NCBI GenBank assembly: GCA_025059775.1
Contig: JANXCW010000014.1
Span: 1 to 54,658, forward strand
DNA: 54,658 nt
Source of the DNA: Armatimonadota bacterium
GTDB taxonomy: Bacteria; Sysuimicrobiota; Sysuimicrobiia; Sysuimicrobiales; Sysuimicrobiaceae
Reading direction: 5' to 3'
Part shown: in pieces, positions 1-54,658 of the stretch
Layout: each line of letters starts with the position of its first letter
Numbering within the stretch: position 1 is the stretch's first letter
Made by a program: the position numbers and the translations under genes
The notes under the pieces: generated by a model
The model's input: only the letters and a program-made list of their open reading frames with translations
What the model was told of the DNA's origin: nothing
The model's database searches: none

Positions 1-144
1 AATCAACCCCTTCGCCGCCAACTCCGCAATCGCATCGTACGCCCAGTGGTTCGTCGGAACATCCGCAAACGGCTGGGTGAACCCCGGGGCGACGAGGGCT
101 AGGACCATGGCCAGAACCACTGCACCTGCGGTCTTCCTCGCCAT
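1..144 (-). CDS. SLH-domain exported protein, N-terminal 48 residues (cut by window edge)
   Basis: The reverse strand encodes a start ATG (144-142), a basic N-terminus and a hydrophobic signal sequence, then a mature N-terminus reading PFADVPTNHWAYDAIAEL. This is the opening of an S-layer homology (SLH) domain: F-x-D-V-P, then H-W-A-Y-x-A-I, then L-A-A-K-G-L-I. The frame stays open to base 1, so the rest lies outside the window. A Shine-Dalgarno GGAGGGG lies 7 nt upstream. SLH domains bind secondary cell-wall polymers or modified peptidoglycan. In diderm Terrabacteria (OmpM of Negativicutes, SlpA of Deinococcota) an SLH domain precedes an outer-membrane beta-barrel and tethers the membrane. 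Placement beside this outer-membrane cluster suggests the same role here. The barrel itself is not visible. Confidence 0.85.
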   Translation of the reverse strand, partial: MARKTAGAVVLAMVLALVAPGFTQPFADVPTNHWAYDAIAELAAKGLI

Positions 145-374
145 GTAGCACCCCTCCATTGAGTACGATGTCTAGTAAAGCCCAGGGAGCCTCGCGCTAA
201 CCGTGTCGGGGAGTCTTCCGGTTTCCTCCACCGTCGACTCAGCGCTTCCTCCCCTGCGACACCCCCTCCGGCGGCATGATGGCATACAACTCCCCCACCT
301 CCTTTCCCGCCTTCCGCCCCTTTCCGGAGGAGCCGGTGTCCGTTCTCCAGATTACATTCCGAATCTTCGCGCCG
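145..374. other. Intergenic gap between the YqgF-like gene and the SLH gene
   Basis: These 230 bases separate two minus-strand genes. On the minus strand TTAGCG, a 17-nt spacer and TACTAG lie ahead of the SLH gene and could be a weak promoter. A GTG-started 19-codon reading frame preceded by AAAGGAG also occurs around 242-301 on the minus strand, but I cannot show it is a gene. No terminator with a T tract was seen. Confidence 0.3.
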
Positions 375-785
375 TCAAACGGATTTCCTCCTCCCCCTCT
401 GGCCCGCTGCGAAAAATCGCTCCGCGAGGAGGACCGCCACGTAGTCGTCGTAGGGACGGTCGGGGACCCGCAAGAAGGCCGGAAGGAGCCGGCGCAGACC
501 TCGGGGGGGGTGGTCTCGGAGGTAGCGGATGCGGGCCTCCAGGGTGGTTCCCCGCTCGGAGACCGGTACGACAGGCCGACCCAACCGCTTTGCCAGGGCC
601 GTGACTTCCCGGCACCCTGTCTGGTCTCCCACCACCACCACCTCCACCCCGAACCGCGTCGCGAGCTCCCGGAGCCGTTCCTCCAGACTCTCCCGGGGGA
701 TCACCTCCCGGTGAAGGATCCCCTCCTCGTGGCACACCGCGATCCCGCACTTCCCTCGGCCCGGATCCACCGCGAGGACCCTCAT
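375..785 (-). CDS. YqgF/RuvX-like RNase H-fold nuclease
   Basis: This 136-residue protein matches the size and layout of the YqgF (RuvX) family, which has a Holliday-resolvase fold and matures the 5' end of 16S rRNA in Escherichia coli. The first strand carries the acidic site LAVDPGRGKCGIAV (Asp7). A second strand reads VEVVVVGDQTG, a Glu follows in VPVSERGTTLEARI, and the C-terminal acidic site is PYDDYVAVLLAERF. The start ATG is one base beyond the TonB-like gene's stop, so the two are probably coupled. It is divergent from canonical YqgF in the first motif (GRGKCG in place of G-x-K-R-I-G), so it may be a paralogue rather than the housekeeping enzyme. Confidence 0.75.
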   Translation of the reverse strand: MRVLAVDPGRGKCGIAVCHEEGILHREVIPRESLEERLRELATRFGVEVVVVGDQTGCREVTALAKRLGRPVVPVSERGTTLEARIRYLRDHPPRGLRRLLPAFLRVPDRPYDDYVAVLLAERFFAAGQRGRRKSV

Positions 786-786
786 G

Positions 787-1659
787 TCAGGGCTCCACCC
801 GGAAGGTCACCCAGAGCACGTAGTACGCAAGGATAGGTCTCCCGTCCTGCCGGGCCGGCTCAAACCGCCAGGCCTTCAGAGCCTCCGCGGTCGCTCGATC
901 CAGCTCCGGAATCCCGGAGGAGACCAGGACCTCCACCGAGCCCACGGTCCCGTCCGTCTGCACCAGGAGCTTCATGCGCACGCGGCCTTCCGGGACCCGG
1001 AGGGCCGCTTCGGAGGTAAGGTGGGAGCGCTGGATGGAGAGGGTGTAAACATCCGGGTAGGCTGGGTGCGGCATCACGAGCGGCCGGGGCGGAAGGAGGG
1101 TCGGAGAGGGTGTAGGCTCCGGGCCGGGAGAAGACCCGGGAGGAGGAGGGGTCAGATCGGAAGCAGGCGTCTGCGGAGGGGGGACATCGCCCCCGGCTGA
1201 TCCTCGCGGGGTCTCGATGGCCAGGGCTGGCGAAGCCGGTTCCGATCCATGGACGGGAAGCCCACCTGCCGGGGATCCCTTTTCTGCGGTGGGGAATCCC
1301 TGCGCGCGGAACTCCCGGGTGGGGAGGTGCGACGCGGCTGCCTGGTCAGCCGAGGATCTTCCGGACTTCGGGGAAGGCCGGACGAGGGGGGCAACCGTGG
1401 CTTTTTGCCGTCTCGTGAGGGACGGCCGACGGAGTTCTGAAGGACGCATGGAGGGGAGCGGGGTACGGGGGTATGCGAGATCCCGGTGCTCCCGTCTCCC
1501 GGGCTGGGCTGCCTGCGCCCTCCCCGGATCTCCTTCTTCCTCCGCGGTTGGCCCGGGAAGGTGGAAGGGGGACGGGTTTGCGGGAGGAGGCGGAGTGCGC
1601 GGGGTGCCGGAGCACCCCGTACTCACGAGGAGGGCCGCCAGCAGAATCAGGGGACGCAT
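787..1659 (-). CDS. TonB-like energy transducer with a lipoprotein signal
   Basis: A 290-residue protein in three parts. The N-terminus MRPLILLAALLVSTGC ends in a lipobox, with Cys16 the predicted lipidated residue. The middle, to about residue 200, is a long Pro/Ser/Arg-rich disordered spacer. The last 90 residues are a TonB C-terminal domain, with YP at its start, the segment VRMKLLVQTDGTVGSVEV, a central SSGIPELDRATAEALKAWRF helix and a final strand ending VLWVTFRVEP. TonB normally has an uncleaved transmembrane anchor that contacts ExbB/ExbD. Here the anchor looks like a lipid, which is unusual. Its ATG overlaps the receptor's TGA by one base, so it most likely serves that receptor. No exbB or exbD is in the window. 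Confidence 0.8.
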   Translation of the reverse strand: MRPLILLAALLVSTGCSGTPRTPPPPANPSPFHLPGPTAEEEGDPGRAQAAQPGRREHRDLAYPRTPLPSMRPSELRRPSLTRRQKATVAPLVRPSPKSGRSSADQAAASHLPTREFRAQGFPTAEKGSPAGGLPVHGSEPASPALAIETPRGSAGGDVPPPQTPASDLTPPPPGSSPGPEPTPSPTLLPPRPLVMPHPAYPDVYTLSIQRSHLTSEAALRVPEGRVRMKLLVQTDGTVGSVEVLVSSGIPELDRATAEALKAWRFEPARQDGRPILAYYVLWVTFRVEP

Positions 1660-3467
1660 CAGAAGCTCCCCCCAAACCGCAGGTACACGGATCGCCCCGG
1701 GGCGGGATACCCCCGGAGGGTCTCATAGCGGGCGTCCAGGAGGTTGTCCACTACGGCCTGCACGGTCCAGTTCCTCCACCGTATCTCGTACCGGAGGCCC
1801 AGGGTGAGGTAAGAGGGCAGGAGGATCCGGTTGGGGGGGAGAGTGGCGTAGTCGAGGTCGGGGCGTTCGCCGACGTAGTGCGCCACGAGGGTCAGGGAGC
1901 TCTGGGGGCTCACCTCATACCGCAGGGCCAAGTTCGCGGTCCACCCCGGCACGCGCAGCAGTGGTAGGCCGGTGGTCCGGTCCAGTCCGTCTGACCAGGT
2001 GAGGTTTCCCAGCACCGACCACCGGTCTCCCAGCCGGCCTACCGCCTCCGCGGAGAGCCCCTGGATGCGGGCGGAGCCGATGTTCTGCGGGGGGCAACCG
2101 CCCGTGATGAGGTCCCGGGAGTCCGTGTAGAAGCCGTTGAGCCGGACCAGGAGCCCTTCCCGTACCTCCGCCTCCATGCCCAGATCCAGGGACCACGCGC
2201 TTTCGGGCCTCAAATTTGGGTCGCTGCACCCCGGGAAGAACCGCTCCCCGAAGGTGGGCCCCCGGAAGGTGCGGCCCACGCTCCCTCGGACCCGGACGCC
2301 GGGACCCAGGAAGTGCACGAACCCCAACCTGGGGTTGAGCTGCATCCCCCAGGTGCGGTGTAGGTCCAACCGGGCGCCCACGCCCAGGAGCGTCCGGTCT
2401 AGCAGGGCAAGGTCGACCTGCCCGTAGCCCGAAAGGGCGGCGTCGTCCGCGGCGTAGCCCCCGAAGGAATCCTGAAAGCGGTAGCTGGCACCCTGCCATT
2501 CCGCGCCCAGGGTCAGGAGGGCTCCCGTGGGCAGGCGCAGGATCCGCTGCCAGTTCGCGCCGTATGCGCTCCCCCGGGCATCGGACCCGTACCCGGGAGA
2601 GGTGTACGCGAGCCCCTCCCCGTACCACCACATCCGGAACAGGTGCTCCGGCAGGTTTGGCTCCCCCCGCCGCCAGGTGAGGCCTGCGACCGTGCGCCAA
2701 TCGGACTGCCGGTCGGAGGGCGTGGGCAGGAAGGAGGGCCCGGGAAGGCCGGAGCGCCCGTCCGTGTGGTGGAAGCTCAGCTCCACATCGCCCATCGGGA
2801 GCGCGGGAAGGGAGATCCGCCCGGTGGCGGTGAGGCGCCGCGCGTCGCCGTTGGGCAGAAACCCGCCCGTGGTGAGGAGCTCAGCGCCGAGACCGTACCG
2901 GAGGGCTTCGGAACCCCCTCCCAGGCTCAGGTGGGCCTGCGCGGTGTCGAAACTCCCGTAGCCGGCAGAGATCCGTGCGCGCTCGGGCCTGCGGGTGATG
3001 ACGTGGATCACGCCTCCCAGGGCTCCGCTCCCCCACAGGGCGGAGTACGGGCCCCGCAGGACCTCGATGCGCTCCACTTCCGCGAGGGGAAGGGTGGCGA
3101 GGTTCACGCCGAACTGAGCGGTGGGGTTAAGGGGGACGCCGTCCAGGAGCACCAGGACCTGGAGGGGGCTCGTGCCCCGGATGCTGGGCTGGAGCAGACC
3201 GCCCGGCCCTGGGTAGGCCTCCCGGACGTACACCTCCGCCAGCAACCGCAGCGCCTCGCCCACGGTCAAAAACCCTAACCTGCGCAGCTCCTCGCCTCCC
3301 AGCACCGTCACGTACGTGGGCGTGCCCACCACGGGCTGGGGCCGACGGCCTGCTACCACCACCTCCTCGCCCTCGAAGACAGGCGGTACCTGGGCCGAAG
3401 CGGACAGGGCGGAGAGGAGCGGGAGGAGAATACTCCAGCAAGCCAGGACAAGAGGGCGTGTGCGCAC
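1659..3467 (-). CDS. btuB: TonB-dependent outer-membrane receptor, probably cobalamin (BtuB-like)
   Basis: A 602-residue outer-membrane receptor. A signal peptide ends near SALSASAQ. A plug domain (about residues 35-150) follows, containing VTVLGGEELRRLG, LLDGVPLN and the conserved IEVLRGPYSALWGSGALGGV. The remainder is alternating amphipathic strands of a 22-stranded barrel, ending in an aromatic residue (LRFGGSF). Size and plug resemble BtuB. The substrate is assigned from the cobalamin riboswitch directly upstream, not from the protein alone. The start is GTG at 3467, chosen because GGAGG lies 8 nt upstream and is the element the riboswitch can mask. It is translationally coupled to the TonB-like gene that follows. 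Confidence 0.85.
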   Translation of the reverse strand: MRTRPLVLACWSILLPLLSALSASAQVPPVFEGEEVVVAGRRPQPVVGTPTYVTVLGGEELRRLGFLTVGEALRLLAEVYVREAYPGPGGLLQPSIRGTSPLQVLVLLDGVPLNPTAQFGVNLATLPLAEVERIEVLRGPYSALWGSGALGGVIHVITRRPERARISAGYGSFDTAQAHLSLGGGSEALRYGLGAELLTTGGFLPNGDARRLTATGRISLPALPMGDVELSFHHTDGRSGLPGPSFLPTPSDRQSDWRTVAGLTWRRGEPNLPEHLFRMWWYGEGLAYTSPGYGSDARGSAYGANWQRILRLPTGALLTLGAEWQGASYRFQDSFGGYAADDAALSGYGQVDLALLDRTLLGVGARLDLHRTWGMQLNPRLGFVHFLGPGVRVRGSVGRTFRGPTFGERFFPGCSDPNLRPESAWSLDLGMEAEVREGLLVRLNGFYTDSRDLITGGCPPQNIGSARIQGLSAEAVGRLGDRWSVLGNLTWSDGLDRTTGLPLLRVPGWTANLALRYEVSPQSSLTLVAHYVGERPDLDYATLPPNRILLPSYLTLGLRYEIRWRNWTVQAVVDNLLDARYETLRGYPAPGRSVYLRFGGSF

Positions 3468-3507
3468 GGGCCCACCTCCACTTAACCCCCGAAGGGGGTG
3501 GGTCTGT

Positions 3508-3681
3508 GCGCGGGCAGGTCTTCTGGCTCCGGATCCTCGCCTCGCCCGCCCTTCCCAGGCCGGCAGCTTGCACCCCTCCGGCCCAGTGGGTTGCTGTGGG
3601 CTCGGCTCCCCGGTTACAGCGGCGGGAACCGCGCCGGACTCGGGGCCCGGGCCCCTGCACCGGACTTCCCTTGGCCCGCGC
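3508..3681 (-). promoter_or_regulatory. Cobalamin (AdoCbl-type) riboswitch
   Basis: Read on the minus strand, the leader holds the hallmark blocks of the cobalamin riboswitch in order. P1 5' strand GCGCGGGC comes first, then AAGGGAAGTCCGGTG, then GGTTCCCGCCGCTGTAA, a CCCACTGGGCC region, CTGGGAAGG, and the most diagnostic block GGAGCCAGAAGACCTGCC. The P1 3' strand GCCCGCGC then closes the structure. Downstream (3485-3499) is a small ACCCCC/GGGGGT hairpin. A CCCACC stretch there can pair with GGTGGG in the Shine-Dalgarno region (3471-3479), so control is probably of translation initiation. It governs the receptor gene and, by coupling, the TonB-like and YqgF-like genes. Confidence 0.93.
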
Positions 3682-3734
3682 GGCCTCAGGATAGCGCGGG
3701 TCTACGGCCCTGTCCACCGTTGACCCATGGGGGC

Positions 3735-4670
3735 TTACGGGGATGTCCCTCCGAGCTCGAACCCGAGCCACAGGGGACCCTCGGTGAAGGCATCCCGGAG
3801 CACCACCACGCGCACCCGGGTGGGCACCCCTCGCCGGAGGATCTGGTCCGTGATGCGCCGACCCGAGTCTCCGTCCACCACCACATAGGGCGGGCCGTTC
3901 ACCCGGGTCTGCGGGGCGCTCAGGATGCGGCTGCGGCCTGGCGGCCCCGCGCGCTGCGAGGCTGCCTGCGCCAGGAGCAACAGGGCGTCCCGTACCTGCT
4001 CCCGCGGGCCGGGGGTCACCATTCCCGCTTCGAGCACCTGCCCTTTTCGAAACACGAGCTCGTTCTTGACCAGCTGTACATCCACGGGCACGGGCTCCCC
4101 CGCGAGTGCGTTCTTGGTGCTGACGATGCGGACCACCACCTCCTGCCTGCGACGTCGGATGAGGCGCTCGATGGCCTCCCAGGAGATCCCCGGCTGAAAG
4201 GGCACGATCACGTTCCCGTTCGCATCGGGGCCTGCCCCCTGACCTGTGGCGAACTCCACGGCCCGCTGACGCAGCCGGAAGAAGGCCTCCCGGACCTCCG
4301 AAGGCCCGAGGCGCCCATCCAACACTTCCCGGGCCAGCTCCTGATCGCTGAGCACGGCGATGGTGCCCTGTTCCAGCCGGGCGATGTCCCGCCGCAACGC
4401 CTCCGCGCGTTCCTCCAGCTGCCTCACCGTCTCCCGCAGCCGGAACAGGGCCGTGCGGGCGTCCCGGGAGAGCCCCAGGAGGGTCCCCACGGTGAGGAGG
4501 TGGATGAGCATCCCGGTGAGCACCGTCACGATGTGGGCGGTGGTCCGGGGGCGCAGGCCCCACAGGCTGAGGCGCTGCTTCCCTACCCGGCGGCCGACCA
4601 CGTTTCCCACATACGCGATGAGCCCGCTGATCAAGAGCAGCAGGGGCAGGAGGAGGTAGCCGATCTCCAT
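3735..4670 (-). CDS. DUF3084-family membrane-anchored coiled-coil protein
   Basis: A 311-residue protein with two N-terminal membrane segments (MEIGYLLLPLLLLISGLIAYVG, then a helix around IVTVLTGMLIHLLTVGTLLGL). A coiled coil follows (about residues 65-105, rich in RLRETVRQLEERAEALRRDI), then a globular C-terminal half. This order matches DUF3084, a family of unknown function found in cyanobacteria, Deinococcota and Armatimonadota. An upstream in-frame start at 4796 is rejected because it would add 42 low-complexity residues overlapping the previous gene. ATG at 4670 has GGAGGG 7-8 nt upstream. It sits 74 bases after the glycosyltransferase gene and just before the riboswitch. An envelope role is inferred from context only. 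Confidence 0.8.
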   Translation of the reverse strand: MEIGYLLLPLLLLISGLIAYVGNVVGRRVGKQRLSLWGLRPRTTAHIVTVLTGMLIHLLTVGTLLGLSRDARTALFRLRETVRQLEERAEALRRDIARLEQGTIAVLSDQELAREVLDGRLGPSEVREAFFRLRQRAVEFATGQGAGPDANGNVIVPFQPGISWEAIERLIRRRRQEVVVRIVSTKNALAGEPVPVDVQLVKNELVFRKGQVLEAGMVTPGPREQVRDALLLLAQAASQRAGPPGRSRILSAPQTRVNGPPYVVVDGDSGRRITDQILRRGVPTRVRVVVLRDAFTEGPLWLGFELGGTSP

Positions 4671-4744
4671 CGCCCTCCAGCATACCGCACGCCCCCGGGG
4701 CCCTGGGGCTCCGGTAGGAAGCGGCAGAGCGCCCGCAGAGGGGA

Positions 4745-6379
4745 TCATCGGGTTCGGATTTGTCGCGGAACGGGAGGTTCGGTGGACCGAAGACACGCCG
4801 GTATCCTTTCGCCCGCGGGCTTCTCCAGCAGCAGATGGCCTCCTACCTGCCGCACCGTCCGCAGGCCTGAGAGCAGGTCCGGGTGGTAGAACCGCTCCGG
4901 CACCACCACCACGGCCCTCCGAGGGGAGGGGACCGCGCAGAGCATGCCCCGGAGGGAGTCCTCATCCTCCGCGTACCGCCAGTGCAGGCCGCTGTACGTG
5001 ATGAGGCTGTTGAGGGTGCGGAAGCCGATCCGAACATCCCCGGGCCGCGCCACCGACGCCGCCGTCCGCCCCACCTCCGGGCCAGAGCGGTGGCGGTCCA
5101 CCTCGGGCAGGGCGATGCCGACGGCGAGGGCGAAGAACAGCAGGCTGCTGCCGCCGAGGGCCAGCACCGCACCTCTGACGGAGCCGCGCAGGCCCAACCG
5201 CGCGGCAACCCCTCCTCCTGCCACCAGGGCGGCCACGGGGGGGACGAGGGCTGGCACGAGGGCCCGGGTCTGGGAGGGGTACAGCAGCGCTCCGTAGGCC
5301 GCCACCGCAGCCCCGAAGAGCGCGCAGAGGGCCGCCAGGAGTCTCCACCCACCCCGTGGCTTTTCCTCCTCCCCAAACGTCCCGGCCTCCAGCGCCCGGC
5401 CGATGAGGAGGGCCGCCGCGGGGTACAGGCTCAGCACGTAGTTCGGGAGCTTCGTGCCCGCGAGGGAGAAGAAAGCGAATCCGAAGGCGAGCCACACGAG
5501 GAGGAAGAGGGAGCGGGGATCCCTCCTTTCCCGCACCGCCCCTGAACAGGCCTCCGGGAGGAAGGCAGTCCAGGGCAGAAGGCCCAGGACGAGCACCGGC
5601 ACGTGGTACCAGATGGGGCCGCTCTGCCCCTCCACCACGCCCACGTACCGGTTCAGGGTGTAGTAGCCGAGGGCGGTGCGCAGAAAGGCCGCCCCGTGCA
5701 GGACGGCCTGGATCCCATACCACCCGCACCCCAACACCGCATAGCTCAGAAGAGCGGGAATCCACGGCACCTCCCGTAACCGGCCCAGCTCCCGGCGGAG
5801 CACCAGGAACAGGAACCCCACCGCGCCCGGAACCGCCGCGGCCACGAACCCCTTCGTGAGGGTCCCCAAGGCCGAGGCCACGAAGGCCAGGAGGTATGCC
5901 CGACGTTCCCCCCGCGCGTATCCGCGCCAGAACCCGAGGAAGGACAGCAGCATCCACAGCACGAGGAGGGGATCGAAGACCGCCAGCCGCGCCTGCGCCC
6001 ACCACTGGAGGGTGGTGGCCAAGACGAAGGCCGAGAGCACCCCGCACCGGGGGCCGAAGAGCTCCCGGCCGAGCAGCCCTGTGACGAGCACCCCGAGCAC
6101 ACCAGCTACCGCGGACCAGAACCGGGCCGTGAACTCGGTCACCCCGAAAAGTCTGCCGGTGGCGGCCACAAGCCAGAAGTAAAGGGGCGGGTGGACGAAC
6201 CACGGTTCCCCGTTCCACCGCAGGGTGACCCAGTCCCCGGTCCGCAGGATCTCCTGCGCGATGCCCGCGTACTTCGCCTCGTCCTGATCCCACAAGGGGG
6301 AGGTTCCCAGGCGCCAGAACAGGAGGAACGCAGAGAGGGCAATCCCCACGTGCAGCGCGCGCCTCACCGCCTGCGCCAC
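4745..6379 (-). CDS. ArnT-like (GT39/PMT-type) membrane glycosyltransferase
   Basis: A 544-residue polytopic membrane protein with about 12 hydrophobic segments. The first periplasmic loop carries the family signature WDQDEAKYAGIAQEI, whose acidic pair is catalytic in GT-C enzymes, followed by WNGEPWFVHPPLYFW. ArnT and its relatives move a sugar from an undecaprenyl-phosphate carrier to lipid A or protein on the outer face of the inner membrane. Next to the Lpx/Lpt genes, lipid A modification is the likeliest job, but the sugar and acceptor cannot be told. The annotated GTG start overlaps the lptF-like gene by 16 nt. A second in-frame GTG at 6367 would give a tidy 4-nt GTGA overlap and may be the true start. 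Confidence 0.85.
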   Translation of the reverse strand: MAQAVRRALHVGIALSAFLLFWRLGTSPLWDQDEAKYAGIAQEILRTGDWVTLRWNGEPWFVHPPLYFWLVAATGRLFGVTEFTARFWSAVAGVLGVLVTGLLGRELFGPRCGVLSAFVLATTLQWWAQARLAVFDPLLVLWMLLSFLGFWRGYARGERRAYLLAFVASALGTLTKGFVAAAVPGAVGFLFLVLRRELGRLREVPWIPALLSYAVLGCGWYGIQAVLHGAAFLRTALGYYTLNRYVGVVEGQSGPIWYHVPVLVLGLLPWTAFLPEACSGAVRERRDPRSLFLLVWLAFGFAFFSLAGTKLPNYVLSLYPAAALLIGRALEAGTFGEEEKPRGGWRLLAALCALFGAAVAAYGALLYPSQTRALVPALVPPVAALVAGGGVAARLGLRGSVRGAVLALGGSSLLFFALAVGIALPEVDRHRSGPEVGRTAASVARPGDVRIGFRTLNSLITYSGLHWRYAEDEDSLRGMLCAVPSPRRAVVVVPERFYHPDLLSGLRTVRQVGGHLLLEKPAGERIPACLRSTEPPVPRQIRTR

Positions 6380-7437
6380 ACCAGAACGATCCCGCTTCCC
6401 GCGGTCACCAGATTCGGGAGCCAGGCCGCGAGGGCCGGAGAGAGGTAGCCCGCCTGCCCCAGGAGGGTGCTGGCGGTGGTGAGGAGGTAGTAGCCGATGA
6501 GCACCAGAACCACGAGCCCGAAGGCAATCCCCCGACCGCCCCGAGGGTGTACCAGCCCCAGGGGGAAGCCTAGGAGGGCAAAGGCGAAGGGGGTCCCCAG
6601 GAGCGCGTACTTCCCTGCGAGATCCACCTCAAGCGGCCGGGTGAGCTGTCCATCGCGCCGGAGCCTCCGAAGCTCCTGCCGGATCTCCCGGATGCTCATC
6701 TCCAGCACCGTCCTCTCGGGTGGAGCCACCTCCTGCGGGGAGCGGGCGAGGCGCAGCCGGAGTACTTCGAATCCGGTCAGCAGGACCCCGTCCTCCAGCA
6801 CCACCATGCGGCCCCGGTGGAAGGTCCATCCCCCCGGCCCCCAGGTGGCGCGCTCCGCCTCGATCACCCGCACGAGCCGCCCGTCCCGGTGCTGCTGCAC
6901 GGTCACCCGCTCCAGAGTCCCGGCGGAGAGGTCCAGTCTGTGGGCGGAGACCACCACCTCGCTGCCGTCCTGTATGCGATCCCGAAACAGGACGTTCCAC
7001 CGGACGTCCTCCGCCCGAGGGCTTCCCACGGCCCGGCTCCAGGCCCGCCGGTACTGCAGCTCTGCCCAGGGCACCACTCCCTCCCCCAGGCCGTAACTCG
7101 CCGCGCTCACCACCGCGGCCACCAGCACACCCGGCAAGAGGATGCGCTCGGGTGGAATCCCGCCCGTCTGCATGGCTTCGATCTCCCTCCCCTCCGCAAG
7201 ACGGCCGTAGCCCAGGACGGTGCCGAACAACACCGCCATGGGGAGGGCGAAGCCCACGAGCGTCGGGAGGCGATAGGCCACCAGCTGCACAAAGGCCCCG
7301 GGGGGGAACCCGTACTGTACCGCGGACCGGGTGACGAAGAAAAAGTGGTTCGCCACCAGCAAGGTGGTGAACACCCCGACCCCGAACAGGACCGCGCCCA
7401 GCACCTCCCGGCCCACGTACCGGTCGAGCAACCGCAT
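6364..7437 (-). CDS. LptF/LptG-family LPS export permease
   Basis: A 357-residue member of the YjgP/YjgQ family. Three hydrophobic segments lie in the first 120 residues (LLDRYVGREVLGAVLFGVGVF onward), a periplasmic beta-jellyroll spans about 130-265, and three more membrane segments lie at the end. LptF and LptG form the membrane part of the LptB2FG ABC transporter that lifts LPS from the inner membrane into the Lpt bridge. It lies 3 nt after lptB, the matching ATPase. Only one permease gene is present here. A second copy may be elsewhere, or this protein may act as a homodimer. The sequence does not decide between LptF and LptG. Confidence 0.9.
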   Translation of the reverse strand: MRLLDRYVGREVLGAVLFGVGVFTTLLVANHFFFVTRSAVQYGFPPGAFVQLVAYRLPTLVGFALPMAVLFGTVLGYGRLAEGREIEAMQTGGIPPERILLPGVLVAAVVSAASYGLGEGVVPWAELQYRRAWSRAVGSPRAEDVRWNVLFRDRIQDGSEVVVSAHRLDLSAGTLERVTVQQHRDGRLVRVIEAERATWGPGGWTFHRGRMVVLEDGVLLTGFEVLRLRLARSPQEVAPPERTVLEMSIREIRQELRRLRRDGQLTRPLEVDLAGKYALLGTPFAFALLGFPLGLVHPRGGRGIAFGLVVLVLIGYYLLTTASTLLGQAGYLSPALAAWLPNLVTAGSGIVLVWRRR

Positions 7438-7440
7438 TCC

Positions 7441-8205
7441 TCACATCTGAAAGCGCTCGCCCAGGTAGAACCGACGCACCTCCTCGCTGGCCGCCAGGGC
7501 CTGTGCGGTCCCCTCGAACAGGACCTTTCCCTCGTACAGGATGGTGGAGCGATCCGTGATGGCGAGGGTCTCCCGCACGTTATGGTCGCTGATGAGCACT
7601 CCGATCCCCTGTTTCCGGAGGGTCGCGATGATGTCCTGGAGTTCCTGGATGGACTTGGGATCCACCCCCGTGAAGGGCTCGTCCAGCAGGAGGAACCGGG
7701 GGCGGGTGGCGAGGGCCCGGGCGATCTCCACCCGCCGCCGCTCCCCGCCCGAGAGGGTGTAGGCGGGCTGGTGGCGGAGGTGCGCGATGTGCAGGGCCTC
7801 CAGCAGCTCCTCTACCCTGGCCATCCGTTCCGCCCTGGGAAGTCCGTGCTGCTCAAGGATGAGCTCGATGTTCTCCGCGGGGGTGAGCTTGCGGAACACG
7901 GAAGGCTCCTGCGCGAGGTAGTGGATGCCTGCCCGGGCCCGAAGGTGCACGGGGAGGTGCGTGATGCGGGTGTTTCCGAGGTACACCTCTCCCGCGTTGG
8001 GGCGCACGAGGCCCACGATCATGTAAAAGCAGGTGGTTTTGCCCGCCCCGTTGGGGCCCAGCAACCCCACCACCTCGCCCGGCCGGACTACGAGGCTCAC
8101 CCCGTCCACCACCGTGCGGGCGCCGTAGCGCTTTTGAAGCCCTACGGCCCGCAGGGCGGTCCCGTCGGGATCCCCTCGTGCGGCAGGTTCACGGACGGAC
8201 CACAA
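7441..8205 (-). CDS. lptB: LPS export ABC transporter ATPase LptB
   Basis: A 254-residue ATPase with the Walker A motif GPNGAGKTT (about 50-58), the LptB-type Q-loop segment YLAQEPSVFRKLT, the signature LSGGERRRVEIARAL (151-165), Walker B FLLLDEP (171-177) and the H-loop SDHNV (His208). It hydrolyses ATP for the Lpt bridge with the LptF/G permease encoded 3 nt downstream. No ATG or GTG is well placed. A TTG at 8205 has GGGGAGGA 6-7 nt ahead and gives a normal LptB length, so it is chosen. It overlaps lptA by 17 nt. A far-upstream ATG at 8238 lacks a ribosome site. Confidence 0.92.
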   Translation of the reverse strand: MWSVREPAARGDPDGTALRAVGLQKRYGARTVVDGVSLVVRPGEVVGLLGPNGAGKTTCFYMIVGLVRPNAGEVYLGNTRITHLPVHLRARAGIHYLAQEPSVFRKLTPAENIELILEQHGLPRAERMARVEELLEALHIAHLRHQPAYTLSGGERRRVEIARALATRPRFLLLDEPFTGVDPKSIQELQDIIATLRKQGIGVLISDHNVRETLAITDRSTILYEGKVLFEGTAQALAASEEVRRFYLGERFQM

Positions 8206-8971
8206 CCCGTGTCCTCCCCACGCTCCACGCTCTCCCATCCCGGTACGCGTACCACACCTCCGGTGCCGTAACCCGATCTCCGTCCCGCACCACCTCCACC
8301 CCACCCCGCAGCACCGCAACCCCCTCCGGAACCCGGACCTCCACCTCCTGGGCGGTGGCCGCCATCCGACCGTCCGTGATCCGCACCCCGCCCGCGGCGT
8401 ACAGGACGCGGCTCCGCAGGTCGGCCCGGAGGAACCCCGCGCGGACCGCCACCCCTTCCACCTGGGCCTCCGGCTGCCCGCGGGCCACCGCCTCCCCGAC
8501 GTCCCAGTCCACGGAGAGGGTCGAGGCATAAAGGCGCACATCCCGGTAGCTCCCCCGTACCCCGTCCGTAGCCTCTACTCGATTCGCCCGAAGATCCGCC
8601 TGGAGGTGTGGAGCCTGCACCACCACGGTCCCTCCCTCGGCTTCCCGGATCACCGTCACCTCCCCCTCCGCCTCCAGCCACCGCGTGTCCAGGCGGTAGT
8701 CCAGCCGATGGGCGATCAGGCGCTCAGAGGGACGGAGCAGCGTAACTCCTCCCTCCGCGGTTATGCCCCGCCGGTTCCGGTCGTAGCGGATGCGGGGGGC
8801 CTGCACCTCCAGGTCTTGCCATCGGACCCGGACGGGGTCCCCGAGGAGCTGCCAGACGCCCGTCACATCATCCAGGTCCGCCACCCGTGCCTGGAGGACC
8901 TGGATGGCCCCTTGCGCCGCGGCCGGAATCACAGCCAGCAGAACCGCCAGGAACCCAACGAGGAGCCTCAT
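8189..8971 (-). CDS. lptA: LptA/OstA-like periplasmic LPS transport protein
   Basis: A 260-residue exported protein with a clear signal peptide (MRLLVGFLAVLLAVIPAAAQ). The body consists of repeated short strands of the OstA/LptA type: recurring A-x-x-V/I-x-Y-D-R..., ITAEGGVTLLRPSERLIAHRLDYRLD and similar units, including VLYAAGGVRITDGRMAATAQ. LptA polymerises into the periplasmic beta-jellyroll bridge that carries LPS to the outer membrane. It is longer than Escherichia coli LptA (about 185 residues), implying extra jellyroll turns. Its ATG overlaps the TGA of the LptC-like gene by one base, and lptB follows. Confidence 0.85.
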   Translation of the reverse strand: MRLLVGFLAVLLAVIPAAAQGAIQVLQARVADLDDVTGVWQLLGDPVRVRWQDLEVQAPRIRYDRNRRGITAEGGVTLLRPSERLIAHRLDYRLDTRWLEAEGEVTVIREAEGGTVVVQAPHLQADLRANRVEATDGVRGSYRDVRLYASTLSVDWDVGEAVARGQPEAQVEGVAVRAGFLRADLRSRVLYAAGGVRITDGRMAATAQEVEVRVPEGVAVLRGGVEVVRDGDRVTAPEVWYAYRDGRAWSVGRTRVVVRP

Positions 8972-9492
8972 CACGGCTCCTCCACCGCCTCCAGGCGTAC
9001 GTTGCCCACCAGCCGCGCCCGTCGCAGCCCCACATCGGCCACGAGGCGATCCCCCCGGCCCACCAGACGCTCCCACCGCAACTGCACCCGCTCTGCCTGG
9101 ACCTGGCCGGCCTCGTACACCGCCCGATCCGCCCGCAGCCAGCGGTCCCGGGTCACCACGATCTCCACGGAGCCCACGAGTGCCACGCGTCCCGTGCGGA
9201 GGCCATACTCCCCGCGTTGCGCGCGGAACTGCACGGGACGTCCGTCCTGGGCGAAGAATACGCCCCTGGGCTGCAGAAAGGCCGCTACTCCCCTCCGCTC
9301 CTCCACGGTCACGGACGCGGCCACCAGTTGCCACACCCTGCGGCCCCGAGCATCCGCCCCCACGACCCAACCCTCCTCCAGCTCCAGCACCGGTGAGGGT
9401 GCGGACCACAGGAGGCGCGGTACTCCCACCACGAGGCTCAGGGCCGCCAGGAGCCCCAGGACCCACTTGCCGCGCAGGCAGAGCTGGCTCAC
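8971..9492 (-). CDS. lptC: LptC-like LPS transport protein
   Basis: A 173-residue protein with one N-terminal membrane anchor (about residues 8-28) and a beta-rich periplasmic domain. This matches the size and topology of LptC, which links LptB2FG to LptA. Segments such as VLELEEGWVVGADARGRRVW and RAQRGEYGLRTGRVALVGSV fit the LptC jellyroll. Sequence conservation in this family is low, so the call leans on the tight order lptC-lptA-lptB-lptF. The TGA shares one base with the lptA ATG. Confidence 0.78.
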   Translation of the reverse strand: MSQLCLRGKWVLGLLAALSLVVGVPRLLWSAPSPVLELEEGWVVGADARGRRVWQLVAASVTVEERRGVAAFLQPRGVFFAQDGRPVQFRAQRGEYGLRTGRVALVGSVEIVVTRDRWLRADRAVYEAGQVQAERVQLRWERLVGRGDRLVADVGLRRARLVGNVRLEAVEEP

Positions 9493-9501
9493 GCTCCGAT
9501 C

Positions 9502-10620
9502 CTACCCCATCCTGAGGCCCCGGGCGAGCACCTCCCGGGCGGATCGTTCCAGGGCACCGGGCGGTCCGAGCCGTTCCCGCAGCGCCCCGAGCACCCGCCG
9601 TATCCGGTCGGCGTGATCCGGGTCCAGGATTCGCAGAAGCTCCTCCGCGAGGGCCTGGGGATTCGCCTGCTCCTGCAGCATCTCCCGCACCACCTCCGCA
9701 CCCGCGAGGAGGTTTGGGAGGGAGATCCAGGGGACGGTGGCGATGCGGCGGGCGATCCAGGCGGTGACCCGGGAGACGCGGTAGGTGACCACCATGGGGG
9801 TCCCCAGGATCAGGGCCTCCAAGGTAGCGGTTCCGCTCGCCACGAGGGCCGCGTCCGAGGCAGCCAGGAGGTCGTAGGGGTGACCCGGGATCACGGGGAG
9901 GTCCAGGGCGTGCTGGGCAATGAGCCGCTCCAGGGTTTCCGAGGCCCGGGCGATAACGGCCTGGAGGCCCGGTACTCGTTGCCGGGCGATCCGGACGGCT
10001 CCCACCATAGCGGGAAGCAGCGCGCGGACCTCCTGAGTCCGGCTCCCGGGGAGCAGGGCCACGAGGGGACGAGTGGCATCCAACCCCAGGGTGGCACAGA
10101 ACTCCTCCCGGGACCGCTCCGGACGCACCCAGTCCAGAGCAGGGTGCCCGGTGAAGATCACGTCCGCGCCCGCCTCCCGGTACAGGTCGGCTTCGAAGGG
10201 AAAGGGTGCCAGCACCCGGACGGGGAGCCGGGCGAGCTTGCGGGCTCTGCCTGAGCGGCGGCCGTAGGCCATGGGCGGAAAGTAGTACATGGTGGGGATC
10301 TGAGGGCTCAGATGCCGGGCCACCGCCAGGTTGAATCCGGGGAAGTCCACCAGCACCAACACGTCCGGCGCTTCCTGGCGGATCCAGCGCAGCACCCGCC
10401 ACAGCCGTTCCGCGAAGATCGGCACGCGCAGGTAGCTCTCCAGATACCCGATGACCCCCCAGGTGGAGGTGTCCAGCACCACGCGGACCCCGGCCTCGCG
10501 CATCCGCTGCCCGCCTCCGCCCACCACCTCCACTCGGGGCTCAAGGGCTCGCAGGGCACGGGTCAGGTGGGCGGCCGCGATGTCCCCGGAGACCTCGCCC
10601 GCGAGGAGGAAGACCTTCAC
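9502..10620 (-). CDS. lpxB: Lipid-A-disaccharide synthase LpxB
   Basis: A 372-residue GT19 glycosyltransferase that joins UDP-2,3-diacylglucosamine to lipid X, forming the lipid A disaccharide at the inner membrane. The N-terminus KVFLLAGEVSGDIAAAHL is the LpxB signature. VLVDFPGFNLAVAR, YYFPPMAYGRR and the C-terminal domain motifs LLPGSRTQEVRALLP and ALVASGTATLEALILGTPMVV all fit. The canonical YY-V-S-P-x-x-W-A-W is altered here (YYFPPMAYGRR). The start is GTG at 10620, where GTGA overlaps the lpxI stop by 4 nt; longer frames upstream are shadows. Confidence 0.93.
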   Translation of the reverse strand: MKVFLLAGEVSGDIAAAHLTRALRALEPRVEVVGGGGQRMREAGVRVVLDTSTWGVIGYLESYLRVPIFAERLWRVLRWIRQEAPDVLVLVDFPGFNLAVARHLSPQIPTMYYFPPMAYGRRSGRARKLARLPVRVLAPFPFEADLYREAGADVIFTGHPALDWVRPERSREEFCATLGLDATRPLVALLPGSRTQEVRALLPAMVGAVRIARQRVPGLQAVIARASETLERLIAQHALDLPVIPGHPYDLLAASDAALVASGTATLEALILGTPMVVTYRVSRVTAWIARRIATVPWISLPNLLAGAEVVREMLQEQANPQALAEELLRILDPDHADRIRRVLGALRERLGPPGALERSAREVLARGLRMG

Positions 10621-11411
10621 AGCCCTACGAGGGCCACTCCTGCCTCCTCTGCCCGGGCCACTACCGAGGCCCGCTCCAGGAGGAGGGTCCGGCCCGCCTC
10701 TACCCCCAGGGCGGTGGCACCCACCTGTTTCAGGAGGGTGATGGTCCGGGGGCCGACGGTGGGGAGGTCGAACCGGGGATCCTGATCGGGACGGCCCGCC
10801 TTCACCACCACCGCGTGGGGGCCGAAGGCCCGGAGGCGTCGGAGCATGCCGTCCGTCCCTTCCGCGGCCTCCACGGCCAGCACCACGCCGTCTCGAACCG
10901 CCACCGCCTGCCCGACGCCTGCCCCCGCGACGGTGCGGGCCACTCGGAGCCCGCGCTGGAGGTCCGCCCACTCCCGATCCGTGGGTGCCCGGCCGCCAAT
11001 CAGGCCACTCGGCGCTATCAGGTCGGGCAGGAAGTAGGGTTGGGGGAGGATCTCAAACCCGTGCCGGTCGAGCACGGTGAGGAGAGCCCTCCAGAGGTCC
11101 GCGTCCGTGCGGTCCGGGGCCCGCTGAAGGATCTCCCGGGCGAGGGGATCCAGAGGGCCGGAGAGGAGCTTCAACCTGTCCACCCGACCCGCCAACACCA
11201 ACCGGCGGACGCCGCCGGTCTTTAGGGTTTTGAGGACCCGGCCCGCTTCTCCCGGGGAGATCAGGGCGTGCACGTGGCACCACCGCTGCAGGGCCCGCGG
11301 GCTTCCCGCCACCTGGACGCAGACGAGCCGGTGCCCCGCGGTACGGATGGCCCGGGCCAGGAGGAGGGGGAGTTGTCCTTCTCCTGCGATGAGCCCCACG
11401 GGCTCACACAC
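10617..11411 (-). CDS. lpxI: UDP-2,3-diacylglucosamine pyrophosphatase LpxI
   Basis: A 264-residue protein of the LpxI (former DUF1009) family, which converts UDP-2,3-diacylglucosamine to lipid X and UMP. It substitutes for LpxH in many non-gammaproteobacterial diderms. Family segments seen are VGLIAGEGQLPLLLARAI at the N-terminus, RRLVLAGRVDRLKLL, and the C-terminal domain with LPTVGPRTITLLKQVGATALGVEAGRTLLLER. The likely catalytic Asp lies in the PRFDLPTVG block. It lies between lpxA and lpxB, as in Negativicutes clusters. The start is GTG at 11411, overlapping lpxA by 8 nt. Confidence 0.92.
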   Translation of the reverse strand: MCEPVGLIAGEGQLPLLLARAIRTAGHRLVCVQVAGSPRALQRWCHVHALISPGEAGRVLKTLKTGGVRRLVLAGRVDRLKLLSGPLDPLAREILQRAPDRTDADLWRALLTVLDRHGFEILPQPYFLPDLIAPSGLIGGRAPTDREWADLQRGLRVARTVAGAGVGQAVAVRDGVVLAVEAAEGTDGMLRRLRAFGPHAVVVKAGRPDQDPRFDLPTVGPRTITLLKQVGATALGVEAGRTLLLERASVVARAEEAGVALVGL

Positions 11412-12222
11412 GGCTCGTCCCCCGACGGATGAGTCCCCTGGGGGAGTGAAGGCTCTCGCGGACGAAGGTCACGAGTTCCGCCACGATCCCTTCCTCTCCC
11501 AGCTCCCGCACGATCTCCTCCACCGCGTGCGCGGGGGTAAGACCCCGCCCATACAGGATCCGGTACGCGGACCACACACGCTCGATCTCCTCCCGGGGAA
11601 CTCCGGCCCGTAACAGGCCCACCCGGTTGAGGCCACGCACCCGGGCGGGCACCCCGCTCGCGAGGAGGAAAGGGGGAAGATCCTGCAGCAGGGCGCTCTT
11701 GCCGCCCACCATGGCGAGCCGTCCGATGCGCACGAACTGGTGGACGCCCGTAATCCCGCCGATCTGGGCGCCGTCTCCCACCTGTACGTGCCCCGCCAGC
11801 CCGCTCCCCGTAACCACCACCACGTCGGATCCCAGCCGGCAGTTGTGGGCGATGTGGGCCGTGGACATGATGTAGTTCCGGTCCCCGATCACCGTGGCTG
11901 CCTCCGGTCCCGTGGCCCGGGCGATCTGCACGTATTCCCGGACCACATTGTCGTCGCCGAGGATGGCGAAGCTGCGCTCGCCGCGGAAGGCACGGTCCTG
12001 GGGCTCGCACCCGATGACGGCACCCGTGTAGATGCGATTCCGCCGTCCGATGCGGGTACCGGAGTGCAGGACCACGTGCGGGCCGATCACGGTATCCTCC
12101 CCCACCTCCACGTCCGCCTCGATGACCGCGTACGGACCCACCCGCACCCCCGGCGCGAGCCGGGCCCGGGGATCCACGAGGGCGGTGGGGTGAATGTGGA
12201 CCGCCTGGGCGGCTTCCCTCAT
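11404..12222 (-). CDS. lpxA: UDP-N-acetylglucosamine acyltransferase LpxA
   Basis: A 272-residue left-handed beta-helix acyltransferase performing the first step of lipid A synthesis, O-acylation of UDP-GlcNAc from an acyl-ACP. Hexapeptide repeats start at [20 protein letters not shown]. The catalytic His is in the STAHIAHNC motif (about His126), matching His125 of Escherichia coli. The [13 protein letters not shown] turn and the alpha-helical C-terminus (YRILYGRGL...) complete the family layout. Its ATG overlaps the fabZ TGA as ATGA. Confidence 0.95.
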
Positions 12223-12701
12223 GGATCCTGCACCCGGGCTCCCTCCAGCTGGGCGGACGAAACCCTGGGGGCGCGCCCCAGGGAGAAGGTCAGCACTCCG
12301 GTGGCCGCCACCTCGTCGCCCACCCGCGCCGTCCCCCGCACCCGGATGAGCCGTCCCCGGATCCACTCCAGGGAGATCTCCAGGAGGAGCTGATCCCCGG
12401 GCAGGACGGGACGGCGGAAGCGGAGACCGTCGATGGCCGCGAAGTAAGCCTTTTCCTGACGCAGCCCCACCTTGTGGAATACCAGGATCCCCGCCGCCTG
12501 GGCCAGGGCTTCCACGATGAGCACCCCGGGCATCACGGGCGCGCCGGGCAGGTGCCCGCTGAAGTACTCCTCATTGATGGTCACGTTCTTGAGGGCCACG
12601 ATGCGCCCCGCCTCCGGATCCATCTCCAGTACCCGGTCCACCAGGAGAAACGGGTAGCGGTGGGGAAGGGTGGCCAGGATCTCGTGGATGTCAAACCTCA
12701 T
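12219..12701 (-). CDS. fabZ: 3-hydroxyacyl-ACP dehydratase FabZ
   Basis: A 160-residue hot-dog-fold dehydratase that removes water from 3-hydroxyacyl-ACP in fatty-acid elongation. The start [20 protein letters not shown] and the active-site block [22 protein letters not shown] contain the catalytic His, with Glu further along. It sits between lpxC and lpxA, the classical arrangement that balances fatty acid and lipid A synthesis because both use 3-hydroxyacyl-ACP. A 64-base gap precedes it, and ATGA couples it to lpxA. Confidence 0.94.
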
Positions 12702-12765
12702 CGTTCCCTCCAGGCTTCGGGCTCAAGCGGCCGCGAGATATGGTACACGGTACACCCCCCGCCGG

Positions 12766-13560
12766 CTAGCTCGACCTCCGCGGGATGGCCCGGGCCAAGC
12801 GCAGGTGAAGCCCGTGGCCTCCTCCTACGCACACCACGTGGGCCACAAGCCGCTCCCCGAGGAGCGCGAGATCCCCCAGGAGATCCAGGATCTTGTGCCG
12901 GGCGGGCTCGTCTGGAAACCGCGGTGGGTTGAGGAACCGGCCTTCCTCCAGCACGAGGGTGTTGTCCAGGCTACTCCCCCGCGCGAGGCCCTTTCCCCAA
13001 AGGGCCTCCGCCTCTTCCCGGTATCCCCACGTGCGGGCAGGGGCGATCTCCGAGACGAAGCGCTCCGGGGTCACCACGAGATCGTACGCGCAGGCCTCCC
13101 GCCCCCGGAGGGGGACCACGTAGGTCACCCGCAGGTGCGCGTCTGGGAATGCCGCGGCGAGGGCTCCCCCTTGCTGCACCCACACCGGTGCCGCCAACCG
13201 GAGCTCGGGGACCTCCTCCTCCAGCTCCCGAGCTCCGGCTTCCCGGAGGAGTTCCACGAACGGCAGCGCACTCCCGTCCCCGGCGGGAATCTCCGGCCCC
13301 TCCACCAACACCCGTAGGGCGGTTATGCCCAGGGTCCACGCCGCGGCCAGGAGGTGCTCCACGGTCAGCACGCTGCCCACCGCCACGCAGCGGGCCGTGT
13401 GGGAAACCGCCTCCAGCCGGCAGGGAGTCTCCTGATCCCCTGTCAGGAGCCGGATGCCTGGTGTCTCCGAGGGAAGCAGGGTCAGGCGTGCGGGTTCCCC
13501 CGTGTGGAGGCCGGAGCCGGAGTACACCACGGGCTTCGCAATGGTCCGGTGCCTGCTCAT
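12766..13560 (-). CDS. lpxC: UDP-3-O-acyl-N-acetylglucosamine deacetylase LpxC
   Basis: A 264-residue zinc enzyme catalysing the committed step of lipid A synthesis. Zinc ligands are visible as His69 in TVEHLLAA and His222/Asp226 in RHKILDLLGD. Asp230 and His249 (GGGHG) correspond to the catalytic Asp246 and His265 of Escherichia coli. The N-terminal SGSGLHTGEPARLTLLP motif is typical. The protein is about 40 residues shorter than the E. coli enzyme, with compact inserts. Its ATG overlaps the preceding gene's TGA as ATGA. Confidence 0.95.
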   Translation of the reverse strand: MSRHRTIAKPVVYSGSGLHTGEPARLTLLPSETPGIRLLTGDQETPCRLEAVSHTARCVAVGSVLTVEHLLAAAWTLGITALRVLVEGPEIPAGDGSALPFVELLREAGARELEEEVPELRLAAPVWVQQGGALAAAFPDAHLRVTYVVPLRGREACAYDLVVTPERFVSEIAPARTWGYREEAEALWGKGLARGSSLDNTLVLEEGRFLNPPRFPDEPARHKILDLLGDLALLGERLVAHVVCVGGGHGLHLRLARAIPRRSS

Positions 13561-14771
13561 GGCCTCAGGAAGAGGCGAAGGGGAAGATAGGACCCCGCGG
13601 AAGGAACCGTGAGCAGCGTGACGGCCTCGCTTCCCGCCGGAGGGAGCGATAGGGAAAGCAGGTCCCGCTCGCGCCCCGCGGCTAGGTACGAGAGGTCCAC
13701 GAGCCGCCCGTTCACCACGAACGCGGCATACGCGGGTCCGCCCGCGGCTCGGATCACGATCCGGGCATCCCGGGGCTCTTGGGTGGGGTTGGCGAGTTCC
13801 AGAAAGAGGCGGTAGAGGACCCCGTAGTCGCCCACCAGCACCGCCTCCGTGAGCAGGTCGCGCAGGGTCCGGCTCGCACCCACCTCCAGAGTCTCCGAAG
13901 CGCCCACGGTGAGTCGCCGGCGCACCTCCAGGGTGGGGCGCGGGAACACCCCGCGGGGATGGCCGGTGGGCTCGGGCTCCAGCTCGGGCAGGGGAGCGTG
14001 GTCCAGTACGTAGGAGGGCCGGAGGCCCACGGCGATCTCCAGTGCCTCCCCCTCCAGAAGCTGCGCCTGTAGGAGCCCTGAGACCACGAAGCCTTCGGGG
14101 AGGCGTTGGGTCCAGAAGGTGAAGCCCTTCTGAGGCGGAAGTTCCAGTACGTAGCCGCTCCCGGAGGCCACGAGCTGCACAAACCTCCTGGCCGCCGCGT
14201 GCCCCGTGGCCATGGTGTCGTGCCAGGGCCGAGGGGCGGCTACCTGGAGGTGGACCCGCGCGGATCGGGCCCCCGGGTTCCCCAGACGCACGAGCACCAC
14301 CATTCCGCGACCCGTGGCATTCTGGTGGTGGTAGAGCAGGCGCACCGCCTCACCGAGACGAAGTCGCTCGTCGAGCAGCAGGCCGGGGGAGCGCAGCTGC
14401 TCCGGGTTGTTGCTCACCACGAGCCGGGTGGGGTCGTGGAGCAGGAGGGAGAGGCCGGCGACGCGCACCCACACGGTCCGCGACAGGGGCGCTCCGAAGG
14501 GGTGCCGCGCCTCCACGCGGACAGGCAGGAGGATCTCTTCCCCGGGACCCAGGGAGGAGACCGTGGGGCTTCGGATCTCCAGCACCGTCGCAGGAAGGCG
14601 CCGGACGGCCTGTTCCAACCGCCGCGTGATGGCCTCTCCGATCACCTCCGCATCCGCGGGATTCCCCGTCACGTGCACCTCGAGGAAATCCGGGACTTCC
14701 GCGGCGGGCGGGCGGCCCGAGGCTGGAAGCGCCAGCAGGAAAATTCCTAGCAGGGCGACGGAGATCCGCAT
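13557..14771 (-). CDS. Exported protein of unknown function between lpxD and lpxC
   Basis: A 404-residue protein not assigned to any family. It opens with a signal peptide (MRISVALLGIFLLALPASG). A region of about 90 residues resembles a compact alpha/beta domain (FLEVHVTGNPADAEVIGEAI). The remainder is predicted beta-rich, with phrases such as LLHDPTRLVVSNNPEQL and MVVLVRLGNPGARSARVHLQV that suggest two or more beta-sandwich domains. There are no transmembrane segments after the signal and no Cys pairs or obvious catalytic motif. It starts 5 nt after lpxD and overlaps lpxC by 4 nt, so it is made together with lipid A enzymes. A periplasmic or outer-membrane role is inferred only from this position. 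Confidence 0.85.
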   Translation of the reverse strand: MRISVALLGIFLLALPASGRPPAAEVPDFLEVHVTGNPADAEVIGEAITRRLEQAVRRLPATVLEIRSPTVSSLGPGEEILLPVRVEARHPFGAPLSRTVWVRVAGLSLLLHDPTRLVVSNNPEQLRSPGLLLDERLRLGEAVRLLYHHQNATGRGMVVLVRLGNPGARSARVHLQVAAPRPWHDTMATGHAAARRFVQLVASGSGYVLELPPQKGFTFWTQRLPEGFVVSGLLQAQLLEGEALEIAVGLRPSYVLDHAPLPELEPEPTGHPRGVFPRPTLEVRRRLTVGASETLEVGASRTLRDLLTEAVLVGDYGVLYRLFLELANPTQEPRDARIVIRAAGGPAYAAFVVNGRLVDLSYLAAGRERDLLSLSLPPAGSEAVTLLTVPSAGSYLPLRLFLRP

Positions 14772-14776
14772 GAAGT

Positions 14777-15763
14777 TTAGGAGGTTTCCTGCCCGCGACG
14801 TCTCCGTCGCACCAGCTCCCGCAGCAGGGCGTGCTCCCGCAGCACCTCCCGGTGAGGCCGGGCGGGGAACCCGGAGACCACCATCCCCGGCGGCACGTCC
14901 TTCGTGACCCCCGAAAGCGCCAGGACCACCGCGCCCCGGCCGATCCGCACGTGGTCTCCCACCCCCACCTGCCCCGCGATCACTACGTCGTCCTCGATCA
15001 CCGTGCTCCCCGCGATCCCCGTCTGCGCCGCGATGAGGCACCGCCGGCCGATGCGCACGTTGTGGGCGATCTGCACCAGGTTGTCGATCTTGGTGCCCGC
15101 GCCCACCCGGGTCTCGCCCAGGGTGGCACGGTCGATGGTGGTGCCCGCGCCCACCTCCACCTCGTCCTCCACCACCACGATGCCCACCTGCGGGATCTTG
15201 CGGGGGCCCTGCGGCTCCCGGACGAATCCGAATCCATCCGAGCCCAGCACCGCGCCGCCGTGCACGATGACTCGATCCCCCAGGACGCATCGTTCCCCTA
15301 CCACCACGTGCGGATAGAGAATGCAGTAAGCACCCACGCGCGCATGCGGGCCGACGTACACATGGGGGTAGAGGATGGAGTGCGCGCCGATGCGGGCACC
15401 CTCCTCGACCACCGCGTAGGCTCCCACCGCCACCCCTTCCCCCAGCTCCGCGGTGGGCGCGAGGACCGCAGTAGGGTGAATGCCCGAGGGGTGCATCCTT
15501 GGCGGCCCCAGGGCTTCCAACAGGAGGGCCAGGGCACGACGGGGCTCAGGGACCACCACCGCGGGAAGGTCCTGGGGAGGAGGATGGGGGACCACCACCG
15601 CGGAGGCCCCCCGCCTCCGCGCGGTCTCCAGGGCCGTGGGGGTGTAGCATACCACCACCGCGCCGGGCCCCGCCTCCTCCGGGGCCGCCACCCGCTCGAT
15701 CTCCACAGAGCCGTCCCCTACCAGGGCTCCGCCCACCAGCGCCGCGAGTTCCTGCAACCGCAT
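14777..15763 (-). CDS. lpxD: UDP-3-O-acylglucosamine N-acyltransferase LpxD
   Basis: A 328-residue acyltransferase adding the N-linked acyl chain to UDP-3-O-acylglucosamine, the third step of lipid A synthesis. Residues 1-95 are the uridine-binding domain, followed by a long hexapeptide-repeat beta-helix. That helix includes IHPTAVLAPTAELGEGV, VLGSDGFGF and the catalytic-His segment KIDNLVQIAHNVRIG. The C-terminal helix is Arg-rich (LLRELVRRRRRGQETS). It lies 6 nt after an OmpH-like gene and 5 nt before the unknown exported gene. Confidence 0.95.
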   Translation of the reverse strand: MRLQELAALVGGALVGDGSVEIERVAAPEEAGPGAVVVCYTPTALETARRRGASAVVVPHPPPQDLPAVVVPEPRRALALLLEALGPPRMHPSGIHPTAVLAPTAELGEGVAVGAYAVVEEGARIGAHSILYPHVYVGPHARVGAYCILYPHVVVGERCVLGDRVIVHGGAVLGSDGFGFVREPQGPRKIPQVGIVVVEDEVEVGAGTTIDRATLGETRVGAGTKIDNLVQIAHNVRIGRRCLIAAQTGIAGSTVIEDDVVIAGQVGVGDHVRIGRGAVVLALSGVTKDVPPGMVVSGFPARPHREVLREHALLRELVRRRRRGQETS

Positions 15764-15769
15764 GGCGGC

Positions 15770-16168
15770 TCACTTCAACCGCTCGAGGACCTGGTCCGTG
15801 AGGTCCCGCACGTTCCCGGCGTGCACCCCGGACTTCACCAACACCACCCGTATCCGTTCCCGCCGGGCCACCTCCGCCACCGCCTCTCGGACCCGCCGGT
15901 TGAGGCGGTCCTCCAGCTCCTGCCTGAGCCGCTGCAGCTCCAGCAGGTAGGCCTGCCGCTGCTGCTCCAGGTCCCGCGGGCTCAGCCGGGCCGCGGCGGC
16001 GGCGAGCTCCGCGGCCATCAGCTTCTCCCGGTCGTTGAGCTCCTTCTGGTAGCTGAGGGCCAGCACGCTCTCGTTGAGGATGCGCTGGGTGTCCACCACG
16101 CCGACCGCGGGCCGGGTACAACCCGCGAGGGCCAAAACGCACCAAGCCAGCACCACCGCCTTCCGCAT
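15770..16168 (-). CDS. OmpH/Skp-family lipoprotein (third of three)
   Basis: A 132-residue protein with a lipoprotein signal (MRKAVVLAWCVLALAGC, lipobox LAGC). The Skp/OmpH N-terminal strand VGVVDTQRILNES follows, then a charged coiled coil (about 45-105) and the closing strands RIRVVLVKSGVHAGNVRDLTDQVLERL. Skp is a trimeric chaperone that holds unfolded outer-membrane proteins in the periplasm. Lipidation would tie this copy to a membrane. It lies 7 nt after the long OmpH-like gene. Confidence 0.82.
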   Translation of the reverse strand: MRKAVVLAWCVLALAGCTRPAVGVVDTQRILNESVLALSYQKELNDREKLMAAELAAAAARLSPRDLEQQRQAYLLELQRLRQELEDRLNRRVREAVAEVARRERIRVVLVKSGVHAGNVRDLTDQVLERLK

Positions 16169-16175
16169 GCTTCCC

Positions 16176-17474
16176 TCACCTCCGCCGAAGGCGCTCCAGG
16201 ATCTCGTCCGTGATGTCGAGCCCTCGGGGGGCGGAGAGGTGCCGCACGATCACCACGTCCAGCTTGCGCTCCAGGGCCACCGCCGCGGCCTCCACCCGTA
16301 GCTCCGCCAGGAGGGTTGCCTCCAGGGTCTGCTGTTGCAAGCGCAGGGCCTGGACCTGCCGGTTCAGCTGCTCCACCCGCGTCCGCTCCTCCTCCAGGTA
16401 CCGCTCCCGGGCCCTGCGGGCGAGGTCCTCCAGGGTTCGCCGGGCCTCCTCCACCGCGGCCCGCTGCTGTGCCCGGGCAGCCTCCCGGGCTTCCTCCACC
16501 GCCTCCTGGATCTCCATCCGGGCTCGCTCCCGAGCTTGGCGGTTCAGCGTCTCCTGCTGGGCCTGCAGCAACTCCCGGAAACGCTGCTCCCGCTCCCGGG
16601 CCGCCTCCGCCAACTGCCCCTGCAGTTCCCGCTCCCGCTCGGCAACGCGCTGCCGCGCCTGGACCTCCAGGGCCTGCGCGTAGGCCTGGAGCTCCGCGTT
16701 GGCCTGCTGTCGGGCCTCCTCCACGTAGGCCTCGAACTGCCTGCGCTGCTCCTGCTGGAACTCCTGCACCTTCCCGTCCCGCTCCCGCTGCAAGCGCTCG
16801 TACTCCGCCACGAGCCGGTCCATCTCCTCGCGGCTTCCGGGCTGCGCCACCTCCAGTTTGAGCCGGAGGTTCAGGAGGCGCTCCCGGTACGTGCGGATCA
16901 TCTCCTCCTCATAGGCCCTGACGGCGGCCTCCAGCTGCCTGCGGCGTTCCTCCACCTTTGCCTCCAGCGCGGCCTGCAGTTCCCGCTGGCGGGCCAGGAG
17001 CTTCTCCTGCTGTTCGGCCCGCACCTGCCTGACGAACCGATCCAGTTCCGCCCGCACGCTCTCCTGAAGCGCCCGCATCTCCGCCTGGAAGTTTGCACGC
17101 AGCTGCGCGGCGTGAGCCTGCAACTGCCGCTGGGTCTCCGCCCGGATGCGTTCCTGGATGGCCTGTATCCGCTGCTCCAGGGCCTGACGGACCTGCGCGG
17201 TGGAGGAGGGGGGTGTGGGGGAAGGGAGCCGGGGAGGTGCGAGGGGAGTGCGCAATGCGGCTTCCAGCTCGAGGATGCGCTGGCGCAGCTGCACGAGCTC
17301 CTGCCCCCGCGGATGGGCCCGTAGGATCCGGTCCAGGTCCACGGTGCCGATCCGCACCGCCTGCAGCGTCGGCAGGGCGGAAGGCGCGGGGGAGGCGGCG
17401 GGCCGGGGGGGAGCCGGGGCACACCCGAGGAGCAGCAGGCTCAGCGCGCAGACCGGACCCAGCGCTTTCCCCAT
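16176..17474 (-). CDS. Long OmpH/Skp-like lipoprotein with extended coiled coil (second of three)
   Basis: A 432-residue protein starting with a lipoprotein signal (lipobox LLLLGC). An OmpH-type strand VRIGTVDLDRILRAHPRG comes near residues 40-57. Over 300 residues of almost continuous Gln/Glu/Arg-rich coiled coil follow, and the C-terminal OmpH ending is LDVVIVRHLSAPRGLDITDEILERLRRR. It has the head and tail of Skp, but its arms are roughly three times the usual length (Skp is about 160 residues). The ATG shares one base with the TGA of the preceding ompH gene. Such arms could span more periplasm or hold larger clients; that is speculation. Confidence 0.82.
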   Translation of the reverse strand: MGKALGPVCALSLLLLGCAPAPPRPAASPAPSALPTLQAVRIGTVDLDRILRAHPRGQELVQLRQRILELEAALRTPLAPPRLPSPTPPSSTAQVRQALEQRIQAIQERIRAETQRQLQAHAAQLRANFQAEMRALQESVRAELDRFVRQVRAEQQEKLLARQRELQAALEAKVEERRRQLEAAVRAYEEEMIRTYRERLLNLRLKLEVAQPGSREEMDRLVAEYERLQRERDGKVQEFQQEQRRQFEAYVEEARQQANAELQAYAQALEVQARQRVAERERELQGQLAEAAREREQRFRELLQAQQETLNRQARERARMEIQEAVEEAREAARAQQRAAVEEARRTLEDLARRARERYLEEERTRVEQLNRQVQALRLQQQTLEATLLAELRVEAAAVALERKLDVVIVRHLSAPRGLDITDEILERLRRR

Positions 17475-17929
17475 CACTTCGCTGCTTTGAGTTCCTTGAT
17501 CACCGCATCCGTGAGGTCCGTCCCGCCGTACAGGACCACCGTCTTGCTGAGCACCACGGAGACCCCGCTCGCCCGCGCTACCTTCTCCACGGCCGTCCGG
17601 ATGTCCCGGTCCAGGCTCGCCAGCAGCTCCGCCTGCTTGCGCAGGATCTGCTCCTGAGCCTCCCGCAGGATGCGCTGCTGCTCCACCGCGGGCTTCCCCT
17701 GGGCCTGCCTGCGGGCCTCCGTCATCTTCGCCCGCGCGAACTGGTTCAGGGCCTCCTCCGCAGAGGCCTTGCGGGGGTGCGCATCCAGGGCCCGCTGCAT
17801 GTCCACATACCCGATGACCACGTTTTGGCTGAACCCTACGGCCCCTGAGGTGCTGACCCCCCACGCCACGCCCGCCAGGGCCGCCACCGCTACCACCGCG
17901 ATCAACAGGATTCGCGTCCTACGTTCCAT
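17474..17929 (-). CDS. OmpH/Skp-family periplasmic chaperone (first of three)
   Basis: A 151-residue protein of typical Skp length. An N-terminal hydrophobic segment (ILLIAVVAVAALAGVAWG) acts as a signal or anchor. Then come the OmpH strand VVIGYVDMQRALDAHPRK, a coiled coil around 60-110 and the ending GVSVVLSKTVVLYGGTDLTDAVIKEL. Unlike its two neighbours it has no lipobox, so it is either secreted or anchored by the hydrophobic segment. It lies 67 bases after bamA, the natural partner in outer-membrane protein assembly. Confidence 0.87.
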   Translation of the reverse strand: MERRTRILLIAVVAVAALAGVAWGVSTSGAVGFSQNVVIGYVDMQRALDAHPRKASAEEALNQFARAKMTEARRQAQGKPAVEQQRILREAQEQILRKQAELLASLDRDIRTAVEKVARASGVSVVLSKTVVLYGGTDLTDAVIKELKAAK

Positions 17930-17996
17930 CGTCTCCTCCCGGGTTCACTTTGAGAAAAACCCTCCGCATGGTACCACACGGGCTCCGGGCACACCC

Positions 17997-19766
17997 CTAG
18001 AAGGGATTGCCGAACTGGAGCCACGTCTGCGTCTGCCCCCCCGGCCCGATGGCGTAGTCGATCCGGATGGGCCCCAACGGCGACTGCACCAGCACCCCTG
18101 CCCCGTACGAGACCTGCAGCTGTTCCACCAGTCCGAATCCAGAGGCGGCCACGCCTCCCGCGTCCACGAAAACCGCCAGGGTCACGGACTCCAGTCCGGG
18201 CGCGAAAACCCGGAGGGGCAGCCGGTACTCCAGGCTCGCCAGGGTCATGCTCTGCCCCCGCAGGGCACCGATGGCCAACCCGCGGACGCTCTGGGGACCG
18301 CCCACCCAGTACTGCTCCTGGAGCGGCAGATCTCCCGCGGAAACCCCGGCGCGGAAGCGGCCCACAAGGGTTCCCTGCCACAGGGGGACGTAGTGTACGT
18401 ACTCCGCAAGGAGCTTCCCGAACTCGAAGTCTCCCCCCAACAGCCGTGTGCCGTAGTCCAGAGAGGCGAAGGCGTTCTGCCCCCGGGTGGCGGCGAAGGG
18501 ATGGTCCCGGGTATCATAGCTGGCCTCCATCCGGAAGGCGTGCACGAGACCTCGGGAGAACTGAATCTCCGAGCCATCCCCCTCCAGAACGACAAAGTCC
18601 CCGCGTTCGGTCCGAAGTCCCAGGGAGAGGCTCAGGGCACCCGTGAGCCGCCGGCTGAGGGACACGCTCCCACCCTCCAGCAGCTGGAGGTACTTCACCC
18701 CAAGGGTGCGGTCATCGAAGAGCTGCGCGGTGTCGTGCAGCTCCAGGGAGAGGGATTGTCCCGACATTCCAAACCAGGGATCGCGGTAACGGATGAGGAG
18801 ATTCTCCGTGGGGATCCCGGACAGCAGGCTCGCCTCCCCTCCCGTGAGGGAGGTGAGGTTGCGCTCGTAGCTGAGGGCCACGGAGCGCCCCATGCCGTGA
18901 AGGTTGCGCTCCGTATACTGGATCCGACCCAGAAAGCCTGCCTGTGGGCTGTAGCCCAACCCTCCCCCCACTTCCCGGCTCGGCCGCTCCTCCACCTCGA
19001 TCACCAGCACCACCTTGTCCGGATCGGATCCCGGTTGAGGGTTGGCCCGGACGTTCTCAAACAACCCCGTGGCAAACACCTCCTGCAGGTCCTGCTGGAT
19101 CCGCGGGAGGTGAAAGAGCTCGTTTTCCCGTACCCGGAGGGCCCGCTGGATCACCACGGGCCGGGTGCGCCGGAGCCCCCGGATCTCGATACGCTCCACG
19201 CGCCCCTCCCGAATCTCCACCCGCAGCACCCCCTCCCGGAACTCCACGTCCGCCACCCGCACCAGGGGGTAGCCGCGGTCCTGGTAAAGCTTCTCCACGT
19301 TGCGGGCCCCCGTTCGCAGATCCACGGTGTTGAGGACCCTCCCCTCCTGTACCCCCAGAGCCTCCCGGATCTCCTCCGTGGGAATCACGGTGTTCCCCGT
19401 AACCTCCACCCGCTGCACCACAGGATTCTCCACCACGAGGAACACCACCACCACTCCTTCCGGAACCGGCTGGATCCGCACCAGAACGTCCGCAAACCAC
19501 CCACTTCCGAGGATCTGCTCCACGTCCTGCCGGATTCGGTCCCGGTCCAGCAGATCCCCCGCCCGGGAACCGATGCGGCCGAACACCACCTCCGGCGGGA
19601 TCGTCTGGAGTCCATCCACCTGGATGTCCACGATGCGCTGTGGCCCCTCGGGTGTGGGACCCGGGCTTGGAGCAGGTGCAGGGACCTGCGCGCCCGACCA
19701 CGGATTCAGGGCCAGCGTCGCCACGAAGACCGCGAGGAGCGGGGCACTACGTACGGGGAACGGCAC
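17997..19766 (-). CDS. bamA: Outer-membrane protein assembly factor BamA
   Basis: A 589-residue Omp85 protein. After a signal peptide and a short Pro-rich linker come three POTRA repeats (about residues 45-270; units begin IVDIQVDGLQTIPPEVV, VQRVEVTGNTVIPTEEI and VERIEIRGLRRTRPVVI). Escherichia coli BamA has five. The 16-stranded barrel follows, with the lid-loop motif SVRGLAIGALRG in place of the usual V-R-G-F/Y, and ends in Phe (LQFGNPF), the standard outer-membrane targeting residue. The start is GTG at 19766 with AGGAGGG about 9 nt upstream. An earlier in-frame start at 19829 adds a non-signal extension reaching the tamB stop and is less likely. Confidence 0.93.
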   Translation of the reverse strand: MPFPVRSAPLLAVFVATLALNPWSGAQVPAPAPSPGPTPEGPQRIVDIQVDGLQTIPPEVVFGRIGSRAGDLLDRDRIRQDVEQILGSGWFADVLVRIQPVPEGVVVVFLVVENPVVQRVEVTGNTVIPTEEIREALGVQEGRVLNTVDLRTGARNVEKLYQDRGYPLVRVADVEFREGVLRVEIREGRVERIEIRGLRRTRPVVIQRALRVRENELFHLPRIQQDLQEVFATGLFENVRANPQPGSDPDKVVLVIEVEERPSREVGGGLGYSPQAGFLGRIQYTERNLHGMGRSVALSYERNLTSLTGGEASLLSGIPTENLLIRYRDPWFGMSGQSLSLELHDTAQLFDDRTLGVKYLQLLEGGSVSLSRRLTGALSLSLGLRTERGDFVVLEGDGSEIQFSRGLVHAFRMEASYDTRDHPFAATRGQNAFASLDYGTRLLGGDFEFGKLLAEYVHYVPLWQGTLVGRFRAGVSAGDLPLQEQYWVGGPQSVRGLAIGALRGQSMTLASLEYRLPLRVFAPGLESVTLAVFVDAGGVAASGFGLVEQLQVSYGAGVLVQSPLGPIRIDYAIGPGGQTQTWLQFGNPF

Positions 19767-19822
19767 CCTGTGCCCTCCTGTCCAGGGATCTGATACGTCT
19801 TTCCGGGTCCCACTGTTCGAAC

Positions 19823-22800
19823 CTACCACAGGAACCGACTCCGGAGGAACACAAGGCAGAAGTTCCGGGTGTCGTACGTAAGGGTGAGGGCCAGGCTGGG
19901 GGTGAACCGGTACTCCAGGGACCAGAGGAACTGGAGGGGATCCGTGAAGGTGGTGGTGAGGGCCAGGTACAGGTTCTGCAGGAGAAGCCCACCCACCCGG
20001 AGCCGCAGGGGACGCTCGAAGTCGTACTCGATGCGCAGTTCCTCCAACCCCAGGGCCCGGCGCACCCGGGCCGCGAACTCGCCCAGCACCAGGCGGCTCA
20101 GCTGCTGCCGCAGAAGCCCCTCCACATCCCCCCGGACCGCGGACGGAAGGCCGACTTCCCCGGCCAGGAGTGCTCCGAGCTGCTCGGGAGGAAGCGGGGG
20201 GTCGCTCGCCAGTCGGACCTGCAGATCTCCCGGGGGGCCCTCGATGTTCGCGAACACCGTGACATCCCCGACCTCCGTCCGGGCACGGGCGGAGAGCAGG
20301 GGCGTGGCCCCCCGGAAGCGCTGGAACTGGGCGGAGGCGGACTCCAGGCGGAAGGTGCGACCGAGGGCGGTGAAATCCCCATCCCTTCCCGTCACCGTGC
20401 CCTCCAGCTCCGGCCGAGCAGGGCTGCCCGTGAGGCGCAGCTGTCCCGAAACCCCAAGCCGGACCGGCCCCGCCACCGCGAGAAGGTTGTCCCCGGCCAC
20501 GAGATCCAACTCCCAGTGCAGGGGAATGCGGTCAAAGCGCCCAGGAGCAACCCCGCCCCCCGTCTCCGCAAGGATCACCTCCCCGTCCCGCAAGGTCACG
20601 CGGCCGCGGAGCTGAGGCCGCAGTACAGGGCCGCTCAGCTGCAGCCGCGCGTCCACCAGACCCCGGTACAGCGGGGTCTGGAGCTGCGCCCCAGAAGCGG
20701 TGAGGGAGAGCTGAAGCCGGTCGGGGCGGAGCGCGCGGAAGGCAAGTTCCCCGTCTGCCTGCACCACCCCCGCGCCCAACCGCCCGTGCATCTGCTCCAA
20801 CCGGGCGACCTGTTCATCGAATCGGATACGCGCGGAGACCCCTTCCAGGGCAGGGCGGAGCCCGTGGAACCGCACCCTGCCACCTGTCACCTGGACTTCC
20901 CCTTCCCAACGGGGAAACTCCGCGGTCCCCGAGACCCGGAGGTGCGCGGTGAGGGCTCCGGAGGTCGCTTCGACCAGCTGCGGGAACCACAGACGCAGGA
21001 TGCCTAGATCCACCCGGTCCGTGCTCGCCTGCAGGGAAAGGGGCCGGGAGGGATCCAGCTGGAGGGTATCGCTCCGCAGGGGGAGGTTGCCGGTGGCGCG
21101 GGCCCGGTACCCACCTTCCTCCACCAGCACCTGCTCCAGTACGAGCACCCCCTCCCGGTAGTAGGCCTGCCCCAGGATCCGATCCACCCGTACCTCCGCC
21201 GTCCCTACCTCCCGGGCCTCGAGGGAGAGTCCGGCCATCGGCGCCTGCAGGGTTCCCGAAAGCTGCAGGGTGAAATTCAGGGTGCCCAGCAGGGGTGGGA
21301 TGCGGACTCCCGCGAGCGTCCGGAGGGCCTCCAGCTCCATTCCCTCCCCGCTGAGCTCCAGCTCCGTCTCGCCCGCGAGGTTGAAGGTCCCTCTGGCCCG
21401 GAATACACCCCTTCTGGGCTCAAGCTCCAGGGACCCGATGGTCACCGCCCGGCCCTGCAGCTGGAGTTCCCCCGTAGCCCTCTGGATGGGATATCCGCCG
21501 AGGTGACCACCCTCGAGGGCGAGGGCGAGGGTCGCCGTGAGGTTCTCCACGGGGCCCCGGAGCGTGAGCCGGCCCACGAGGTCACCGTCCGCGGCAAGGG
21601 GAATGCGGCTGAGGCGGAGGAGGGTACCGAGCCGACCGGACTCCGTCCGCAGCGCGAGGTCAACCTCCGGGATCGCTCCCAGACGAACCGTCCCCTCCAG
21701 GGTATACCGCTCGGTGCCCCGCACCCCCTCCAGGGTCTGCAGCACGAGTACACCCGGCTGCCACGAGATCCTCCCTCCCGCGGTATTGAACCGCACGCCG
21801 TTGAGGACGAGATCCTGGGATCGAACCGCCGCGGAAACCAGGGGCTGCCGCACCGTTCCCCGTACAGTCCCCTCAAGGTCCACGCTTCCCTGCACGGGGA
21901 GGTGCAACGCATCCAAATCCTCCAGCCGCAGCCCGCGCAGCGAAAACCCCAGCTGCACCCCCTCCGGTTCCACCCCTCCAGCGAGGCGCAGCTTTCCCCG
22001 CTCCAGATCCGCCTCCAGGTCCTCTATAGCCAACCGATTCCCTTCCCACCGGAGGTGCGCCCGGGCGGCCCGTACCCGCTCTCCAGCCATGAGGGCGTCC
22101 CGGAGGTGGAGCATGCCCTCGGCTCTAGGCTGTCGAGGGGCCCCAGAGACCTGCACTGCTCCCGAAACCACACCCGCCACCGGAACCTGGAGCCCTACCA
22201 ACCGACCGAGCCGGCCCACCTCCGCTCCCTCCGTCCGTACGAGGAGGTCGAGCCGCGGCTCCCTCTCCCAACCGATCTCCCCCTCCATCCGGTAAACGTC
22301 CGCGCCGTCCCGCACCAAGGCCTGATGCATCCGGAGTCTCCGTCGTGTGAGCACGAGCTCGCCCACTCCTTCCTGAAAGCGGACCGGACCCACCTCCCCC
22401 CGCTCCACCCGTACATGCCCCTCTACGTGGGGTTCCCTCGGGGTTCCCCGGATCCGGCCTGCGAAGTGCATCTCCCCCTCCACGGGGACCTGCAGGCCCA
22501 CCACGGTTCCGAAGCGGGCGAGCGGGGCGTTCCGGGTCACCGCGAAGAGGTCTAGAGCCCCCGCCGTGGACACCGTTCCCTGCACCCCCAGCCACGCCTG
22601 CCCGAAGGAGGCCGTGGCTGCCGCGATCCGGAGTTTCCCCTCGCCGTACCCGAAGGCCGCGAAGAGCCGGTCGAACGGGACGCCGAAGGCCCTCCCAGGT
22701 CCCCCCTGCAGTGCCGCCTGAACCCACACGTTCTCCGGATCCCCCGCTGCGAGGAGCACGCCCGCGGCACGGAACTGGACGGGGGCCGTGAGGCCTAGGG

Positions 22801-24142
22801 TCCGAACCACCTCCGTGGGAACGTCCCGGAAGGAAGCCGCCAGCACGAAGCGCCGGTCTGAGGGGTCCAGGAGGAAGTCCCCCCGCACACGCCCGCCAGA
22901 GAGGAGGGCCCGGAAGTCCGAGAAGGCCACAAGTCCGGACTCGTAGGCAAAGTCCGACGCTACGGAGCGCAGGGACTGCTCCGCCACCACGAGGGAGGAG
23001 GACCGGAAGTACCCGGTAAGGCGCGGGGCCCCTGGAGGCCCAGCCAGCCGTATCCGGCCGCTAAGTCGGCCCTGGACGGGGAACATGCCCGGTAACAGGC
23101 GCCGCAGGAGGTGGGTGTCCACCCCCGTGACCTGGATGTCCAGATCCAACGAGCCGCCGCCCGCGAGCAGTGCCTCGCCTCGCAGGGTGGCCGTCCCGCG
23201 GCCCAGCCGCACCCGGACTTCCTGTAGTTCCAGCCGGGACGGGGTAAAGCGGACCGGACCGGTGGCCACAACCCGGATGCCTTCGGGGAGGATGGAGAGG
23301 GTCACCCCCTGGAGCCTCAGGCTTCCGTCCCAGCCCGTTCGGCCAGGGCCAGGCCCGTAGAGCCGCACCGAACCGGAGACGTATCCTCCCTCCCATCGCA
23401 CCCTGGGATGGGGCACAAGATACGTCCCCCACGATCGCACCGGGACCCTCGCCACCCGCACCTGAAGGTCCAGGGCGCCCTCGTCCCCGCGGATCCAGCC
23501 GCTGGCCTCCACGGCCGCGGATTCCTGGGCGGTGGCCCGCCCGCGGAGCGTAAACCGCACAAGGGGGAAGTCCCGCAGGGAGAAATCGCCGGAAAGCTCC
23601 TCCAAGGAGGCCTGAAAGACGGGGTGCCGGGAGGCGTCCAGCAGGTGCACCCGCCCGTCCCGGATCACCACGGTGCCGGTGAAGGCCGGTTGCATCGGGC
23701 CCTCGGGAGGTGCCCTTTGGAGGAGCTCCCCGAGGTTCCACCGACCCTTCGGATCCCGCTCCAGCAGCAGGACCGGACCTTCCAGGAGGACACGGCGGAC
23801 GGCGGGGAGAACCAGACGTGGACCCCGCAGCAGACCCCGCAGAAGGGCCTCGGGGTCGAGTTCCACGGTGAGGCGACGGATGCGCAGAAGATCTCCGCCC
23901 CGTGGGGTGCGGTCTTGGGTAACCCGCACCCCCTCCGCCACTACCCCCCGCCATGGATCGCCGCGGAGGGACCGGATCTCCACCTCCCGCCCCAGAGCCT
24001 GCGTCAGGGTGCGTGCCACCGCATCCCGGACCGCGGCTTCCAGGATCCCGGCCCGCACGAGGTACACCACGGCCCCCAAGAGGCCCACAAGGGCCCCCGC
24101 CAGGAGGAACGCGGCCGCAAGAAGGACCCGCCGCATGCGCAC
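19823..24142 (-). CDS. tamB: TamB-like translocation/assembly protein
   Basis: A 1439-residue protein of AsmA/TamB type. One N-terminal membrane anchor (about 5-30) is followed by LTQALGREVEIRSLRGDPW, typical of the family start. A very long chain of short amphipathic beta strands forms the lipid-conducting groove. The conserved C-terminal DUF490 region contains RARTEVGDVTVFANIEGPPG, LGALLAGEVGLP and a terminal barrel-like segment ending RSRFLW. TamB bridges the inner and outer membranes and moves phospholipid or assists barrel assembly. No TamA is in the window, so the neighbouring BamA may be its outer-membrane partner. The start is GTG at 24142; ATG at 24136 is also possible. Confidence 0.9.
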   Translation of the reverse strand: MRMRRVLLAAAFLLAGALVGLLGAVVYLVRAGILEAAVRDAVARTLTQALGREVEIRSLRGDPWRGVVAEGVRVTQDRTPRGGDLLRIRRLTVELDPEALLRGLLRGPRLVLPAVRRVLLEGPVLLLERDPKGRWNLGELLQRAPPEGPMQPAFTGTVVIRDGRVHLLDASRHPVFQASLEELSGDFSLRDFPLVRFTLRGRATAQESAAVEASGWIRGDEGALDLQVRVARVPVRSWGTYLVPHPRVRWEGGYVSGSVRLYGPGPGRTGWDGSLRLQGVTLSILPEGIRVVATGPVRFTPSRLELQEVRVRLGRGTATLRGEALLAGGGSLDLDIQVTGVDTHLLRRLLPGMFPVQGRLSGRIRLAGPPGAPRLTGYFRSSSLVVAEQSLRSVASDFAYESGLVAFSDFRALLSGGRVRGDFLLDPSDRRFVLAASFRDVPTEVVRTLGLTAPVQFRAAGVLLAAGDPENVWVQAALQGGPGRAFGVPFDRLFAAFGYGEGKLRIAAATASFGQAWLGVQGTVSTAGALDLFAVTRNAPLARFGTVVGLQVPVEGEMHFAGRIRGTPREPHVEGHVRVERGEVGPVRFQEGVGELVLTRRRLRMHQALVRDGADVYRMEGEIGWEREPRLDLLVRTEGAEVGRLGRLVGLQVPVAGVVSGAVQVSGAPRQPRAEGMLHLRDALMAGERVRAARAHLRWEGNRLAIEDLEADLERGKLRLAGGVEPEGVQLGFSLRGLRLEDLDALHLPVQGSVDLEGTVRGTVRQPLVSAAVRSQDLVLNGVRFNTAGGRISWQPGVLVLQTLEGVRGTERYTLEGTVRLGAIPEVDLALRTESGRLGTLLRLSRIPLAADGDLVGRLTLRGPVENLTATLALALEGGHLGGYPIQRATGELQLQGRAVTIGSLELEPRRGVFRARGTFNLAGETELELSGEGMELEALRTLAGVRIPPLLGTLNFTLQLSGTLQAPMAGLSLEAREVGTAEVRVDRILGQAYYREGVLVLEQVLVEEGGYRARATGNLPLRSDTLQLDPSRPLSLQASTDRVDLGILRLWFPQLVEATSGALTAHLRVSGTAEFPRWEGEVQVTGGRVRFHGLRPALEGVSARIRFDEQVARLEQMHGRLGAGVVQADGELAFRALRPDRLQLSLTASGAQLQTPLYRGLVDARLQLSGPVLRPQLRGRVTLRDGEVILAETGGGVAPGRFDRIPLHWELDLVAGDNLLAVAGPVRLGVSGQLRLTGSPARPELEGTVTGRDGDFTALGRTFRLESASAQFQRFRGATPLLSARARTEVGDVTVFANIEGPPGDLQVRLASDPPLPPEQLGALLAGEVGLPSAVRGDVEGLLRQQLSRLVLGEFAARVRRALGLEELRIEYDFERPLRLRVGGLLLQNLYLALTTTFTDPLQFLWSLEYRFTPSLALTLTYDTRNFCLVFLRSRFLW

Positions 24143-24161
24143 CCGCGGAGAACCCCCGCCC

Positions 24162-25937
24162 TCACTCCACCACGATGGGAATCACCACCTCGCCCCGCAC
24201 CACCCAGTCCGTGGGCAGAATCTCCCCGGCGAACGCATCGAAGTAGATGAAGCGCTTGGCAGGGTCGTCGGAGGGCGGGATCCCCGTGGGGATCAACTGG
24301 AGCAGCACATCTGTGTTGCGTCCGAACCGTTCGAAGAACTCCAGTTCCTGTTCCAGGCTGTCAAACCGCGTCGGCTGCGGTTCCCCCGCGACCCGGCTCA
24401 GCAGAAGGTTCGTGGGATCCACGGCCTCCCGGGAGCTGCCGGCGCTGCCGACCACGAGGAGGGCCGGACCCCGCGGGAAGTTCTGAGGGACCTGGATCTC
24501 CACCACCCGGGTCCACTGCTCCTCCTGGAAAGGCCGCAGGCGGAGGCGTACCCGGAGTTTCCCCCCCTGCGGAACCGTCCGGTGCTCCGCCTCCACCTCC
24601 ACCACAGAGGCGATGAGGGGCCGGCGGGTGAGGGTGACCTCCACCGAGAGGTCCACGGGCTCCAGAGGCGCGAACTCGTTGTGGAACAGGATGCGGGTCG
24701 CTTCCACCACGTCCAGCACGGCGGCGGCAGCCACGTCGCGGGCGCTGTAGACGCGGTTCGTGCGCTCCACGGGCCGTGGGAGCCCCCGGGCCCGGGCGGC
24801 GATTCGCACCTCCGCGGTGCCCCCTCCGGAGGCGTCCCACCCCCGCTCGATGGCGGAGAGCACCAAGCCGGGGATGAGGGCCTGCGCGAGATCCCGGCGG
24901 CGGACCATGTGGGTTCCCAGCTGCAGGCTGCGACCTCCGTCCCGATCCACCACCCGGACCACCACATTGAAAATCCGGGGAAGGCGCCCCAGCTCCCCGC
25001 CGATGCCGGCCGCCCGATCCCGGGTCACCGTGCCCACCACGTTCCCGAGATCTCCCTCTTTGAAGGACATCTCCAGGCTTCGCACCACCGTGTGGATGTA
25101 GGCGGTGGTGAGCATGTACGCGCTCTCTCCCGAGCCCAGCATCTGATGGCCCAGCCCGAGGAACCGTCTTCCGCGGCGGTACGTGAGGGTGCCGAAGGCC
25201 ACCAGGTTCACGTCTCCCCGGGCCAGGGCCACGCCCACCGCACTTCCGGGCACAAGCGGCGCTTCCGGGAACCGGCCGACTCCCCCGTAGCCCTGGACGG
25301 GGACCACGGGAAGAGGGCTCAGGGAGGCCCGGAGGAGGCGGAAGGCCCGATCGCCGAGCCCGGAGACCACGAGGGGGGTCACCACGGGCGCAAAGGCAGG
25401 GATCCCCATCCGTGCGGAAGCCGCCCGGCCGGAGGCCACATCCCGGGCCACGAGGATATGATCCACGGTGCGCCCCCCCAGCCGCAGCGGCCGATCCAAC
25501 CGCATAAGGCCGGGGTGATGCGCAGCTGGCCGTCCTGCCTCCAGGAGCTCCAGCATTCGCTCAATGGGCGTGAACAGCCCCAGGTTCCTATCGGGTCCCG
25601 CGAACACGTAGCTGTATGAGAGCGCGCCCGCAAGCCGACCCTGGAGGTACATGGGGCTCCCGCTCATCCCCGCCGCCACCCCACCCGCCTGCTCGATCAC
25701 GGGACCGTAGGCCCGGAAGAGCACGAGGCGTCCCGAAGGCCCCTCCGTGGTCCCGAGGACCTCGAAGGAGAACTCCTCCACCCGCGTGCCCCGGATCACC
25801 GTCCGACCCACCCCCCGCATCCCTGGCCGGATCTCCGCAAGCCGCATGAACGCCTCGGGCTCCGCGGCGTGGGCGGCCGGAAAGACGAGGCTTACGGCCA
25901 CCAGCACCCACCCACCTCGCTTCACCCACCCGAGCAT
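24162..25937 (-). CDS. SpoIVB peptidase S55-domain exported protein
   Basis: A 591-residue exported protein. The signal peptide ends at about AAHAAEP. Residues 30-110 match the S55 (SpoIVB-type) serine peptidase start: IRPGMRGVGRTVIRGTRVEEF, then FEVLGTTEG and the nucleophile block AGGVAAGMSGSPMYLQGRL (Ser92/Ser94). The segment FLGLGHQMLGSGES could supply the His. The second half (about 370-591) is beta-rich and unassigned. SpoIVB itself signals in sporulation, but this long PDZ-free form occurs in non-spore-forming diderms and is unlikely to do that here. Between tamB and the lipoyl-like gene, a processing or quality-control role in the envelope is plausible. The catalytic triad is not fully demonstrable by eye. 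Confidence 0.8.
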   Translation of the reverse strand: MLGWVKRGGWVLVAVSLVFPAAHAAEPEAFMRLAEIRPGMRGVGRTVIRGTRVEEFSFEVLGTTEGPSGRLVLFRAYGPVIEQAGGVAAGMSGSPMYLQGRLAGALSYSYVFAGPDRNLGLFTPIERMLELLEAGRPAAHHPGLMRLDRPLRLGGRTVDHILVARDVASGRAASARMGIPAFAPVVTPLVVSGLGDRAFRLLRASLSPLPVVPVQGYGGVGRFPEAPLVPGSAVGVALARGDVNLVAFGTLTYRRGRRFLGLGHQMLGSGESAYMLTTAYIHTVVRSLEMSFKEGDLGNVVGTVTRDRAAGIGGELGRLPRIFNVVVRVVDRDGGRSLQLGTHMVRRRDLAQALIPGLVLSAIERGWDASGGGTAEVRIAARARGLPRPVERTNRVYSARDVAAAAVLDVVEATRILFHNEFAPLEPVDLSVEVTLTRRPLIASVVEVEAEHRTVPQGGKLRVRLRLRPFQEEQWTRVVEIQVPQNFPRGPALLVVGSAGSSREAVDPTNLLLSRVAGEPQPTRFDSLEQELEFFERFGRNTDVLLQLIPTGIPPSDDPAKRFIYFDAFAGEILPTDWVVRGEVVIPIVVE

Positions 25938-26002
25938 CCGATCCCTCCCGGAGCACTTCTCCGATGCGGCTTCATGCTATCACAGGCCTGTCGGGGAGAA
26001 GG

Positions 26003-26317
26003 TCACCGCGGCGCCAGGCGTACCACGGGGTCACCGATCTGGATCCGCTGCCCCGGACGCACCAGGACCTCCACCACCTCCCCGTCCCGGGGCGCGCGCG
26101 CCGCCACCTCCCGGGGTTTCGTGCCGGTGCGGACGTACACCAGGGGATCTCCCTCCGTGACCCGATCCCCCACGGAAACCGTCTCCACCACCACGCCGCC
26201 GATGGTGGCTCGCACGAGATCCGGATCCGGGGAGGGAGCCGCGGCGGTCCACCGAACCCATCCCGGGATCCCGAAAAGCAACGCCCAAACCGTCGTGAAA
26301 ACCGCCACGCGCCGCAT
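26003..26317 (-). CDS. Small exported biotinyl/lipoyl-like (barrel-sandwich hybrid) protein
   Basis: A 104-residue protein with a signal peptide, then one barrel-sandwich hybrid domain. GGVVVETVSVGDRVTEGDPLVYV is followed by the mirror repeat DGEVVEVLVRPGQRIQIGDPVVRL. The turn that carries the modified lysine in biotin or lipoyl domains reads PRDGEV, with no Lys, so it is probably unmodified. Similar half-motifs occur in membrane-fusion proteins of efflux pumps, but the hairpin and adaptor parts are missing. It sits 12 nt after wecB. Function is unknown. Confidence 0.75.
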   Translation of the reverse strand: MRRVAVFTTVWALLFGIPGWVRWTAAAPSPDPDLVRATIGGVVVETVSVGDRVTEGDPLVYVRTGTKPREVAARAPRDGEVVEVLVRPGQRIQIGDPVVRLAPR

Positions 26318-26329
26318 GGCTCCCTTCCG

Positions 26330-27514
26330 TTAACGAGCCTTCCGGGTTGCGGGTTCCCCCACGGGCGGAGGGGCGGGATCAAAGGGCTCCGGGAGGCGGT
26401 CCGACAGTCCGAAGTGTACCCGCAGGATCTGACGGATGCGCGCGGCAGCTCGGCCATCTCCATAGGGGTTGGTGGCGTTCGCCATCCGGGCATGAGCCTC
26501 GGGATCCCGAAGCAGCCGGTTGGTTTCCTCCACGATGCGGTCCGGATCCGTCCCCACCAGTTTCGCAACTCCCGCCTCGATCCCCTCCGGCCGCTCCGTG
26601 GTCTCCCGGAGCACGAGGACCGGGGTACCGAAGGCGGGGGCTTCCTCCTGGACCCCTCCCGAATCCGTGAGGATGAGGTAGGCCCGGCGCTCCAGCGCCA
26701 CGAAGGGCCCGTAGTCCGGAGGATCCAGGAGGTGCACCCGAGCCAGATCTCCAAGCTCCCGGAACACCACTTCCCGGACCACGGGATTCCGATGCACGGG
26801 GAAGACCACCTCCACGTCCTCGAACCGCTCCACGAGGACGCGCACCGCCACGCAGATGCGGCGAAGGGGCTCCCCCCAGTTCTCCCGGCGGTGGGCGGTG
26901 ACCAGGATCATTCGGGCACCCGGGCGCACGGGCAATCCAGGATCCGGGAGAGGATCCCGTGCTGTGATCCACCGCAGGGCGTCGATCACGGTGTTGCCCG
27001 TCACGTAGACGCGGTGGGCCTCCACTCCCTCCCGGAGCAAATTCTGGAGGGCACCGGGTGTGGGCGCGAAGTGGAGGTCCGCCAGCGCCCCGGTCATGCG
27101 GCGGTACATCTCCTCGGGGAAGGGATGGTACTTATCGTGGGTGCGCAAACCTGCCTCCACGTGGGCCACGGGCAGCCGGTGGTAGAAGGCCGCGAGGGCG
27201 CCGCAGAAGCTGGGTGCCGCATCCCCCTGCACCAGCACCATCTCCGGCCGCACCCGACGGATGCACGCATCCAGGCCCACCAGGGTTCGGGCCGTGACCT
27301 CCGTCAGGGTCTGGCGGGGCCGCATCACGTTGAGGTCCACGTCGGGGGTGAGGTGAAAGAGCCGTAGGACCTGGTCCAGCATCTCCCGGTGCTGGGCAGT
27401 GGCCACCAGGATGGGCTCGAACGCGGGGTCTGCCCGCAGCTCCAGGACCACGGGCGCCATCTTCACCGCGTCCGGCCGCGTGCCCACCACCAGGAGGAGG
27501 GGAATCCGCCGCAT
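26330..27514 (-). CDS. wecB: UDP-N-acetylglucosamine 2-epimerase (non-hydrolysing)
   Basis: A 394-residue GT-B-fold epimerase that interconverts UDP-GlcNAc and UDP-ManNAc. Family motifs are VGTRPDAVKMAPVVLEL, TAQHREMLDQVL, VLVQGDAAPSF (Asp of the active site; usually GDTTS), LPVAHVEAGLRTHDKYHPFPEE with the catalytic Glu residues, and VTAHRRENWGEPL. It lies 3 nt after the wecA-like gene, so the two likely make a ManNAc-containing surface polymer or a linkage unit. An SLH-protein ligand on the cell wall would be one reason to need this. That link is inference. Confidence 0.93.
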   Translation of the reverse strand: MRRIPLLLVVGTRPDAVKMAPVVLELRADPAFEPILVATAQHREMLDQVLRLFHLTPDVDLNVMRPRQTLTEVTARTLVGLDACIRRVRPEMVLVQGDAAPSFCGALAAFYHRLPVAHVEAGLRTHDKYHPFPEEMYRRMTGALADLHFAPTPGALQNLLREGVEAHRVYVTGNTVIDALRWITARDPLPDPGLPVRPGARMILVTAHRRENWGEPLRRICVAVRVLVERFEDVEVVFPVHRNPVVREVVFRELGDLARVHLLDPPDYGPFVALERRAYLILTDSGGVQEEAPAFGTPVLVLRETTERPEGIEAGVAKLVGTDPDRIVEETNRLLRDPEAHARMANATNPYGDGRAAARIRQILRVHFGLSDRLPEPFDPAPPPVGEPATRKAR

Positions 27515-27517
27515 CCG

Positions 27518-28639
27518 CTAGGTCCGCTGGAGCTCAGAACTCCGGTCCGGCGTGCGGACCAGGAGTCCCAGCCGCCAGGCGGAGATCCAAAGGCTACCGC
27601 CTAACCCGAGGGCGAGGAGGAGGAAGACCCCGGGTCGTACGCTCCCCGCGATCCACAGGGCGAGGACGGCGAGAAGGGCCGAGAGCCCGTACAGCAGGAA
27701 CACCGTCTGGCGCTGTGAGAGACCCCGGTCCAGCAGCCGATGGTGGAGGTGTTCCCGATCCGGCTGGAACACCGGCACCCCCCTGCGCAGCCGGCGCACG
27801 ATGGCCAAGGCAGTGTCGAAGATAGGGATCCCCATGGCCAACAGCGGTACCGTCAGGCTGATCAGGGTAAGGGTCTTGAACATCCCCACCACAGAGATGG
27901 CACCCAGGAGGTAGCCCAGCAGCAGCGCCCCTCCGTCGCCCATGATCACCCGGGCGGGATTGAAGTTGTAGCGCAGGAAGCCCACGCAGCTTCCCACCAC
28001 CGCGGCACACAGCACCAGGATCCCGAGTCCACCCCGCAGGGCCGTGGCCGCGGCAAAGAAGGTGGCCGCCACGATGGCCGCGATCCCCGCCGCGAGCCCG
28101 TCCACCCCGTCGATGGAGTTCATGGCGATGGCTGCGGATCCGATCCAGGCCACGGTGAACAGCTGGCCCAGTACCCCGAGCGGTACGAGCTTTCCGGTGA
28201 GAGGGTTGGTGAGAAAGGGGGTGGTGACGCCGAAGAACACAGGGAGGGCGGCTGCAAGATAGATGAGGGGGAACTTGGTGCGACCGGAAAGCTGCCGGAG
28301 ATCATCCACCACCCCGAGGGCGGTGATGGCCACGGCTCCCAGCAGCACTCCCACCAGCCGCCCGTCCACGGGCCCGTAGGGGACCGCCAGTACGAAGTAC
28401 TTGGGCTCCCGCACCAGGGCAATGGGGCCCGGGATGGGGAGCGTGAGGAGCGCGGCGAGAAAGATCCCGCAGAACAGGGCCACCCCGCCCAGGCGGGGGA
28501 GCGGCCTATGGTTGATGCGTCTACCGCCCGGATAATCCACGGCCCCCGTGCGGCAGGCGATCCAGCGGGCGGTGGGGGTAGTCCAGTAGGTGACGAACCA
28601 GGCCACCACCGCGCTCACCACGTACGGCGGGATGAACAT
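27518..28639 (-). CDS. wecA: Undecaprenyl-phosphate GlcNAc-1-phosphate transferase (WecA/TagO type)
   Basis: A 373-residue polytopic GT4-type (MraY superfamily) enzyme with about 11 membrane segments. The catalytic loops are visible: GVVDDLRQLSGRTK (Asp pair), AMNSIDGVDGLAAG, and PARVIMGDGGALLLGYLLG. The loop PDREHLHHRLLDRGLSQRQ contains the His-x-His-His-type motif that marks the WecA/TagO branch rather than MraY. It transfers GlcNAc-1-phosphate to undecaprenyl phosphate, starting O-antigen, enterobacterial-common-antigen-like or wall-polymer synthesis. wecB follows it by 3 nt and prs precedes it by 8 nt. Confidence 0.92.
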   Translation of the reverse strand: MFIPPYVVSAVVAWFVTYWTTPTARWIACRTGAVDYPGGRRINHRPLPRLGGVALFCGIFLAALLTLPIPGPIALVREPKYFVLAVPYGPVDGRLVGVLLGAVAITALGVVDDLRQLSGRTKFPLIYLAAALPVFFGVTTPFLTNPLTGKLVPLGVLGQLFTVAWIGSAAIAMNSIDGVDGLAAGIAAIVAATFFAAATALRGGLGILVLCAAVVGSCVGFLRYNFNPARVIMGDGGALLLGYLLGAISVVGMFKTLTLISLTVPLLAMGIPIFDTALAIVRRLRRGVPVFQPDREHLHHRLLDRGLSQRQTVFLLYGLSALLAVLALWIAGSVRPGVFLLLALGLGGSLWISAWRLGLLVRTPDRSSELQRT

Positions 28640-28647
28640 GCTTCCTC

Positions 28648-29619
28648 CTACAGGATCACCTCCGCGGGCTGCGGCTCCTCCAGCAGCTCGCTTATGGAGG
28701 TGTTCTCGTGAATGCTCAGGATCGCTTCCGCCACCAACCGCGCGATGGAGATCACCCGGATCTTCCCGATGCGCTTGTGGGGCGGAATGGGGATGGAGTC
28801 CGTGACCACCAGCTCCCGGATGGGGCTCGCCTGGATGCGCTCCACCGCGGGATCCGAGAGCACAGGGTGGGTGCAGCAGGCGTAAACCTCCGACACACCC
28901 CGGCGCACCAGGGCCTCCGCGGCGGCCACGAGGGTGCCCGCGGTGTCCACGATGTCGTCCACAAGAATGGCGGTGCGCCGGTACACCTTCCCGATCACGT
29001 GCACGATCTCGCTCACCTGGTTGGGCTGGTCCCGGCGTTTATCGCAGACCGCCACGGGCGCCTCGATGGCCCGGGCGAAGTCCCGGGCCCGCTTGAGGCC
29101 TCCGATGTCAGGGGAGACCACCACCACGTTGGCTAGGCCCTTGCGGAGAAAGTAGTCCGCGAAGAGGTTGCGGGCGGTGAGGTGATCGAGGGGGATGTCG
29201 AAGAAGCCCGCCACCTGCCCTGCATGGAGGTCCACACAGAGGATGTGGTCCGCGCCCGCCCGGGTGAGGAGATTCGCCACCAGCTTCGCGGAGATGGGCT
29301 CCCGGGGACCCAGTTTCCGGTCCTGTCGGGCGTACCCGAAGTAAGGGATCACCGCGGTGATCCGGCGGGCGGAGGCCCGGCGCAGGGCATCCAGGATCAC
29401 CAGGGATTCCACCAGGTTCTCGTTCACGGGAGGACAGGTAGGCTGGAGGAGGAAGCAATCCTGACCCCGCACGCTCTCGTCGATCCGAACCCAGACCTCC
29501 CCGTCCGGGAAGCGGGAGACCACCATCTCCGCGAGGGGCACATCCAGGTACACGGCCACCCGCCGGGCCAGGGCCACGTTCGCGGTACCCGCGAAGATCT
29601 TGGGGGGATCCTGTCTCAT
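28648..29619 (-). CDS. prs: Ribose-phosphate pyrophosphokinase
   Basis: A 323-residue PRPP synthase making phosphoribosyl pyrophosphate from ribose 5-phosphate and ATP. Recognisable blocks are FPDGEVWVRIDESVRG, IPYFGYARQDRK (ATP site), VDLHAGQVAGFFDIPLDHL, the flexible-loop region VVVSPDIGGLKRAR with VCDKRR, and the PRPP loop VDDIVDTAGTL. It overlaps glmU by 4 nt (ATGA). The glmU-prs pair is an old, widespread arrangement that links nucleotide and cell-wall precursor supply. Confidence 0.97.
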   Translation of the reverse strand: MRQDPPKIFAGTANVALARRVAVYLDVPLAEMVVSRFPDGEVWVRIDESVRGQDCFLLQPTCPPVNENLVESLVILDALRRASARRITAVIPYFGYARQDRKLGPREPISAKLVANLLTRAGADHILCVDLHAGQVAGFFDIPLDHLTARNLFADYFLRKGLANVVVVSPDIGGLKRARDFARAIEAPVAVCDKRRDQPNQVSEIVHVIGKVYRRTAILVDDIVDTAGTLVAAAEALVRRGVSEVYACCTHPVLSDPAVERIQASPIRELVVTDSIPIPPHKRIGKIRVISIARLVAEAILSIHENTSISELLEEPQPAEVIL

Positions 29620-30983
29620 CCTTCCGACTTCGGTTCCACGGTGCGGATCACCCGGGCGGGGACACCCACCGCCACCGCGCCCGGCGGGAGGTCACGGGTT
29701 ACCACCGTCCCCGCTCCCGTCACTGCTCCCGCACCCACCCGCACTGGAGCTTGGAGCATGGTGTCGCTGCCGATGAAGGCGCCGTCCTCGATCACCGTCT
29801 GCTGCTTCCCAGCTACACCATACCGCAGATTGCAGGTCACCGTGCCTGCCCCGATGTTCACCCCCTGCCCCACCAGGGCATCCCCCAGGTAGGAGACGTG
29901 GTGGACCTTCGTGCGGTCTCCTACCCGCGCGTTCTTCAGCTCCGCGAAGTTGCCCACCTCCACCCCCCGGCCCAGCACGCACCCTGGCCGCAGATGCGCG
30001 TACGGCCCCACCCGGGATCCTTCCCCGATCTCGCTGTGCTCCACCACGGACCACCACACCCGGACCCCATCCCCCACCCGGGCGGAGATGAGGTGCGCAC
30101 CCGGCCCCAGGATGCAGTCGCGGCCCACCGTGGTCTCTCCCTCGATCACGGTGAAGGGGTGGATCACGGTGTCCGGGCCGATCCGGGCCCGGGGGTCCAC
30201 GTAGGTGGTGGCGGGATCCACCACGGTGACTCCGGAGGCCATCAGTTCCTCCAGCACCCGCCGACGCATGGCCGCCTCCGCCTGCGCGAGCTCCTTCCTC
30301 GTGTTGATCCCCATGACCTCCTCCGCCTCCCGTACCTGCAGAATTCCCACCCGACTCCCTCCCTCCCGGAGAAGCCGGAAGACGTCGGTGAGATAATACT
30401 CCCCCTGGGCGTTCTCCGCACGGAGGCGGGGAAGGATCTCCCGCAGGGCGCCCACCTCGAAGCACCCGAGCCCTGTGTTCACCTCCGAAACCGCCCGCTC
30501 CTCCGCGGTGGCGTCCGCCTCCTCTACCACCCGATCCAGGGTACCGTCCGGCCGGCGGATCACCCGGCCGTAGCCCGTGGGATCTAGCATCCGGGCGCTT
30601 ACCAGGGTGGCGGTGTTCCCCTCCTGGATGTGCCGCTCCACCAGGCGCTGGAAGGTGGCCGTTCGTACGAGTGGGGTGTCGCCGTAGGCTATGATCACGG
30701 GGCCCTCGAGGCTCTCCAGGTAAGGGAGAACGCAGGCCACGGCGTGCCCCGTTCCGAGGGGCCGGTCCTGGACCGCTACGGATACCCCGTCCGGAAGAAC
30801 TGTCCGCACGCGTGTTCCCTCCTCGCCAACCACCACCACGAGGGGGCCCTGCACCACGGGCCGGAGGGCTTCCAGGACATACAGAAGCATGGGCCGGCCG
30901 CAGAGGGGATGGAGGACCTTGGGGAGGCGGGAACGCATGCGCTTTCCCTGTCCTGCTGCCAGAACCACCGCCGCCGCCCTCAT
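29616..30983 (-). CDS. glmU: Bifunctional GlmU (GlcNAc-1-P uridyltransferase / GlcN-1-P acetyltransferase)
   Basis: A 455-residue two-domain enzyme that makes UDP-GlcNAc, needed by LpxA, WecA, WecB and peptidoglycan synthesis. Residues 1-230 are the uridyltransferase, with the nucleotide loop LAAGQGKRMRSRLPKVLHPL and the metal-site AYGDTPL. Residues 250-455 are the hexapeptide beta-helix, with NFAELKNARVGDRTKVHHVSYLGDA, NIGAGTVTCNLRYG and the C-terminal GVPARVIR. It is the first gene of the long minus-strand run. GGGAGG lies 7 nt upstream of the ATG. Confidence 0.97.
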   Translation of the reverse strand: MRAAAVVLAAGQGKRMRSRLPKVLHPLCGRPMLLYVLEALRPVVQGPLVVVVGEEGTRVRTVLPDGVSVAVQDRPLGTGHAVACVLPYLESLEGPVIIAYGDTPLVRTATFQRLVERHIQEGNTATLVSARMLDPTGYGRVIRRPDGTLDRVVEEADATAEERAVSEVNTGLGCFEVGALREILPRLRAENAQGEYYLTDVFRLLREGGSRVGILQVREAEEVMGINTRKELAQAEAAMRRRVLEELMASGVTVVDPATTYVDPRARIGPDTVIHPFTVIEGETTVGRDCILGPGAHLISARVGDGVRVWWSVVEHSEIGEGSRVGPYAHLRPGCVLGRGVEVGNFAELKNARVGDRTKVHHVSYLGDALVGQGVNIGAGTVTCNLRYGVAGKQQTVIEDGAFIGSDTMLQAPVRVGAGAVTGAGTVVTRDLPPGAVAVGVPARVIRTVEPKSEG

Positions 30984-30997
30984 CTCAAACCTCCCGA

Positions 30998-31028
30998 TAT
31001 TGACCGTATTGACCGCCAGAGGTACAAC
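30998..31028 (+). promoter_or_regulatory. Promoter for the riboswitch-P-type ATPase transcript, inside a tandem 9-bp repeat
   Basis: TATTGACCG occurs twice head to tail (30998-31006 and 31007-31015). The first copy gives a -35 TTGACC (31000-31005), a 17-nt spacer and a -10 TACAAC (31023-31028). That would start RNA near 31035, exactly at the GG of the riboswitch P1 helix. The second copy gives TTGACC (31009-31014), 17 nt and TAAGGT (31032-31037), an alternative start that would cut into P1. The repeat also lies 15-33 bases upstream of the divergent glmU start, so it could double as an operator. Confidence 0.5.
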
Positions 31029-31034
31029 CGGTAA

Positions 31035-31206
31035 GGTTTTGGTGGCCTCGCGGGGCGCGAGGCTGAGGGGAGTAACCGGCGGTAGCTCGCGGCAGAGGAC
31101 CGCAGCTGCCGCGGTCCGGTCGTCAGGACGGCGATCCAGGAGATCGCCCGGCTGGACCTGTGGTGGGATCGCACGGTGAGACCTCCGGCCTTGTGGTCGG
31201 AGGTCT
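31035..31206 (+). promoter_or_regulatory. yybP-ykoY-type manganese riboswitch with overlapping hairpin
   Basis: The leader has the diagnostic blocks of the yybP-ykoY motif in order: GGGGAGTA (about 31067-31074), then GGTCGTCA (about 31118-31125), then GGTGAGACC (31175-31183). GGTTTT at 31035-31040 can pair with GAGACC to close P1. An extra perfect hairpin GCCTCGCG/CGCGAGGC lies between P1 and the first block. The P1 3' strand is shared with a 12-bp stem, AGACCTCCGGCC (31179-31190) with GGTCGGAGGTCT (31195-31206) and loop TTGT, so the two folds exclude each other. Only a weak T tract follows (TTCCTATT), so termination may be partial. Known members sense Mn2+ and turn on Mn exporters. Confidence 0.82.
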
Positions 31207-31322
31207 TCCTATTGGGCCTGGCCGATGAAGCTGGACCGGCTCCCCTTACCCCTGACTCCCTCCTGTTGGAGGCGATGGGGACTCGGACATCCATTAGGGA
31301 GGTACGGAAGGGGGAGCCTTCC

Positions 31323-34010
31323 ATGCATCCCCGGGGCGAAGAGGAACGTCCCATCTGGCACACGCTCCCTGCCGAAGCCGTCCTTGCGCTACTTCACTCG
31401 ACATCCGCCGGTCTGGCTTCTGCCGAAGCGGCGCGCCGCCTCGCGGAGTACGGACCCAACGCGCTGGAGCCCGGCCGTAAGGTCTCCCCGTGGGAAGTCC
31501 TGCTCGGCCAGTTCAAGAACATCCTCATCCTGATCCTGCTCGTTGCGACCGGGTTGTCTGCGGCCCTCGGTCATGTCGTTGAAGCCATTGCCATCACCGT
31601 CATTGTACTCTTCGCGGTCCTGCTCGGATTCGTCCAGGAATATCGAGCGGAACGGGCCCTCGAGACCCTGCGCGAGATGGCTGCTCCCACCGCCCACGTC
31701 CTTCGGGACGGACAAGAGATTGGAATCCCGGCACGTGAACTCGTCCCGGGTGATGTGGTGATCCTCCGAACCGGTGACAGGGTACCCGCTGACCTGCGCC
31801 TCATCGAGGCGATCAACCTCCAGATAGACGAAGCACCCCTGACGGGGGAATCCGTGCCGGTGGAGAAATACACGTCCCCTCTGCCCGACCCCGCGCTCCC
31901 ATTGGCGGACCGCCACAACATGGCTTACGCGGGGACTACGATCACTTACGGTCGTGGGCGTGGGGTGGTGGTGGCCACGGGCATGGCCACGGAGTTCGGG
32001 CAGATCGCCCGGATGCTTCAGACCGTCGAAACCGGACGAACACCTCTCCAGGAGAACCTCGACAGGGTCGGCCATACCTTGGCGCGTGCCGCCCTCGTGG
32101 TCGTCGCCCTCGTCGCTGCGCTGGGTGTCGTCCGGGGAGAACCCCTGATCCAGATGTTCGTCTTCGGAATCGCCCTGGCCGTGGCGGTAGTCCCGGAGGC
32201 CCTGCCCGCTGTGGTAACTATCTCCCTGGCCATCGGAGTGCAGCGGATGGTCCGCCGGAACGCCCTCATCCGCCGCCTTCCCGCCGTGGAGACCCTCGGC
32301 AGCGTGTCCGTGATCTGCTCCGACAAGACCGGAACGCTCACCAGGAACGAGATGACGGTCCGTGAGATTTTCGTCGCGGGCGAGCTCTGGGAGGTCTCCG
32401 GAGAGGGGTATGAGCCGCGCGGCAGATTCCTTCGGAATGGACACCCCTACGATCCCCCCGAGGCCCTCACCCTCCTGCTGCGGGCTGCAACTCTGGCGTC
32501 CGATGCGGAACTCGTACAGGTGGGTGGTCGATGGCAGGTCCGGGGCGACCCCACCGAGGCAGCCTTGGTGGTCGCCGCGGCCAAGGCAGGACTCCAAAAG
32601 CAAGCCTTGGATGCTGCGTTCCCCCGTCTGCACGAGATCCCCTTTACCTCGGAACGGAAGCGGATGACCACGCTCCACCGGGATTCCCAGGGCCCCGTTG
32701 CCTACTCCAAAGGCGCCCCTGAGGTACTGCTGGCATCCTGTCACAGCGTATACACGACGGATGGCGTCGCTCCGCTGAGCGAAGAGCAACGCGAACAGAT
32801 CCTGGATGTCGCGCGCCGAATGGCGCAGAGAGCCCTCCGAGTTCTGGCTGTGGCGTTCAAACCGAACCCCAACCCCCAGGACCCAGAACAGGATATGATT
32901 CTCCTCGGCCTCGTGGGGATGATGGACCCTCCGCGCCCGGAAGCCAAGGCAGCAGTCCAGACCTGCGAACAGGCCGGAATCAAGCCGGTCATGATCACCG
33001 GCGACCATCCCATCACTGCCCAGGCTATCGCCCGGGAGCTGGGAATCCTGAAGGACGACTGCATGATCACGGGGCCGGAATTGGATCAGCTCCCGGATGA
33101 GTCCCTCGCTGCTCAGGCTGACCACATCCGCGTGTATTCCCGGGTCTCCCCAGCCCACAAGCTTCGCGTGGTCACCGCGCTGCAGCGGAACGGCCACATC
33201 GTCGCCATGACCGGCGACGGAGTCAACGACGCTCCCGCCCTCAAGAAGGCGGACATCGGGGTCGCCATGGGCATCACGGGGACCGACGTGAGCAAGGAAG
33301 CTGCGGATATGGTCCTCCTGGACGACAACTTCGCATCTATCGTGGCAGCCGTGGAAGAGGGTCGAGCCGTCTTCTCGAACATCAAGAAATACCTCATGTA
33401 CCTGCTCTCCTCCAACGTGGGCGAAATCCTCCTCATGGCCGCCGCTAGCCTTCTCGGGCTTCCCCTTCCCTTGACCGCGGTTCAGATTCTGTACGTGAAC
33501 CTAGCCACCGACGGACTGCCGGCCCTTGCCCTCTCCGTAGATCCACCGGAACCTGACCTCATGCGCCGTCCACCCCGGGATCCACGGGCTTCCATCTTCA
33601 CCCGTCCCGTCATCGTCCTCCTCCTGGTGGGGGGCATGTGGTCTGCCTTGGTCAACCTGACGGTGTTCTCCTGGGCCCTGGGATCCGGGCGCGGTCTATC
33701 GGAGGCCATGACCATGACCTTTGTCTCCCTGGTTCTCATCCAGTTCTTCAAGGCGTACAACTTCCGTTCCGACCGACACTCGGTCCTGCACCGGCCCTTC
33801 GCCAACCGGTGGCTCAACCTCGCCATCCTCTGGGAACTCCTGCTCCTCTCCGCTATCGTCTACCTTCCCTTCTTCCACGCACCCTTCGGTACCTTTCCGC
33901 TCACCCTGGAGGACTGGGCTATCGTCGTCGTGCTGGCCTTTACGGTCTCCCCTGTGTTGGAGATCACGAAGTGGATCCTACGGCGAACGGCATTCGCGGG
34001 GACATCCTGA
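31323..34010 (+). CDS. P2A-type cation-transporting ATPase, probable Mn2+ exporter
   Basis: An 895-residue P-type ATPase. In order: an N-terminal cation-ATPase domain (LPAEAVLALL...), actuator domain with LTGESVPVEK, TM4 with VPEALPAVVT, phosphorylation site CSDKTGTLTRNEM (Asp334), nucleotide site SKGAPEVLL, hinge MTGDGVNDAPALKKADIGVAMG, TM5 SSNVGEILL and TM6 NLATDGLPAL. The TM4 Glu, TM5 Asn/Glu and TM6 Asn/Asp match the SERCA-type Ca2+/Mn2+ site II. Relatives such as Lactococcus YoaB are controlled by yybP-ykoY riboswitches and export Mn2+; the riboswitch here supports that substrate. ATG at 31323 with GGGGGAG upstream is chosen. ATG at 31275 also has a GGAGG and cannot be excluded. Confidence 0.9.
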   Translation: MHPRGEEERPIWHTLPAEAVLALLHSTSAGLASAEAARRLAEYGPNALEPGRKVSPWEVLLGQFKNILILILLVATGLSAALGHVVEAIAITVIVLFAVLLGFVQEYRAERALETLREMAAPTAHVLRDGQEIGIPARELVPGDVVILRTGDRVPADLRLIEAINLQIDEAPLTGESVPVEKYTSPLPDPALPLADRHNMAYAGTTITYGRGRGVVVATGMATEFGQIARMLQTVETGRTPLQENLDRVGHTLARAALVVVALVAALGVVRGEPLIQMFVFGIALAVAVVPEALPAVVTISLAIGVQRMVRRNALIRRLPAVETLGSVSVICSDKTGTLTRNEMTVREIFVAGELWEVSGEGYEPRGRFLRNGHPYDPPEALTLLLRAATLASDAELVQVGGRWQVRGDPTEAALVVAAAKAGLQKQALDAAFPRLHEIPFTSERKRMTTLHRDSQGPVAYSKGAPEVLLASCHSVYTTDGVAPLSEEQREQILDVARRMAQRALRVLAVAFKPNPNPQDPEQDMILLGLVGMMDPPRPEAKAAVQTCEQAGIKPVMITGDHPITAQAIARELGILKDDCMITGPELDQLPDESLAAQADHIRVYSRVSPAHKLRVVTALQRNGHIVAMTGDGVNDAPALKKADIGVAMGITGTDVSKEAADMVLLDDNFASIVAAVEEGRAVFSNIKKYLMYLLSSNVGEILLMAAASLLGLPLPLTAVQILYVNLATDGLPALALSVDPPEPDLMRRPPRDPRASIFTRPVIVLLLVGGMWSALVNLTVFSWALGSGRGLSEAMTMTFVSLVLIQFFKAYNFRSDRHSVLHRPFANRWLNLAILWELLLLSAIVYLPFFHAPFGTFPLTLEDWAIVVVLAFTVSPVLEITKWILRRTAFAGTS

Positions 34011-34230
34011 TCGGAAGTCCCCGTACTCCCCGGCAGGCTACCTCTAGAGCCCTGGCCATCCCCACGGGAGCCCTGTGGCTTCACCGGGCCGACGACCTCT
34101 GAGCTCAGAAGCCCGCCGAGCATCCTCCACCATGAAGATGCTCTGGTAGAAGCCCAGGGCCTCCAGACCTCCCCACGGAGAGCGAGAAGTCACGGTTCCG
34201 CGGGGTTTTGAAGCGCGGTAAGATGGTCTT
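34011..34230. other. Intergenic region after the P-type ATPase
   Basis: No coding signal is convincing in these 220 bases. Two symmetric elements are present. TCTGAGCTCAGA (34098-34109) is a 12-bp palindrome, and GAGCATC is complementary to GATGCTC across a 12-base loop (about 34122-34147). Neither is followed by a T tract, so they do not look like intrinsic terminators. Confidence 0.3.
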
Positions 34231-34848
34231 GTGAACCGGATCGCCATCACCCTGGAGATCGTGGACACAGGGGAGGATCTGGAGGCCCTGCCGTGCCTTT
34301 TCTCCCTGGAGGTCGACGGACGGCCGGTGCTCCTGCTCGGGGAGTGCGCACGGCCTCAAGGGATCCCTTCCCATGACGCCTCCTACGGGACCTACTCCCT
34401 CTTCGAGGCCACCCAGGGCCTCATCCTCACCCTCCTGGCGGATCACCACCCTGTTCTGGACCCCGAGGATCCCTACGCGGCCCCCCTCTTTGTGGCGGAG
34501 TGCGGCATGGACTGCTGCGGGTATCACGATCTGGGCATCTACCATCGGGGCGGGGCCATCGTGGTGGAGGTCCCGGACCGGGGAGAGCGCTACACCGTGG
34601 ATCCTGCGGATTATGCGGCCGCGGTGACCTCCGCGGTGCGGGGCTTCCTCCAGCTTGCCCTGGGGGAGCGGCGGCTGCGGGACGACGAGGCCTGGCACCT
34701 CTACGACCACCTCGCGTGGCTGCTACGGCGTGCGGCCCACGACGGACCCGTGCCCATCCGGCAGGTGTGCCGCAGGTTCCTCGACGAGGCGGAGGAACGG
34801 ATTCAGCAGGCCACCCAGCCCGTGCAGGCCGTGCAGGGGACGCACTGA
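34231..34848 (+). CDS. Hypothetical protein with a CGMDCCGYHD motif
   Basis: A 205-residue soluble protein with no signal peptide or membrane segment and no family I recognise. The middle holds FVAECGMDCCGYHDLGIYH, a compact Cys/His cluster that could bind metal. Other parts are alternating beta strands (VVEVPDRGERYTV) and a helical C-terminus. Codon use and GC content look like neighbouring genes, supporting a real gene. GTG at 34231 is the first usable start; its ribosome site is weak. It converges on the next gene with 4 bases between the stops. Confidence 0.6.
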   Translation: MNRIAITLEIVDTGEDLEALPCLFSLEVDGRPVLLLGECARPQGIPSHDASYGTYSLFEATQGLILTLLADHHPVLDPEDPYAAPLFVAECGMDCCGYHDLGIYHRGGAIVVEVPDRGERYTVDPADYAAAVTSAVRGFLQLALGERRLRDDEAWHLYDHLAWLLRRAAHDGPVPIRQVCRRFLDEAEERIQQATQPVQAVQGTH

Positions 34849-34852
34849 ACCG

Positions 34853-35287
34853 TTATCGTTCGTACCAGATGGCCTGTGGCCGCAGGTTGCGCTGGAGCCC
34901 CAGCTGCGCGGCTATGCGGTTGGTCCACGCCACGAACCCGTCAATGATCTCCAGGCATTCCTCCTCGATCTCTTCGGGGCTCAGGGGACCGTACTGCAGA
35001 CGGGCCAGCATGTCGCCGATGGCGCTGCAGAAGGCGCTGATGTCCTCCAGGAGTTCCCGTCCGATCCGCAGTCCCTGCAGGCTGACCCCCGCGGGACGGC
35101 GGACTCCCGTCCCGGAAAGCCGCCGCCGCTGCTGCGTGGCCCACTCGTTCAACTCGTCCAGCACGAAGTACGCATCCTCCGGCCCCCGCTCCATCACCAG
35201 GGTCACGAACCCCTGACAGGCACGCCAGGTCTGGTGGATGATCCCCGCCAGATACCGCTTGTCCTGAGCCTCCAGCTTCGGTGGCAT
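34853..35287 (-). CDS. Hypothetical helical protein
   Basis: A 144-residue, mostly alpha-helical, acidic C-terminal protein with no signal peptide and no recognised domain. Phrases include GIIHQTWRACQGFVTLVMERG, DAYFVLDELNEWA and the acidic stretch SPEEIEEECLEIIDGF. ATG at 35287 is preferred because GGGAGAGGA precedes it. The longer open frame to 35449 is low-complexity and lacks a ribosome site. It is tail-to-tail with the preceding hypothetical gene. Confidence 0.65.
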   Translation of the reverse strand: MPPKLEAQDKRYLAGIIHQTWRACQGFVTLVMERGPEDAYFVLDELNEWATQQRRRLSGTGVRRPAGVSLQGLRIGRELLEDISAFCSAIGDMLARLQYGPLSPEEIEEECLEIIDGFVAWTNRIAAQLGLQRNLRPQAIWYER

Positions 35288-35551
35288 GTTTCCTCTCCCT
35301 GGTGAAGGATTCGACCCCCACACCCGGTTTCCTCCCGGGCACATGGACAGCGACACCAGGGTACAACGGCCTGCGCCCTCGGTCCAGGCAAAAGCCAACC
35401 CCTCCGCCGCGCCGGATCCCCACAGCCCCGTGGGCCACGGCCCGGGCACATCACTCCGCTGCCTGTACTACGCCCCATGGTCCACCCATCCCATTGACGT
35501 TTCCCCTTCCGGGAACTACCGTGAGCATGGGGCAGCAAGGATCCTGGGGGT
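35288..35551. other. Intergenic region upstream of the decayed dehydrogenase locus
   Basis: This stretch lies between the start of a minus-strand hypothetical gene and a plus-strand pseudogene. I see no convincing gene. A TTGACG at about 35493-35498 could be a -35 element for the plus-strand locus, but no good -10 follows at the right distance. Confidence 0.3.
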
Positions 35552-36699
35552 GTGTCCTTAAAGCCTGCATCCCCTCCCGAGCCTGAAGCGGTTTCCAGGA
35601 TTCCCCTGTACGTTCCCAAAACCGGTGGCTTGAGCACCACAAAGGTCTCCGTAGTCCGATGGCTGAAACGGGAGGGCGAACCGGTGTACAAAGGCGAGCC
35701 CCTCGTGGAGCTCCTGACGGAGAAGGTCACCTATGTCCTTGACGCTCCTGCGGGTAGAGAGAAACTTCTTTGGATGTACACCCAGATGGTTCGCATCCGC
35801 CGGTTTGAGGAGAAAGTAAAACAGACCTTGGAGAACCACCCCGGGATGATCCGTGGCCATACCCACCTCGCGGATGGCGCTGAGGCGGCCATCGTCGGCG
35901 CGCTGGCCACCCTACAACCAAATGACTTTGTCATGTCCACGTACCACTGCCACGGCTATCCCATCGCCCTCGGAACCCCCACCCGTCAGATCATGGCTGA
36001 GATTTACGGTAAGTGGAATTGTCGGACAGGTCATTCCTCAAGCCACGGGCGCCGCCTGGCCGTTCAGGTTAAAGGTACCCATCAGGTCGTCCTCTGTTTC
36101 TTCGGCGACGGCGCCACCAAGCAGGGAGCCTTCCACGAATCCTTGAATATCGCCTCCCTTTGGAAACTCCCTAGTGTACATCTTCTAGTGTACATCTTAG
36201 AGAACAACGAATACCAAGCTTACACCCGTGTCGAACTGGAGGACGCCAATGCCGCGGCCGGCGAGGATCTCTCCGTCAAGGCGAGAGCCTACAGCATGCC
36301 CGGCGTGACCGTGGACGGCTCCGATCCCATCGCCGTGTATCAGGTCGTTGGACAGGCCGTGGCCCGTGCGCGGGGGGCAAGGGTCCTACGCTGGTGGAAG
36401 CCAAAGTTTACCGGCTCAGTGCACACGGGAACGCCATCACGGTGCCCCCGATTCCCACCAAATTCCCCGAGCATGAGGCCATCTCCGTTTACGACAACCC
36501 GGGTGAGTACGAGACAGGCCGGAGAAAAGACCCCATACCCCGATTCCGGGCGTTCCTGCTCGATGCAGGGATCGCCTCTGAGACGGAGCTGGAAAGCATC
36601 GAACAGGACACCCAGAGTGAAATGCAGGAGGCCGTGGCCTTCGCCTTGGAGGAGCCCTATCCGGCCCCCGAGGAGGCCCTGAGGTACGTGTACGCCTAG
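35552..36699 (+). pseudogene. Decayed 2-oxoacid/acetoin dehydrogenase: lipoyl-domain fragment joined to E1 alpha
   Basis: The first 50 or so codons encode half of an E2 lipoyl domain (VVRWLKREGEPVYKGEPLVEL, with TEKVT the lysine turn). They run straight into an E1 alpha start (LLWMYTQMVRIRRFEEKVKQ) without the rest of the lipoyl domain or its linker. E1 alpha is itself damaged. After MAEIYGKWN the Gly-rich TPP-binding stretch is missing, and the fragment GIVGQVIPQATGAAW appears in another frame. The original frame resumes at VQVKGTHQVVLCFFGDGATKQGAFHESLN. A further shift near 36370-36400 moves the C-terminus (VEAKVYRLSAHGNAITVPP to EEALRYVYA) to another frame. Several independent lesions show a true pseudogene rather than one sequencing slip. 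Confidence 0.85.
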
Positions 36700-36705
36700 G
36701 AGGGG

Positions 36706-37689
36706 ATGACGATGCCCAGAGAGGTCATGTACGCAGAGGCCATAGGGGAAGCCATTGCGGAGGAGATGCAGCGTGATCCCACGGTCATTTACTACGGCCA
36801 GAACATGGCGATGACCGAGAAGGACCCCTTTTGCGAATCTTCGGCAGGAACCGAGTTCGGATCACCCCTGTTTCGGAAACGGCACAGATCGGCATGGCCA
36901 TTGGCGCAGCGCCGGCCGGCCTTCGTCCCATGGTGGAGCTTTGGATGACCGACTTCATGCTTGTGGCCCTGGATCAGGTCATCAATCAAGCCCCACGACT
37001 TCGCTATATGTCCGGCGGCCAGGTCAAGGTGCCTTTGGTATTGAAGGCGGGATATGGCTTCATCGCAGGCTGGGCAGGCCAGTATTCGAACTGCTACTAC
37101 AACCTTTTCCTGGGCGTCCCGGGATTAAGGGTCGCCATCCCCTCTACACCCTATGACGCCAAGGGGCTGATGAAGGCAGCGATTCGAGACGATAACCCGG
37201 TCGTGTACCTGCATCACTGGAACCTGACCCTGATTCAGGGCGAGGTCCCGGAAGAGGACTACGTGGTGCCTTTCAGGGTTGCGGACGTAAAACGAGAAGG
37301 AACGGACGTGACCGTGGTCGCGACGGGATGGATGGTCCACAGATCTTTATCCGCTGCGGAGCAGTTGGCTCGGGAAGGGATCAGCGTGGAGGTGGTGGAT
37401 CCCCGGACCCTGGCTCCCCTCGACATCCAGACCACCCTCAACTCCGTGAAGAAGACATCGGCGGCTGGTGCTTGTCGATCAGGCGCCGAAATACGCATCG
37501 GTGTCCTCGATCATCGCGGCAGCTGTCGCGGAGGAGGGGGTCCATTCCCTCAAGGCTCCGATCAAGCAGGTAACCGGACTCGAGGCGACGATCCCCTACA
37601 GCAAGCCCATGGAAGAGTACGTGATCCCCAGTGAGGAGCGGATTATCCAGGCGGTCAGGGAAGTCCTCGCCGAACGCGCGGCTGCCTGA
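36706..37689 (+). pseudogene. Decayed 2-oxoacid/acetoin dehydrogenase E1 beta
   Basis: The product would be an E1 beta subunit, but the frame breaks at least twice. The N-terminus (REVMYAEAIGEAIAEEMQRD) is in one frame to about 36830. The core is in a second frame, with ITPVSETAQIGMAIGAAPAGLRPMVE, RYMSGGQVKVPLVL and VATGWMVHRSLSAAEQL. After VKKT (about 37455) the C-terminus shifts again (LVDQAPKYASVSSIIAAAVAEEGV to REVLAERAAA). AGGAGGGG precedes ATG 36706/36712, so the ancestral operon structure with E1 alpha is still visible. E2 and E3 genes are absent. Confidence 0.85.
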
Positions 37690-37697
37690 GGCGGCCC

Positions 37698-38171
37698 TTA
37701 TGACTCCGCCACCGAGCCTGCGGGAAACCGCCGCAGGTACTCCAGGAGCCCCCGGCAGCATGCCTCGATGAGGCGATACGTCCCCTCGAAGTCCCCCGTA
37801 ACGCGGGGATCCGGGATATCCTCCGGAGTGCCGGGAGGTCCAAAGGCCGACAGCAGTCGCAGCTTTCCCTCCGTACCCGGTGGGGCCATGGCACGCAGGA
37901 TCTCCAGATTCGCACGGTCCACTGCCAACACGAGGTCGTACACCCGGAGATCCTCCCGTGTGACCAGGCGCGCCCGGTGATCCGTCCACAGTCCGTGCCG
38001 CTCCAGGACCGCCAGGGTGGGAGGAGGGGGAAGCTGTCCTACCCGGTAGTCCATGGTCCCCGCGGAGTCCACCTGGCACGGGATCTCCGCCTCCGTACAA
38101 AGGGCCCGGAAGATGGCCTCCGCCATGGGAGACCGAGCCATGTTCGCGGTGCAGACGAATAGGATCCTCAC
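37698..38171 (-). CDS. Low-molecular-weight protein tyrosine phosphatase
   Basis: A 157-residue LMW-PTP with the P-loop at the extreme N-terminus: ILFVCTANMARSPMAEAIF, a C-x5-R motif with nucleophile Cys7. The aspartate general-acid loop reads DIPDPRVTGDFEGTYR. These enzymes dephosphorylate tyrosine or arginine, often in exopolysaccharide control or stress regulation. The substrate is unknown here. It starts with GTG overlapping the ctaA TGA by 4 nt, which couples it to haem A synthesis. Confidence 0.9.
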   Translation of the reverse strand: MRILFVCTANMARSPMAEAIFRALCTEAEIPCQVDSAGTMDYRVGQLPPPPTLAVLERHGLWTDHRARLVTREDLRVYDLVLAVDRANLEILRAMAPPGTEGKLRLLSAFGPPGTPEDIPDPRVTGDFEGTYRLIEACCRGLLEYLRRFPAGSVAES

Positions 38172-39031
38172 GTCCGTACTCCCTCCAGGCAGAATACCGT
38201 CACCACAGCACCCCAGATGAGGGCCGCCAATGCCAGATGGGCGGAGACTACCGCGGGATGCAGCAGGAACCACTTGTTAAGGGCACCCACCAGGATCTGG
38301 AGCCCGTACAGGGCGGCGGCGAGGTGCGCGGCTCTCCGAACCACGGGGCTGAGGGATCGGGTACGCACAACGAGTCCCGCCAACAGCACGAGGCCACCGA
38401 GGGCCAGTACCCGGTGGGTGAAGTGCACGTGCACCCCGGGAAGCGGAGGGGGAAGGAGCCGTCCACGACACAAGGGCCAGTCCGGGCAGGCGAGTCCCGC
38501 GGCACTCGCCCCCACGTACCCGCCCAGGAGGATGAGAAGATACAGCGTCCCGAGCACCAGGAGGACGTACGGACGGAGTCCTCCGCTCTGCACCGCAATC
38601 CCGGAGGCCCGGAAGGCGAGCATCAGCAGAACCGCGAGGACCAGAAGTGCCAGTCCCAGATGCACCACCACGGTCCAGTCCTCTAGCCCGCTCAGGACCA
38701 CCACGCCTCCCACGAGCCCCTGCACCACCACAAGCCCCAGGGCCGCCCACGCCAGCGGGCGCAGCCCGCGTAGCTCCGAAAGGCGATGGGTCCAGACCAC
38801 GGCCCCCACGCCCAGCAGACCCACCATACTCGCCACGAGCCGGTGCGCGTACTCCAGGAGCACCCGAGGCTCTGGCGGAGGAATCAGTCGTCCGTGGCAG
38901 AGGGGCCAGTCCGGACACGCATCTCCCGCACCCGTGGTCCGCACCACGCCACCCAGAACGATGAGGACGTACGTGAGGCCCACCAGGGCTGCCGTGTACC
39001 GGGCGAACGTCCTCGCGCGCGAAGGGTACAT
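38168..39031 (-). CDS. ctaA: Haem A synthase CtaA (COX15 family)
   Basis: A 287-residue membrane protein with eight segments arranged as two similar four-helix halves, each carrying a Cys pair. The halves read VVRTTGAGDACPDWPLCHGRLIPP and GASAAGLACPDWPLCRGRLLPP. Haem-ligand His residues lie in LEYAHRLVAS, VVVHLGLA, VHFTHRVLA and VSAHLALA. CtaA oxidises haem O to haem A for aa3-type oxidases, so the organism should respire with oxygen. No ctaB or oxidase subunits are in the window. The ATG has a weakly placed GGAG about 12 nt upstream. Confidence 0.93.
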   Translation of the reverse strand: MYPSRARTFARYTAALVGLTYVLIVLGGVVRTTGAGDACPDWPLCHGRLIPPPEPRVLLEYAHRLVASMVGLLGVGAVVWTHRLSELRGLRPLAWAALGLVVVQGLVGGVVVLSGLEDWTVVVHLGLALLVLAVLLMLAFRASGIAVQSGGLRPYVLLVLGTLYLLILLGGYVGASAAGLACPDWPLCRGRLLPPPLPGVHVHFTHRVLALGGLVLLAGLVVRTRSLSPVVRRAAHLAAALYGLQILVGALNKWFLLHPAVVSAHLALAALIWGAVVTVFCLEGVRT

Positions 39032-39100
39032 CGGTCTTGCGATCTCCAGGTCCTTCGGACAAACTGGACACGAACCGTCCTCATTCTACCGGAGGGAGAC

Positions 39101-39610
39101 GTGATCGCACACCGGGAACTGCCAACGAGTGGTCGGCACGTCTTCGGGGTGGGATTTGCCGCCACCGCCACCACCCTGCTCGCCTCTCTCCTCGTGGTCC
39201 TGTGGGGGCTGGGGCGCGCCGTGATGCATCCGGAGGCCACGGACTTCCTCACCCGGTGGTTCCTAGGTCTATGGGACAACTTGGTGCTGGACCGCACGCG
39301 GGTGGCCTTCAGCTGGTCCCTGGTGGCGTTCGCTCTTACGGGAGTTCTGTACGCGCACCTCTACGTCCGCACCTTCGGTCCCGTGTTCTACCGGGTGGAG
39401 GCCCTGGCCACGCGGCCGTGGCTGTGCGGACTGCTCTTCGCACCCGTCCCGTGGTTGGTGACCCTGTTCGTGACCCTGCCGCTGGTGGGCGCAGGCTTTT
39501 TAGGAAGCGCCCTCGCCTCCGGCGGGTTTGCCTGGCTCGCACTCCTGGCCCACCTCCTGCACGGTCTCCTGCTGGGCGTCTGGTTCGACGCCACGGCCCG
39601 ATCCGGTTAA
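39101..39610 (+). CDS. Small four-helix membrane protein, unknown function
   Basis: A 169-residue protein with about four hydrophobic segments ([83 protein letters not shown]). Conserved-looking polar residues include [11 protein letters not shown] and [11 protein letters not shown] do not recognise the family. GTG at 39101 has GGAGGGA 4 nt upstream. It is divergent from ctaA, and its TAA overlaps the convergent transketolase TAA within TTAA. Confidence 0.7.
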
Positions 39611-41658
39611 TCTGCCTCCAGGAGCTCCAGACTCAACCGCTCCACGCGGTCCGGGGTAAACCCGAATCGCTCCGCCACCACCGGATAGGGGGCAGAGGCC
39701 CCGAAACGGTCCACTCCTACGATCCGGCCCCGGCAGCCCACGTATCGTTCCCAGCCGAGGGGACTTGCCGCCTCCACCGCGATGCGGCGCTCCACGTGCG
39801 GAGGAAGCACGGCCTCCCGATACTCCCGGGGCTGAATGTCGAACAGTTCCCAGCACGGGAGGCTGACCACCCGGGCCCGGATGCCCCGGCGCACCAGGCG
39901 CTCATAGACCTCCACGCACAGCACCACCTCCGAGCCGCTGGCGAGGAGGATGAGTTCCGGAGGGCCCTGCCTGGAATCCGCGAGCACGTATCCGCCCCGG
40001 CGCAGGCCGCTTGCGGGCGCGTACCGGGTGCGGTCCAGGGTTGGGACCGGCTGGCGGGTGAGCACCAGGGCCACGGGACCCGCGGTGTACTCCAGGGCCA
40101 CCCGCCAGGCCTCCGCGGTCTCGTTGGCGTCCGCGGGCCGGATCACGAGAAGGTGGGGGATGGCCCGCAGGGAAGGGAGGTGTTCGACGGGCTGATGGGT
40201 GGGGCCGTCCTCGCCCACGAAGATCGAGTCGTGGGTGAAGACGTAGATGACGGGAAGCCTGCTCAGGGCCGCAAGCCGGATCGAGGGCCGCATGTAGTCG
40301 CTGAACACGAGGAAGGTGGCGGCAAAAGGGCGCACCCCGCCGTGGGCCGCTAGTCCGTTCGCAATAGCCCCCATGGCGTGCTCCCGGACCCCGAAGTGCA
40401 GGTTGCGACCCCGGTAATCCACGGAGCCGCCGCTGCCGCCCTGCGGGTCCCCGATGCGGCGCGCGGGGCTCTGGAAATCCCCCAGACCCCGTAGGGTGGT
40501 GTTGGTAGAGGGGTTGAGGTCCGCGGACCCGCCCACCAGCCACGGAACGCGCGGCGCGATGGCGTTGAGGATCCGTCCGCTGGCCGCGCGGGTGGCCACC
40601 TGCTCCCCGGGCGGGAAAACAGGAATCTCCTCATCCCACCCTTCCGGGAGCTCGTGGCGATGCGCGTGGTCCCACAGAGCGGCGAGGTCCGGGTAGGCCT
40701 GCGCCCACGCTTCGAAGTTCCGCCGCCACTCCGCCTCCCACCGCCGTCCCCGTGCGAGGGCCTCCCGGAAACGTCGCAACGCCGCCTCCGGCACCGTGAA
40801 GGGCTCCTCGTAGGGCCAGCCCAGCCGCTCCTTGGTGGCCCGCACACCCTCCACCCCCAGGGGGGCCCCGTGCGCCTCATAGGATCCCTCCTTCGGGCTT
40901 CCGTAGCCGATCCGCGTGTGCACGATGATGAGGGAGGGTCGGTCCAGCTCCTCCCGCGCTGCACGGATAGATGCCTCCAGGGCTTCCAGATCGTTGCCGT
41001 CCGGGACATCCTGCACGTGCCATCCGTATGCCTCGAACCGCTTTGCCACGTCCTCCGTGAAGGAGTAGTCCGTGCTCTCGCTCAGGGTCACCCGGTTGCA
41101 GTCGTACAGGTAGATGAGCTTGCCCAGCCGCAGGTGCCCCGCGAGGCTCGCGGCCTCCGCGGCCACCCCCTCCATGAGATCGCCGTCCGAGACCACGGCG
41201 TACACGTAGTGGTCCACGATCTCATACCCAGGGCGGTTGAACACCGCGGCAAGGTGGCGCTCCGCGATGGCCATGCCCACTCCGTTCCCGAAGCCCTGTC
41301 CGAGCGGCCCCGTGGTTACCTCCACCCCGGGGGTCAGGTGACGCTCCGGATGTCCCGGGGTACGGCTTCCCCACTGCCGGAAGTTCCGGAGGTCCTCCAG
41401 GGAGAGATCGTAGCCCGTGAGGTACAGAAGGGCGTAGAGGAGCATGGAGGCATGGCCCGCGGAGAGCACGAACCGATCTCGGTCGGGCCAATCTGGGTTC
41501 TCGGGATTGTGCTTTAAGAACTTCGTCCACAGGACGTAGGCGGCAGGCGCGAACCCCAGCACCGCCCCGGGGTGTCCGGAGTTGGCCTGTTGGATGGCGT
41601 CGATGGCCAGCATCCGGATGGTGTTGATGCACAGCTCGTCCAGCGCCCGCTCCTCCAT
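39607..41658 (-). CDS. tkt: Transketolase
   Basis: A 683-residue thiamine-diphosphate enzyme of the pentose phosphate pathway. N-terminal domain motifs are [39 protein letters not shown] and the TPP/Mg site [20 protein letters not shown]. The pyrimidine domain carries [20 protein letters not shown] and [21 protein letters not shown], which hold the catalytic Glu and His. The C-terminal domain follows. ATG at 41658 with GGGAGGCGG 3-8 nt upstream is preferred over GTG 41682, whose ribosome site is too close. Confidence 0.97.
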
Positions 41659-41695
41659 CTCCGCCTCCCGCTGGGTACTCACCCCTCCACGATAG

Positions 41696-41707
41696 CAGGA
41701 GCTCCTG
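41696..41707. promoter_or_regulatory. Perfect 12-bp palindrome in the transketolase/CHAT divergent region
   Basis: CAGGAGCTCCTG reads the same on both strands and lies in the 74-base gap between the divergent tkt and TPR-CHAT genes, 26 bases before the CHAT start. It could be an operator. It is short and GC-rich enough to occur by chance. Confidence 0.25.
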
Positions 41708-41732
41708 GGATCGGGAACGAAAGCCGCACACG

Positions 41733-44543
41733 ATGCCGGAGGCTTTGGAGCCTGATCTGGCCTGGGAAGCGACCACGGAAGCGGAGCTGCGGGCACGGTT
41801 CGGCCCACCCACCCCTGAGACGGTGGAGATCCTGAAGGACCGCCTAGACCGCCTCGCGCACCGCGCCCCCTCGGCCGCCCTGCACGGCGCCCGAATCCTC
41901 GTGGCGTACGCGGCGAGCGGAGCGCCCGCGTGTCGGGCGCTGGCCCAGCTCGCCCTGGCCAACGCCCTCCTGTGGACGGATCGGCTCCGGGAAGCTGCGT
42001 CGGCCTATGACGTGGCACGGGCGTGCGCGGAGGAGGCCGCAGACCCGGTGCTCGGGGCCCGATGCGGGATCGGGAAGATGGGAGCCCTCTTCCTCCAGGG
42101 ACGTTCGGAGGAGGCCCTCGCCCTGGCGGACGCCATCGAGCCGGTGCTGGCCGGATCGGACCAACCGCTCCTCCTCGCGCGGGTCCTCAGCCAGCGGGCC
42201 ACCCTGCTCAAGCACCGGGGAGACCTGGTAGGGGCCGTGGAGGCTTATACCCGGGCCATCGCCCTCCTGCGGGGCGTGGAGGGTGGAGCCCTGGACCTGA
42301 CCATCGCCCTCCACAACCTTGCCCTCGGCCTCTTGCGCCTGGGCCGGGCAGAAGAGGCCCTCCACCGGCTGGAGGAGGCGCGGGAGGCTGCCCATCAAGC
42401 CCGCAGCACCCTGTGGGAGGCCCGGGTTGCGGCCGCGGAGGGGGAACTAGACACGTATCTGGGCCGGTATGCCCGGGCCATCGTCGCATTCGAGCAAGCC
42501 GCAGACCTGTACGAGGGGGCCGGCGTCGGGGCCACCGCGGCTATGTACCGGCTGCGGGCGATGGAAGGATGGCTGTACCTGGGCCGGTGGGAACGGGTGG
42601 AGCAGGAGGCCGGTCCGCTGGCGGAGGACCTTCACGTCCGGGGGTTTGCGGCGGAGGCCGCCCGGGTCCGCTACCTCCTAGCCCTAGCCCACCGGCAGGC
42701 AGGGCGATGGACGGAGGCGGAGGACCTGTTGCGCCAGGCGGCCTCCGCCTTTGCGGCCGCCCAGCGCACCCTGTGGAGGACGGCGGTGCTCGCGGAGCTG
42801 GCGGCCCTTCGGTTGCGCCGGGGAGCGGTAGAGGAAGCGGCATCGCTCCTCCAGGAAGCCCACGCCGCAGGCGCCTCGCAGGACGCCGTGGGGTTCGTGC
42901 GCGTCCTCCTGGTGGAGGCGGATCTGCATGCGGCACGGGGAGATCTGTCCGCCGCAACCCGGGCCGCCCGGGCGGCCCTGCGCGCCGGACGGCGGCTCCG
43001 CCTGCCATGGGCCTGCGCCCTCGCCCACCGCCGGCTCGCCTGGCTCAGTCCCTCGCCGCGCGGGCGCCGGATGCATCTTCTGAGTGGAATCGCCTACGCC
43101 CACCGCATCCTCGCAGCGGTTCCCGCGGATCTCCGGTGGAGCACCTATCGAGAGTTCCAGCAGCTGTACGGGGAGGGCCTACGGGTCCTAGCGGAGGCAG
43201 GGCAACCGGACCGGGCGTGGGAGGTGGCGCAAGGCATGAAGGCCCAGGGCATGGCCCAGCTCCTCCTCAGAGACCCTGTGGCGCACCTGCGCGCCCCCAC
43301 CCCATCCGAGGACTCCCTTGTCCGGGAGCTGCAGCGCCTGCACACCCAATACCGCGTCCTCGCCTCCGGGACCCTGGAGGCACCCGCGGATCCTACGGTC
43401 CTCCGCACACTGGAGCGCCGGATTCAGGAGCTCGTGGAACGGCTCGCGGTCCACGGCACAGCCCTGGACGAGGCGGTGCTCCTGGGCTTTCCACACGCAC
43501 CTGAACGGCCCTCCTTTGGCTCCGAGACGGCCCTGGTGGAGTACGTGGCCATGCCCGACGAGCTGCTCGCCTTCTGCCTGCGGGATCGAAGCGTGCGGAT
43601 CTTCCGGAACCTGGCGCCCCTGCCCGAGGTCCACCGACGTACCCGCTGGCTCGGGCTGGGCCTGCACGCGTACGCCTCCGGCCACCTGAAACCGCAGGAG
43701 GCCCTGGCGCAGATTACTCGGGTCCTCAGGGATCTCTCCACCCTGCTCCTGCAGCCCCTGGAGCCTGCCTTATCGGGGTGCCGAAGACTCATCCTCGCCC
43801 CCAGCGGCCTCCTGTTCGGGCTTCCCTTTCATGCCTTCCTCCAGGGGGATCGGTGCGTGTGGGAGGATCGGGAGGTGAGCTACATCCCCGCCGGTTCCCT
43901 CCTCCCTCTGCTGGAGCGTCGGATCCCCACCAGAGGGCCCGCAGTACTCTTCGCCAGCACCCAGGGCGGCCAGATCCCGCAGGCCGCGGAGGAGGTGGCA
44001 CGGATCGCCCGCTGGATTCCCGCCCGGGTGCTCCGGGAACCGACTCGGGAGATCTTCCTCTCCGAGCTGCGCCGATGCGCACTCCTGCATTTCGCGGGCC
44101 ACTGCGTGTTCCACCCGGAGGCACCACTTCTGTCCGCCCTCCACCTTGCGGATGGTCCCCTCACGCTGCTGGATCTCCTGGAGGTGCCCGCGCGGGTGGA
44201 GCTCGTGGTGCTCAGTGGCTGCAGCACGGGAGCGCATACGGTGCTTCCTGGAGACGAGCTCTTCGGGTTCGCACGGGCCTGGCTGCGGGTCGGGGCCCGG
44301 GGGTTGGTGCTCTCCCTGTGGCCAGCGGAGGACTGGTCCACGTGCCAGCTCATGGAGGCCTTCTACCGGGAACTCGCAGGCGGTGTACCTCCCGCCGCGG
44401 CCCTGCGCACCGCAGCGCTCCAGATCCGGGAGAGGTTCCCACACCCCCTGCACTGGGCCGGATTCCTCTACATGGGTTCTCCGAAACTCGGACCACCATC
44501 CGTTGATTCTCCGGAGACTCCAGGAAGGAGGGAAAGGGAATGA
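41733..44543 (+). CDS. TPR-CHAT caspase-like protease
   Basis: A 936-residue protein. Residues 1-560 are helical repeats of TPR type (for example [40 protein letters not shown]). Residues 650-925 are a CHAT domain, the caspase-like cysteine protease fold. The catalytic dyad is present: His790 in [10 protein letters not shown] (usually H-G) and Cys830 in [11 protein letters not shown]. Typical flanking motifs also appear: [37 protein letters not shown] and [16 protein letters not shown] proteases cut protein partners on activation, for example in type III-E CRISPR (Craspase) or with gasdermins. No CRISPR gene or gasdermin is nearby. Its TGA overlaps the next gene's ATG as ATGA, so a subtilase is its direct partner. 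Confidence 0.92.
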
Positions 44544-45947
44544 ATCGCCGCTGGCGGTATCTCGATGCGCACGTCCTCTTCGCAGGGCCTGCAGAGATTC
44601 TGCCCGCGCTGGAGCGGGACCATCCCGTCCGGTGCCTCATGTGCAAGACCACTCCCCGATCCGCTTTTGTTCCGGTCCGGGAGGGCCGCACCACCCGATG
44701 GACCCGGATCCCAATTCCCGCCTTCCCCCTGCCCACATACGGCTGGACCGTTCAGCCGTACGTGGTCGAATCGGAGGACCTCTCCCCGCGCGACCTCCTA
44801 CGCCGGGTGCTTCGTGCACGCAGCCCCCCTGGAGCCTCCCCTGGTGGGATCCCTAGACTACGAAGCCCGCGGCCAGGCGGACGGGGTACACGGAAGTCCC
44901 ACCCCGGACCAGGCCATCCGGATGCCGGACGCCACGGAAGCGGAGTTCCGCACACAGGTGGCCTTTGAGCGCATCGGGCTGCTGCGCATGGAGCGGGCGC
45001 CGCACCGACCCCGGGGCGCGGGGGTGACCGTGGTCATCCTGGACAGTGCTCCAGACCTGCAACGGGGTGAGCCCGCCTTCGATGCCGCACTCGTGGACGT
45101 GTACGTGGAGTGGCCGCACCCGCTCCCGGAGAACCTCCCAGCGCTGCGCAGCGTGGAGGAGGCCGAAGAGGAGGGGTGCGGGCTAAGCGAGCGCCGGCGA
45201 TACCGGGCGTTCTCCCCTCTCGTGGCGGACGCGGACGGGATGCGACAGTACCGGGCCCACCACGGCCTCATGATCGCCGCCCTTGTGCGCCGGATCGCGC
45301 CAGAAGCGAACATCGTGCTCGTGCGGCTGCTGAACGGGGAGCTCGGGACCCTGACCGGGGACCTCATCGAGGCCATGCGCTGGGTGCGCCGCCTGCAGCG
45401 GGTGCCCCACCCCTCTGGTGCTCACTCCTTGGTGTACGGAAGCCTGGTATACAACCTGAGCCTAGGGGTGGACCGTTCCCAGCCGGAGACCGTGCAGTCC
45501 TGTGTCCTGCTGTGGGCCGTGGACGAGGCCGCCCGGGCGGGCGCGGTCCTGGTGTGCGCCGCCGGCAACCTTTCCGAGGGGCGGCCGGAGAACTGTCTGG
45601 AGCCCGCGGCCTACGGGCACTTCGGGGACACGCGGAGCGTCCGCACGCAGGTAATCCCCGTGGCCGCCAGCAGCTACGCATCCCCGGAGCGCTACGCGTG
45701 GTTCAGCAACGAAGCCCACTTCGCGGCACCCGGCGAGGACCTCATCCTGGACTGTGGGGTGGAGGTGGCAGGCAGCCGCTACGTGCGGTGGTCAGGAACC
45801 TCCTTCGCCTCCGCCCTCGTCACGGGAATCGTGGCCCTGCACCTCAGCGCGGGCCTTCCTCCGTACGAGGTCAAGCAGCGGCTGTGGGAGGAGGCTCGCC
45901 ATCCCCACTCCTGGGACGGCGTGCACCTGGTGCAGGCGGGCGGGTAG
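44540..45947 (+). CDS. Subtilisin-like (S8) protease with unique N-terminal domain; frame broken at a C6 run
   Basis: Two open frames form one gene. The start ATG (44540) and about 94 codons ([16 protein letters not shown]...) are in the frame coupled to the CHAT gene. After a run of six C (44824-44829) the protease continues one frame over. Removing one C gives 469 uninterrupted codons including the stop. The subtilase domain is complete: Asp in TVVILDSAPD (45042), His in RAHHGLMIAALV (45258-45263), oxyanion Asn in VCAAGNLSEG (45567), Ser in WSGTSFASAL (45801). No signal peptide is visible, so it is probably cytoplasmic. The shift could be a sequencing slip, phase variation or slippage. The intact catalytic residues argue against long decay. 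Confidence 0.85.
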
Positions 45948-46028
45948 TACCCGCGTCAGCATTCCGTCTTCACCCCCACGTGAACAAACGGGAGGTCTCT
46001 AGGCGTAGGAGAACAGGACGGAGGTGAG

Positions 46029-46433
46029 ATGGTGCGTAGGATCGGCGTGCTTCTCCTGCTGTTGGCTCTTTTGGCGGGGATCTGGGCGTGGAAGCCGGCC
46101 CGGGCAGCCCCCGCTCCCGCGGATCGGTTCGTGTGCTGGGACCCCGCGGTCCGATCCCAGATCGAGACGGTCTACGACCGGCACCGCACCAGCCTGCGCA
46201 ACGCCCGGCTGCGGGTGGAGGACGAGCGGTACGCCCTGCGGCGGCTGCTGCTCTCCCCTCAGGCCACCCGGCAGCAGGTGGAGTCCCAGGTCGCGCGCCT
46301 ACTGGAGGCCCAGACGGCCCTGCAGCGGGCCCGGCTCGGCCTCCTCCTGGACCTGCGGGAGAGCGTCCCCGCGGACCGTCGGGAGCAGGTCCTGCGCTGC
46401 GCGCTGGGCCCCTGGCGTGGATTCCGGAGGTAA
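46029..46433 (+). CDS. Spy/CpxP-like (periplasmic metal-resistance family) protein
   Basis: A 134-residue exported protein: signal peptide to about residue 26, then a short segment with one Cys (FVCWDPAVRSQIE). Long antiparallel helices follow, rich in Arg, Leu and Gln (LRNARLRVEDERYALRRLLL and ATRQQVESQVARLLEAQTALQ). That length and pattern match the Spy/CpxP/ZraP/CnrX fold of periplasmic chaperones and metal sensors. The L-T-x-x-Q motif is not clear, so the subfamily is uncertain. GGAGGTGAG precedes the ATG. Confidence 0.65.
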   Translation: MVRRIGVLLLLLALLAGIWAWKPARAAPAPADRFVCWDPAVRSQIETVYDRHRTSLRNARLRVEDERYALRRLLLSPQATRQQVESQVARLLEAQTALQRARLGLLLDLRESVPADRREQVLRCALGPWRGFRR

Positions 46434-46460
46434 CCATACGTCCCCTCGGCCCGCCCCCTC

Positions 46461-46489
46461 TTGACAGGAGGGGACTACGGCCTTAACTT
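46461..46489 (+). promoter_or_regulatory. Near-consensus sigma70-type promoter
   Basis: TTGACA (46461-46466), a 17-nt spacer and TAACTT (46484-46489). The -35 sits in the loop of a 6-bp inverted repeat, CCCCTC (46455-46460) and GAGGGG (46468-46473), which could be an operator. Predicted RNA would start near 46496 and reach the terminator at 46502 almost at once. Confidence 0.55.
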
Positions 46490-46501
46490 CCTTAATGGGT
46501 T

Positions 46502-46539
46502 GCGACGCCCACCATCTGGTGGGCGTCGCTTTTCTTTTT
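46502..46539 (+). terminator. Strong intrinsic terminator / possible attenuator
   Basis: A perfect 12-bp stem GCGACGCCCACC (46502-46513) with GGTGGGCGTCGC (46518-46529) has loop ATCT and is followed by TTTTCTTTTT. It can end the Spy-like transcript. Because a promoter lies just upstream, it may also act as an attenuator for the genes that follow. Confidence 0.9.
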
Positions 46540-46550
46540 GGGGGGTTAAA

Positions 46551-46790
46551 ATGAGCGCAAGGCGCGCCCCGTTCGCGCTCCTTGCGGTGCTGGTGAGGAT
46601 GGTACCCGCCTGGGCTGCAGGTCACGCTGGCCCTGCCCCCCGTAACGCCAATTCCGCCCGCCCCACGAACCTCCTGTGGACGCTGGTAGCTGCCTTTCTC
46701 GTCTGCCTACAACTTGCTCGTAGGCGCGAGGCTTTACGGCGTGGTGCACGGAGCCAGCCCGTGGGGATGGTAGCGGCGGGTAGGTGGTGA
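46551..46790 (+). pseudogene. Small exported ORF, possible 5' remnant of an ammonium transporter gene
   Basis: Seventy-nine codons preceded by GGGGGG 5-10 nt upstream. The product has a signal peptide (to about AWAAG), a short linker and ARPTNLLWTLVAAFLVCLQLA. That segment closely resembles the first transmembrane helix of Amt ammonium transporters (usual pattern N-x-x-W-x-L-V-A-A-F-L-V-F-F-M-Q-A-G-F). Then the similarity stops and the frame ends in Arg-rich sequence. A truncated amt fits the glutamine synthetase gene 2.7 kb downstream. It could instead be a genuine small membrane protein. Confidence 0.4.
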
Positions 46791-46835
46791 GGAGGTCTAC
46801 ACGACAAGCGACGAAGGACGTGGGAGGTGACCGCG

Positions 46836-48041
46836 GTGTCCTGGGAAGCATGGTTAGCGGGAGCAGCCTTCGCGGTACTGTTCATCGTGTGGTCGTTTTT
46901 GCCCAGCAGGTTCTTGAGGCGCACCAGACCCAGCGAGGCGGAAGCGCGCCCGGCGGCCTCACCGCCGCAAGTCCGTTCGTCCCCTCCTCTTCCGGCGCGG
47001 ATTCCGGGAGCCGCAGCGACCATGGAGGTGCGGTTGCTGCGCAATCCCGCCTTCGGGCGCGGCGCGGACCCTACGGTACCGCGCTACTTCTACATGGTTC
47101 GCCTGAGCGGAGAGGGAGAAGCGCGCCTGCCGGTGTACTGGGCCCCGCGGCCTGATCTGCGGGATCCTCTCCTTCGGGAAGCCTATCGGGTACAGGTGGC
47201 GGGGCGCACCCTGGAAGCCGGGAACCTGCAGGTGCTGGGCGAGCAGGTGCGGATGGCTCTGGGCGCGCTGCTGGTTGCAGGCCGTCTCTCGCGGTTCTGG
47301 CTGGTGAACGGTACTTCCGCCATCCCTGTCTACCGTGAGGGCAAGGCGCACGTGGCCCTCACCGATGGCCCAAAGCTGTGGGGCAACGACCTCGCGCAGC
47401 TCAGGGCCCGGTACGTGCACTACTTGGCCTCGTGCAACGGCGGACGCTGCGATCCGGTCACGGTGGCCCTGTTCTCCCCCGCGGATCTGGACCTACACCC
47501 TCCGGAGGCGGTGCTGGTAGGCCCCGGGCTGTGGATCCCGGTCTTTGCCCACGACGGATGCCTGACCGCCTTCGGCCCCGCGGACCGGTGTTGGTCCGTC
47601 CCCTCGGGACCGGCGGCATTGCTGGCCCTGTGGGAGCAGGCCGCGGGCGACCTCGCCGCGCGTGGCCTCCTGCCCCACCCCGGCGCCCTCTGGGCTGCGG
47701 AGTTGAGCGCACGGGCACGCGGGACTCTGCTGGCCGCCAGCGAGCCCACGGGGCTTGCCCTGCGGTTCGTGGGATTCCGTAGCTCAGGAGCAGGCCGGGT
47801 GACGCTGCCCGTGCGGCGCCTGGAACGGTGGGTGTTCGCGAGCTGCGAAGAGGACTCCTGCCTGCACGTGGCCCCGGATCCCGCGACCCTGCGCACCCAT
47901 CTTTCTGAGCACCTGGTCCAGGAGGGCGTGGTGACAGGGGCCCACGAGGTGGTGTTGGAGCTAGACGCCGGCGGGGGAACGTCCCGCGGGTCTGTGCTGG
48001 CCCGCAGCCCTGCGTTGGATCTGGCTTCGTCCAAGGCGTAA
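46836..48041 (+). CDS. Membrane-anchored protein of unknown function, partner of the flotillin gene
   Basis: A 401-residue protein with one N-terminal membrane helix (AWLAGAAFAVLFIVWSFL). An Arg/Pro-rich linker to about residue 60 and a large soluble domain follow. The soluble part has recurring strands (YFYMVRLSGEGEARLPVYW, FWLVNGTSAIPVYREGKAHVAL) and several Cys (LASCNGGRCDP, FASCEEDSC) that could form pairs or bind metal. I do not recognise the family. GTG at 46836 has GGGAGG 8 nt upstream; GTG at 46827 is inside that ribosome site. The flotillin gene follows within 13 nt, and both proteins begin Met-Ser-Trp, so they probably work together at the membrane. Confidence 0.72.
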   Translation: MSWEAWLAGAAFAVLFIVWSFLPSRFLRRTRPSEAEARPAASPPQVRSSPPLPARIPGAAATMEVRLLRNPAFGRGADPTVPRYFYMVRLSGEGEARLPVYWAPRPDLRDPLLREAYRVQVAGRTLEAGNLQVLGEQVRMALGALLVAGRLSRFWLVNGTSAIPVYREGKAHVALTDGPKLWGNDLAQLRARYVHYLASCNGGRCDPVTVALFSPADLDLHPPEAVLVGPGLWIPVFAHDGCLTAFGPADRCWSVPSGPAALLALWEQAAGDLAARGLLPHPGALWAAELSARARGTLLAASEPTGLALRFVGFRSSGAGRVTLPVRRLERWVFASCEEDSCLHVAPDPATLRTHLSEHLVQEGVVTGAHEVVLELDAGGGTSRGSVLARSPALDLASSKA

Positions 48042-48054
48042 GGGGGTGGTGAAG

Positions 48055-49449
48055 GTGTCCTGGGTGTGGTGGACGGTGTTGGCAGTCCTGGCGGCCGCGG
48101 CCGCGGTGGTGTGGGCCGTGCGGTACACCAAGGTGGGCCCCAACGAGGTCCTGATCATCTCGGGCCGCCGCCGGACGGTCACCGGTCCCGACGGCCGGCG
48201 CCGCACGGTGGGCTACCGGCTGGTGCACGGCGGCGGCACCTTCGTGTGGCCCATCAAGGAGAAGGTGCAACGCATGTCCCTGGAGCTCATGACCCTGGAG
48301 GTCCGCACTCCGGAGGTGTACACGGTGAACGCCATCCCCGTCACCGTGGACGGGGTGGCCCAGGTGAAGATCAAGGGGGACGAGGAGAGCATCGCCATCG
48401 CCGCGGAGCAGTTCCTCTCCCGCTCCCGGGAGGACGTGATGCGGACCGTCCTGCAGACCCTCGAAGGCCACATGCGGGCGGTGCTGGGCACCCTCACCGT
48501 GGAGGAGATCTACCGGGGCCGTCAGGAGCTGGCCCGCCGGGTCCGCGAGGCCGCCAGCGAGGACCTGCACAAGATGGGGATGGAGATCGTCTCCCTCACC
48601 ATCCGCAACGTCACCGACAGCCAGGGGTACCTGGAGGCTCTGGCCCGGCCCCGCATCGCCCAGGTGAAGCGGGACGCGGTGAAGGGGGAGGCGGAGGCGG
48701 AGAAGGAAGCGCAGCAGGCCCGTTTCCAGGCGGAGACGGCCATCGCCCAGGCGCAGCGCGACATGGAGCTGAAGAAGGCGGAGTACGAGGCGGAAGTGAA
48801 GGCCAAGCGGGCGGAGGCCGACCTCAGCTACGACCTCCACCGGCACCGCATGGCCCAGCGGGTGAAGGCGGAGGAGATCCAGGTGGGGATCGTGGAGCGG
48901 GAGAAGCTGGCGGAGTTGGAGGAGCGGGAGGTGGCCCGGAAGGAGAAGGAGCTGGTCGCCACGGTCCTCAAGCCCGCGCAGGTGGAGCGGCAGCGCACCG
49001 AGGTGCTGGCCGAGGCGGAGCGGTACCGGCTGGAAGCGGAAGGCCTGGGCCGCGCGGAAGAGATCAAGGCCCGGGGTGCCGCGGAAGCCGAGGTGATCCG
49101 CATGAAGGGGCTGGCGGAGGCGGAAGCCATGCGGAAGAAGGCAGAGTCCTGGAGCCAGTACAACGAGGCGGCGATCACGGAGCTCATCGTCCGCGTGCTG
49201 CCGGAGCTCGCCCGGGCGGTGTCGGAGCCGTTGTCGAAGACGGAGCGGATCGTGGTGGTGAACGCAGACGCCTCCGGTGCCGGGGCGTCCCGCATCCCCG
49301 CGGACGTGGCCCGGGTGGTGGCGCAGCTGCCCACGGTGGTGGAGTCCCTCACGGGCCTGAAGTGGGAACGGCTGCTGGAGCGCATCCCGGACCTCGCTAG
49401 CCGCGCGGAGCGCACGCCCGACCCCGCCTCCGTCACGCCACAACCGTAG
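48055..49449 (+). CDS. Flotillin-like SPFH-domain membrane protein
   Basis: A 464-residue flotillin: one N-terminal membrane segment (VLAVLAAAAAVVWAV), then the SPFH/Band 7 domain (about 25-190; KVGPNEVLIISGRRR, NAIPVTVDGVAQVKIKGDEE, LGTLTVEEIYRGRQEL). A long Ala/Glu/Lys/Arg coiled coil (about 195-380) has the typical E-A-E-A repeats, and a short tail follows. Flotillins organise membrane microdomains and hold protein complexes. GTG at 48055 has AGGGGG 8 nt upstream; GTG 48046 or 48049 are possible but too close to it. It lies between the unknown membrane protein and glnA. Confidence 0.92.
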   Translation: MSWVWWTVLAVLAAAAAVVWAVRYTKVGPNEVLIISGRRRTVTGPDGRRRTVGYRLVHGGGTFVWPIKEKVQRMSLELMTLEVRTPEVYTVNAIPVTVDGVAQVKIKGDEESIAIAAEQFLSRSREDVMRTVLQTLEGHMRAVLGTLTVEEIYRGRQELARRVREAASEDLHKMGMEIVSLTIRNVTDSQGYLEALARPRIAQVKRDAVKGEAEAEKEAQQARFQAETAIAQAQRDMELKKAEYEAEVKAKRAEADLSYDLHRHRMAQRVKAEEIQVGIVEREKLAELEEREVARKEKELVATVLKPAQVERQRTEVLAEAERYRLEAEGLGRAEEIKARGAAEAEVIRMKGLAEAEAMRKKAESWSQYNEAAITELIVRVLPELARAVSEPLSKTERIVVVNADASGAGASRIPADVARVVAQLPTVVESLTGLKWERLLERIPDLASRAERTPDPASVTPQP

Positions 49450-49461
49450 GGAGGGAGAGCC

Positions 49462-50916
<1,455 letters not shown>

Positions 50917-50968
50917 CTGTCCTTCTTTAAGGATCCCCGTCGGCCTAGCCGCTGTGCGGAGTGAGGCC

Positions 50969-51646
50969 CTACCCAGTCTGCAACTGGGCCTGGGCCCGGG
51001 GTAAATCCACCCACACCCGCCGCCGGGCTGTCCGCACGACGCCCTGCCGCGCCAGCTCGCCCAGCGTCAGGGTCACCGTCTCCCGGCTACAGCCCACCAT
51101 GTCGGCCAGGTCCTGGTGCGTGAGCCCGACTTCAAGCCGCACGAACCGTCCTTCGGGGACCCCGAAGCTCTCCGCCAGCTTGGTCAGCAGGTGCAGCACC
51201 CGCGTCCAGACGCTGGAGAGTGCCAAGCGCTCCAGCATGTCTTCCAGCTCCCGCAGCCGCCCAGAGAGCACCATCCGCACCGCCACCTCGGGGTACGTGC
51301 GCATGAGGCGCTCCAGGTCCGCCTCCCGCAGGGTGCACACCAGCATGTCGGTCACGGCTTCCGCGAAGCTGTGGCGGGTGCCCGTGGACAGGCCCTCCAG
51401 CTCGCCGAACACGTTCCCCGGGCCGAGGAGGCTCACGGTGAGCTGCCGCCCCTCCGGGGTGATCCGGTACAGCCGCACGTACCCCCGCTTCAGCAGGTAC
51501 AACACCGGCCGGAACCGGGTGGGGTCAAGGAGAAGAGTCCCCTGGGAGACGGTCTGCAGCTCCGCCAAACGGTCCACCGCCTGCAGCTCTTCGGGGGAGA
51601 GCTGCCGGAACAGGTCGATCTGGTTCAGGTACGCGGTCTTGTCCAC
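50969..51646 (-). CDS. Crp/Fnr-family transcriptional regulator
   Basis: A 225-residue regulator: cyclic-nucleotide-binding-type beta roll (about 10-125; LDPTRFRPVLYLLKRGYVRLYR, LLGPGNVFGELEGLS), a dimerisation helix, then a winged helix with GLTHQDLADMVGCSRETVTLTLGEL. There is no N-terminal Cys cluster, so it is not an oxygen-sensing Fnr. The cAMP phosphate-site residues are only partly kept (GELEGLS). GTG at 51646 lacks a clear ribosome site. A CTG 18 nt upstream follows GGAGGGGG and might be used instead. It reads away from a broken exported-protein gene 24 bases upstream, possibly once co-transcribed. Confidence 0.88.
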   Translation of the reverse strand: MDKTAYLNQIDLFRQLSPEELQAVDRLAELQTVSQGTLLLDPTRFRPVLYLLKRGYVRLYRITPEGRQLTVSLLGPGNVFGELEGLSTGTRHSFAEAVTDMLVCTLREADLERLMRTYPEVAVRMVLSGRLRELEDMLERLALSSVWTRVLHLLTKLAESFGVPEGRFVRLEVGLTHQDLADMVGCSRETVTLTLGELARQGVVRTARRRVWVDLPRAQAQLQTG

Positions 51647-51669
51647 CGCGGGAGTGTTCGCCCGACCGC

Positions 51670-52622
51670 TCAGCTCCCCCTCCAGGTGGGAGGCCCGCTG
51701 ACCGGCGCAGGGCAGTTCACCACGAACAGCTCGCCCTTGGTGTCCGGCATGCCCGGCCACCGCTTCAGCCGGCCCGCGCTCTCCTCCGTGAGGATCTCCT
51801 GCTCGCTGCCCAGGACCTTCGGCCGTGCCCCGTCGGTCCAGGTGAACGTGTAGTGGTCCCAGAAGGGGCTCCAGATGGCGTCCCCCGGGTTGGAGTCGAA
51901 CACCGACGGCTGGAACCCCATGGGCCCTGGCCCCTGGATCCCGTTCCCGAACACCAGGATCTTCGCGGTGGCGCCTGCTTGGGCCAACGCGGCCGTCTTC
52001 GGCGAGGCGGCCACCTTCATCATGGGGGCCATGGGGGCCGCAGACGTGTCCGTGACGATGTACCAGTGGTTGGGGAAGCACTGGTGGAGCTTGAAGGTCA
52101 CCTCGCGTCGGTCGAGCTTGGGGTCCTCCAGGAGCTGGCCGTCCCCCAGGTACTAGGTCCGCCGCCGGTCCACCGACAGCTGGCCGTGTCATCCGGTGCA
52201 CGCGGTAGGCAGGGGTGAAGTCGTCCCGGTCTGGCACCGTGCTCACCACCGGCAGCTGTCCAGCCGCCCCCGCGGGGAACACGTAGTAGTCCGCGGCGGC
52301 GTCCCGCCGGAGTGCGAGGGCCAGCTTGGGGACGAACACCAGACCCCGTGCCTGCGCGAACGCCTGGTCGGAGGCGTCGGTCCGGATGTGGTACGCGGTA
52401 TTCCCCTCGAAGAACACCGGGTGCAGCCGGAACGTCATGAAGCCGAACAGCCCTTATCCAGCCCTGTGGGCGGGTGGAGAACCGCAGCACGTCTCCCACG
52501 TTCTTTCGGGTCGCCGCGGGGGCCGTCCAGCCCACGCCCTCCAACCCCCGGCCGGCGGCCAGGACAGCCCCTGCCACCGCCGACCACCGCAAGAACTCTC
52601 TGCGGGTCACCCACGTCTCCAT
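51670..52622 (-). pseudogene. Broken Tat-exported two-domain protein gene
   Basis: ATG at 52622 has GGAGGGG just upstream and starts a Tat signal (TRREFLRWSAVAGAVLAAG). The frame is lost near 52440, and continues one frame over as GLFGFMTFRLHPVFFEGNTA... to YRVHRMT (about 52195). It is lost again, with an in-frame TAG at 52155-52153. It ends in a second, similar domain (VTFKLHQCFPNHWYIVTDTSA, ILVFGNGIQGPGPMGFQPSVF, FVVNCPAP). The two halves look like a duplicated domain I cannot name with confidence. At least three lesions make a functional protein unlikely. Confidence 0.78.
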
Positions 52623-52663
52623 CCTGTCCCCTCCTTTCAGCCTTCCCTCGCCAGACCCCGAAC

Positions 52664-52852
52664 TCACCCGGAGGTGGCGGTCTGCTGCCCGTGTGCGGTG
52701 CGGGCGTGCTCCTCGAGCCCCTCGCGGGTGTAAAAAGCGAGGCCGCAGCACGTTCCCACAGGCTCCCGCGCGGCCCCGTGTGCTTCCACGTCGTGCCGCA
52801 CCGAGGCCTCCTCGCTGTCAAACTGCCTGCCACAGCACTGCCACCGTCCCAT
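52664..52852 (-). CDS. Small C2H2-like zinc-finger protein
   Basis: A 62-residue protein built from two similar units: WQCCGRQFDSEEASVRHDVEAH and GTCCGLAFYTREGLEEHARTAH. Each has adjacent Cys residues, an aromatic, and a paired His at H-x4-H, like a C2H2 finger with a shortened Cys knuckle. The function may be metal binding rather than DNA binding. A strong GGAGGAGGTGA ribosome site precedes the ATG and overlaps the tail of the merA fragment. The broken Tat-protein gene follows it. Confidence 0.68.
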   Translation of the reverse strand: MGRWQCCGRQFDSEEASVRHDVEAHGAAREPVGTCCGLAFYTREGLEEHARTAHGQQTATSG

Positions 52853-52856
52853 CGCT

Positions 52857-53334
<478 letters not shown>

Positions 53335-53355
53335 GCCCTCACCTCCCTACGATCT

Positions 53356-53508
53356 ATTCGATTTTTCGTATAACTACTCTCATACCTGGGGGCCCGCGCC
53401 GTCAAATCGAACAGACGTGCGCTTCTTGCCCGGGCCTCGGATGTCCTGCGCTCGGTTGAGGGAGTGAGCGGTTTTGGTTATCGTCGAATCAGATCGGTTT
53501 TTCCGTAC
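53356..53508. promoter_or_regulatory. ArsR/merA divergent promoter region with two similar T-rich motifs
   Basis: Two related sequences flank the region: ATTCGATTTTTCGTAT (53356-53371, an imperfect palindrome near the merA side) and AGATCGGTTTTTCCGTAC (53491-53508, just before the regulator gene). Both have the form TCG, T5, C, GTA. Between them TTGAGG (53456-53461), 17 nt and TATCGT (53479-53484) can serve the regulator. These look like operators for the ArsR-type repressor, inferred from position and resemblance only. Confidence 0.4.
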
Positions 53509-53523
53509 CCAAGGAGAGACGCC

Positions 53524-53922
53524 ATGCGCCAGGAGCTGATGCCGCCTCCGTTCGTGCTGCCGAATCTTTCGGACGAAATCCTCACGGCGAAGTTCTTCCG
53601 GGCCCTGGGAGATCCTACGCGGCTTCGGATCCTCCAGCTCGTGGTGGACCAAGAGAGAAACGTCAGCGAGCTCGTGCGCCTCGTGGGCTCCCCCCAGGGC
53701 CGCGTCTCCAGCCACCTGAGCTGCCTGCGGTGGTGCGGGTACGTCACGGCCCGCCGGGAGGGACGCCGGGTGTACTACCGGGTCACGGATCCCCGGGTGC
53801 GGGAGCTCCTGCTCCTCGCTGCCTCCCTGGTGCGGGACCACACGGACCGGATCCGCTCCTGCACCCTCATCGACGGCCGCAGAGCCCGCCGGTCCCGTGC
53901 GCGGCGGACTCGGGCAGTTTGA
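53524..53922 (+). CDS. ArsR-family metal-sensing repressor (CmtR-like)
   Basis: A 132-residue winged-helix protein: ALGDPTRLRILQLV, then recognition helix region PQGRVSSHLSCLRWCGYV, wing RREGRRVYYRVTDPRV. The Cys pair in HLSCLRWCG and a later Cys in RIRSCTLID match the arrangement of the Cd/Pb sensor CmtR. ArsR-type mercury regulators also exist, and the divergent merA fragment suggests Hg(II) as one candidate inducer. ATG at 53524 with AAGGAG 8 nt upstream is preferred. An earlier in-frame start at 53464 lies inside the likely promoter. Confidence 0.88.
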   Translation: MRQELMPPPFVLPNLSDEILTAKFFRALGDPTRLRILQLVVDQERNVSELVRLVGSPQGRVSSHLSCLRWCGYVTARREGRRVYYRVTDPRVRELLLLAASLVRDHTDRIRSCTLIDGRRARRSRARRTRAV

Positions 53923-53975
53923 CGTGCCGCGGGAATCTGCTACGATGCCCTTATCCCCTCCCCTATGGGGAGGGG
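53919..53975 (+). promoter_or_regulatory. csoR promoter and CsoR-type operator
   Basis: TTGACG (53919-53924, overlapping the end of the ArsR gene), a 16-nt spacer and TACGAT (53941-53946) form a promoter. Just downstream is a perfect palindrome, CCCCTCCCC (53955-53963), centre TAT, GGGGAGGGG (53967-53975), the G-tract symmetric form bound by CsoR-family repressors. It covers the expected transcription start, so CsoR bound there would block its own operon until copper is present. Confidence 0.7.
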
Positions 53976-53988
53976 GTGGAGGATCGGC

Positions 53989-54309
53989 ATGGCAACGAAG
54001 ACCCAGCGCCACAGGGCCTTCCAAAGTACGGATCCCCGAGCCAAGCAGGAGATCCTGGCCCGCCTGCGCAGCATCGAGGGGCACCTGCGCGGCGTGATCC
54101 GCATGGTGGAGGACGACGCGTACTGCATCGACGTCCTCCAGCAGACGAAGGCGGTGCAACGGGCCCTGGACCGGGTGAACGCCCTCCTGCTGGAGCGGCA
54201 CCTCAACCACTGCGTCACCACCGCCATCCGGTCCCACGATCCCAAGGAGCGGGAGCGGGTCATCGCGGAACTGCTGGACGTGTTCCAGGCGAAAGGGGCA
54301 GGTCCATGA
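53989..54309 (+). CDS. csoR: CsoR-family copper-sensing repressor
   Basis: A 106-residue all-helical repressor with the DUF156 pattern. RLRSIEGHLRGVIRMVEDDAYC holds the first Cys, followed by the helix LQQTKAVQRALDRVNALLL and the second metal motif RHLNHCV, with His and Cys four apart. This gives the Cys-His-Cys Cu(I) site of CsoR. GGAGG precedes ATG 53989. The TGA overlaps the next gene's ATG (ATGA), so it controls the copper ATPase. Confidence 0.93.
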   Translation: MATKTQRHRAFQSTDPRAKQEILARLRSIEGHLRGVIRMVEDDAYCIDVLQQTKAVQRALDRVNALLLERHLNHCVTTAIRSHDPKERERVIAELLDVFQAKGAGP

Positions 54310-54658
54310 AGCGGCTCGTGCTGCCCATCGAGGGGATGTCCTGCGCCTCGTGCGTGGCCAACGTGGAAGGCGCCCTCAAGGAGCTCCCGGGGGTGCGCGA
54401 CGTCCGGGTCAACCTCGCCACGGAGCAGGCCACCGTGGACTACGACCCCTCCGCGGTGGACCTACAGGCCATGCGGCGCGCCGTGGAGGAGGTGGGCTAC
54501 GGCCTGCGGACCGCGACCACATACCTCCACGTGACCGGGATGAGCTGCGCCTCGTGCGTGGAGAACGTCCACCGGGCCCTGCGGGAACTTCCAGGCGTCC
54601 TGTCTGTCTCCGTCAACCTCAGCACCGAGGCCGCGCGGGTGGATTACGTACCGGGCGC
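54306..54658 (+). CDS. copA: Copper-exporting P-type ATPase, N-terminal part (cut by window edge)
   Basis: The frame is open to the last base. It encodes two heavy-metal-associated domains in tandem, each with the GMSCASC metal site (about residues 10-16 and 74-80), matching the N-terminus of CopA-type P1B ATPases that pump Cu(I) out of the cell. The catalytic part lies outside the window. Coupling to csoR by a 4-nt overlap supports copper as substrate. Confidence 0.88.
   Translation, partial: MKRLVLPIEGMSCASCVANVEGALKELPGVRDVRVNLATEQATVDYDPSAVDLQAMRRAVEEVGYGLRTATTYLHVTGMSCASCVENVHRALRELPGVLSVSVNLSTEAARVDYVPG

Follow-up and report, generated by a model that had tools for sequence, protein, structure and literature searches.

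A conserved two-gene locus encoding a predicted TPR-CHAT protease and a subtilase in the bacterial family Sysuimicrobiaceae

Introduction

ECF54 sigma factors have conserved gene neighbours encoding carboxypeptidase, subtilase and CHAT domains, and their regulation by proteolysis has been proposed (PMC8999054, in which these neighbourhoods are attributed to Huang 2015 and Casas-Pastor 2021). In the type III-E CRISPR system Craspase/CASP, which consists of Cas7-11, Csx29, Csx30 and CASP-sigma, the TPR-CHAT protease Csx29 cuts Csx30, an inhibitor that binds an ECF-like sigma factor (PMC10028731).

Here we describe a locus on a 54,658-nt stretch of DNA from an Armatimonadota bacterium of the family Sysuimicrobiaceae (GenBank assembly GCA_025059775.1, contig JANXCW010000014.1; hereafter, the window), in which a TPR-CHAT gene is followed directly by a subtilase gene (Table 1). 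TPR-CHAT and subtilase genes also stand together in ECF54 neighbourhoods and in a wider set of loci described below (the cassette). Set beside the ECF54 neighbourhoods, the cassette loci display an ECF sigma factor gene and a zinc-finger gene, the sigma factors having been called with Pfam and small profiles. The window locus departs from ECF54 neighbourhoods in having neither a sigma factor gene nor a zinc-finger gene next to it and in coding for a divergent, apparently non-secreted subtilase.

With Craspase/CASP, the window CHAT protein shares the TPR-CHAT architecture and the His/Cys dyad, and the cassette shares an ECF sigma factor and a candidate inhibitor; in contrast to that system, the window locus lacks Cas7-11. 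Against the NCBIfam Csx29 model, the window CHAT protein scored 22.5 bits (E=4e-5), well below the cut-off of 300, and a cassette CHAT from another genome (G143) matched over residues 549-907 with E=6e-17. The subtilase, for its part, is S8 by sequence, as are mycosin and QhpE, to which it gave weak matches (2.6e-13, 49.8 of 278.75 bits, and 2.7e-11, 43.2 of 165 bits, respectively), and its N-terminal domain differs from those of mycosin and QhpE-like subtilases.

An initial sequence-only reading of this DNA had put the pair forward as a candidate undescribed system. That label was too strong, since the occurrence of subtilase and CHAT genes around ECF54 is already on record in PMC8999054 and cassettes are present in several phyla. 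In light of the ECF54 review and the Csx29 precedent, TPR-CHAT, ECF sigma factor and subtilase have in part been associated before; what is new is the cytosolic form with two genes.

Table 1. Coordinates of the CHAT-subtilase locus and its upstream neighbour in the window
Feature	Position	Strand	Basis or remark
Divergent transketolase gene, upstream neighbour	39607..41658	-	Kept in 7/7 family genomes; start codon placed by eye
Predicted TPR-CHAT cysteine protease gene	41733..44543	+	936 aa; Pfam matches, His790/Cys830, dN/dS
Subtilase start and N-terminal domain	44540..44829	+	Spans ~95 codons of this frame; overlaps the CHAT stop at ATGA; kept in the family
C6 run in which the frame breaks by one base compared with the sister species	44824..44829	+	Alignment to G001; family profile match splits here
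Subtilase catalytic part (Peptidase_S8)	44832..45947	+	Frame differs from that of 44540; all four active-site residues (Asp, His, Asn, Ser) present

Results

The first gene of the pair encodes a protein with a Pfam CHAT domain (PF12770) at residues 663-916 (E=7e-53, 180 bits against a cut-off of 24), preceded by TPR matches within residues 148-429. The catalytic dyad, His790 and Cys830, is unchanged in an alignment of 10 CHAT sequences, six of which are from outside the family. By its PF12770 domain score and its His/Cys dyad the protein is thus a predicted CHAT protease, and on this point the sequence-only reading, which had proposed such a protease with an intact dyad, was borne out. When the window was compared with a sister species of the same genus (G001), dN/dS of the CHAT gene was 0.22. 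Single-sequence structure prediction returned a mean pLDDT of 44.5 for the window CHAT protein and 32.8 for the core of the window subtilase, too low for either model to be used.

The subtilase gene begins with an ATG at 44540 that overlaps the CHAT stop (44543) by 4 nt, as had been read from the sequence at the outset. Its product matches Peptidase_S8 (PF00082, E=1e-18), and the active-site Asp, His, oxyanion Asn and Ser are unchanged both in the family and in the secreted CHAT-linked subtilases described below. The earlier claim of a subtilase with all catalytic residues therefore stands for the residues, all four of which are present; it fails for the single frame that it presupposed. The frame starting at 44540 stops at 44968 after 142 aa, the catalytic domain sits in a separate open frame (44565-45947), and a family profile hits the window as two separate segments, at 44540-44824 and at 44832-45938. 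Alignment to the sister species locates the break in the run at 44824-44829, where the window carries one extra C. In the six other family genomes the subtilase is one open frame of ~465 codons; the family's gene is accordingly a full-length subtilase with two domains. The window subtilase, then, is frame-broken in this assembly, by either a real mutation or a sequence error. Programmed frameshifting was rejected as the cause, because all six relatives are open without a break.

Decay of the pair in this genome, with the subtilase left as a pseudogene after the frameshift, is quite possible, although we hold it at short of even odds, and it would be compatible with any reading at the level of the family. 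Such decay is suggested by the break in the C6 run and by further genes with broken-looking frames nearby (35.5-37.6 kb), yet the catalytic part past the break is still strongly constrained, with a dN/dS of 0.12 (window versus G001), as expected of a very recent break or of a sequence error in a homopolymer. For the N-terminal part of the subtilase, dN/dS in this comparison was 0.25. CHAT and subtilase are both under purifying selection, which likewise indicates that the break is recent or a sequence error. Two of the seven family genomes thus have a break in one of the paired genes: the window in its subtilase and G005 in its CHAT gene (L023), which is divided where one base is inserted relative to G004. 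The pair may accordingly be dispensable, or the assemblies faulty.

The stretch of the window at 35552-37634 contains dehydrogenase E1 alpha and E1 beta-like genes with a lipoyl-like N-terminus and seemingly broken frames; counterparts at this position are missing from the sister species. G+C in this stretch is 0.61, versus ~0.70.

No signal-peptide-like segment was detected in any family subtilase by N-terminal hydropathy: the best 13-residue value near the N-terminus was 1.3-1.8, versus 1.9-3.0 in the secreted cassette subtilases, in agreement with the initial reading of a subtilase without a signal peptide. The ~130-residue N-terminal domain of the family subtilase had no Pfam match, and no profile similarity was found between it and the cassette prodomains or zinc-finger proteins. 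The candidate identities of this domain as a usual subtilase prodomain or as a relative of an anti-sigma factor were set aside, as neither had profile support.

The pairing of the two genes and its conservation in the family are real. In all seven family genomes, two of the window's genus and five from two other genera, CHAT and subtilase are adjacent on one strand, with identities to the window of 44-83% for CHAT and 64-90% for the subtilase core; homologues of the two are thus not the rare neighbours that would have spoken against a coupled system. The 4-nt overlap between the CHAT stop and the subtilase start seen in the window is shared by G001 and G003; in G002 the overlap is longer, at a few tens of bases, and in G005, G004 and G006 the two are separated by 1, 3 and 21 nt, respectively. 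Upstream, the transketolase gene is constant (7/7), whereas the genes downstream of the subtilase vary between the genera, indicating that the operon comprises CHAT and subtilase only. No counterpart of the pair was found in the 36 other genomes of the order, among which only G025 has a distant CHAT. That the pair is missing there, and that its transketolase neighbour is constant, argues for vertical inheritance at a fixed locus.

Directly downstream of the window subtilase, at 46029-46433, lies a gene for a small, putatively exported protein of Spy/CpxP-like appearance, present among the relatives only in the sister species.

Beyond the family, a family CHAT profile matched 83 of the 386 diverse genomes searched, a figure that includes the family itself, and six of the ~80 surveyed extra-family CHAT loci had a subtilase directly downstream on the same strand. 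When these loci were ranked with a family-only profile, subtilase-linked ones made up four of the top seven and two of the ~75 others (Fisher p=0.0003). The concern that CHAT might occur mostly with unrelated partners is therefore justified for CHATs generally, but less so for those closest to the family. This profile search and this survey come nearer to unbiased frequencies than does the targeted sampling that follows.

Extending the count by targeted sampling in the phyla to which G249 and G333 belong, and with further loci, we found 25 loci in 23 genomes, from at least three other phyla, in which TPR-CHAT is followed directly by a subtilase. Nearly always, the gene order at these loci was ECF sigma factor, zinc-finger anti-sigma factor, TPR-CHAT and signal-peptide subtilase. 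CHAT loci were sampled by score, and the fractions are not unbiased frequencies, since the A3 profile used for the targeted sampling includes cassette members: sigma factor and zinc-finger genes were both present in 16 of the 25 loci, the zinc-finger gene only in four and the sigma factor gene only in two, the remaining three being truncated by a contig start within or just ahead of the CHAT gene; seen from the other end, a subtilase was present in 16 of 23 loci having both sigma factor and zinc-finger genes. Sigma factor, zinc-finger and subtilase calls were made with small profiles built here and confirmed with Pfam for a subset. The cassette sigma factor corresponds to Sigma70_r2/r4 and the zinc-finger protein to zf-HC2, and one of the zinc-finger proteins gave a weak carboxypeptidase-regulatory-like match.

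Several individual loci may be recorded here. Contig C8 of G236 carries two cassettes of ECF sigma factor, zinc-finger protein, TPR-CHAT and subtilase in tandem (L157 and L189). L052 (G330 contig C53, ~8012-9526 in match orientation) has sigma factor and zinc-finger matches upstream of CHAT, then a gene of caspase-like appearance and no subtilase. At L024 (G025) and L055 (G103), a sigma factor, a zinc-finger-like protein and TPR-CHAT precede large putative secreted proteins of RCC1-like appearance, in which 'CGL...GAAYCWG' motifs recur. L108 (G000 contig C26) lines up genes for an ECF sigma factor, for an anti-sigma-like protein and for a secreted subtilase (3166-5983, minus strand), the C-terminal part of the anti-sigma-like protein resembling a subtilase prodomain, and has a second subtilase at 7455-8864.

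The window locus, like the loci of the other six family genomes, has TPR-CHAT directly followed by subtilase, in the manner of the last two genes of the cassette. An ECF sigma factor gene and a zinc-finger anti-sigma gene are absent directly upstream of the window CHAT gene, where the neighbour is the divergent transketolase, and among the groups seen only the window's family has CHAT and subtilase without an adjacent sigma factor or zinc-finger gene. The family CHATs resemble those of the cassette, in that their nearest full-length relatives from other families include ones linked to sigma and anti-sigma factors; the CHAT tree put the family on a long branch without fixing its position. The CHAT evidence thus points towards descent of the window pair from the cassette. 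As for the subtilase, a secreted enzyme is a feature of the cassette, whereas that of the family is divergent, without a signal peptide and equipped with an N-terminal domain of its own. On a profile of the cassette subtilases, those of the family scored 71-88 bits, versus 157-226 bits for six ordinary subtilases. The family subtilase hence is not a close relative of the cassette subtilases, being either strongly diverged or separately recruited, and its scoring below ordinary subtilases makes replacement or independent recruitment as possible as descent.

Discussion

The reading that we prefer, at a probability of roughly 45%, is that the pair constitutes a chromosomal, vertically inherited two-gene operon, in which a signal-gated CHAT protease acts on or with a co-translated subtilase. 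The TPR array of the CHAT protein would most likely bind a signal and gate the caspase-like CHAT protease, whose most likely partner would be the subtilase, an intracellular and probably co-translated protein with a family-specific N-terminal domain. The subtilase could then be a substrate of CHAT, switched on by removal of its N-terminal domain, or it could join CHAT in one complex as a co-effector. As to function, a role in stress signalling rather than in mobile immunity is our best reading.

The main rival to a coupling of CHAT and subtilase is that the two proteases are co-expressed and attack different targets after the same signal, or that the subtilase is an intracellular protease with a housekeeping function in turnover or maturation and the target of CHAT is another protein, possibly a regulator whose gene lies elsewhere. 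We regard this as a possibility to be entertained tentatively. In the cassette the subtilase is secreted and CHAT is not, so that their mature forms cannot meet directly there, and direct cytosolic cutting of one protease by the other cannot be general. Moreover, a locus fixed beside transketolase throughout the family looks like a core function, the family subtilase is weakly similar to the maturation protease QhpE, and ECF-like sigma factors occur elsewhere in all seven family genomes. Nevertheless, the tight coupling, with a 4-nt overlap and linkage in 7/7 genomes across three genera, speaks for a functional or stoichiometric tie between the two proteins.

A role in anti-phage defence or cell death, with CHAT sensing infection and triggering the subtilase to degrade host proteins, is less likely, and in our estimate quite improbable: Csx29 and other CHAT proteases do work in immunity (PMC9729208, PMC10028731), but the locus yielded no known anti-phage system in PADLOC beyond a single weak 'subtilase' match (E=1e-5), with none for the window CHAT, relatives of CHAT or subtilase were not found in viral contigs nor relatives of the subtilase in plasmids, and all family members share one locus instead of showing patchy presence. 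The same viral-contig and plasmid searches lent no support to a viral or plasmid origin.

Returning to the coupling of CHAT and subtilase, the wider cassette suggests how the pair may have come about. By analogy with Csx29, the cassette CHAT would cut the anti-sigma factor, and the window's family has the two proteases but no transcription part. In its fullest form, which we consider rather unlikely, this scenario would have a widespread chromosomal, non-CRISPR cassette of four genes, spread over several phyla, whose CHAT protease cuts the zinc-finger anti-sigma factor, frees the ECF sigma factor and thereby induces the subtilase; Craspase would be a CRISPR-recruited version of it, and the family would have lost the transcription step and wired CHAT straight to a cytosolic subtilase.

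To our knowledge, control of a sigma factor by TPR-CHAT has so far been shown only in type III-E systems, and the wider cassette would offer a non-CRISPR comparison for it. If CHAT in this family does gate a second cytosolic protease without CRISPR, the pair would represent a compact two-step proteolytic switch in bacteria.
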